A DNA stretch of 38,090 bases from Candidatus Effluviviaceae Genus V sp. (GTDB lineage: Bacteria; Joyebacterota; Joyebacteria; Joyebacterales; Joyebacteraceae): NCBI GenBank assembly GCA_014728125.1, contig WJMD01000100.1:1-38090 (forward strand), given 5' to 3'. Every line of letters starts with the position of its first letter. Position 1 is the stretch's first letter. The notes beneath the pieces are model-generated. The model searched no databases and was not told where the DNA came from. It saw only the letters and a list, made by a program, of their open reading frames with translations. The position numbers were made by a program, and so were the translations under genes. Below, in pieces: positions 1 through 38,090 of this stretch.

Positions 1-1
1 C

Positions 2-373
2 TTTCGCGGGGGGCCGGGGCCGAGCAACCTCTTCCTTGCGGCCGGCGAGGACTCGAGAGAGGACCTCATGGCCTCCGTTCGCCGGGGTCTTCTGGTGACG
101 CGGTTCCACTATGTCAACGGCATGCTGGATACGCGGAAGGCGCTCTTCACGGGGATGACGCGCGACGGCACGTATCTCATCGAGGACGGGAAGATCGCGA
201 GCGCGGTCAAGAACATGCGGTTCAACGAGACCATGCTGCGGGCCCTGTCCGAGGTCGAGGGCATCACGAAGGAGCGCGAGACCGCCGGCAGGAACTGGGG
301 CGGCATCGGCTCGGTCACGGCGCCGGCCCTTCTGATCAGAGGGTTCCGGTTCACGGGTTCGACCGAGTTCTAG
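2..373 (+). CDS. TldD/PmbA-family metalloprotease, C-terminal part
   Basis: The reading frame is open from base 2, so the start lies outside the window and about 123 codons are visible. The stretch PGPSNLFLAAGED followed by LLVTRFHYVNGMLD, LFTGMTRDGTYLIEDGKI and the closing GSVTAPALLIRGFRFTGSTEF-like tail is typical of the C-terminal domain of TldD/PmbA proteins. These form a heterodimeric zinc protease that acts on unfolded peptides and, in some bacteria, matures peptide antibiotics or antitoxins. The metal-binding HExxxH segment would lie upstream of the window. I cannot tell TldD from PmbA (TldE) from this part, although the closing half resembles PmbA-like paralogues. An ATG at 68 is internal to the domain and is not a start. 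About 160 bases with a strong hairpin separate it from the next gene. Confidence 0.85.
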   Translation, partial: FRGGPGPSNLFLAAGEDSREDLMASVRRGLLVTRFHYVNGMLDTRKALFTGMTRDGTYLIEDGKIASAVKNMRFNETMLRALSEVEGITKERETAGRNWGGIGSVTAPALLIRGFRFTGSTEF

Positions 374-447
374 GGCCTTTTCTGTAACGCCCGCGGCTTA
401 AACGGTCTCGAGCGCGTCCGCATCAAAACAGACGAACAACACCACGA

Positions 448-480
448 GGACGCGCGCTCCACATGATGGAGGGCGCGTCC
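448..480. other. GC-rich hairpin in the tldD-moxR gap
   Basis: The arms GGACGCGC (448-455) and GCGCGTCC (473-480) pair perfectly. After one G/G mismatch, CTCC (457-460) pairs with GGAG (468-471), leaving a 7-base loop. No T-run follows, so it is not a classical intrinsic terminator. It could be a Rho-independent-like end for the upstream gene, an RNA-stability element or a leader structure for moxR. The rest of the gap (374-532) shows only the moxR ribosome binding site AAAGGAGA at 516-523; I see no convincing promoter in it. Confidence 0.6.
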
Positions 481-532
481 CGGTCTGGAGCAGGCCCGGC
501 GCCGCCGGCATATCGAAAGGAGACGGTCAAGC

Positions 533-1519
<987 letters not shown>

Positions 1520-1531
1520 CGAGAGTCGGCG

Positions 1532-2437
1532 ATGATCCCCAGAGAGATCCTCAAGCAGATCCGCCGGATCGAGATCCGGACGAAGCGGCTCGTGAACGAC
1601 GTATTCTCGGGTGAATACCAGAGTGTGTTCAAGGGCCGCGGCATCGAGTTCACCGAGGTGCGCGAGTATCTGCCGGGCGACGACGTGCGTGCGATCGACT
1701 GGAACGTCACGGCCAGGATGGGGCACCCGTACATCAAGAAGTACGACGAGGAGCGCGAGCTGACGATCATGTTCCTCGTCGACGCGAGCGCCTCGGGCGC
1801 CTTCGGGTCGGTCAACCGTTTGAAGCGCGAGCTGGCCGCCGAGCTCTGCGCGCTGCTGGCGTTCTCGGCCACCCGGAACAACGACCGGGTCGGTCTCGTC
1901 ATCTTCTCCGATCGCATCGAGAAGGTCGTGCCGCCCGAGAAGGGCCGGCGGCACGTGCTCCGCGTCATCAGGGAGCTCCTCTACCACCGTCCCGAGGGGA
2001 GGGGGACCGACATCTCGGCGGCGCTCGACTACCTGACGAGCGTCGTGCGCCGGCACGCCGTCGTCTTCCTCGTGAGCGACTTCCTGGACGAAGACTGCGA
2101 GCAGCGGCTGGCCGTGGCAAACCGTCGCTTCGACCTCATCGCCGTCGAGGTGACCGACCCCCGGGAGCACGAGCTTCCGAACGTCGGGCTGGTCGAGATG
2201 GAGGACCCGGAGACGGGGGAGCGCGCCGTGGTCGATACGTCGAGCGCGGGCGTCAGGGAGCGCTTCAGGGAGGCGGCGGACGCCCGCCGCGAGGAGCTCA
2301 TGAGGGCCCTCAGGAAGCTCGGGATCGACACGATCCCGCTGTCGACCGACCGTCCCTACGTCGAGCCCATCGAGCGCTTCTTCCGGATGCGCGCCAGACG
2401 GTCCGGCCCGCTCGTCTCCGCCGGGAGGCGTCGATGA
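1532..2437 (+). CDS. DUF58 domain protein with VWA-like fold
   Basis: The 301-residue protein carries the DUF58 signature at about residues 36-64 (GRGIEFTEVREYLPGDD, then IDWNVTARMG). It also has a metal-site-like VDASASG motif at 83-89, which matches the DxSxS pattern of VWA domains. No transmembrane segment is evident, so it is probably cytoplasmic. DUF58 proteins nearly always sit beside moxR and are thought to be MoxR clients or adaptors; their biochemical activity is not settled. The stop overlaps the ATG of the next gene by four bases (ATGA at 2434-2437), which implies translational coupling. Confidence 0.9.
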   Translation: MIPREILKQIRRIEIRTKRLVNDVFSGEYQSVFKGRGIEFTEVREYLPGDDVRAIDWNVTARMGHPYIKKYDEERELTIMFLVDASASGAFGSVNRLKRELAAELCALLAFSATRNNDRVGLVIFSDRIEKVVPPEKGRRHVLRVIRELLYHRPEGRGTDISAALDYLTSVVRRHAVVFLVSDFLDEDCEQRLAVANRRFDLIAVEVTDPREHELPNVGLVEMEDPETGERAVVDTSSAGVRERFREAADARREELMRALRKLGIDTIPLSTDRPYVEPIERFFRMRARRSGPLVSAGRRR

Positions 2438-3414
2438 GGCGGTTCCTTCTCGGCACCTGCGCCGCCGCACTTGCTCTTCTCGCGGCGGCCGCGGCGGGGC
2501 AGGAGGCGGACGGCCCGGTGGTCCCCCTCAGCGATGTCCGCGTCTCCCTGACCCCCGGAACGGGCACCGTCGGGGACCGGTTCGTCTACTCGATCAAGAC
2601 GGTCCGCGGCGAGTCGACCCGGATCGTCTACCCGGACGTCATGGAGGGCGCACCGGCCTTCGAGGTCGTCGATGTCGTCGACCATCCGGAGCGCCGCGTC
2701 GAGTCCGGCGTCAGAGGACGGCGCGACTACGTGCTGGCCGTCTTCGAGACGGGGCTCCAGTCGGTGCCCGGCCTCACGCTCCGGGCCGTGGAGGGCGGCG
2801 AGACGCTCTCGGTCGCGCTCGACTCCGTGTCGGTCGAGATCGGGAGCGTCCTGCCGGACTCGCTCGACCAGGCGTCCATGGAGCCGAGGGAGATCGAGCC
2901 GCCGGTCGACCTGCCGCGGGAGTTCTGGCCGTACGTTCTCATCGCGGGCATCATCGCGGCGGCTCTCGTCGCGTGGTGGCTGGTGCGCCGCTACGTGCGG
3001 CCCTGGTGGAGGCGCCCGCGCGAGGAACGCGAGGAGGAGCCGCCGCCGGTGCCGCGGGTGGCCGCGCACCTTGTCGCCTTTGAGCGTCTGAGGGCGCTCA
3101 GGGACGACGACCCGATCGGTCGCGGGGACCTCGAGACGTTCTACGTCCGTGTGACCGCCATCCTCAAGGCGTACGTGCGCGACCGCTACGGCGTCGACGT
3201 CGTCGACATGACGACCGGGGAGGTCGGCGCGGCGATGCGCGCGGCGCGGATCCCGGTCGAGGACACGGACCGGCTCGAGGCCTTCCTCAAGCACGCCGAC
3301 CTCGCGAAGTTCGCGAAGGCCCTGCCGGCCGTCGAACGTGCCCGCGAGGACCTCGACGAAGCGTGGAGCTTCGTTGAGCGCACGCGGCTTCAGGGAGAGG
3401 AGGCGGACGCGTGA
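2434..3414 (+). CDS. Bat-operon single-span membrane protein, BatD/DUF4381-like
   Basis: This 326-residue protein has a signal peptide (about 1-22, cut near AAAAAGQ). An extracytoplasmic beta-rich domain follows (about 25-160) and resembles the repeat unit of BatD. A membrane span lies at about 165-185 (WPYVLIAGIIAAALVAWWLV), then a basic segment and a cytoplasmic helical tail. The tail (GDLETFYVRVTAILKAYV, and FLKHADLAKFAKALP) resembles the cytoplasmic tail of BatD and DUF4381 proteins. Genes in this slot, between DUF58 and batA, are common in FCB-group Bat operons and usually annotated as hypothetical. It overlaps both neighbours by four bases. The topology is clear; the specific role is unknown. 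Confidence 0.8.
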   Translation: MRRFLLGTCAAALALLAAAAAGQEADGPVVPLSDVRVSLTPGTGTVGDRFVYSIKTVRGESTRIVYPDVMEGAPAFEVVDVVDHPERRVESGVRGRRDYVLAVFETGLQSVPGLTLRAVEGGETLSVALDSVSVEIGSVLPDSLDQASMEPREIEPPVDLPREFWPYVLIAGIIAAALVAWWLVRRYVRPWWRRPREEREEEPPPVPRVAAHLVAFERLRALRDDDPIGRGDLETFYVRVTAILKAYVRDRYGVDVVDMTTGEVGAAMRAARIPVEDTDRLEAFLKHADLAKFAKALPAVERAREDLDEAWSFVERTRLQGEEADA

Positions 3415-4400
3415 GGTTCGCGAACCCGTTGCTTCTCCTGCTGCTCGCGCTCGTGCCGCTCTACCTCGCCCTCGAGGTCCGGTGGCGCCGCGCCCGCCCG
3501 GTCATCACGTTCCCGAACCTGCACCTCGCTCGGACGGCCGCCGGGCGGCGCGGCGTCTGGAAGCGCTTCCTCAAGCCCTCGCTCCGCGCAGCGGCGCTGG
3601 CGCTCGTGGTCCTGGCCCTCGCGCGACCGCAGGCCGGGCGGGGTACCGAGACGGTCCTGACAGAGGGGATCGACATCATGCTCGCCATCGACGTTTCCGG
3701 CAGCATGAAGGCGGAGGATTTCAAGCCGAGGAACCGTCTGGCGGTGGCCAAGGACGTCGTGGCCGACTTCATCGAGGGACGCCGGTCGGACCGCATCGGC
3801 ATGGTCGTCTTCGCGGCGAGGAGCTTCACCCAGTGTCCGCTGACGCTCGACTACAACGTGCTCAGTGAGCTCCTGGACTCGGTCGAGATCGGCATGATCG
3901 ACGAGCGGAAGACCGCCATCGGCACGGCGCTGGCGACGGCGGCCAACAGGCTCCGCGAGAGCGACGCGGACAGCAGAGTCATCATCCTGCTGACAGACGG
4001 TCGCAGCAACGCCGGTGAGATCGACCCCGTCACGGCCGCCGAGGCGGCGCGGGCGCTGGGAATCAAGGTCTACACGATCGGGGCCGGGACCCCGGAGGGC
4101 GGGCCGATCCCGGTGGACGACCCCGTCTGGGGCAGACGGTACGTCCACGCGGAGACCGACATCGACGAGGAGACGCTCCGCCGGATCGCGGAGATCACGG
4201 GCGGCCGGTACTTCCGCGCGACGTCCGAGAGCATGCTGGCCGACGTCTACGAGAGGATCGACGAGCTCGAGACCACGAAGATCGAGGTCAAACACTTCAC
4301 GCACTACACGGAGCTCGCGACGCGGTTCATCGTCGTGGCGCTCGTGCTGGTGCTGCTCGAACTGCTGTCAGGCGCGACGTTCGCCCGCCGCTCTCCGTAG
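3411..4400 (+). CDS. batA: BatA, VWA-domain membrane protein
   Basis: This 329-residue protein has the BatA layout. An N-terminal membrane span (about 5-21) is followed by a second (about 57-72), a VWA domain (about 86-280) and a C-terminal span (about 305-321). The metal-ion-dependent adhesion site DVSGS is at 94-98, with conserved KTAIGTAL (167-174) and LLTDG (193-197). It begins at GTG overlapping the preceding TGA (GTGA, 3411-3414). BatA and BatB are paralogues thought to form a periplasmic-facing complex with the TPR proteins, linked to aerotolerance in Bacteroides and stress resistance in Leptospira and Francisella. The molecular function is unresolved. Confidence 0.92.
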   Translation: MRFANPLLLLLLALVPLYLALEVRWRRARPVITFPNLHLARTAAGRRGVWKRFLKPSLRAAALALVVLALARPQAGRGTETVLTEGIDIMLAIDVSGSMKAEDFKPRNRLAVAKDVVADFIEGRRSDRIGMVVFAARSFTQCPLTLDYNVLSELLDSVEIGMIDERKTAIGTALATAANRLRESDADSRVIILLTDGRSNAGEIDPVTAAEAARALGIKVYTIGAGTPEGGPIPVDDPVWGRRYVHAETDIDEETLRRIAEITGGRYFRATSESMLADVYERIDELETTKIEVKHFTHYTELATRFIVVALVLVLLELLSGATFARRSP

Positions 4401-4442
4401 GGAGGGCCGGTCGGGCGGAAGTGCGCGCTTCCTGGAGGCTCA

Positions 4443-5462
4443 GTGAGGTTCGCCGTTCCGACAGACGTGCTCATCGTGTGGCTCCTGGCCGTGCCGGTCG
4501 TCGCGGCGATCGTGCTGGCCGCCGCGGGGCTCGCGATCAGACGCAGGGCGCGCGAGCGCTTCGCCGAACCCGAGCTCATGGCCCGGATCGCGCCCGGAGC
4601 GTCGCTTCAGAGGCTGCGTCTGCGGCTCGTCCTCCTCGTGCTGGCGGTCGTCTTCCTCGGTCTGGCCGCCGGCCGGCCCCAGATCGGCACGAAGCTCGGC
4701 GTGGCCCGGCGCGTCGGCGTCGACCTCCTCATTGCCCTCGACGTCTCCGATTCCATGAGGGCGGAGGACCTCAACCCCAACCGGCTCGAACGGGCCAAGC
4801 GCCAGGCGCTCTCGCTCATCGACCTCCTGAAGGGCGACCGCGTGGGCGTCGTCGTCTTCTCGGGCGAGGCGTTCGTGCAGTGCCCGCTCACTCTGGACTA
4901 CGGCGCCGCCACGATGCTACTGTCTGCCGTGCAGCCGGGAACGCTCGAGCGTCCCGGAACGGCGCTGGGAGAGGCCATCGAGACCTCGAGGGAGGCGCTC
5001 TCGACGGAGCCAGACCGCTCGAAGGTGCTCGTCGTGATGACCGACGGCGAGGACCACGGGTCGGAGCCGGTCGAGGCGGCAGGTCGCGCCGCCGAGGCGG
5101 GGATCCGGATCTACACTATCGGGTTCGGGTCGTCGAGCGGCGAGCCGATCCCGCTCGACTCGGCGCAGGGCGGCGGCTACAAGCGGGACAGCGACGGCGA
5201 CGTCGTCATGTCGAGGCTCGACGAGGCGACGCTGATGGAGGTCGCGGAGGCCTCAGGCGGCCGCTACTTCCGGGCGAGCAACACCGACAGGGAGCTCGCC
5301 GTCATCGAGGAGGAGCTCTCGAAGATGCAGCAGGGAGAGCTCGAGTCGCGGATGATGGCGTATTACGAGGAGCGCTATCAGATCCCGCTGGCGGTCGCGC
5401 TCTGCTTCCTGGCGGCCGCGACCTTCATCCCGGAACGGGTGCGAACGAAGGAGGACGCCTGA
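4443..5462 (+). CDS. batB: BatB, VWA-domain membrane protein
   Basis: This 339-residue paralogue of the preceding gene product has spans at about 10-32 and 60-77 and a VWA domain from about 94. The metal site reads DVSDS (100-104), still matching DxSxS, and VVMTDGED lies at about 197-204. A C-terminal span (about 314-328, IPLAVALCFLAAATFIP) ends the protein. The family phrase QCPLTLDYGAA (147-157) is shared in form with BatA. The GTG at 4443 follows a GGAGG-type site. Its TGA shares one base with the batC ATG (5462). Confidence 0.92.
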   Translation: MRFAVPTDVLIVWLLAVPVVAAIVLAAAGLAIRRRARERFAEPELMARIAPGASLQRLRLRLVLLVLAVVFLGLAAGRPQIGTKLGVARRVGVDLLIALDVSDSMRAEDLNPNRLERAKRQALSLIDLLKGDRVGVVVFSGEAFVQCPLTLDYGAATMLLSAVQPGTLERPGTALGEAIETSREALSTEPDRSKVLVVMTDGEDHGSEPVEAAGRAAEAGIRIYTIGFGSSSGEPIPLDSAQGGGYKRDSDGDVVMSRLDEATLMEVAEASGGRYFRASNTDRELAVIEEELSKMQQGELESRMMAYYEERYQIPLAVALCFLAAATFIPERVRTKEDA

Positions 5463-6214
5463 TGGCGCGCAGGAACCGACGGCCCGTCGCCGGGCCCGCG
5501 CTCGCGTCCGGTGTGCTGGTGTTCGCGACCGTCGTCGCGCTCGCGTCTCCGGCGGCCGCCTTCTTCGGAGAGTCGGCCCCCGGACACAACCGCGAGGGTA
5601 ACGAGCACTACGCTGAGGGCCGGTACGAGGAGGCGCTCGAGGCCTACCGGTCCGGGCAGGTACTCGCGCCCGAGCTGCCGGAGCTCTCGTTCAACGCCGG
5701 CGACGCGCTCTACCGGCAGGGCCGGGTCGAGGACGCGATCCGCGAGTTCCGTCGGGCGGCCGCCGAGGCCGACTCGTCGCTGGCCTCGAAGGCGTACTAC
5801 AACGCCGGCAACGCGTTCCTCGAGGCGGGCGACCTCGAGCGCGCCATCAACGCCTACCGGCGCTCGCTGCTTGAGGACCCGTCGGCGACGAAGGCCAAGT
5901 ACAACCTCGAGCTCGCGCAGCTCATGAAGCAGCAGCAACAGCAGCAACAGCAGGACCAGGAGCAGCAGCAGGACCAGCAGCAGGACCAGCAGCAGGACCA
6001 GCAGCAGGACCAGGAGCAGCAGGACCAGGAGCAGCAGAACCAGGGGCAGGATGGCGAGGCGGAGCAGCAGAAACCCCAGCCGGCCGAGGGAGCGATGAGT
6101 CCCGAGGACGCCGAGCGTCTCCTCGACGCCATCGCGGAGGCCGAGAAGGAGCTTCAGGAGGAGCTCAGGGCCGCGCGGGCCAGAAAGAGGGAGAAGGTTG
6201 AGAAGGACTGGTAG
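5462..6214 (+). CDS. batC: BatC, TPR protein with Gln/Asp-rich linker
   Basis: The protein has 250 residues. A hydrophobic signal or anchor segment (about 11-33, ending SPAAAF) precedes TPR-like repeats (about 42-150) with motifs such as GNEHYAEGRYEEALEAY and YYNAGNAFLEAGDLERAINA. A low-complexity segment of Gln, Asp and Glu follows (157-196). The last part is an acidic and basic helix with DAERLLDAIAEAEKELQEE. TPR plus Q-rich tail is characteristic of BatC, which probably scaffolds the BatA/BatB VWA domains. The frame is open far upstream of 5462, but the ATG next to the batB stop gives the signal peptide and is the correct start. A TTG start for batD lies inside its 3' end. Confidence 0.9.
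   Translation: MARRNRRPVAGPALASGVLVFATVVALASPAAAFFGESAPGHNREGNEHYAEGRYEEALEAYRSGQVLAPELPELSFNAGDALYRQGRVEDAIREFRRAAAEADSSLASKAYYNAGNAFLEAGDLERAINAYRRSLLEDPSATKAKYNLELAQLMKQQQQQQQQDQEQQQDQQQDQQQDQQQDQEQQDQEQQNQGQDGEAEQQKPQPAEGAMSPEDAERLLDAIAEAEKELQEELRAARARKREKVEKDW
5930..6050 (+). repeat. batC: CAG-rich coding repeat in batC
   Basis: About 120 bases are built from variants of the 12-base unit CAGCAGCAGGAC, encoding QQQD, with insertions of GAG and CAA codons. The array encodes roughly 40 residues of Gln with regularly spaced Asp and Glu. Its length is a multiple of three and it stays in frame. Such an array is prone to slippage, so its length may vary between strains. Confidence 0.9.
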
Positions 6215-7985
6215 CGTGCTCACAGTCACAGTGCTCGCCGCGCTGCTCGCGGCGAGCGTGGCGTCGGCCGACGACATCGAGGTCTCGGCCTCGGTCGACC
6301 GAACGACCGTGGAACTCAACGGTCGCCTCGGTTACACGATCACGGTCGAGGGCACGATGCGGAGCGTTCCGGACCCGAAGCTGCCGGAGCTCGAGCCCGC
6401 GTTCACGGTCTACTCCTCCGGTTCCTCGACGAACATGAGCTGGGTCAACGGGCGGATGAGCTCGTCGAAGACCTGGCGCTTCACGCTCGTGCCGCAGAGC
6501 ACGGGGCCCTTCACGATCGGGCCCGCCGAGGTCGAGTTCGGCGGGTCGGTCTACCGCACCGAGCCGATCGAGGTCGAGGTCGTCGGGAGTTCGCCGGTCA
6601 GGAGCGACCGGCCGGAGGAGGAGCGCGAGCCGACCGGCGCGGAGCCGGGCGGCCGCGACGTCTTCATCACGACGTCGGTCGACAAGGAGCGCGCGTACGT
6701 CGACGAGCAGATCACGCTCTCGTTCCGGTTCTATCGCCGCGTCGCGCTCTGGGACCAGCCGCGCTACGAGGCGCCCGAGGTGACCGGCTTCTGGGTGGAG
6801 GACCTGCCGGGAGAGGACCGGTTCACCGAGACGATCGACGGGAAGCGGTACGAGGTCATCGAGCTTCAGACGGCGCTCTTCGGCGCCGCGTCCGGGACCG
6901 CGACGATCGGTCCCGCCAAGCTCGCCTACCGTCTGGAGGGGGAGCCGTTCACCTTCTTCTCACGGCCGGGGCGTGAGCGTCTTCTCGAGACAGACCCCAT
7001 CGAGGTCGAGATCCTCCCGCTCCCGTCGGAGGGGCGTCCCGAGGTCTTCGACGGGGCGGTCGGCTCCTACGGACTCAGCGCGGCGCTCGAGACGAACGAG
7101 GTCGCCGCCCTCGACCCGGTCACCCTGACCGTGACCATTCAGGGCACGGGGAACATCAGCACCGTGCCGGCCCCATCGCTTCCTGAGCTTCCCGACTTCA
7201 GGATCTACGAGTCCGGGACCTCGTCGAGCACGTCGAAGGAGGGCGGCGTCGTCCGCGGCCGCAAGTCCTTCGAGTACGTTCTGGTGCCTCAGGCCGAGGG
7301 CACGCGGACGATTCCCGCACTCGAGCTCGCCTTCTTCGATCCGGAGACGGGATCCTACCGGACCGTCCGGACGGAGCCGCTGACGCTGACCGCCACTGAA
7401 CCGTCCGAGGCGGCGGACGCGGGGACGGGGGCGGTCCGCTCAGGCATAACGCGGGTCGGACGGGACATCCGCTACATCCGCGAGCCCGACGGCGTGCTCG
7501 AGGTCGCGGCGGCCCCGGTGCACAGACGTCCCGCCTTCCTCTGGCTGCAGCTCATCCCCGCAGGCGCCATCGTCGCGGCCTGGATGTACCGCAGGCGCCG
7601 GGACCTCTTCGCGGCCGACCGCGGTCTGGAGCGCTACGTTCGGGCTCCGGGGCGGGCGCGGAGCGAACTCAAGGAGGCGCGGCGCCTTGTCGACGCCGGG
7701 GACGTGTCCGGGCTCTGTACGACGCTGGCGCGCGTCACGGTCGACTTCCTGGCGGACAGGCTGTCGATCCCGGCGCGCGGCATGACGATGCGCGAGCTCG
7801 AGTCGGCGCTGCGGCGGGCCGGCGTATCGGACGACGTGACCGACTGCGTCAGGCGGCTCTTGAGCGAGTGCGACCTCGGGCGGTTCGCGGCGGGGAGCGA
7901 GAGCGTCGACGCACGGCGCCTTCTCACCGACGCCGAGCGGTGCCTCGCCCTCATCGAGAGACAGTCTTCGAGGAGGAGGCGCTGA
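6198..7985 (+). CDS. batD: BatD, large extracytoplasmic protein with C-terminal membrane span
   Basis: The 595-residue protein starts with a signal peptide (RRTGSVLTVTVLAALLAASVASA). It then has tandem beta-sandwich modules typical of BatD/DUF11-like oxygen-tolerance proteins: phrases VDRTTVELNGRLGYTITVEG and NEVAALDPVTLTVTIQGTGN mark two copies. A membrane span is near 446-462, followed by a cytoplasmic helical tail (ARRLVDAGDVSGLCTTLARV). The TTG at 6198 is preferred over the GTG at 6216 because it supplies the arginine-containing n-region and follows a GAGGGAG site. It overlaps batC by 17 bases. The usual name is BatD, oxygen tolerance protein; its binding partners are not known from sequence. 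Confidence 0.88.
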   Translation: MRRTGSVLTVTVLAALLAASVASADDIEVSASVDRTTVELNGRLGYTITVEGTMRSVPDPKLPELEPAFTVYSSGSSTNMSWVNGRMSSSKTWRFTLVPQSTGPFTIGPAEVEFGGSVYRTEPIEVEVVGSSPVRSDRPEEEREPTGAEPGGRDVFITTSVDKERAYVDEQITLSFRFYRRVALWDQPRYEAPEVTGFWVEDLPGEDRFTETIDGKRYEVIELQTALFGAASGTATIGPAKLAYRLEGEPFTFFSRPGRERLLETDPIEVEILPLPSEGRPEVFDGAVGSYGLSAALETNEVAALDPVTLTVTIQGTGNISTVPAPSLPELPDFRIYESGTSSSTSKEGGVVRGRKSFEYVLVPQAEGTRTIPALELAFFDPETGSYRTVRTEPLTLTATEPSEAADAGTGAVRSGITRVGRDIRYIREPDGVLEVAAAPVHRRPAFLWLQLIPAGAIVAAWMYRRRRDLFAADRGLERYVRAPGRARSELKEARRLVDAGDVSGLCTTLARVTVDFLADRLSIPARGMTMRELESALRRAGVSDDVTDCVRRLLSECDLGRFAAGSESVDARRLLTDAERCLALIERQSSRRRR

Positions 7986-8824
7986 TGCTCACGCGAGGGG
8001 ACAAGGCGCGCCGTCGCCGGGCGTCTGCCCCGCCGGGGGCATGGCCCACGCTCGCGGTGCTCTCGCTTCTCGTGCTCTGTGCGCTGCCGCTGTGCGCGCA
8101 GGAGGCGACCCCGGAGCGTCTCGACCCCTCGAGTGCGACGACGCTCTTCCGGGAGGCGAACGCGGCCTACGCGGACGGCCGGTACCGGGAGGCCGCGGAG
8201 ACCTACCGGGCCATCGTCGAGGGCGGCGTCAGGAACGCCGACGTCCAGTACAACCTCGGCAACGCGCTCTGGAAGAGCGGCGAAGTCGGTCCCGCCGTCC
8301 TCGCGTACGAACGCGCGCTCCGGCTCGATCCCGGGCACCGCGACGCGCTGGCAAACCTCGAGTTCGTCCGCGAGAACCTGGTCGACCGCCAGACGGCCGC
8401 CGTTGAGGGGCCGCTCGGGGAGACTGTCGAGCGGGCCTACAGGAGCATCGACCTCGAGACCGTCGCCGTGCTGGCGAGCCTGCTGTACGTTCTCGCCGCG
8501 GCAGCCGTCGTGATCGGACTGGTCCGCGGGGCGTTTCCTCCGTATCTCGTCCGGTTCGCGGTCGTCGCCGCGGTGCTCTTGGTGGCCGCCGCGTCGTTCG
8601 CCTTCTACAGGTCCTCGTCCGACGATCGCGGGCGCCGGGCCATCATCATGGTTCGCGAGGTCGGCGTCCGGACCGGGCCGGGCCGGGACTTCGTGCTGGA
8701 GTTCCGGCTGCACGAGGGGACGCGCGTGGTCGTTCGGGAGACGAGGGACGACTGGTCACGCATCGCCATAACGGGGACCGATCTCGCGGGCTGGCTGCCG
8801 GCGGACAGCGTCGAGGGGATCTGA
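7985..8824 (+). CDS. batE: BatE, TPR and SH3-like membrane protein
   Basis: The 279-residue protein has an N-terminal hydrophobic signal segment (about 24-38, PTLAVLSLLVLCALPLC). TPR repeats follow (about 50-125; ANAAYADGRYREAAETY, VQYNLGNALWKSGEVGPA). Two membrane spans are at about 160-180 and 189-206. A C-terminal SH3-like domain (about 217-279) carries VREVGVRTGPGRDF and GWLPADSVEGI. This is the standard BatE architecture. The ATG shares a base with the batD TGA (7983-7985). It is the last gene of the Bat block; 58 bases follow before asd with no clear terminator, so read-through into asd is possible. Confidence 0.88.
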   Translation: MLTRGDKARRRRASAPPGAWPTLAVLSLLVLCALPLCAQEATPERLDPSSATTLFREANAAYADGRYREAAETYRAIVEGGVRNADVQYNLGNALWKSGEVGPAVLAYERALRLDPGHRDALANLEFVRENLVDRQTAAVEGPLGETVERAYRSIDLETVAVLASLLYVLAAAAVVIGLVRGAFPPYLVRFAVVAAVLLVAAASFAFYRSSSDDRGRRAIIMVREVGVRTGPGRDFVLEFRLHEGTRVVVRETRDDWSRIAITGTDLAGWLPADSVEGI

Positions 8825-8882
8825 CAGTCCCTGAACCGGCTGAGCCTCCCTGCGCAGGTCTCACGCTCCGAACGGAGACGGC

Positions 8883-9902
8883 ATGACGACGAAGGAACTG
8901 AGGATCGGTATCGCCGGGGCCACCGGCGCCGTCGGGACCGAGATGCTGCGGGTCCTCGAGGACCGGAGCTTCCCGGTGGGGACGGTCGTGCCGATGGCGT
9001 CGGAGGGCGGCGGCCGCACAGTCCTGTTCCGCGACACGGAGGTTCCCGTCGTCGAGCTCTCGGACGAGGCGCTCGACGGCGTGGACGTTCTGCTCATGGC
9101 GACCTCCGCCTCGATCTCGTCGTCGTTCGCCCCGCGGGCCGCCTCACGGGGTGTGACGGTCATCGACAACAGCCGGGCCTTCCGGATGGACCCGGGCGTC
9201 CCGCTCGTGGTCCCGGAGGTCAACCCCGGCGCGCTCGCCGGACACGGCGGCATCATCGCCAATCCGAACTGCTCCACCATCCAGACCGTTCTGGCGCTCG
9301 AGCCGATCCGGGAGGCCGCCGGGGTCTCCCGCGTCGTGGTCTCGACCTACCAGTCGGTTTCGGGAACCGGCTCCGCGGCCATAGAGGAGCTGACCGAGCA
9401 GAGCCGGGCCGTGCTCGACGGCGAACCCGCCGTCACGCGCGTCTATCCGCACCGCATCGCGTTCAACGTGCTGCCGGCAATCGACGTGTTCGACGACGAG
9501 GGACACTCGCGCGAGGAACTCAAGATGGTGCGCGAGTCCCGGAAGATCCTGGGGCTCCCGGGGCTCAGGATGGCGGCGACGTGCGTGCGCGTTCCGGTCT
9601 ACCGCGGGCATGCGGTCGCCGTGAACGTCGAGACCGAGGCGTGTCTCGAACCGTCCGCCGCGCGGGAGCTTCTCGCCCGCTCGCCCGGCCTGGCCGTCGT
9701 GGACGACCCGTCCGCGGACGGCTACCCGACCCCGCTCGACTCGGCCCACAACGACACGACGTGGGTGGGACGCATCCGGCGGGACCCGTCGGTCGAGAAC
9801 GGGCTGATTCTCTGGGTCGTCTCCGACAATCTCAGGAAGGGGGCGGCGACGAACGCCGTGCAGATCGCGGAGCTCCTGCTCGAGGACGGTGCGGACACAT
9901 GA
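8883..9902 (+). CDS. asd: Aspartate-semialdehyde dehydrogenase
   Basis: The 339-residue enzyme makes L-aspartate 4-semialdehyde from aspartyl phosphate with NADPH, feeding the lysine/diaminopimelate, threonine and methionine routes. The nucleotide-binding loop is GATGAVG (12-18). The catalytic cysteine is C130 in ANPNCSTIQ. QSVSGTG and the substrate-binding REELKM segment follow, and the C-terminal DNLRKGAATNAVQIAE is family-typical. A GGAG sits five bases before the ATG. The next gene overlaps by four bases (ATGA). Confidence 0.95.
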   Translation: MTTKELRIGIAGATGAVGTEMLRVLEDRSFPVGTVVPMASEGGGRTVLFRDTEVPVVELSDEALDGVDVLLMATSASISSSFAPRAASRGVTVIDNSRAFRMDPGVPLVVPEVNPGALAGHGGIIANPNCSTIQTVLALEPIREAAGVSRVVVSTYQSVSGTGSAAIEELTEQSRAVLDGEPAVTRVYPHRIAFNVLPAIDVFDDEGHSREELKMVRESRKILGLPGLRMAATCVRVPVYRGHAVAVNVETEACLEPSAARELLARSPGLAVVDDPSADGYPTPLDSAHNDTTWVGRIRRDPSVENGLILWVVSDNLRKGAATNAVQIAELLLEDGADT

Positions 9903-10699
9903 GCTTCCTCGATGACATGACGCTGGGACGCTACTACGCGTCGGGCTCGGTCGTCCACCGGCTCGACCCGCGGGTCAAGCTGCTGGGGCTTCTCGTCGTG
10001 CTGGCGGCCGCGCTCGTGACGAGGGACCCGTGGGCGTACGCCTTCCTGACGGCGGCGCTCCTCTCGGTGGCCCGGCTATCGAGGCTGCCGGGCTCGTACA
10101 TTCCGAGGAACGTCTGGGCGCTCAAGTGGCTGCTCGTGGTCGTCCTCGTCATGCACGCGCTCCTCGCCGAGGGAACGCCTCTGGCGTCGTGGGCGCCGTG
10201 GCTGTCCGTCGAGGGGCTCACGACGGGAGCCGTCTTCGCCTGGCGGGTCGGCCTGATGGTGGCGTCGGCCACGCTCCTGACCGCCACGACGACCCCCGTC
10301 GATCTGGGTGACGGGCTCGAGACGTCGCTCGGGTCCCTCTCGCGGATCGGCATCCCCGTGCACGAGCTGGTGATGATCTCGGTCATCGCGCTCAGATTCG
10401 TGCCGACCCTGCTCGACGAGGCGCGCCGCATCATGAAGGCGCAGATGGGGCGAGGCGTCGAGTTCTCGGGCGGTCCGGTCGCGCGGGCGAGAAGCGCCGT
10501 CCCGGTGCTCGTGCCGCTCTTCACGGGGGCCTTCCGCCGGGCCGACGACCTCGCGCTGGCCATGGAGGCACGCTGCTACCGGGGAGCGGAGGGTCGCACG
10601 AAGTACCGGGAACTCCGGCTCGGACACGCGGACGCCGCCGCGCTCCTGCTGACGGGAGGGATCCTGGCGTGCACGATCGCCATCTCAAGCTGGTCGTAG
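9899..10699 (+). CDS. ecfT: EcfT-type transmembrane subunit of an ECF transporter
   Basis: The 266-residue integral membrane protein is the energy-coupling transmembrane subunit of ECF vitamin or metal transporters (CbiQ family). Hydrophobic spans lie at about 27-42, 46-58, 76-90, 112-130 and 156-170, with a last span near 242-262. The two arginine motifs that contact the ATPases are visible as AQMGRG (181-186) and MEARCYRG (222-229). The RLDPRVKLL motif near the N-terminus is typical. The ATG overlaps the asd stop (9899-9902). No EcfA ATPase or S-component gene is nearby, so partners must be encoded elsewhere. Confidence 0.88.
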   Translation: MSFLDDMTLGRYYASGSVVHRLDPRVKLLGLLVVLAAALVTRDPWAYAFLTAALLSVARLSRLPGSYIPRNVWALKWLLVVVLVMHALLAEGTPLASWAPWLSVEGLTTGAVFAWRVGLMVASATLLTATTTPVDLGDGLETSLGSLSRIGIPVHELVMISVIALRFVPTLLDEARRIMKAQMGRGVEFSGGPVARARSAVPVLVPLFTGAFRRADDLALAMEARCYRGAEGRTKYRELRLGHADAAALLLTGGILACTIAISSWS

Positions 10700-11415
10700 A
10701 GTACGACGGCGCCGACTTCGCCGGGTGGCAGGTGCAGCCCGGCCAGCGGACCGTACAGGGTGTGCTCGAGGAGGCCTTCGGGGACCTCTCGGGGCGCGCC
10801 GTCCGCGTGACGGGCGCCGGACGGACCGACGCGGGCGTCCACGCGCTCGCCATGACGGCCCACGTCGATCTTGAGACCGACCTCGAGGCCGCGAGCATCC
10901 GGAACGCCGTCAACGCGAGGCTCGAAGACGACGTCCTCTTGCACGACGTGTCGGATGCACCCCCGGACTTCCACGCGCGGTACAGCGCGACCGCCAGGAG
11001 CTACCTCTACCTGATGGGTCGCTCCCGAAGCCCCATCTGGCGGGGCCGTCGCTGGTTCGTGCGGGGACCTCTCGACCTGGACGCGATGAGCGCGGCAACG
11101 GAGGCGCTCGCCGGGGAGCACGACTTCTCCTCGTTCTGTCTTGCGGGAAGCGAGCCCGAGCATCACCGTTGCCGGGTTGATGCTATTTCGATAGAATGTG
11201 AGCCGAGATACGGAGGCATGATCGTCTTTCACATACGGGCCGACCGGTTCCTCCGGGGCATGGTGCGGTCGATCGTCGGGACGCTCGTGGAGGTGGGGCG
11301 CGGACGGTTCGCCGCGGGGGAGATGGGAGACATCCTCGACGCCATGGACCGGGGCAGGGCCGGCCCGACGGCTCCGGCGTGCGGACTCTACCTGGAGCGG
11401 GTCGACTACGAGTGA
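10669..11415 (+). CDS. truA: tRNA pseudouridine(38-40) synthase TruA
   Basis: The 248-residue enzyme converts uridines 38-40 of the tRNA anticodon stem-loop to pseudouridine. The catalytic aspartate is D54 in GAGRTDAGVHA. Family motifs VEYDGADFAGWQVQPG (10-25), FHARYSATARSYLY and FLRGMVRSIVGTL are all present. The GTG start at 10669 lies 31 bases inside the ecfT end and is supported by GGGAGGG at 10654-10660. The ecfT-truA order is common in other bacteria, where EcfA genes usually precede ecfT; here they do not. Confidence 0.95.
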   Translation: MHDRHLKLVVEYDGADFAGWQVQPGQRTVQGVLEEAFGDLSGRAVRVTGAGRTDAGVHALAMTAHVDLETDLEAASIRNAVNARLEDDVLLHDVSDAPPDFHARYSATARSYLYLMGRSRSPIWRGRRWFVRGPLDLDAMSAATEALAGEHDFSSFCLAGSEPEHHRCRVDAISIECEPRYGGMIVFHIRADRFLRGMVRSIVGTLVEVGRGRFAAGEMGDILDAMDRGRAGPTAPACGLYLERVDYE

Positions 11416-11427
11416 GGAGGAACCAGC

Positions 11428-12075
11428 GTGAAGCTCTTCCTGGACACTGCGAACATCCAGCACATTCGCGAGGCCGCCGAGATGGGCGTCGTCGACGGCG
11501 TGACGACGAACCCGACGCTGATCTCGCGCGAGGACGGCGAGTTCGAAGACATCGTCCGTGAGATCTGTGAGATCGTCGGCGGCCCCGTCAGCGCCGAGGT
11601 CGTCAGCACCGACGCCGACGGCATGGTGCAGGAGGCCGAGAAGCTCGCCGCGATCCATGACTGCGTCGTCGTCAAGATCCCGATGATCAAGGAGGGCGTG
11701 AAGGCGCTTCACATCCTCAAGGAGAAGGGGATCCCGACGAACTGCACGCTCGTCTTCTCGGCGAACCAGGCGCTCCTGGCCGCGAAGGCCGGCGCGACTT
11801 ACGTCAGCCCGTTCATCGGGCGGCTCGACGATGCCGGGCAGGTCGGCATGGACCTCGTCCGTGAGACCATTGCCATCTACGAGAACTACGGTTTTGAGAC
11901 CGAGGTCATCGTGGCAAGCGTCAGGAGCCCGATGCACGTCATCGAGTCGGCGGTCGAGGGCGCGCACATCACGACCATGCCGTACGCGGTCTTCGAGAAG
12001 ATGTTCAAGCACCCCTTCACCGACAAGGGTCTGAAGGCGTTCCTGGCGGACTGGGAGAAGGTGAAGAACAGGTAG
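11428..12075 (+). CDS. Small transaldolase / fructose-6-phosphate aldolase family
   Basis: The 215-residue protein belongs to the short TalC/FSA transaldolases of about 215-220 residues. The opening [13 protein letters not shown] and [10 protein letters not shown] are characteristic. The Schiff-base lysine is K83 in [31 protein letters not shown] and the decameric-family tail follow. It would link sedoheptulose and fructose phosphates in the pentose phosphate pathway, or act as a fructose-6-phosphate aldolase; sequence alone does not separate the two. GTG is used, with AGGAGG seven bases upstream, twelve bases after truA. Confidence 0.93.
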
Positions 12076-12109
12076 CGCCCGGGTTCGTCTCGTACACCTG
12101 AGAGCGAAC

Positions 12110-12115
12110 GGAGGG
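12110..12115 (+). promoter_or_regulatory. Ribosome binding site supporting a CTG start
   Basis: GGAGGG stands five bases before the CTG at 12121. The frame upstream, from the TAG at 12073, contains no ATG, GTG or TTG before the hydrophobic anchor. The first conventional start, GTG at 12178, lacks a good ribosome binding site and would cut the anchor. This site therefore favours CTG as the start codon. Confidence 0.6.
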
Positions 12116-12120
12116 ACCAG

Positions 12121-13317
12121 CTGGACTCGAAGCTCGTCAGGTTCATCATCATCGCCCTCATCTTCCTGCTGGCCGGCGTGTCGACCGGGCTCTATCTCAC
12201 GGCGCGGCGACTCGAGGATGCTACGCGGGCGACGCCCGTGGTCGAACGGCCGGCGTCCGAGCAGGAACCGGCCCGCCCCGCGTCTGACGAGCTGGACGCG
12301 TCGCGGCGGACCGCGATCGTCGAGGCCGCCGAGCGTGTCGGCCCGGCGACGGTCTCCATCAGCGTCGTCCAGCGCCGCGTCGTCAGCCGCACGCCGTTCC
12401 GGAGCGACGAGTTCTTCGAGCGCTTCTTTCGCGGGGCCTTTCCGGAGCGCCAGTACGAGCAGCGCTACCATTCGTTCGGTTCGGGCGTCGTCATCGACCC
12501 CGACGGGTACATCCTAACGAACGACCACGTGGTGCGCGGGGCGAGCGAGGTCCGCGTCACGCTGACCGACGGACGCGAGTTCGACGCCCGCTTCCTGGGC
12601 GGCGACCCGAGGTTCGACCTCGCCGTGCTCAAGATCGAGGGCGAGGACCTGCCGGTCGCGCCCCTCGGCGACTCTGACGACCTCCTGATCGGTGAGTGGT
12701 GCGTGGCCATCGGGAACCCGTTCGGCTATCTGCTGAACGACCCCAACCCCAGCGTCTCGGCCGGCGTTGTGAGCGCGGTCCACAGGGACATCGTCTCCGA
12801 GACGGAGACCGGCGCTGTCTACAAGGACATGATCCAGACGGACGCTGCCATCAATCCGGGTAACTCCGGGGGGCCGCTCGTGAACTCGCGCGGCGAGGTG
12901 ATCGGGATCAGCTCGTTCATCTTCACGTCGAGCGGCGGCTCTCAGGGGATGGGCTTCGCCATCCCGATCAACGTCGCAAAGCTCATCATCAACGAGATGA
13001 TCGAGTACGGCAGCGTCCGGGACGTCTGGGTCGGCATCCGCGTGCAGGACATCACGCCGGTGCTGGCGAGAAGGCTCGGTCTGCCGGCCTCGGCGGGCGT
13101 CTTCGCGTCGTACGTCGAGGAGGACAGCCCGGCCGACCGGGCGGGCATCCGGGCCGGCGACATCGTCATCGGTGTCGGAGGCGACCCGGTCGAGAACATC
13201 CGGGAGGCACGGCGGGCCATCTTCGGCGCCCGCGTCGGTGACATCATCACGCTCACCGTCCTGCGGGGCGGCGAGCGCCGCGACTTCGACGTCAAGCTGG
13301 AGGAGGTCCCCAGGTGA
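12121..13317 (+). CDS. HtrA/DegQ-type serine protease with membrane anchor
   Basis: With the start at CTG 12121 the protein has 398 residues. An N-terminal hydrophobic anchor (about 6-22, VRFIIIALIFLLAGVSTG) is followed by a linker rich in Pro and Glu. The trypsin-like domain carries the triad H136 (TNDHVV), D167 (FDLAVLKI) and S249 (NPGNSGGPL), with YHSFGSGVVIDPDGYILT before the histidine. One PDZ domain closes the protein (about 300-395, IRVQDITP and DSPADRAGIRAGDIV). It is expected to degrade or refold misfolded proteins outside the cytoplasm, anchored to the membrane. The purL GTG overlaps its TGA (13314-13317). Confidence 0.92.
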   Translation: MDSKLVRFIIIALIFLLAGVSTGLYLTARRLEDATRATPVVERPASEQEPARPASDELDASRRTAIVEAAERVGPATVSISVVQRRVVSRTPFRSDEFFERFFRGAFPERQYEQRYHSFGSGVVIDPDGYILTNDHVVRGASEVRVTLTDGREFDARFLGGDPRFDLAVLKIEGEDLPVAPLGDSDDLLIGEWCVAIGNPFGYLLNDPNPSVSAGVVSAVHRDIVSETETGAVYKDMIQTDAAINPGNSGGPLVNSRGEVIGISSFIFTSSGGSQGMGFAIPINVAKLIINEMIEYGSVRDVWVGIRVQDITPVLARRLGLPASAGVFASYVEEDSPADRAGIRAGDIVIGVGGDPVENIREARRAIFGARVGDIITLTVLRGGERRDFDVKLEEVPR

Positions 13318-15734
13318 GCGCCGGACGCTCCCGCACCTCATCGGCCGGGAGCGCTCCCGGCACAGCGCCGGTCCGCACGATTCCCGTGACAGGCTCCTCG
13401 GACGACCAGCTCCTCGAACGGCTCCAGGCCGAGGGTCTCTCGTTCACGCTGGAGGAGGCCCACCGCGTGGCCGAGCTCGTCGGCCGCGACCCGACCGTCG
13501 TCGAGGCCCACATCTTCAACACCATGTGGAGCGAGCACTGCTCGTACAAGAGCAGTCGGACGGTGCTCTCCGAGCATCTGCCGACCGAGGGCGACGACGT
13601 CGTGCTCGGTCCGGGCGAGGACGCGGGCGTCGTCAGGCTGTGCGAGCACGACGGGCGCACGTGGTGCGTCTCGATCGCGCACGAGAGCCACAACCACCCT
13701 TCGCAGGTCGTGCCGAACGAGGGCGCCGCGACCGGCATCGGCGGCATCGTTCGCGACGTCTACTGCATGGGCGCCGACGTCGTCGGCGTGCTCGACCCCC
13801 TGCGCTTCGGCGACCCCGAGGGGCGGTACGCCGAGCGCACCCGTGAGATCGCGCACGGGGTCGTCGAGGGCATCTGGCAGTACGCGAACGCCCTCGGGGT
13901 CCCGAATCTGGGCGGCGACGTCTACTTCGACGCCGCGTTCGACGACAACTGCCTGGTGAACGTCGTCGCGCTCGGCCTCGTCGAGGAGGCCCGCGTCCTC
14001 CGGAGCCGCGCTCCGGCGCGCGCCGCCGACGAGCCGTACGTGCTGGTCCTGGTCGGGAAGCCGACGGACCCGTCGGGCTTCGGCGGGGCGACGTTCGCCT
14101 CGAGGATCCTCGACGAGGAGCGGGCGCTCGAGGACAAGTACGCGGTCCAGGTGCCCGACCCCTTCCTGAAGCGCATGCTGACCGTCGCGACGGTCGAGGT
14201 GCTGGAACTCGCCCGGGAGCGCGGGCTCGAGATCGGGTTCAAGGACCTGGGCGCCGGCGGGATCGCCTGCGTGACATCCGAACTCGGCTCGGCCGCTGGT
14301 CTCGGCGTCCACATCCTGCTCGATGCCGTCCCCGTCGCGGAGCCGGACATGGAGCCGGCCGTCATCGCCTGCTCCGAGACGCAGGAGCGATACTGCCTCG
14401 TTGTGCCGGAGGCGTTCGCGCCGGACGTGCTCGCGATCTACAACGACCGTTTCGAGCTGCCGGAGCTCTGTCACGGCGCCCGCGCCGCGGTCGTCGGACG
14501 GGTCATCCCGGAGGCGCGGTTCGTCATCGAGCTCGGGGGCGAGGTCGTATGCGACGCCTCGACCGAGGCCATCACGACCGGCATCTGCTACGAGCGTCCC
14601 GCCGAATCGAGGCCCGTCGAACTCGAGCCCCGGACGGCCGACTACGACGTCGACGTCGGTGAGGCTCTTCTGGACGTCCTGGGCTCGATCAACGTCTGCT
14701 CGCGCGAACACGTCTTCCACCACTACGACAGCGAGGTCAAGGGCAACACGTACGTGCGTCCTGGGGAGGCCGACGCTTCGGTGGTCGCGCCGATCCCCGG
14801 CTGCCGCGTCGGCGTGGCCGTCGCGGCCGACGGCAACCCCTTCATGGGCGTGGTCGACGCCTACCAGGCTGGGGCGGCGGCCGTGGCCGAGTCCGTCCGG
14901 AACGTCGTCGCCACGGGCGCGGTTCCGATCGCTCTCACCGACTGCCTGAACTTCGGGAGTCCCGAGGTACCCGAGGTCTTCCACGACTTCGTGGAGGCGG
15001 TCAGGGGCATCGGTGACGCGGCCCGACGGATCGGTCTGGCCGAGCCCGGGGGCGCGCCGATCCCGATCGTCTCCGGGAACGTCAGCTTCTACAACCAGTC
15101 GTCGAACGGCAACGCCATCCCCCCGTCCCCGATCGTTTGTGCGGTCGGCAGGGTGGACGACATCGCGAGGGTCGTGACGACGGGACTGAAGGGTCCGGGG
15201 CACGCGCTCGTGCTCGTGGGACGCCGCACCGGCGAGATGGGCGGGTCCGCCCTGGCCCGTGTCGCCGGCGTCGACGACGCCGGTGTCCCCAGGGTCGCCT
15301 TCGACGAGGAGCGGGCAGCGATGCTCGGCGTATCGGGGCTGGCGGAGGGCGGTCTGCTCGCCTCGTGCCACGACATCTCGGACGGCGGCCTCGCCGTCGC
15401 GGTCGCCGAGATGATGCTCGCGGCGGCCCCGGACGCGGGCGCGGGGGTCGAGCTGGACGTCGGCGCGGCCGCCGGCGCCACGGAGCCGCTCGCGAACGAG
15501 GCGGCGGCCCGCGCGCTCTTCTGCGAGAGCGGGGGATACGTGCTCGAGCTGCCCGGGGATGTGTCCGATGAGGCGCTCGAGCGGCTCCGGGCCCGGGGCG
15601 CGTGGGCGGTCCGCGTCGGGCGGACCATCGAGGAGCCGATCCTGAGGCTGCTGGGACTCGAGGAGGAGACGGTCGTGGAGCGTGAACTCATGCGCGGCCG
15701 CTTCCTGAAGCGGCTGTCGGAGGTGATGCGATGA
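13314..15734 (+). CDS. purL: FGAM synthase subunit PurL
   Basis: The 806-residue protein is the synthetase subunit that turns FGAR into FGAM with ATP and ammonia in purine synthesis. It is of the short type that needs PurQ and PurS, compared with about 740 residues in Bacillus; the extra length is partly an N-terminal extension. Visible motifs are WSEHCSYKSS (72-81), GPGEDAGVV (99-107), ESHNHPS (124-130) and GGDVYFD in the first half. The second half carries CLNFGSPE and SDGGLAVAVAEM near 688. The GTG is seven bases after GGAGGAGG and overlaps the protease stop. Confidence 0.96.
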   Translation: MSAGRSRTSSAGSAPGTAPVRTIPVTGSSDDQLLERLQAEGLSFTLEEAHRVAELVGRDPTVVEAHIFNTMWSEHCSYKSSRTVLSEHLPTEGDDVVLGPGEDAGVVRLCEHDGRTWCVSIAHESHNHPSQVVPNEGAATGIGGIVRDVYCMGADVVGVLDPLRFGDPEGRYAERTREIAHGVVEGIWQYANALGVPNLGGDVYFDAAFDDNCLVNVVALGLVEEARVLRSRAPARAADEPYVLVLVGKPTDPSGFGGATFASRILDEERALEDKYAVQVPDPFLKRMLTVATVEVLELARERGLEIGFKDLGAGGIACVTSELGSAAGLGVHILLDAVPVAEPDMEPAVIACSETQERYCLVVPEAFAPDVLAIYNDRFELPELCHGARAAVVGRVIPEARFVIELGGEVVCDASTEAITTGICYERPAESRPVELEPRTADYDVDVGEALLDVLGSINVCSREHVFHHYDSEVKGNTYVRPGEADASVVAPIPGCRVGVAVAADGNPFMGVVDAYQAGAAAVAESVRNVVATGAVPIALTDCLNFGSPEVPEVFHDFVEAVRGIGDAARRIGLAEPGGAPIPIVSGNVSFYNQSSNGNAIPPSPIVCAVGRVDDIARVVTTGLKGPGHALVLVGRRTGEMGGSALARVAGVDDAGVPRVAFDEERAAMLGVSGLAEGGLLASCHDISDGGLAVAVAEMMLAAAPDAGAGVELDVGAAAGATEPLANEAAARALFCESGGYVLELPGDVSDEALERLRARGAWAVRVGRTIEEPILRLLGLEEETVVERELMRGRFLKRLSEVMR

Positions 15735-16555
15735 ACGCTCCCAGGGCAGCCGTCATCCGCTTTCCGGGGGTCAACTGCGAGGAGGAGACGCGCCGCGCCG
15801 TCGAGGCCTCGGGCGGGGCGTGCGACATCGTCATGTGGAACGACGCTCGAGAGGTCCTGGAAGGCTACGACGGCTACGTGCTGCCGGGCGGCTTCTCGTA
15901 TCAGGACCGGGTGCGTGCCGGGGCGATCGCCGCGAAGGACGCCGTGGTGCAGCTGCTCGTCGCGGCGGCGGAGGCAGGGAAGCCCGTCCTCGGCATCTAC
16001 AACGGGGCCCAGGTGCTTCTGGAGTCGGGGCTGGTGCCCGGGTGTGAGCCCGGCCGTGTCGAGATGGCGCTCGCGACGAACGTGATGCCCGACCGCGACG
16101 GCTACCACGCCCGCTGGTGCCACCTCCGCGTCGCGGCGGCGGGTTCGTGCGCGACGTTAGGCGTCGGGGAGGGCGATGTGCTCCCGATCCCCGTGGCGCA
16201 CGCGGAGGGACGCTTCGTCTCGAGGACCGACGGTCTCTTCGAGACGCTGGCCCGCGAGGGCCAGATCGTCATGACCTACGCCACTTCCGACGGCGGCAAC
16301 CCGGACGGCTTCCCCTCGAACCCGAACGGCTCGAGGGAGAACGTCGCGGCCGTCTCGAACCCCCCTGGGAACGTCGTCGCCATGATGCCGCATCCCGAGC
16401 GGGCCGCGAGGCTCGGGCAGGTGCCGACCGTACTCGAGGGACCGTGGGGAGCCCGCCGCCGCGACGCCGGCGCCGAGGCGTTCGACGACCCCGGTCCCGG
16501 CTCGGCGGTCTTCGACGGGTTCGTCGCGTCGTGCCGGAAGGGGGCCGTGCGATGA
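15731..16555 (+). CDS. purQ: FGAM synthase glutaminase subunit PurQ, with Tyr in place of the nucleophile
   Basis: The 274-residue protein has the PurQ class I glutamine amidotransferase fold: IRFPGVNCEEET (9-20), VLPGGFSYQDR (50-60), AHAEGRF (156-162) and MMPHPERA. The nucleophile elbow normally reads GICNGxQ; here it is GIYNGAQ, with Y90 encoded by TAC at 15998-16000. The other triad residues, H221 and E223, are intact. If the base is right, glutamine-dependent activity by the normal thiol route would be lost, and FGAM synthesis would need free ammonia or another glutaminase. A single A/G difference separates TAC from TGC, so sequencing error must be excluded. The start overlaps purL by four bases and the stop overlaps the next gene. 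Confidence 0.92.
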   Translation: MNAPRAAVIRFPGVNCEEETRRAVEASGGACDIVMWNDAREVLEGYDGYVLPGGFSYQDRVRAGAIAAKDAVVQLLVAAAEAGKPVLGIYNGAQVLLESGLVPGCEPGRVEMALATNVMPDRDGYHARWCHLRVAAAGSCATLGVGEGDVLPIPVAHAEGRFVSRTDGLFETLAREGQIVMTYATSDGGNPDGFPSNPNGSRENVAAVSNPPGNVVAMMPHPERAARLGQVPTVLEGPWGARRRDAGAEAFDDPGPGSAVFDGFVASCRKGAVR

Positions 16556-17112
16556 ACCACAGCATCGAGCTCGTGGTGAAGCTCAAGGTGACCGACAACG
16601 AGGCCCGCTCTGCACTCGAGGCGCTCCAGGTCAAGATGGGGCTCGGGGACGCCGTCAGCGGCCTGGCGCGGGACGACGTGTGGGAGCTCTCGGTCGAGGC
16701 CGACGACGAGGCCGCGGCGATCGAGCTTATCGGTGACCTCGTGAGCGCGACGAACCTGTTCGCGAACCCGAACAAGCACCGCACGGCCGTGGGGAGGCCC
16801 GGCGCGACGGGCGACCCGCTCGGGGACGATGAGATCGCCGTCCTGGTGGCCGAGCGGGGGAGCGACGAGGGCGCAGCCATCCTGAGGACGCTCGAGGGAC
16901 TGGGGCATGGGGACGTCGTCGACGCCAGACGCTGGACGCGGTGGCGCGTCCGCCTCGCGGAGATGCCCGGGCATGACGACCCCGACCTCCTGGCGCGCGT
17001 GCGGCACATCGCTGTGACGACCGGACGTGCCGAGGGACTCCTGTCGAATCCCCACTGTGAGGTCTCGCGGGTCGTGTTCCCGTGGGGCGGGGAGGCGTGG
17101 CTCGAGCGCTGA
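16552..17112 (+). CDS. Tandem PurS-like protein
   Basis: The 186-residue protein starts at ATG 16552, overlapping the purQ stop. Residues 1-80 resemble PurS: VKLKVTDNEARSALEAL, then WELSVEADDEAAAIELI and LFANPNKHR, matching the usual small beta-alpha-beta subunit with its LLANP-type ending. Residues about 92-180 repeat the pattern: AVLVAERGSDEGAAILRTL, then WRVRLAEMPGHDDPDLLAR and LLSNPHCEVSR. I therefore read it as two PurS domains in one chain; PurS is normally about 80-85 residues. PurS bridges PurL and PurQ, which suits its place as third gene of purL-purQ-purS. The assignment is inferred from pattern, not a database hit. Confidence 0.65.
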   Translation: MNHSIELVVKLKVTDNEARSALEALQVKMGLGDAVSGLARDDVWELSVEADDEAAAIELIGDLVSATNLFANPNKHRTAVGRPGATGDPLGDDEIAVLVAERGSDEGAAILRTLEGLGHGDVVDARRWTRWRVRLAEMPGHDDPDLLARVRHIAVTTGRAEGLLSNPHCEVSRVVFPWGGEAWLER

Positions 17113-17199
17113 CGGCGCGACCTCTGCGGGACCGGTTTCGGACGCCCCGACAAGCCTCGCTCCACACACGAAAGCTCCCACATACAACCCGAAAAGCCC

Positions 17200-17228
17200 T
17201 TGGAACGTCCCCGTTCCCGTGATAGATT
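17200..17228 (+). promoter_or_regulatory. Likely sigma-70-type promoter of the ferredoxin oxidoreductase operon
   Basis: TTGGAA (17200-17205) and TAGATT (17223-17228) are 17 bases apart, each four of six to consensus. They lie in the 177-base gap before the ferredoxin gene, which is otherwise free of coding sequence. No U-tailed terminator for the purine operon is seen in the gap. Confidence 0.45.
17202..17217. promoter_or_regulatory. Palindrome between -35 and -10, possible operator
   Basis: GGAACG and CGTTCC form a perfect 6-base inverted repeat with a 4-base centre (TCCC). It starts inside the -35 box and fills most of the spacer of the promoter at 17200-17228. That position would suit a repressor or a DNA-distorting activator; the regulator is unknown. 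Confidence 0.4.
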
Positions 17229-17289
17229 GTTCAAGGTTTGAGCCTTTCAGAGCCGATTTCGCACGACAGTTCAACGCAAGGAGGCCTGC

Positions 17290-17493
17290 GTGCCGAAGAT
17301 CGAGATCGACGTCGATCGCTGCAAGGGCTGCGGGTATTGCGTCGAGGCGTGTCCCCAGGACATCCTCGAACTCGCCGAGACGTTCAACAAGATGGGCTAC
17401 CATCCCGTCGAGTGCGTGAACCCGGACAAGTGCACAGGATGCACGTTCTGCGCGCTGGTCTGCCCGGATCTGGCGATCACGGTCTACAAGTAA
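17290..17493 (+). CDS. Ferredoxin-like subunit of 2-oxoacid:ferredoxin oxidoreductase
   Basis: This 67-residue protein has two [4Fe-4S] motifs: C11-C14-C17 with C21, and C48-C51-C54 with C58, each followed by Pro (ACP, VCP). It is the delta subunit that passes electrons from the oxoacid oxidoreductase to ferredoxin. The GTG at 17290 follows AAGGAGG (17278-17284). It is the first gene of the operon, 29 bases before the alpha subunit. The size and the spacer (residues 22-47) match the small KorD/VorD-type subunits. Confidence 0.93.
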   Translation: MPKIEIDVDRCKGCGYCVEACPQDILELAETFNKMGYHPVECVNPDKCTGCTFCALVCPDLAITVYK

Positions 17494-17522
17494 CCGTCAC
17501 GAGCTTCGAGTAAGGAGCGACT

Positions 17523-18611
17523 ATGGGCGAGAAGGTCTTCATGAGGGGGAACGATGCCATTGGCGAGGCCGCCGTACAGGCCGGTTGCCAGTGCTACTTC
17601 GGGTACCCCATCACGCCGCAGAACGAGCTTACCGCGTACATGTCGAAGCGGATGATCGAAGAGGGCAGGGTCTTCATCCAGAGCGAGAGCGAGATCGCCG
17701 CGGTCAACATGTGCTTCGGCGCCGCGGCCGTGGGCCAGAGGACGATGACGTCCTCGTCGGGTCCCGGCATCAGCCTGAAGCAGGAGGGCATCTCGTACAT
17801 GGCCGGCGCCGAGCTGCCCATGTTCTTCGTCAACGTGATGCGGGGCGGGCCCGGCCTCGGGAACATCGCGCCGGCGCAGTCGGACTACTTCCAGTGCACG
17901 CGGGGCGGCGGCCACGGCGACTACCGTGTCATCTGCTATGCGCCCTCCAACGTGCAGGAGCTCTACGACTACACGATGCTCGGTTTCGACGTCGCCGATC
18001 GATACAGAAACCCGTCGATGATCGCGGCCGACGGCATCCTCGGTCAGATGATGGAGCCGCTGGTCCTCAACGAGTACAAGGACCCGGGCGACCTGCCGAC
18101 GAAGCAGCCGTGGCGCCTCGGCGACCCGAGCACGCCCGAGCCGATCTGGATCACGTCGGTCCATCTGGGCGAGGGCAAGCTCGAGGAACACAACCTCGAG
18201 CTCCAGAAGAAGTACGATGCGATCGAGAGAGACGAGGTGCGGTACGAGGAGACCATGCTCGACGACGCGGAGATCGTCATGGTCGCGTACGGCACGGCGG
18301 CACGTGTCGCGAAGACGGCGCTCGCCGTGGCCCGGGAAGAGGGCATCAAGGTCGGGCTCTTCCGTCCGATCACGATCTGGCCGTACCCGTACCAGCAGGT
18401 CCGCGATCTGGCCGACCGGGTCGAGAATCTCCTGGTCGTCGAGATGAGCCTGGGGCAGATGTGGGAGGATGTGAGGCTCGCCGTCGAGGGGAACGCGCGC
18501 GTTCACCTGCACGGCCGGACGGCCGGCGGCGTTCCCGTCGTCACCGAGGTCGTCGAGCATCTCAAGAAGGTCATGGCCTCGAAGGGCGACGAGATCATCC
18601 GGAACTTCTAG
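17523..18611 (+). CDS. 2-oxoacid:ferredoxin oxidoreductase alpha subunit (VorB/KorA type)
   Basis: The 362-residue protein is the alpha subunit. Family phrases GNDAIGEAAVQAGC, FGYPITPQNE (26-35), SESEIAAVN, SSGPGISLKQEG and GGPGLGNIAPAQSDY are present. In annotations this type is usually called VorB, 2-ketoisovalerate (or 2-oxoglutarate) ferredoxin oxidoreductase. The enzyme oxidises a 2-oxoacid to its acyl-CoA with reduction of ferredoxin, or runs in reverse to fix carbon. Which oxoacid is used cannot be told from sequence. The C-terminal domain (about 230-362) is the transketolase C-like domain. Confidence 0.92.
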   Translation: MGEKVFMRGNDAIGEAAVQAGCQCYFGYPITPQNELTAYMSKRMIEEGRVFIQSESEIAAVNMCFGAAAVGQRTMTSSSGPGISLKQEGISYMAGAELPMFFVNVMRGGPGLGNIAPAQSDYFQCTRGGGHGDYRVICYAPSNVQELYDYTMLGFDVADRYRNPSMIAADGILGQMMEPLVLNEYKDPGDLPTKQPWRLGDPSTPEPIWITSVHLGEGKLEEHNLELQKKYDAIERDEVRYEETMLDDAEIVMVAYGTAARVAKTALAVAREEGIKVGLFRPITIWPYPYQQVRDLADRVENLLVVEMSLGQMWEDVRLAVEGNARVHLHGRTAGGVPVVTEVVEHLKKVMASKGDEIIRNF

Positions 18612-18619
18612 GAGGAGTC

Positions 18620-19363
18620 ATGGAGAAGGTCTTCACCAAGCCGGAGGCGATGAAGCCTGAGCAGACGCTCTACTGTCCGGGATGCGGGCACGGCACCGCG
18701 CACCGGATGGTCGCGGAGCTCGTCGACGAGTTCGGGCTCAGGGAGCGGGCCATCGGCATCGCGCCCGTCGGCTGCTCCGTCTTCGCCGATCGCTACTGGA
18801 ACTTCGACGTCATCTCGGCCGCTCACGGACGGGCGCCCGCGGTGGCCACCGGGATGAAGCGGGGAAACCCCGACAGCTTCGTCATCTGCTATCAGGGGGA
18901 CGGTGACCTGGCCGCCATCGGGACCGCCGAGACGATCCACGCCGCGAACCGCGGCGAGCACTTCGTGACGATCTTCGTCAATAACGCCATCTACGGCATG
19001 ACCGGCGGACAGATGGCGCCGACCACGCTCTGCGGTCAGCGCTCCCAGACGTGCCAGCTCGGGCGAGACCCCGACATCATGGGACATCCGATCCGGGTCT
19101 GTGAGCTCGTGCGCGACCTCCCGGGCGTGGCCTATCTGGCGCGCGGCGCGGTCGACTCGCCCAAGAACGTCATTCAGACGAAGAAGCACATGAAGAAGGC
19201 GTTCCAGACGGCCATCGACGGCAAGGGCTGGAGCCTTGTCGAGGTCGTCTCCCCGTGCCCCACGAACTGGGGTATGGCGCCTCAGAAGGCGCTCCAGTGG
19301 CTTCGTGAGAACCTCCTCGAGCACTATGAACTCGGGGTCTTCAGGGACTGCGAGGCCGAGTAG
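18620..19363 (+). CDS. 2-oxoacid:ferredoxin oxidoreductase beta (TPP) subunit
   Basis: The 247-residue subunit binds thiamine diphosphate: GDGD at 93-96 and NN at 121-122 form the Mg/TPP motif, followed by YGMTGGQMAPTT. C19 and C22 in YCPGCGHG and C52 in PVGCSVF suit an iron-sulfur site, as in this family. ATG at 18620 follows GGAGGA by three bases, nine bases after the alpha stop. With the alpha, gamma and ferredoxin subunits it makes a complete four-part enzyme. The C-terminal VVSPCPTNWGM is typical of the KorB/VorA group. Confidence 0.93.
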   Translation: MEKVFTKPEAMKPEQTLYCPGCGHGTAHRMVAELVDEFGLRERAIGIAPVGCSVFADRYWNFDVISAAHGRAPAVATGMKRGNPDSFVICYQGDGDLAAIGTAETIHAANRGEHFVTIFVNNAIYGMTGGQMAPTTLCGQRSQTCQLGRDPDIMGHPIRVCELVRDLPGVAYLARGAVDSPKNVIQTKKHMKKAFQTAIDGKGWSLVEVVSPCPTNWGMAPQKALQWLRENLLEHYELGVFRDCEAE

Positions 19364-19380
19364 CAGCGTGACAAACTGAA

Positions 19381-19419
19381 CTGCCGCCGTGCGGACCCGA
19401 GAGAGCCCTGCGGCGGCAG
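19381..19419. other. Inverted repeat between beta and gamma subunit genes
   Basis: CTGCCGCCG (19381-19389) and CGGCGGCAG (19411-19419) are perfect 9-base arms around a 21-base loop. No T-run follows, so it is more likely an mRNA processing or stability element than a terminator. The remainder of this 122-base gap holds no gene that I can support. Confidence 0.55.
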
Positions 19420-19485
19420 ACGGGATGCGGACGCCCCCTGGGATGCAGCGACGGGGCGACGCCTCACGAAGCCGGGGGACTTTGG

Positions 19486-20022
19486 ATGATACATCGGATC
19501 AGATGCGCGGGGTTCGGCGGCCAGGGGATCGTCCTCATGGGCAAGCTCCTCGGGCAGGCCGGGATGATGGAGGACAAGCACACGACGTTCTTCCCGCAGT
19601 ACGGAGCCGCCATGCGGGGAGGCACGGCGAACTGCTCGGTGATCGTTTCGGATGATGAGATCGCGTCGCCGATGGTCGAGACGCCGGACGTCGCGCTCAT
19701 CATGAACGGACCGTCGCTCGTGCGATTCGAGCCGACGGTGGCGCCCGACGGCTGGGTGTTCTACAACACGTCGCTCATCGACAGGGAGGTCGAGCGCGAC
19801 GATGTTCAGGTGATGAAGGTCCCGGCCAACAACATCGCCGAGGAGGTCGGCACCGCCCGATCGGCCAATATGGTGATGCTCGGGGCCGTAGCGAAGAAGC
19901 TCGGCGTCGTGTCGATCGACTCCCTGATGGGCGCGCTCGACGTCATGCTGGCCGGCAAGGGCGACAAGATCATGGAGATGAACCGCGAGGCCATGCGGCG
20001 GGGAGCGGCCCTCGCTGAGTAG
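19486..20022 (+). CDS. 2-oxoacid:ferredoxin oxidoreductase gamma subunit
   Basis: The 178-residue protein has the gamma-domain start CAGFGGQGIVLMGKLLG, with GFGGQG at 9-14. TTFFPQYGAAMRGGTANC and SARSANMVMLGA-like phrases follow. It completes the alpha-beta-gamma-delta set. Unlike its neighbours it lies 122 bases after the beta gene, behind a hairpin, and the ATG lacks a strong ribosome binding site. Relative expression may therefore differ from the other subunits. Confidence 0.92.
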   Translation: MIHRIRCAGFGGQGIVLMGKLLGQAGMMEDKHTTFFPQYGAAMRGGTANCSVIVSDDEIASPMVETPDVALIMNGPSLVRFEPTVAPDGWVFYNTSLIDREVERDDVQVMKVPANNIAEEVGTARSANMVMLGAVAKKLGVVSIDSLMGALDVMLAGKGDKIMEMNREAMRRGAALAE

Positions 20023-20058
20023 CGTCGCGGACGGGGAACACCACAGCAGGACGGTGCG

Positions 20059-22641
20059 ATGAGCAAGCTCAGAGAGCGGCTCGAGCGCGAGGTCCTGCCG
20101 CTCATCTCGAGACCCAGCCGGTACATCGGTGGAGAGAGGAACGTCCCGGGGAAGGACCTTCGGGACGTTCGTCTTACCTTCCTGCTGGCATTCCCGGACG
20201 TCTACGAGATCGGGATGTCGCACCTGGGGCTCCGTGTTCTCTACGACATCCTCAACCGGCGATCCGAGATCGCCGCCGAGCGGACCTTCGCGCCGTGGAC
20301 CGACATGGAAGCCCTCATGCGCGAGAAGGGCATCCCGCTCTTCTCGCTGGAGTCGCACACCCCGGCGTCCTCGTTCGACCTTCTCGGCTTCACGCTCCAG
20401 TACGAGCTTCATTACTCGAACATCCTGACGATGCTCGATCTCGCGGGCGTGCCGCTCCGCGCATCGGACCGCGGGGAAGAAGACCCGATCGTCCTCGGGG
20501 GCGGCCCCAACGCCTTCAACCCGGAGCCGGTCGCACCGTTCTTCGATTGTCTGGTCATCGGCGACGGCGAGAGCGCCGTGCTCGATGTCGCCGATCATCT
20601 CATCGAGGCGCGTGCCCGGGCGTGGTCGAGGGACGAGACCCTGCGCCGCGCCGCCCGTATCCCGGGCATCTACGTGCCCGCCCTCTACGCGTCGGACGGC
20701 GCCGGGGGCGTGCGTCCACTCGACGACGCGGCGCCCGAGGTCGTCTGCAGGCGGGTCGAACCCGCGCTGGGTATCGGCAGTCAGCCGCTCGCTCCCATTG
20801 TGCCGATCACCGAGGCGACGCACGACCGCCTGTCCATCGAGATCATGCGGGGCTGCACCCGCGGGTGCCGCTTCTGTCAGGCGGGCATGGTGACCCGGCC
20901 CGTCCGGGAGCGCCCGGTCGACGAGATCGCCGCCGTCATCCGGAGCGGCATCGACGCGACGGGCTACGACGAGGTCTCGCTCGTCTCCCTGAGCTCCTCG
21001 GACTACACGGGGCTCGACGAACTCCTCATGAAGCTCAACGAGGAGCTCTTCGACCGGAAGGTCAGCATCTCGCTGCCGTCGCTCCGGGCCGACCGGTTCG
21101 GCATCGAGCTGGCCGACCGTCTCGGTCGCGTGAGGAAGGCGGGCCTCACGTTCGCTCCCGAGGCGGGAACGCAGCGCCTGCGCGACGTCATCAACAAGAA
21201 CGAGACCGAGACGAACATCATCGAGACCATCGAGGCGGCGTTCGAGGCCGGGTGGAGCCGCGTGAAGCTCTACTTCATGATAGGGCTTCCGACCGAGACC
21301 GAGGACGACGTGCGCGGCATCGCCGAACTCGTCAGGCGCATCAGGGAGCACGCCCGCTCCGTCCGGAGGAGCGCCTCCATCAACGTCTCGATCTCGCCCT
21401 TCGTTCCGAGACCGCACACGCCGTTCCAGTGGGAGCGGCAGGACACGCCGGAGGAGACGTCCGCGAAGGAGCGTCTGCTCCGTTCCGGGCTGCGCGTGAA
21501 GGGCGTCAAGGTCTCGACGCGCGACCCGGAGGTCTCGGCGCTGGAGGGCGTGATGGCCAGGGGGAACCGGCGCCACGCCGATGTCATCGAGTCCGCCTGG
21601 AGACTGGGCGCTCGCTTCGACGCGTGGACCGAGACCTTCGATGCCACCGTCTGGGCACGCGCCTTCGAGGAGGCGGATGTCGACCGGCACGAGACCCTGA
21701 AGGCGCGCGACCCTGAAGAGCCGCTTCCCTGGGACCACATCTCGGGCGGGGTCTCGAAGGCGTTCCTCCTGGCGGAGCGCCGGAGAGCCTACGCAGGCGA
21801 GACGACGCCCGACTGCCGCGACGATGTGTGCACCGACTGCGGCGCGTGTCCGGTCGATGAGGGGCCCGCGCGGCCGATGCCGGATCGTGTCGAGCCGTCG
21901 GCGGCGGGGAACGACACACAGCGGTTTGGTCGGCGGACGCGACGCGCCCGGGACGGAAGCGGCGACAGGTTCCGCGTCCGGTACGCGAAGGCGGACGAGG
22001 CACGGTTCCTCTCGCATCTCGACATTCTCCGCGCCGTGACGCGCGCGCTCTCCACCTCGGGACTCCCGGTCGCCTACACGCAAGGCTTCAACCCGCACCC
22101 GAGGCTCTCGTTCGGACCGTCGCTGCCGGTCGGCGCCACGGGAGAGGCCGAGTTCTTCGACGTCGACTTCACGAGGTCGGTCGAGGCCGACGATGTGCTC
22201 CGGAGCATCGGGCGCGGGCTCCCGAAGGGTCTGGTCGTGCTCGAGGCCCGACCGCTTCGCAGCAAGACCGCCGTCGCGGCCGAGGCGCAGGCCGCCGACT
22301 ACTCGATCCGCAACGCGCCGGTCCTCGAGAAGCTGGGCGCCGACGGTGTCCGCGCCGCCATCGAGAGGGTCCAGAGCACGGAGGAGGCGGAGGTCCTGCG
22401 GGGCAGCGGCCCGAAGACCGTGCGGCCGAAGGACGGTATTCTCTCGCTCGAGCTCGTCGAGGAGGACCCGCCCGTGCTGAGAATGCGCCTCGGCATAGGG
22501 CAGAAAGGCGCACTCCGGCCGTCCGACGTCCTGCAGCTGATCGAGCGGGAGGAGCCCGACGCGGCGCTTCTGGCCACCGTTCACAGGACCGAGTTACTGA
22601 AGGACCGGTCAGTAGGGCCGGGGCTTGAGCCTGTTGCGTAA
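20059..22641 (+). CDS. B12-binding radical SAM protein fused to DUF2344 (TIGR03960/TIGR03936 type)
   Basis: The 860-residue protein has three parts. Residues about 1-250 form a B12-binding-like domain (LLAFPDVYEIGMSHLGLR). A radical SAM domain follows with the CxxxCxxC cluster at C266, C270 and C273 (GCTRGCRFCQAGM) and FAPEAGTQRLRDVINK downstream. A cysteine group C586, C591, C594, C597 (CX4CX2CX2C) precedes the DUF2344 domain (about 636-860; YAKADEARFLSHLDILR). In many bacteria the two halves are separate neighbouring genes beside RNase G and ribosomal protein L21 genes. Here they are fused and RNase G follows, suggesting an RNA or ribosome link. The substrate is unknown. Confidence 0.88.
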   Translation: MSKLRERLEREVLPLISRPSRYIGGERNVPGKDLRDVRLTFLLAFPDVYEIGMSHLGLRVLYDILNRRSEIAAERTFAPWTDMEALMREKGIPLFSLESHTPASSFDLLGFTLQYELHYSNILTMLDLAGVPLRASDRGEEDPIVLGGGPNAFNPEPVAPFFDCLVIGDGESAVLDVADHLIEARARAWSRDETLRRAARIPGIYVPALYASDGAGGVRPLDDAAPEVVCRRVEPALGIGSQPLAPIVPITEATHDRLSIEIMRGCTRGCRFCQAGMVTRPVRERPVDEIAAVIRSGIDATGYDEVSLVSLSSSDYTGLDELLMKLNEELFDRKVSISLPSLRADRFGIELADRLGRVRKAGLTFAPEAGTQRLRDVINKNETETNIIETIEAAFEAGWSRVKLYFMIGLPTETEDDVRGIAELVRRIREHARSVRRSASINVSISPFVPRPHTPFQWERQDTPEETSAKERLLRSGLRVKGVKVSTRDPEVSALEGVMARGNRRHADVIESAWRLGARFDAWTETFDATVWARAFEEADVDRHETLKARDPEEPLPWDHISGGVSKAFLLAERRRAYAGETTPDCRDDVCTDCGACPVDEGPARPMPDRVEPSAAGNDTQRFGRRTRRARDGSGDRFRVRYAKADEARFLSHLDILRAVTRALSTSGLPVAYTQGFNPHPRLSFGPSLPVGATGEAEFFDVDFTRSVEADDVLRSIGRGLPKGLVVLEARPLRSKTAVAAEAQAADYSIRNAPVLEKLGADGVRAAIERVQSTEEAEVLRGSGPKTVRPKDGILSLELVEEDPPVLRMRLGIGQKGALRPSDVLQLIEREEPDAALLATVHRTELLKDRSVGPGLEPVA

Positions 22642-22653
22642 CGCGGCTATACT
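22625..22653 (+). promoter_or_regulatory. Likely promoter for the RNase G gene
   Basis: TTGAGC (22625-22630) and TATACT (22648-22653, five of six to consensus) are 17 bases apart. The -35 box lies within the last codons of the radical SAM gene. The -10 box is about 65 bases before the RNase G start. This would give RNase G its own transcript with a short leader. Confidence 0.5.
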
Positions 22654-22670
22654 GGACCCCGTGACGGAGC

Positions 22671-22690
22671 CCGGCCGGACGTGAGGCCGG
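22671..22690. other. Small hairpin in the RNase G leader
   Basis: CCGGCC (22671-22676) and GGCCGG (22685-22690) pair around an 8-base loop. It would lie in the leader of a transcript from the promoter at 22625-22653. RNase E of Escherichia coli controls its own mRNA through a structured leader, so a similar role is possible, but the structure here is short. Confidence 0.35.
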
Positions 22691-22718
22691 TTCATATAGA
22701 ACATCGCCAAGGAGCAGT

Positions 22719-24257
22719 GTGTACAAGGAAATCATCATAAACGACGCGCCCGGCGAGACGCGCGTCGCCGTTCTCGAGGACCATCAACTCGTCGAGCTGA
22801 TGGTCGACCGGGGCGAGGGCGACCGCATCGTCGGCAACATCTACAAGGGGAAGGTCGGCGCCGTTCTGCCAGGGATGCAGGCGGCGTTCGTCGATATCGG
22901 TCACGAGAAGAGTGCCTTCCTGCACGTCTCCGACATGCGCGACATTACGGCCGAGTTCGCCGACTTCGTCTCCGACGAGTCGTACGAGGTTGAGGACGGA
23001 CAGCGGATGGTCGCGCCCGACGCGCCGATCCAGGACCTCCTGCAGAAGGGGCAGGAGATCATGGTCCAGGTGACGAAAGAGCCGATCAGCACGAAGGGCC
23101 CGAGGGTCACGACGCAGATCTCGATGCCGGGGCGCTACCTCGTGCTCGTGCCGTTCTCCGGCGCCATCGGCGTGTCGCGCAAGATCGAGGAGGTCGAGGA
23201 GCGGGAGCGTCTCAAGCAGATCTCCCGCGAGATCCGTCCCGCCTGGGGCGGACTGATCGTCAGAACCGCGGCGGCGAACGCCAGCAAGCGGCAGATCAAG
23301 CGCGACCTCAAGTATCTCATCCGGCAGTGGAAACGCATCAACAAGCGCGCGGAGAAGCACAAGGCACCGTATCTGGCCCACACCGAGATGGGGCTGACGG
23401 CCGGGCTCGTGCGCGATGTGTTCACGAAGGACGTCGACCGGCTGGTCGTCGACACGAGGCGGGGCTACCGCGAGGTCCAGTCGTATCTCAGAAGCGTGGA
23501 CCCCAAGCTCAGGAACCGCGTCGAGTACTATCGCGACAAGACGCCGATCTTCGACGCCTACGAGATCGAGGGCGAGATCGACAAGACGCTCCGGCGCCGG
23601 GTGTACTTCAAGAAGGGCGGCTACATCGTCATCGACCACACCGAAGCCCTGACCTCGATCGACGTCAACACCGGGCGCTACACCGGCAAGAAGAACCAGG
23701 AGGAGACGATTCTCAAGACGAACCTCGGCGCGGCGCGCGAGATCGGGCGCCAGTTGAGGCTCAGGGACATCGGCGGCATCATCGTCGTCGACTTCATCGA
23801 CATGGCCACCGAGGAGAACCGCGAGAAGGTCGTCCAGGAGCTCAAGAAGGTCTTGGCCAGGGACCGCGCTCGGAGCAAGGTGTTCCCGATCGGGGAACTC
23901 GGGCTCGTCAGGATGACGCGCCAGAGGGTGCGCCCGAGCCTCCTGCACCAGTACACGGACGCCTGTCCCGAGTGCGAGGGCACGGGTAAGGTGTTGTCGC
24001 GCGACTCGATCCTGCTCCTCATGGAGCGGGCGGTGCGAAGGGTCGCATCGACCCACAGGATCAGACGACTGCGTCTCTTCGTCGCGCCCGAGATGGCGAT
24101 GCACATCATGTCGGAGAACCAGCGGAGGCTGAAGAGCCTCGAGCGGGACACGCGCCGCTCCATCGAGGTCCGCGACGACGAGAAGCTCGACAGAGAAGAG
24201 TTCCGCATCGTCTCGACGAAGGACGGCAAGGAACTCGACTCGCAGGTCAACGAGTAG
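22719..24257 (+). CDS. rng: Ribonuclease G/E family endoribonuclease
   Basis: The 512-residue enzyme has the RNase G/E catalytic core without the long RNase E scaffold tail. The S1 domain opens with NIYKGKVGAVLPGMQAAFVD. Catalytic D315 (TSIDVNTG) and D358 (VVDFID) are 43 residues apart, as in E. coli RNase E. The Zn-link cysteines are C416 and C419 (CPECEGTG). It processes 16S rRNA precursors and degrades mRNA. GTG at 22719 is preceded by AAGGAG. The insertion near residues 83-103, rich in acidic residues, belongs to the S1 region. Confidence 0.95.
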   Translation: MYKEIIINDAPGETRVAVLEDHQLVELMVDRGEGDRIVGNIYKGKVGAVLPGMQAAFVDIGHEKSAFLHVSDMRDITAEFADFVSDESYEVEDGQRMVAPDAPIQDLLQKGQEIMVQVTKEPISTKGPRVTTQISMPGRYLVLVPFSGAIGVSRKIEEVEERERLKQISREIRPAWGGLIVRTAAANASKRQIKRDLKYLIRQWKRINKRAEKHKAPYLAHTEMGLTAGLVRDVFTKDVDRLVVDTRRGYREVQSYLRSVDPKLRNRVEYYRDKTPIFDAYEIEGEIDKTLRRRVYFKKGGYIVIDHTEALTSIDVNTGRYTGKKNQEETILKTNLGAAREIGRQLRLRDIGGIIVVDFIDMATEENREKVVQELKKVLARDRARSKVFPIGELGLVRMTRQRVRPSLLHQYTDACPECEGTGKVLSRDSILLLMERAVRRVASTHRIRRLRLFVAPEMAMHIMSENQRRLKSLERDTRRSIEVRDDEKLDREEFRIVSTKDGKELDSQVNE

Positions 24258-24290
24258 GCCTCCACGCGGCCACCGACTCCGAGGGGCCGT

Positions 24291-25781
24291 ATGCGGAATC
24301 GACTCCAGTACTTCCGACCGGTCCTCGAGCACCTGGGTGTCATCACCTGGGTGTTCGGTCTTTCCATGATAGCTCCTCTCGCCTTTCAGCTCTTCGAGTG
24401 GCGGGCGGGGGAGGAGCCGCTGCGCCTCCTGGGGTTCGGGCTCCCGGTCGTGGGGTCTGTGGCCCTGGGGTTGCTGCTCGGCCGGAAGGTCCGCCCGGAC
24501 CCGATCGACGCGCGCCGCGCGATGATCCTGACGGCGCTCGCGTGGATCGTCGTGTCGGCCATCGGCGCGATCCCCATCTGGTTCGTTCTGAGGACCTCGT
24601 TCCTCGACGCCTACTTCGAGACCGTGAGCGGCCTCACGACGACCGGCATCACGATGCTCCAGGGGCTCGACGCCATGCCGCGGAGCATCCTCTTCTGGCG
24701 AGCCTTCATCCAGTGGCTGGGGGGCTTAGGCATCCTCGCGTTCTTCCTGGCCATCGTCTTCATGGGCGGGTCAGCGCACGCCCTGTTCACGGCGGAGAGC
24801 CACAAGATCTCGTCGAAGCGCCCGGCGCCCGGTCTCTTCCATACGCTCCGGATCCTCTGGATCATCTACGCTGGATACACGGCGCTCATCGCCCTTGCTC
24901 TCGTACTCGAGGGCATGGGACCGTTCGACGCCGTGGCACACTCCATGACGGCGCTCTCGACCGGGGGCTACTCGCCGCACGACGCGAGCATCGGATTCTA
25001 TGCGCAGGCGGGGTACCCGAACGCGACGCTCATCGAGTACACGGTCATCGTCGGCATGCTTCTCGGGGGCATCAACTTCGTCGTGCACTCGCGGCTGCTG
25101 ACCGGGAAGCTGAGCGCTCTCTGGGACACGTACGAGATGCGTCTCTTCTGGGGCATCCTGGCGGCGTCGACCGGCCTCATCGTGCTCGACCACGGGCTGA
25201 CGTTCGGTTTCGGGTCGGAGAGCGCGGGTGGGCTCTTCAGGACGTCGCTCTTCCAGGCGTCGTCGATCTTCACGACGACCGGGTTCGCGACACGCGACAT
25301 CGGGACGGGGTACTTCCCCGAGGCCGCGAAGCAGGTGTTTCTGGCCCTCATGCTCATCGGAGGGTGCGTCGGCTCGACCGGAGGCGGCGTCAAGGTCCTC
25401 AGACTCGGCATTCTCTGGAAGATGGTGGGGAGGCAGCTCCGGCGGTTCATCTACGGTCCCGACACGATCCAGCCGATCGTGCTCGACGGCGAGATCGTAC
25501 GCGAGGAGGAGCTCCGGCGTGTCGGGGCGCTCTTCTTCGCGTGGATAGGGCTTCTGGGCCTCGGGGGGCTCATCACGGCCGTCCTGACCGGGCACGGCGC
25601 CCTCGCGTCGGCGAGTGGGATGTTCTCGGCGCTCGGGAACATCGGTCCGTGCTACATTTCGGCTGGCGAGATGACCGAGCTTCCCTCCGTCGTCAAGGTG
25701 ACCTACATCTTCGGCATGCTGGCGGGGCGACTGGAGATCCTGCCGCTCCTGCTCATTCTGAACCCGAGAACCTGGAGGTAA
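24291..25781 (+). CDS. trkH: TrkH/KtrB-family potassium uptake channel subunit
   Basis: The 496-residue membrane protein has the four repeated pore loops of the family: TTTGI (116-120), STGGY (223-227), TTTGF (328-332) and ALGNIGPC (447-454), whose glycines line the K+ filter. At least eight hydrophobic spans surround them. The tail LAGRLEILPLLLILNP is typical of TrkH. It lies 33 bases after rng and three bases before its regulatory partner. It imports potassium, gated by the nucleotide-binding TrkA protein. Confidence 0.94.
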   Translation: MRNRLQYFRPVLEHLGVITWVFGLSMIAPLAFQLFEWRAGEEPLRLLGFGLPVVGSVALGLLLGRKVRPDPIDARRAMILTALAWIVVSAIGAIPIWFVLRTSFLDAYFETVSGLTTTGITMLQGLDAMPRSILFWRAFIQWLGGLGILAFFLAIVFMGGSAHALFTAESHKISSKRPAPGLFHTLRILWIIYAGYTALIALALVLEGMGPFDAVAHSMTALSTGGYSPHDASIGFYAQAGYPNATLIEYTVIVGMLLGGINFVVHSRLLTGKLSALWDTYEMRLFWGILAASTGLIVLDHGLTFGFGSESAGGLFRTSLFQASSIFTTTGFATRDIGTGYFPEAAKQVFLALMLIGGCVGSTGGGVKVLRLGILWKMVGRQLRRFIYGPDTIQPIVLDGEIVREEELRRVGALFFAWIGLLGLGGLITAVLTGHGALASASGMFSALGNIGPCYISAGEMTELPSVVKVTYIFGMLAGRLEILPLLLILNPRTWR

Positions 25782-25784
25782 CGC

Positions 25785-26462
25785 ATGTACGTCGTCATCG
25801 CCGGAGCCGGGCTGATCGGAAGCACGCTGGCCGCACGACTGGCCGAGGCGCGTCACGACGTCGTGGTCATCGACCAGGACCGGTCGGTGTGCGAGAGGCT
25901 GGCGGCGGACCTTGGAGTCCAGGTCGTATGCGGTACGGCGACGAGCGTGGACACCCTCGAACACGCGGGAACCGACCGCGCCGACATCGCGGTCGCGACG
26001 ATGCGAAGCGACGCGGACAATCTCGCGTTCTCGATCCTCTCGAAGAGCCTCGGCGCGCCGCGGGTCATCGCGCGCATGCGGAACCCGCGCTACGAGAGCG
26101 CCTATAAGGAGGCCGGTGTCTCGGCGACGAGTCACATCGTGGACGTCTTCGTCAATCAGCTGCTCCTGGAGATCGACGAGCCTCACCTCAGGCAGGTCGC
26201 CGCGTTCGGCGCGGGAAAGGCGGCGATCGTTGTGGACAGCGTGCCGGAGAACGCGGCGGTCGACGGCATGACGGTCAGCGAGATCGCCGCCGACGAGACC
26301 TTCCCCGAGGAGTGTGTCATCACGGGCATATACAGGAGCGAGGGGGAGGACTTCCTGATTCCACGCGGCTCCGCGGTGGTGCGTTCGGGCGACCGCGTCT
26401 TTCTGGTCGCGAACCGAGCGAATCTGAGAAGGGCGACGAAGTTCCTGCACAGGAGGAAGTGA
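25785..26462 (+). CDS. trkA: TrkA-type RCK potassium channel regulator
   Basis: The 225-residue cytoplasmic protein has an N-terminal RCK/Rossmann domain with GAGLIG (7-12) and an acidic residue after the second strand (VVVIDQD). A C-terminal TrkA-C domain (about 140-225, with IPRGSAVVRSGDRVFLVA) follows. It has one RCK unit, so it resembles KtrA in size rather than the doubled E. coli TrkA. It controls the channel encoded just upstream through NAD(H) or ATP/ADP binding. The gap to trkH is three bases. Confidence 0.93.
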   Translation: MYVVIAGAGLIGSTLAARLAEARHDVVVIDQDRSVCERLAADLGVQVVCGTATSVDTLEHAGTDRADIAVATMRSDADNLAFSILSKSLGAPRVIARMRNPRYESAYKEAGVSATSHIVDVFVNQLLLEIDEPHLRQVAAFGAGKAAIVVDSVPENAAVDGMTVSEIAADETFPEECVITGIYRSEGEDFLIPRGSAVVRSGDRVFLVANRANLRRATKFLHRRK

Positions 26463-26466
26463 CACC

Positions 26467-26958
26467 GTGATCAGGGACGCGACGACCGACGACCTCGACG
26501 CCCTGCTCCGCCTCGAGGACACGTCGTTCGAGACGGACAGGATGTCGCGGTCGAGCCTGCGGCGTCTGCTCGGGTCGGCGACGGCCGTCTTCCTGGTCGA
26601 CGAGGCGGGCGGAGACGTCACAGGGTACATCCTGCTGCTTGTCCGAGCCTCCTCGAACCGGGCGCGCCTCTACTCGCTGGCGGTCGATGCCGCCCGCAGA
26701 GGCCGGGGCATAGGCCGTCGTCTCGTCGAGGCGGCGGAGCGCCGCGTCGGAGACCTCGGCATCGGCGAGATACGGCTGGAGATCCGGGAGGACAACGAGG
26801 CGAGCCGAGCGCTTTTCGCATCGTGCGGCTACGAGCCCTTCCGGACGATCGAGGACTACTACGAGGACGGGGCAACGGCTGTGCGCTACAGCAAGCGGCT
26901 CGGTTCGGGTCGCAATGAGGAGTCCGGCCATGCCGAACAGGCTGGTGGTCGTCGATAG
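26467..26958 (+). CDS. GNAT-family N-acetyltransferase
   Basis: The 163-residue protein has the GNAT fold. Acetyl-CoA-binding motif A is LAVDAARRGRGIGRRLVEAA, with R78-G79-R80-G81-I82-G83. The C-terminal part has ALFASCGYEPFRTIEDYYEDG, as in RimI-like enzymes. It starts at GTG 26467, four bases after trkA. Its end overlaps the next gene, a RimK-like ligase, by 29 bases, so the two are likely co-translated. Similar GNAT domains are known partners of ligases of that type; those partners often also carry a C39-like peptidase domain, which is absent here. The acceptor is unknown. Confidence 0.88.
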   Translation: MIRDATTDDLDALLRLEDTSFETDRMSRSSLRRLLGSATAVFLVDEAGGDVTGYILLLVRASSNRARLYSLAVDAARRGRGIGRRLVEAAERRVGDLGIGEIRLEIREDNEASRALFASCGYEPFRTIEDYYEDGATAVRYSKRLGSGRNEESGHAEQAGGRR

Positions 26959-28393
26959 AATCGCGGACTGGACGGAGGACTACCCCGATGTCCGCGTCGT
27001 GGAAGCCGGCACGTACCTTGCCGGCGAGGAGGGGACCGACCGGCGGGATCTCAAGGTCGTCAACCTCTGTTCCAGCTACCGCTATCTGAGCGTGGGCTAC
27101 TACTGCTCTCTCCTCGCCGAGGCCCGGCGGCAGCGGGTCATCCCCACGGTTCGCAAGATCAACGATATCGCGAGCCGTTCGATCTACATGCTCGAGCTCG
27201 GGGACGTGGACGACCTGCTTCAGCGGTCCCTGGGCCGGAGCGCGAACGGGGAGGAGAGTGAGCTTGAACTCGACATCTTCTTCGGGCGGTGCGCGCGTCC
27301 CGAGATGTCCGAACTCGCGCGCCAGCTCTTCGAGGTCTTTCGGATTCCGTTGCTCAGGGTGCGCTTCAAGCTGCAGGGGCGATGGCGGATCGCGGGTGCC
27401 AGGCCTCTCTCGCTCTCCGGTCTCGATGACGACAGCAGACAGCTCTTCTGCCGGGCCTTCGCTCACTACTCGAGTCGGCGATGGCGCGGCGACCGCGCGC
27501 CGCGAACCTACCGGTACGACATCGCGATCCTCAGGAACCCGAACGAGGAGCTTCCTCCGTCGTACAGCGACGCTCTCGACATCTTCGTCAGGGTCGGGCG
27601 GAAGATGGGTGTGAACGTCGAGCTCATCGAGAAGCGCGACTACGCGCGGCTCACGGAGTATGACGCCCTCTTCATCCGGGAGACGACCGCCATCAACGAC
27701 CATACCTACCGCTTCGCGAAGCGGGCCGAGATCGAAGGGATGCCCGTCATCGACTCGCCGGACTCGATCCTCAGATGCACGAACAAGGTCTATCTCGCCG
27801 AGCTTCTCCGAACGAGGAGGGTCCCGACGCCACGGACCCTCGTGCTCCGAAGCGACGGCGTCGGCGGCATAGAGCGTGAGCTCCCGTTTCCGGTCGTTCT
27901 CAAGATCCCGGATGGATCGTCCTCCCGCGGCGTCTTCAGGGTCGATGACAGGGCCGAGCTTGAGGCGAAGGCCGCCGAGCTGTTCAGACACTCCGATCTC
28001 ATTCTGGCGCAGGAGTACACCTACACCCCGTTCGACTGGCGCGTCGGCGTTCTGAACGCGAGGCCGCTCTTCGTCTGCAAGTACTTCATGTCGGACGATC
28101 ACTGGCAGATCATCCGTCACGAGGAGGGGCAGATCACCGAGGGCGGGTGGGAGACGCTGGCGGTGGAGGACGCACCGGAACGCATCGTCGAGCTGGGACT
28201 TGACGCGGCCCGGCTCATCGGCGACGGTCTCTACGGAGTCGACATCAAGGAGGTCGACGGGCGCGCGATGGTCATAGAGGTCAACGAGAACCCGAACATC
28301 GAGACCGACGTCGAGGACGCCGTGCTGGGCGAGCGTCTGTACGAGGCGATCATCAACGAACTCATCAGGAGAGTCGATGCGCGCAGAGCCTGA
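26930..28393 (+). CDS. RimK-like ATP-grasp ligase with RLAN-type N-terminal domain
   Basis: The 487-residue protein has an N-terminal region (about 1-200, VVNLCSSYRYLSVGYYCSLL) matching the RimK-like ATP-grasp N-terminal domain. An ATP-grasp fold follows (about 240-485), with PFPVVLKIPDGSSSRGVF and, near the end, VDGRAMVIEVNENPNIET carrying the Mg-binding E and N residues. ATP-grasp ligases of this kind join an amino acid or peptide to a carboxylate acceptor, as RimK adds glutamate to S6; the substrate here is unknown. The ATG at 26930 is preferred over 26915 because GAGGAG (26917-26922) sits seven bases before it. Confidence 0.87.
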   Translation: MPNRLVVVDRIADWTEDYPDVRVVEAGTYLAGEEGTDRRDLKVVNLCSSYRYLSVGYYCSLLAEARRQRVIPTVRKINDIASRSIYMLELGDVDDLLQRSLGRSANGEESELELDIFFGRCARPEMSELARQLFEVFRIPLLRVRFKLQGRWRIAGARPLSLSGLDDDSRQLFCRAFAHYSSRRWRGDRAPRTYRYDIAILRNPNEELPPSYSDALDIFVRVGRKMGVNVELIEKRDYARLTEYDALFIRETTAINDHTYRFAKRAEIEGMPVIDSPDSILRCTNKVYLAELLRTRRVPTPRTLVLRSDGVGGIERELPFPVVLKIPDGSSSRGVFRVDDRAELEAKAAELFRHSDLILAQEYTYTPFDWRVGVLNARPLFVCKYFMSDDHWQIIRHEEGQITEGGWETLAVEDAPERIVELGLDAARLIGDGLYGVDIKEVDGRAMVIEVNENPNIETDVEDAVLGERLYEAIINELIRRVDARRA

Positions 28394-29318
28394 CGCAACA
28401 GCCTCGCGACGGAACGATGATGCGAAGCCGCGCAGCGTCTTCGTGGTCGTCAATGCCCATTCCGGTGCCGGCAACGCCGGCGTAGTGAGAAAGCGCCTGC
28501 TGCAGTGGACTGCCGCCGGCTTCGATGTGACACTGCACGACTGTGGGCCGAATGAGGACATCGCCGAAGCCGCGCGGCGGGCCGTAGCGGACGGTGCCAA
28601 TGTCATTGTCGCCGCGGGCGGCGACGGGACGGTGGCGGCCGCTGCGGCGGCCGTGCGGGGTACGGACGCCGTTCTGGGGATCGTACCGCTCGGTACCGGG
28701 AACATCGTGGCGCGGGACCTGAGCGTACCGCTCGATCCCGAGGCCGCGGTCGACCTGCTCTTCGAGGAACACTCCAACAAGTGCATCGACGCGCTCGACG
28801 TGAACGGCGACACCTATCTGATGAGCCTCGGCATCGGCATCAGCGCGTACGTCGCCAGGGACACGGCGGCCGTCCACAAGCGGATCTTCGGACCAGCCGC
28901 CTATCTCTGGAGCGGACTCGGCGAGATCGGGTCGGTCGAGCCGAGCCGCTTCAGTATCACGGTGGACGGCGTCCCGCACACCTTCAGCGCGACCGAGGTC
29001 GCGATCGCGAACAGCGGCGTCTTCGCCAACATGATGCTGCCGTGGGAGAAGAGCGTGCGCCTCGACGACGGGAGGATGGATGTCTTCGTGGTGGCGACCG
29101 AGACGGCCCGTGACTACCCCCTGCTGGTCTTCAACGTGCTCAGGGGGTCGAACACGGCGGAGCCGGGTGTGATCCACCTCGTGGCGCGCGACACGGTGCG
29201 CGTCGAATGCGAGGATGAGCTGCCCGTGCAGGCCGACGGTGACGTCATAGGGGAGACGCCGCTCGATGCCAGGCTCCTCTCCGGGGCGGTCAGCGTCGTC
29301 ATCCCCGCGCCCGACTAG
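28377..29318 (+). CDS. Diacylglycerol/sphingoid-kinase-family lipid kinase
   Basis: The 313-residue protein has the catalytic domain of the DagK/YegS family: NAHSGAG (26-32), GGDGT (81-85) and PLGTGN (104-109). A C-terminal beta domain carries IANSGVFANMMLPWEKS, DDGRMDVFVV and QADGDVIGETP. It probably phosphorylates a lipid such as diacylglycerol at the membrane. ATG at 28377 lies 17 bases inside the preceding gene and follows AGGAGAG. The N-terminal 20 residues are hydrophilic and not conserved in the family. It ends the trkH-to-kinase gene run. Confidence 0.9.
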   Translation: MRAEPDATASRRNDDAKPRSVFVVVNAHSGAGNAGVVRKRLLQWTAAGFDVTLHDCGPNEDIAEAARRAVADGANVIVAAGGDGTVAAAAAAVRGTDAVLGIVPLGTGNIVARDLSVPLDPEAAVDLLFEEHSNKCIDALDVNGDTYLMSLGIGISAYVARDTAAVHKRIFGPAAYLWSGLGEIGSVEPSRFSITVDGVPHTFSATEVAIANSGVFANMMLPWEKSVRLDDGRMDVFVVATETARDYPLLVFNVLRGSNTAEPGVIHLVARDTVRVECEDELPVQADGDVIGETPLDARLLSGAVSVVIPAPD

Positions 29319-29351
29319 CGCCGGACGATGCGCGGTCCGGTAGAACTCCCC

Positions 29352-29380
29352 TTGCAACAGAGCCGCGGGTGATATATGTT
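29352..29380 (+). promoter_or_regulatory. Likely promoter for the permease-to-baeRF gene run
   Basis: TTGCAA (29352-29357) and TATGTT (29375-29380), each four of six to consensus, are 17 bases apart in a 98-base gap. The AT-rich GATATATGTT stands out in this G+C-rich DNA. It is 36 bases before the GTG at 29417. Confidence 0.4.
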
Positions 29381-29416
29381 CAGTACGAAGCATTGCTGTC
29401 CTAACAGGAGGTCGAC

Positions 29417-30517
29417 GTGACGAGTGACACCTCCCGGGCGCGCTTCCAGCTGAGGCGCTTCCTGATACCAGCCGCCATCGGCGTCGGCGTGCTCATCGGT
29501 CTCCATCTCCTGCAGCCGCTGGCGCGGATGCTCCTGGTTCTCTTCGTCGCGATGCTCTTCGGCGTGTTCCTCGACGCCGCCGCGACGGGGCTCGTCGAGC
29601 GGACACGGATGCGGCGGGGACTGGCTCTCGGGCTCGCGGCGGCCGGCGTCATCGCGATCCCCGTGCTGGCCGGGTGGCTCATCGGTCCCAAGATCGGGCA
29701 GCAGGTGTCACAGCTCGTCGAGCGGCTGCCCGAGGTGTCGCAGACCGTCGAGGAGTGGCTGGCGACGCACGAGTGGGGACGCCGCCTGATCCCCGGCGGA
29801 GGCACGGGCGAGGGGCTCTCGTTCAACCTGGAGGCCGTCCGGGGCATCACGGGTTTCTTCACGACGATCATCGGCGGGGTCGTCAGCTTCTTCATCATCA
29901 TCTTCGTCGGGATCTGGCTGGCCGTCGAGCCGAGAACCTACGCGTGCGGGCTGATGAAGCTCGTGCCGCTCTCGAAGCGCGACAGGGCCTGGGAGGTCCT
30001 GAGCGCCGTCGTACGAATGCTCAGGCGGTGGCTCATCGGCCGCATCGCCGCCATGGTCTTTGTCGGCGGACTGGTCACACTCGGGCTGTCGATCGCGGGT
30101 GTCCCGTTCCCGTGGGCGCTCGGATTCATCGCCGCCGTCCTCGAGTTCGTGCCGTACATCGGCCCCTTCGCGGCGGCGATACCCGGCATCCTGATCGCGC
30201 TCGGCGACGATCCGATCAAGGCGATCTGGGCCGTTCTCGTCTACATCATCGTCCAGAGCATCGAGGGCTCCGTCGTGACGCCGCTCATCGAGCGGAGAGC
30301 CGTATCGCTCGGCCCGGCGTTCATCATCTCGTCGCAGATCATCATGGGCGTTCTCTACGGCAGCCTCGGGGTGCTCGTCGCGACGCCCCTGGCGGCCGTC
30401 GTGATCATCACCGTGCAGATGCTCTACATCGAGGACACGCTCGGTGACCCCGTGACGGTGCTCGGGGAGTCACACAAGGTCGAGGAGGAGAGATGCTACC
30501 CATCGGACCGCTCATGA
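29417..30517 (+). CDS. AI-2E-type (TqsA/UPF0118) permease
   Basis: The 366-residue membrane protein has seven or eight hydrophobic spans. A periplasmic-facing helical segment lies in the middle (QQVSQLVERLPEVSQTVEEWL). Family phrases are VPLSKRDRAWEVLSAV, PFPWALGFIAAVLEFVPYIGPF and EGSVVTPLIERRAVSLGPA. The name comes from the autoinducer-2 exporter TqsA, but many members move other solutes or ions, so the substrate is open. GTG at 29417 follows AGGAGG. Its stop lies 25 bases inside the hemerythrin gene. Confidence 0.9.
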   Translation: MTSDTSRARFQLRRFLIPAAIGVGVLIGLHLLQPLARMLLVLFVAMLFGVFLDAAATGLVERTRMRRGLALGLAAAGVIAIPVLAGWLIGPKIGQQVSQLVERLPEVSQTVEEWLATHEWGRRLIPGGGTGEGLSFNLEAVRGITGFFTTIIGGVVSFFIIIFVGIWLAVEPRTYACGLMKLVPLSKRDRAWEVLSAVVRMLRRWLIGRIAAMVFVGGLVTLGLSIAGVPFPWALGFIAAVLEFVPYIGPFAAAIPGILIALGDDPIKAIWAVLVYIIVQSIEGSVVTPLIERRAVSLGPAFIISSQIIMGVLYGSLGVLVATPLAAVVIITVQMLYIEDTLGDPVTVLGESHKVEEERCYPSDRS

Positions 30518-31062
30518 TCGAGCACCGGCTCATCGAGCGGATGATCGATCTGGCGCGGCGCGAGGCCGACCGCATCGAGAACGGCGGGCCGATCGACACG
30601 GACTTCATCCGCGACATGGTCGACTTCATGCGGACGTACGCCGACCGCACGCATCACGGCAAGGAGGAGGACATTCTCTTCCGGGAGCTCAGGGAGCGCG
30701 ACCTCTCGGACGACGACATGGCCCTTATGAAGGAGCTCGAGGAGGAACATGTCAGAGCGCGCGCGCTCGTCGGCGCGCTCGAGGGCGCAGGACTGGGAGC
30801 GGAGAGTTCGCCGGGCGGTTCCGGCGACGAGATCATCAGGACGCTCCGTGAGATCGTCGCCCTCTATCCCCAGCATATCACGAAGGAGGACGAGCGCTTC
30901 TTCCCGGCCTCCATGGGGTACTTCTCCGACGAGGAGAAGGACACGATGCTCGCGACCTTCCGTGAGTTCGACCGGGAGATGATCCACGAGAGGTACCGGG
31001 CGACCGTCGAGGGCATCGAGAGAACGCGGCCGGCCAGGAAGACGGAGCGGTCGGCCCAGTAG
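30493..31062 (+). CDS. Hemerythrin HHE-domain protein
   Basis: The 189-residue protein matches the four-helix hemerythrin-like fold. Likely di-iron ligands are H11 (IEHRLIE), H55 and E59 (THHGKEEDILF), H86 (EEEHVRAR), and H128 and E132 (QHITKEDERFF). Such proteins bind O2 or act in redox or nitric oxide sensing and iron handling. ATG at 30493 overlaps the upstream permease gene and follows AGGAGG by four bases. With the DJ-1-like and reductase genes that follow, it suggests a stress-response set. Confidence 0.9.
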   Translation: MLPIGPLMIEHRLIERMIDLARREADRIENGGPIDTDFIRDMVDFMRTYADRTHHGKEEDILFRELRERDLSDDDMALMKELEEEHVRARALVGALEGAGLGAESSPGGSGDEIIRTLREIVALYPQHITKEDERFFPASMGYFSDEEKDTMLATFREFDREMIHERYRATVEGIERTRPARKTERSAQ

Positions 31063-31082
31063 AGAGAGATGGAGGGACGTCA

Positions 31083-31607
31083 GTGGAACTCGACGGCACG
31101 CGCGTCGCGGTCCTTGCCGAGGACCTCTTCGAGGACCTCGAGCTCTTCTACCCGGCGATCAGGCTCCGGGAGGCGGGGGCCCGGGTGACGGTCGTGGGAA
31201 CTGGTGAGGATGAGTACCGCGGGAAGCACGGCCTGACGGTCAGACCCGACGCATCCATTGACGACGTGTCGCCCGACGACTTCGACGCGGTCGTCATACC
31301 CGGAGGGTATTCGCCGGACCGCATGCGGCGGCACGCGTCGCTTCTCGACTTCGTCAGGTCGCTTCACGAGCGGGGAGCCGTCGTGGCCTGGATCTGCCAC
31401 GGCGGGTGGGTGCCCGTGTCGGCGGGGATCCTCGAGGGGCGCAAGGTGACGTCGTTCTTCTCCATCAGGGACGACATGCGGAACGCCGGCGCGGAGTGGC
31501 TCGACGAGGAGGTCGTGCGCGACGGCAATCTCATCTCGAGCAGAACCCCTGCAGACCTTCCGGCATTCCTCAGGACAATCATCTCCTCGCTCGCCAAGCA
31601 GCGGTAG
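31083..31607 (+). CDS. DJ-1/PfpI-family protein
   Basis: The 174-residue protein is close in length and pattern to archaeal PfpI/PH1704. The nucleophile C105 and H106 lie in AWICHGGWV, with E17 in DLFEDLELFYP matching the acidic partner. VVIPGGYSPDRMRR, GRKVTSFFSIRDDMRNAGA and the C-terminal SSRTPADLPAF also fit. Members are described as proteases, glyoxalases or deglycases; the choice is unsettled here. It starts at GTG 31083 with a GGAGGG site upstream. Confidence 0.92.
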   Translation: MELDGTRVAVLAEDLFEDLELFYPAIRLREAGARVTVVGTGEDEYRGKHGLTVRPDASIDDVSPDDFDAVVIPGGYSPDRMRRHASLLDFVRSLHERGAVVAWICHGGWVPVSAGILEGRKVTSFFSIRDDMRNAGAEWLDEEVVRDGNLISSRTPADLPAFLRTIISSLAKQR

Positions 31608-31662
31608 TGCCCGGCGGGCCGACCTCACACGCACCACGAGCAATCGAAGGGAGGCGACGCAG

Positions 31663-32571
31663 ATGTCGCCAGACGATCCGCTTGTTCCTGAACGGCAGCT
31701 CGGCTCGACGGGCGAGCGCGTCTCCATGCTGGGTCTCGGCGGCGCGCACATCGCTCACTTCCGGGAGGACCGGGATGCGATCGAGTTCGTCCGCTCCGCG
31801 ATCGACACGGGCGTGACCTTCATGGACAACGCGTGGGAGTACCACGAGGGACGTGCCGAGGAGCTCATGGGGCGCGCGCTCGAGGACGGGTACCGGGATC
31901 GCGTCTTCCTCATGACGAAGCACCACGGACGGAACCGGGCCACGGCCGAGCGCCATCTCGAGGACAGCCTCCGGCGGCTTCGGACCGACGTCATCGACCT
32001 GTGGCAGTTCCACGAGGTCATCTACAACGACGACCCGGACATGATCTTCGCCCGCGGCGGCGGCATCGAGGCCGCCGTGGCGGCGCAGCGGGCCGGCAAG
32101 GTGCGCTACATAGGGTTCACCGGTCACAAGGACCCGGCGATCCACCGTCGCATGCTCGACACCGGGTTCGCGTGGGACGCGGTGCAGATGCCGCTCAACG
32201 TGATGGACGCGCACTTCAGGAGCTTCGAGCAGACCATACTGCCGATCCTCGAGGAGCGCGGCATCGCGGTTCTCGGGATGAAACCGCTGGCCGGCGGGCA
32301 CATCCTGGAGAGCGATACGGTCACGGCCGCCGAGGCGCTGTCGTACGTCTGGTCGCTTCCCGTGTCGACCGTCATCTCCGGCATGGACGCGATGGCGCAC
32401 CTGACGGAGAACGTGGAGACGGCGCGGGCGTGGACGGCCATGGAGCGCGGGGCGCGCGCGGAGCTTCTCTCGCGCACCAGAGACGCGGCGTCCGACGGTT
32501 CCTACGAGCCCTACAAGACGGACGTGGTCTTCGACGCCGCCATCGGACGGGAGCTTCACGGGCTGTCGTGA
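31663..32571 (+). CDS. Aldo/keto reductase
   Basis: The 302-residue protein has the AKR barrel with the catalytic tetrad D55, Y60, K86 and H117. The N-terminal strand (ERQLGSTGERVSMLGLGGAH) and GKVRYIGFTGHK are family-typical. It would reduce aldehydes or ketones with NADPH, or a related cofactor. The C-terminal segment (about 265-302) is longer and less conserved. It lies 55 bases after the DJ-1-like gene, with GGGAGGCG upstream of the ATG. A detoxification role fits the neighbourhood but is inferred. Confidence 0.9.
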   Translation: MSPDDPLVPERQLGSTGERVSMLGLGGAHIAHFREDRDAIEFVRSAIDTGVTFMDNAWEYHEGRAEELMGRALEDGYRDRVFLMTKHHGRNRATAERHLEDSLRRLRTDVIDLWQFHEVIYNDDPDMIFARGGGIEAAVAAQRAGKVRYIGFTGHKDPAIHRRMLDTGFAWDAVQMPLNVMDAHFRSFEQTILPILEERGIAVLGMKPLAGGHILESDTVTAAEALSYVWSLPVSTVISGMDAMAHLTENVETARAWTAMERGARAELLSRTRDAASDGSYEPYKTDVVFDAAIGRELHGLS

Positions 32572-32632
32572 CCGTTCCGTGCGATCGGCGATGCAGCCGG
32601 TCGCGGCCATGACGCGACCACAGGGAGGACAC

Positions 32633-32983
32633 ATGCGGACGAAGCTGGTCGTCCACGTCAACCTCGAGGACGAGGCCAGGCTGATCGAGGCGCTCGCGAA
32701 CATCCGGAACCTGCTCGACGAGGTCGGGGAGGACAGGGCCCAGGTCGTGCTGGTCGCGAACGGCGGCGTCGTCAAGCTCCTCCCGCCCGGGAAGAACGAG
32801 AAGGCCGGGGGCGTTGTCGAGAAACTGAAACGGCGTGGTGTCACGTTCAGGGTGTGCGGCAACGCGCTGCGGTACTACGAGATCGAACGATCCGACCTGC
32901 CGGATGCCTGGGAGGTCGTTCCCGCGGGCATCGTGGACATCGCGGCGCTCCAGCAGGACGGCTTCGCCTACGTCAAGCCCTGA
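32633..32983 (+). CDS. DsrE-family protein
   Basis: The 116-residue protein has the DsrE/DsrF-like fold pattern: MRTKLVVHVN, then QVVLVANGGVVKLL and VTFRVCGNALRYYEI, with C75 at the usual cysteine position. The tail EVVPAGIVDIAALQQDGFAYVKP fits COG1416-type members. Some relatives shuttle sulfur in tRNA or dissimilatory sulfur pathways; others have no known role. ATG at 32633 is preceded by GGGAGGA (32623-32629), which makes it a better start than 32579. Confidence 0.85.
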   Translation: MRTKLVVHVNLEDEARLIEALANIRNLLDEVGEDRAQVVLVANGGVVKLLPPGKNEKAGGVVEKLKRRGVTFRVCGNALRYYEIERSDLPDAWEVVPAGIVDIAALQQDGFAYVKP

Positions 32984-33055
32984 GCCAGGGGCGGCATCCG
33001 CGGGACGTTCGACGGCAGACTTCGACGACACGGTATCACAACGGAAGGGAGCAGC

Positions 33056-34219
33056 ATGGACCTCATCACCACCGGCGATCTCGGACGATTCGCATCGGCG
33101 CACGACGGGCCGAAGATCTCGATCTACATGCCGACACACCGGACGGCTCCCGACGTCAAGCAGGACCGCATCCGGCTGAAGAACCTCGTGGGCGAGGTTC
33201 AGGACCGGCTGGAGGCGTCAGATCACCGGCGGGACGAGATCACACCGATCGTCTCGCCGCTCATGAAGCTCGTGGAGAGCGACGCGTTCTGGGAGGCGCG
33301 GAGCGACGGGCTCGCGGTGCTGGCCGACGCGGACGTGATGAAGACCTACAGACTGCCCGCGTCCTTCGAGCCGGTGGCCGCGGTCTCGCCGCGCTACCTC
33401 CTGAAGCCGCTGATCGGCTTTCTCGCCACGGACTGCCGGTACTTCGTACTGGCCCTGAGCCGCAACAGCGTCCGCCTCTTCCAAGCGTCGAGACTCTCCG
33501 TCAGCGAGGTCGACCTCGAGTCCGTTCCGACGAGCCTCGCGGAGGCCCTGAGATTCGACGACCCCGAGAGCCAGCTCCAGTTCCACACGGGGACCTCGCA
33601 GTCGAGCAATGGCCCCGACCGCAGAGCGATGTTCCACGGCCACGGTGTCGGCACGGACGACGAGGAGTCGAACACGATCCGCTTTCTGAAGAAGGTCGAT
33701 AAGGGGCTCCACGACGTCCTCGCCGATGAGCACGCGCCACTGGTGCTCGCCGGAGTCAAGGACCTTCTGGCCTGCTACAGAGGGGTCAACACCTATTCGC
33801 ATCTGGTTGACGGAGAGGCCGAAGGCAACCCGGACCACATGTCGGGGAAGGAGCTGCACGAACGGACCTGGAGCATCGTCGAACCCGTTTTCCTCAAGGG
33901 ACTCAGAGAGGCCTTCGAACAGTTCGCACAGCTTCATGGGGAGCGAAGTGACCTCGCAGTCACCGGGCTCGAGGACGTCGTGGCCTGCGCGCACGAGGGG
34001 CGTGTGAGAACGCTCTTCGCGGCCCGCGGCGAGCACGTGTGGGGTACGTTCGACCCGGAGGCCGTCGAGGTCACGCGGCACGACAGCTCGACCGACGAGA
34101 ACCTCGAACTCATCGATTTCGCCGCCGTCAGAACGTTCGCCACGAGAGGAGAGGTCTACGTGGTGCCCCCGGACCGCGTTCCGGGTGACGGACACCTGGC
34201 GGCCGTTCTGAGATTCTGA
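33056..34219 (+). CDS. baeRF-type (bacterial eRF1-like) protein
   Basis: The 387-residue protein matches the bacterial archaeo-eukaryotic release factor (baeRF) families. The N-terminal ISIYMPTHRTAPDVKQDRIR (21-40) with LKNLVGEVQDRL is the hallmark of the family 3/7 type. The middle part has YFVLALSRNSVRLFQASR, and a C-terminal Rossmann-like region contains VTGLEDVVACAHEGRVRTLF and a HVWGTFDP segment. Such proteins were proposed from comparative genomics to act in ribosome rescue or stress-linked translation control; no direct assay is implied here. The stop lies nine bases from the end of the convergent pncB gene. Confidence 0.82.
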   Translation: MDLITTGDLGRFASAHDGPKISIYMPTHRTAPDVKQDRIRLKNLVGEVQDRLEASDHRRDEITPIVSPLMKLVESDAFWEARSDGLAVLADADVMKTYRLPASFEPVAAVSPRYLLKPLIGFLATDCRYFVLALSRNSVRLFQASRLSVSEVDLESVPTSLAEALRFDDPESQLQFHTGTSQSSNGPDRRAMFHGHGVGTDDEESNTIRFLKKVDKGLHDVLADEHAPLVLAGVKDLLACYRGVNTYSHLVDGEAEGNPDHMSGKELHERTWSIVEPVFLKGLREAFEQFAQLHGERSDLAVTGLEDVVACAHEGRVRTLFAARGEHVWGTFDPEAVEVTRHDSSTDENLELIDFAAVRTFATRGEVYVVPPDRVPGDGHLAAVLRF

Positions 34220-34228
34220 TGTGCGTGC

Positions 34229-35578
34229 TCAGGGAAGCTCGTCGGTGAGTGCACGGCGGGCGCTTCTGATGCTCCCGCTCAGCTCAACCGGGTAGGGGAG
34301 CATCGCGGTCTCCAGAGCGAGCAGCTCCGGCGGGAGGAGCGAGAGCTGCTCACGGCAGTGGAGCCGGGCGGCCTCGATGCCCGCAGAGGCATCTCCCACG
34401 CGTCGCCCGTCCCGCATGACGGTCGAGAGCAGTGATTCCCCGTCCGTGTCGCTGCCGGCGGGGACGATGCGGTCGCCGACCATCCGTCCGTTCTCGATTC
34501 GGCGCAGCACCTGCTTTCTTCCGGGGTAGATCGGCTTGCCGGGTGAGGTCTTGATGCGTGGAGCGTCCTGGTACAGGACCAGCTTGTAGGCGAGATCGAG
34601 GTCGGGCGCGTCCTTCGAGACCACCATCTTCGTGCCGACACCGAAGCCGTCAACGGGCGCGCCCGCGTCCAGGATGGTCCTGATCGCGTACTCGTCCAGC
34701 CCGCCCGAAACAAGAATGGAAACGTCCCGGAGCCCGCCCTCATCGAGGATCCGGCGGGTCTCCTTCGAGAGAGCGATCAGGTCGCCGGAGTCGATCCGGA
34801 CGGCCCCGACCGTGAAGTCGCTGCCCATCCTCCTGGCCAGTCTCACGACCTCCCTGACGCCGTGCAGCGTGTCGTACGTGTCCACAAGCAGTGTCGTCCC
34901 TGGGTAGATCTCCGCGAAACGGCGCAGGGCCTCGGTTTCTTTGTCGTGGGCCTGAACGTAGCTGTGGGCCATCGTCCCGACGACGGGGATGCCGTGGAGT
35001 CTGCCCGCGAGCACATTCGAAGTACCGGCGACCCCGGCGACGTACCCGGCGCGCGCGGCCATCAGGGCTGCGTCCGTCCCGTGCGCCCGCCTGGAGCCGA
35101 AGTCGACGACGTTCCGGCCGGCGGCCGCCGACACGACGCGGGCCGCCTTCGAGGCGAGGACGGAGCCCACGTGGCTCCGGTTGAGGACGATCGTCTCCAG
35201 GATCTGAGCCTCGACGATCGGCGCTTCGATCTCGATGATCGGCTCGTTCGGGAAGATGATCGTGCCGTCGCGCACCGCGCGGACGCTCCCGGTGAACCGG
35301 AGGTCGGCCAGGACGTCGAGGAACGACTGCGGGAACGCCGGGAGTGTGGCGAGGTAGTCGAGATCATCGTCGGAGAAGGCGAGATGCTCGACGGCATCGA
35401 GCGCGTCCTCGACACCGTACGCGACAATGTAGTTCCTGTTCCCGGGGAGGTCGCGGTAGAAAAGCTGGAAGACTGCCGAGCCCGTGAGCCCCTCTTCGAG
35501 ATAGGCCCTGGCCATCGTCAGTTCGTAGAGATCGGTGAAGAGCGACGGGACATCGGGGCGGCGTCCGGTCGACGTCAC
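34229..35578 (-). CDS. pncB: Nicotinate phosphoribosyltransferase
   Basis: The 449-residue enzyme makes nicotinate mononucleotide from nicotinate, PRPP and ATP in the Preiss-Handler NAD salvage route. Motifs are SLFTDLYELTMARAY (12-26), FGSRRAHG (160-167) and the phospho-histidine H205 in GTMAHSYVQAHDKE. DGFGVGTKMVVSKDAP follows in the C-terminal half. It begins at GTG 35578, overlapping the marR stop by four bases, so the two genes are translationally coupled. The protein is normal in length. Control of an NAD salvage gene by the upstream regulator is likely. Confidence 0.94.
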   Translation of the reverse strand: MTSTGRRPDVPSLFTDLYELTMARAYLEEGLTGSAVFQLFYRDLPGNRNYIVAYGVEDALDAVEHLAFSDDDLDYLATLPAFPQSFLDVLADLRFTGSVRAVRDGTIIFPNEPIIEIEAPIVEAQILETIVLNRSHVGSVLASKAARVVSAAAGRNVVDFGSRRAHGTDAALMAARAGYVAGVAGTSNVLAGRLHGIPVVGTMAHSYVQAHDKETEALRRFAEIYPGTTLLVDTYDTLHGVREVVRLARRMGSDFTVGAVRIDSGDLIALSKETRRILDEGGLRDVSILVSGGLDEYAIRTILDAGAPVDGFGVGTKMVVSKDAPDLDLAYKLVLYQDAPRIKTSPGKPIYPGRKQVLRRIENGRMVGDRIVPAGSDTDGESLLSTVMRDGRRVGDASAGIEAARLHCREQLSLLPPELLALETAMLPYPVELSGSIRSARRALTDELP

Positions 35579-36084
35579 CGCGACCGCCCGCGCGTTCTCC
35601 TGTGACTCTGGATGTCGACGTCGTCGAGCGGACCGGAGCTCACGTCCTCGGCTCCTATGAGCGAGACGATCCGCTCCAGCGTGTCGGCCATGTCCTCTCT
35701 CTTGGAGCGCGGGATCTTCCGGAGCGACGTCATGAGGGAGTTCTCGAGAGGGTGGGGCACCTTCCGCACGAGCTCCCTCCCCTTCCGCGTCATCGTGACC
35801 AGCACGCGCCTGCGGTCCTTCGTGTCCCTCCGTCGCTCGATCAGGTCCTTCTCCTCCAGGCGGTCGAGCACGCCGACGATGGTGCTTGGGCTCAGGAGCA
35901 GCGTGTCGGCGATCTGGGTCCCCGTCAACGTGCCGGCACGTTGCAGCGCGTTCAGGGTGGAAAGCTGCGGTCCCGTGATACCGTGCTCGACGGCGAGGCG
36001 CCTGGAGTGCACGGCCACCGTCCTGATGATCCTCCGTATGGCCCAGATCATCCGCTCACCGCAACCATTGCTCTTCGACGCCAT
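35575..36084 (-). CDS. MarR-family transcriptional regulator
   Basis: The 169-residue protein has a winged helix-turn-helix: GTQIADTLLLSPSTIVGVLD (55-74) with the wing RRRDTKDRRRVLVTMT. The ATG at 36084 is chosen because AGAGGA (36092-36097) sits seven bases upstream. An ATG at 36090 is only one base from that site, and one at 36147 would add 21 unrelated residues. MarR proteins bind palindromes near their own promoters and respond to phenolic compounds or oxidants. A palindrome at 36164-36180 fits this. It is cotranscribed with pncB. Confidence 0.9.
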   Translation of the reverse strand: MASKSNGCGERMIWAIRRIIRTVAVHSRRLAVEHGITGPQLSTLNALQRAGTLTGTQIADTLLLSPSTIVGVLDRLEEKDLIERRRDTKDRRRVLVTMTRKGRELVRKVPHPLENSLMTSLRKIPRSKREDMADTLERIVSLIGAEDVSSGPLDDVDIQSHRRTRGRSR

Positions 36085-36163
36085 CGGCATGTCCTCTCGT
36101 GGATGTCGGTCAGGATGCGTGGACGCTCGTCGTCGGAGTGTTGACAACGCGGCGTTCCATGTC

Positions 36164-36180
36164 CTTTTCTATAAGAAAAG
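36164..36180. promoter_or_regulatory. Palindrome, likely MarR operator
   Basis: CTTTTCT and AGAAAAG are perfect 7-base arms with an ATA centre. It sits just downstream of the expected start of the marR transcript and about 80 bases before the marR ATG. Size and position suit autoregulation by the encoded MarR protein. Confidence 0.55.
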
Positions 36181-36192
36181 CTCACACGTCGA

Positions 36193-36221
36193 ATAATACG
36201 TTCCTCAAAGGACTTTGTCAA
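36193..36221 (-). promoter_or_regulatory. Near-consensus promoter of marR-pncB
   Basis: Read on the minus strand, TTGACA (36221-36216) and TATTAT (36198-36193) are 17 bases apart. The -35 box is perfect and the -10 box is five of six. It is the strongest promoter seen in the window. Transcription would begin near 36186, just before the palindrome at 36164-36180. Confidence 0.7.
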
Positions 36222-36352
36222 TGCACGATCAGATCGCTCTCCCCGAAGCGGTACGGGTGGTCGGAGCCGACACGGTGCTGACGGTGGCGGCAACGCCTCT
36301 CGGTGTGCCGCCGCTGCCCAACGTGATGCTGCGGCGCATGTGGGACCGCTGA
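36221..36352 (+). CDS. Possible 43-residue small protein
   Basis: ATG at 36221 follows AAAGGA (36207-36212) by eight bases, and the frame ends at TGA 36350-36352. The product begins MHDQIALPEAVRVVGADT and ends PNVMLRRMWDR, with a Pro- and Val-rich middle. Third codon positions are mostly G or C, as in the known genes nearby. I recognise no family. Its ribosome binding site lies within the marR promoter, and no plus-strand promoter is clear. It may be a real small gene, a remnant or chance. Confidence 0.3.
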   Translation: MHDQIALPEAVRVVGADTVLTVAATPLGVPPLPNVMLRRMWDR

Positions 36353-36494
36353 ATACACGATTCCGAATCTCCACTTGCATGGTGTCGGGCTATCATGTAG
36401 TCTACCAATCATTCGATGTAGAAAGAAATGCGGTGCCCATGAGCGGGGCATGACGTTCCGGGCGGCACCGCGGGGAGACGATTGGGAGGATGCC

Positions 36495-36890
36495 ATGGAG
36501 AACATCGGCACGCTGTTCCAGACGGACGACTGGAAGAACGAGAAGCACGTCCCTGTCATCGACTGCAACGAGCCGTTCACGAAGGGCACGCCCACCCCGG
36601 TGACGGTCACGGTGGGCAAGGAGGTCGACCACCCGAACACGACGGCGCACCACATCCGGTGGATCCGGCTCTTCTTCCAGCCGAAGGACGAGAAGTTCCC
36701 GTACGAGATCGCGAACTGCGAGTTCAGCGCTCACGGTGCGTCGACCGACGGTCCCGACTCCAGCACGGTCTACACGCACCACGGCGTGACCGTGCTGATG
36801 AAGACCGACAAGCCGGGCACGCTCATCGCGATGTCGTTCTGCAACATTCACGGTCTCTGGCAGAGCACACGCGACGTCGGCGTGGAGTAG
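36495..36890 (+). CDS. Superoxide reductase (neelaredoxin type)
   Basis: The 131-residue protein reduces superoxide to hydrogen peroxide without forming O2, as in anaerobes. The active-site iron ligands are visible: H18 in the EKHVP motif (with E16 and K17), H46 and H52 in VDHPNTTAHH, and C116 and H119 in SFCNIHG. Spacing matches Pyrococcus superoxide reductase. There is no N-terminal desulforedoxin domain, so this is the one-iron form. ATG at 36495 follows GGGAGGA (36484-36490). The 142 bases upstream hold no gene and no clear promoter. A rhodanese gene follows. Confidence 0.94.
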   Translation: MENIGTLFQTDDWKNEKHVPVIDCNEPFTKGTPTPVTVTVGKEVDHPNTTAHHIRWIRLFFQPKDEKFPYEIANCEFSAHGASTDGPDSSTVYTHHGVTVLMKTDKPGTLIAMSFCNIHGLWQSTRDVGVE

Positions 36891-36989
36891 CGGAACCTCC
36901 TTCCCCCGTTGCGCATCCGAGCACGTACGGTGATACCTCGCGGCGGCTGGCGGCCGTCTGTTGACGACCCACTGGAGGAGGTAGCGAGA

Positions 36990-37859
36990 ATGAGCAGGGA
37001 ATACCCCCACGGCAGCGGCGTGGTGAAGCTCGTGTCGACCGAGTGGCTGGCTGAGCACGTCGGCGACGGAGTGGCGCTCGTTGACTGTCAGCCGAACGTC
37101 CACGATTACATCAAGGAGCACATCGCGGGCGCCGTCTACATGAACGAAGGACTGCTTCGTGTTCCGAAGAAGGGACTTCCGGCCGTCTACGCTCCGGAGG
37201 AAGCGATCCAGACGGTGTTCCGCCGTATCGGTCTCGAGGCCGACAGACCCGTCGTCGTCTACACGGGCAAGGGGCCGTTCAAAGGTTGGGGCGACGGACT
37301 CGAGCAGGTGATGGTCGCCTACTCGATGGCCCGGTTCGGCCACAACAGCGTCCATGTTCTCGACGGCGGGATAGACAAGTGGAAGTCGGAGGACCGCGAG
37401 GTCGTTCAGGCGTTCCCGAAGGTCGAGGAGAGCTCTTTCGATGTGTCGGTTCGCGACGAGTACTTCATCGCGTACGACGACTTCCGCGAGATGAAGGACG
37501 ATGACGACGTCATCCTGCTCGATGCGAGGCCGGGCGACGTCTACGAGGGTCAGGGGCCGTGGATGAAGCCGGGACACATCCCCGGAGCCGTCAACGTCCC
37601 ATGGAAGTCCTTCATGCATCCGGACAATCCCAGGCTTCTGAAGTCCGACAAAGAGATCAGGGAGATCGTCGAGCGGCACGGCATCTCGGAGGACAAGACC
37701 GTCATCTGTTCGTGCGGGACAGGACGCGAGGCGACGAACGAGTTCATTCTGTTCAAGTGGTATCTCGGGTATCCGAACGTCAGGATCTACGAGGGGTCGT
37801 TCACCGAGTGGTCGTCGTATCCCGATAATCCGACGGTGACCGGCAAGAGCCCGAGATAG
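36990..37859 (+). CDS. Rhodanese-type sulfurtransferase, two domains
   Basis: The 289-residue protein has two rhodanese domains (about 12-140 and 155-280). Only the second has the active loop, C240-S-C242[10 protein letters not shown]; the first has YTGKGPFKG in that place and is probably inactive. DARPGDVY and [11 protein letters not shown] are family-typical. It would move sulfane sulfur, for example from thiosulfate to cyanide or a thiol. The ATG at 36990 is chosen because AGGAGGT lies seven bases upstream. It precedes an MBL-fold gene, a common partnership in persulfide metabolism. Which of the two cysteines is catalytic is not decided here. Confidence 0.9.
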
Positions 37860-37875
37860 ACGCCAGGGAGGCAGC

Positions 37876-38090
37876 GTGGTCTTCGAACGTGTCGAAGCCG
37901 AAGGGCTGGCGCACTATTCCTACATCGTCGGAGACCGCTTCGATGCGGTCGTCATCGACCCGCGGCGGGACTGCGAGGTCTACCTCGAGCTCGCCGCGCA
38001 GGCCGGCATGCGGATCGCCCTCATCCTCGAGACCCATCGGAACGAGGACTACGCCGTCGGGTCGGTCGAGCTGGCATCGCGGACCGGGGC
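37876..38090 (+). CDS. MBL-fold hydrolase, N-terminal part
   Basis: The frame begins at GTG 37876, four bases after GGGAGG, and is open to the end of the window (71 codons). [20 protein letters not shown] and the strand-loop [17 protein letters not shown] suggest a metallo-beta-lactamase fold of the persulfide-dioxygenase/rhodanese-associated type. The metal-binding motif, usually HxHxDH, here reads HRNEDY (H54, N56, D58, Y59), so two of the usual ligands are missing. The rest of the protein, perhaps with a rhodanese domain, lies outside the window. Confidence 0.75.

Follow-up and report, generated by a model that had tools for sequence, protein, structure and literature searches.

A Balon homologue beside DJ-1 and MarR genes in a stress-gene run of Candidatus Effluviviacota

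The gene run and its flanks

The DNA analysed here, called the window, is a stretch of 38,090 nucleotides from Candidatus Effluviviaceae Genus V sp. Between positions 29417 and 34219 it carries six genes, all on the plus strand. Open reading frames and Pfam searches confirmed the six families named in the original prediction, the "permease" being an AI-2E/UPF0118 transporter. This AI-2E family (UPF0118) membrane transporter (29417..30517; PF01594, 7.2e-43) opens the run behind the Shine-Dalgarno sequence AGGAGG. The hemerythrin-domain protein that follows, of 189 amino acids (30493..31062; PF01814, 1.8e-17), keeps the HHxxxEE/HxxxE motifs and contains His 11, 54/55, 86 and 128, which we take to be the ligand pattern. 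The third gene encodes a DJ-1/PfpI protein (31083..31607; Pfam, 1.5e-56) that matches the deglycase PH1704 in the PDB (8.7e-45) and has Cys105 within ICHG, presumably the nucleophile-Cys/His pattern. It resembles PfpI/YhbO-type DJ-1 proteins, passing the NCBIfam cut-off for the PfpI subfamily (3.4e-51), but reaches 172 bits where the cut-off for the deglycase PfpI equivalog is 330.

An aldo/keto reductase of 302 amino acids (31663..32571; Pfam, 1.5e-34; PDB matches to oxidoreductases) carries DNAWEY, MTKHH and QFHE, which we assume to hold the tetrad positions (Tyr/Lys/His). The functional residues of the hemerythrin, DJ-1 and aldo/keto reductase proteins thus look intact, judging from their sequences. 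Next comes a DsrE-like protein with a single cysteine (Cys75; Pfam DsrE, 1.4e-6; PDB MTH1491, 4.4e-13); its more likely start is the ATG at 32633, which has a Shine-Dalgarno site and gives a protein of 116 amino acids (32633..32983), rather than the listed GTG at 32579. The last gene (33056..34219) encodes a baeRF protein of 387 amino acids. These identities bear out the proposal that a baeRF gene adjoins genes of oxygen, aldehyde and sulfur stress.

The genes are closely spaced, with intergenic gaps of -25, 20, 55, 61 and 72 bases when the DsrE start is taken as 32633, and a purine-rich ribosome-binding site precedes every start. The six may be co-transcribed. Their shared strand carries little weight, because gene calls by codon-position GC place nearly all genes in the first 34 kb of the window on the plus strand; the two minus-strand calls in that region (5381-6319 and 9937-10563) have the odd base pattern typical of false calls. 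The run was originally placed behind one likely promoter, but a consensus promoter scan of the plus strand found no sigma-70-like site upstream of 29417, and genes on the same strand, among them YegS, RimK-like, GNAT and Trk-like ones, continue upstream as far as the start of the window. A transcript start is plausible in the 98-base gap between the YegS and AI-2E genes, the largest among the last twelve genes. RNA structure upstream of 29417 was no more stable than in shuffled sequences (z 0.47), and Rfam and tRNA searches of the window returned no matches.

Downstream, on the minus strand, lie a nicotinate phosphoribosyltransferase gene (34229..35578; Pfam, 3.1e-35) and a MarR family regulator gene (35575..36147; Pfam MarR, 3.1e-14; MarR_2, 1.9e-15), which overlap by 4 bases and likely share a transcript. 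The MarR start is likely nearer 36090 than 36147. Ahead of it is a minus-strand sigma-70-like promoter, TTGACA-17-TATTAT (36193..36221; 11/12 consensus positions), the only site found by the promoter scan, in which 0.8 were expected by chance. Divergent from the MarR gene is a desulfoferrodoxin/superoxide-reductase-type gene (36375..36890, plus strand; TIGR00332, 2.1e-28; Pfam, 2.4e-29), likely starting near 36495. MarR may control the stress cluster; a palindrome and 14-mer comparison of the regions upstream of the MarR gene and of the DJ-1 and AI-2E genes showed no shared operator. A PADLOC search for a link to defence gave weak matches only, to MarR alone.

The 387-residue protein and its relatives

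The 387-residue protein scores well above the curated cut-offs of Pfam baeRF families 3, 6 and 7 (PF18845, PF18848 and PF18849). Family 7 is the best match (3e-48; 164 bits against a cut-off of 27.2), followed by family 3 (5e-44; 151.2 against 31.5), but the three families overlap and the family 7 label is not exclusive. Its sole sequence match in the PDB by phmmer was Balon (8rd8_B, E 2.6e-17, residues 17-387). That chain carries the label chemotaxis protein in the PDB; by their descriptions, the structure entries 8rd8, 8rdv and 8rdw show ribosome-bound Balon. A profile search with 7 sequences recovered Balon at 4.9e-40 and the mycobacterial homologue Msmeg1130 at 1.5e-5, and a profile search of the PDB with 40 sequences recovered Balon at 1.8e-56. 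Against the NCBIfam Balon model (NF052287, AOC03_06830 family RHF, equivalog) the protein scored 166.5 bits (1.1e-48). This is below the 330-bit cut-off, and the protein is therefore filed as a Balon homologue and not as an equivalog.

The AlphaFold model of the protein is of moderate confidence (pLDDT 70.9, pTM 0.52), with a weak C-terminal domain. In a structure search with this model six Balon chains ranked first (Z 19.3 to 12.5), with about 300 residues superposed at an rmsd of 9-11 A. The model assigns the fold clearly, but an rmsd of this size leaves the placement of the domains unsure. Msmeg1130 and Rv2629, the mycobacterial Balon homologues (8v9j, 8v9k and 8v9l), share the fold (Z 14.5 to 12.5) but are farther in sequence, Msmeg1130 being a weak profile match and Rv2629 not significant (0.18). 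The comparison with eRF1 and Dom34 that had originally been proposed places the protein in the same three-domain fold family as eRF1/aRF1 (Z up to 12.0) and Pelota/Dom34 (Z up to 11.0), with 6-18% identity in the fold alignments, but Balon ranks above both, and the protein contains neither a GGQ nor a NIKS string. On sequence and modelled fold it is a full-length three-domain homologue of Balon from Psychrobacter urativorans (AOC03_06830; 8rd8, 8rdv, 8rdw), with about 20% identity.

Balon is a hibernation factor that occupies the ribosomal A site with EF-Tu, as seen by cryo-EM, and, lacking the GGQ and NIKS motifs of release and codon recognition, leaves the catalytic centre inert (PMC10901736). 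Balon genes have already been placed in stress operons, most often near RaiA (PMC10901736). Balon and the 387-residue protein are thus alike in lacking both motifs and in their stress-gene surroundings; the neighbours differ, being RaiA, Hsp20 or Osm genes for Balon and DJ-1 and MarR genes here. The genome has one baeRF gene, and one HPF gene on another contig.

Two local features seem to set the protein apart from Balon. The residues aligned with the presumed decoding-centre HP motif, whose place in Balon is our own inference, are Ala31-Pro32; the position holds Ala in the window protein in place of the Balon His, and His in none of 85 other aligned relatives. Ahead of the long helix of the middle domain, on the PTC side, a stretch of 40 residues, against 26 in Balon, contains a loop, F-H-G-[Q/H]-G, that is conserved in the clade and absent from Balon. 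Among 86 relatives scoring at least 100 bits, with the window protein included and Balon excluded, His194 is kept in 75, Gly195 in 84 and Gly197 in 79, and position 196 is Gln or His in 75 (Gln in 53, His in 22). This conservation partly reflects kinship, since related cyanobacterium-like sequences dominate the alignment. The window protein has His at position 196. We take the loop to lie at the site of the eRF1 GGQ loop, going by the order of structure elements rather than by a residue alignment; at that site the clade would have a long conserved loop and Balon a shorter, different one. A PDB profile search meant to align the loop with eRF1 did not have eRF1 among its matches. The loop-bearing clade is common among the sampled cyanobacterium-like genomes and patchy elsewhere. 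In a quick protein tree the window protein pairs with its family relative (support 100), and the deeper joins are unsure.

Gene linkage within and beyond the family

The search for baeRF covered 61 genomes, among them a family set of 20 that includes the window's own. Two of the 20 have baeRF, the same two have DJ-1, and the same two have a strong MarR match; a third genome has a weak MarR match of 75 residues. Hemerythrin was found in one family genome, with a weak match of 23% identity in one other, and DsrE in the window's own genome alone. In the second baeRF genome, which belongs to a second genus, a 3,590-base contig (L007; L002 is an identical stretch) carries DJ-1, then after 20 bases baeRF, then a convergent MarR gene. 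Identities between the window and this relative are 69% for baeRF, 73% for DJ-1 and 65% for MarR, and the relative's MarR has a Cys at the place equivalent to the single Cys29 of the window MarR. The other flanking genes differ: the relative's contig, which stops about 560 bases upstream of DJ-1, has no aldo/keto reductase, DsrE or nicotinate phosphoribosyltransferase gene, and neither hemerythrin nor DsrE was found anywhere in that genome, which is 90% complete. DJ-1, baeRF and MarR genes are thus neighbours in two genera, with 2 of the 20 family genomes having all three. The inherited core is DJ-1, the Balon homologue and MarR, and the remaining genes of the run are local company. A run on one strand is itself expected here, but the DJ-1/baeRF adjacency, kept in the second genus, exceeds chance. 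Searches of three phyla of 3, 4 and 7 genomes yielded nothing further.

Beyond the family, 97 loci were searched by six-frame phmmer; baeRF was seen in 93, one of which is the family relative, leaving 92. The sample is lopsided, as a single genome (G341) accounts, through its relatives, for 60 of the 97 loci (143 of 388 genomes had a match, and 60 places were fetched); from its neighbours we read G341 as cyanobacterium-like. Flanks of about 5 kb per side for these 60, and of about 6-10 kb for the others, some ending at contig ends, were scored at E 1e-3 with single-query phmmer, a search that distant hemerythrin or DsrE relatives can escape. By this measure neither hemerythrin nor DsrE occurs at any of the 92 loci. 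DJ-1 occurs at one (2.15 kb away, opposite strand), the aldo/keto reductase at one (4 kb away, opposite strand), MarR at one (weak, 7 kb off) and GNAT at one (3 kb off), and the DJ-1/baeRF/MarR module was seen at none of the 92. HPF lies beside baeRF at three loci, two of them near-identical Algoriphagus loci. The AI-2E gene directly follows baeRF at two, after 47 bases on a Spirosoma plasmid (order HPF-baeRF-AI-2E) and after 264 bases at locus L080; two of 92 are too few for a claim.

Of 111 ORFs neighbouring baeRF, 79 were screened against Pfam, after removal of most of the short ones and of the duplicates contributed by two near-identical loci. Among the 25 commonest families listed, none had more than two members, and a single hit of one of the target families need not show in such a listing. 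Of 18 baeRF-matching plasmid records, 8 were examined; the 7 with annotation name no hemerythrin, DsrE or DJ-1, and a Nitrobacter record names a universal stress protein and a DNA starvation/stationary phase protection protein. In the part of the literature covered, we found nothing joining Balon and hemerythrin and, judging by titles, no publication linking ribosome hibernation with DJ-1 or addressing a link among hemerythrin, DsrE and baeRF.

A conserved hemerythrin/DsrE/baeRF operon is accordingly rejected. The co-occurrence analysis that had been suggested gave 0 of 92 outside the family, and among the 20 family genomes it gave hemerythrin in 2, one of them weak, and DsrE in 1. Conserved linkage fails for hemerythrin, DsrE and the aldo/keto reductase as far as tested, and holds for DJ-1 and for MarR, which lies outside the six-gene run. 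What emerges is a Balon homologue in a plausible stress cluster of an ordinary kind, whose few co-inherited core genes lie partly beyond that run.

Hibernation, rescue or chance company

We consider it probable that the 387-residue protein is a Balon-type hibernation factor, encoded at the end of a stress cluster with an inherited core of DJ-1, baeRF and MarR. The tight spacing, the Shine-Dalgarno sites, the single HPF gene and the core's presence in a second genus speak for this reading. Against it stand the missed NF052287 cut-off, the missing His at the presumed HP position, the longer loop with its own motif, the lack of linkage of hemerythrin, DsrE and the aldo/keto reductase elsewhere as far as tested, and the lack of a shared operator. 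A rival account has a Balon-type factor in accidental company, with unrelated, separately regulated accessory genes gathered in a long same-strand stretch. In its favour, the first 34 kb carry almost all their genes on the plus strand, no clear promoter was found, and hemerythrin and DsrE are missing from the 92 other loci and nearly absent from the family. This account is appreciably less likely, as a second genus keeps the DJ-1/baeRF adjacency together with MarR, and the other 18 genomes lack both DJ-1 and baeRF.

A role on stalled ribosomes, as a rescue or release factor like Dom34/Pelota or eRF1, is improbable. It agrees with a 2019 proposal that assigns most baeRF families to negative regulation or to the relief of stalled ribosomes, with a link to HPF (PMC6514570). 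The conserved F-H-G-[Q/H]-G loop could also favour it, as the inactive families are described there with a poorly conserved loop (PMC6514570). However, Balon, not eRF1 or Pelota, is closest by sequence and fold, and the window protein has no GGQ and has His, not Gln, at position 196. Hibernation rather than rescue is the better inference because Balon is the sole PDB sequence match and gives the six best fold matches, and the ribosome rescue first suggested is outdated in the light of Balon (PMC10901736). Control of translation under stress is retained as the likely role, in the form of Balon-type hibernation by analogy. More speculative still, and quite improbable, is that the clade loop acts differently on the peptidyl-transferase centre; a conditional release factor would be one example, and a lock sensitive to oxidants or carbonyls another, with the DJ-1 protein repairing or reversing the effect.

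Under the favoured reading of Balon-type hibernation, MarR, which has a single cysteine (Cys29), would sense an oxidant or reactive carbonyl, relieving repression. DJ-1 would repair or detoxify while the Balon homologue parks ribosomes, most likely by binding in the A site when these are idle or stalled, probably jointly with EF-Tu and in a manner compatible with HPF/RaiA. Such ribosomes would stay inert until the stress passes. In the window genome the core would be joined by hemerythrin, for buffering of O2 or of NO/iron, by the aldo/keto reductase for aldehyde reduction, by the DsrE-like protein for sulfur transfer, and by the transporter.

The analysis singles out, as a lead, a conserved loop of the Balon clade that is not in Balon itself. 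It also replaces a guess at ribosome rescue with a testable hibernation role in Candidatus Effluviviacota, a little-studied and apparently anaerobic phylum, in which co-inherited DJ-1, Balon homologue and MarR could couple the parking of ribosomes to the sensing of redox state or carbonyls.

Loop of the window protein and plasmid-borne homologues

An F-H-G-[Q/H]-G loop is kept across the Balon clade of the window protein (residues 160-200, window 33533-33655), whereas the loop of Balon itself is shorter and unlike it. Among the Balon homologues found outside the family, the closest, at 45% identity, lies on a Rubrobacter radiotolerans plasmid (L065 8010-9152), where a CopG/PIN pair adjoins it. 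On a Spirosoma oryzicola plasmid (L067 5605-8332), genes for HPF, a Balon homologue and an AI-2E transporter are consecutive.

Genes around MarR and probable anaerobic life

In the window, but not in the relative from the same family, baeRF is separated from MarR by a nicotinate phosphoribosyltransferase gene, which overlaps the MarR gene by 4 bases (the two together span 34229-36147). The oxygen-defence theme extends past the run at 29417-34219 named in the original prediction: a superoxide-reductase-type gene and then a two-domain rhodanese gene lie divergent from MarR at 36375-37859. Proteins encoded at 17523-20019, which we take by eye to resemble 2-oxoacid:ferredoxin oxidoreductase subunits, point to anaerobic life.
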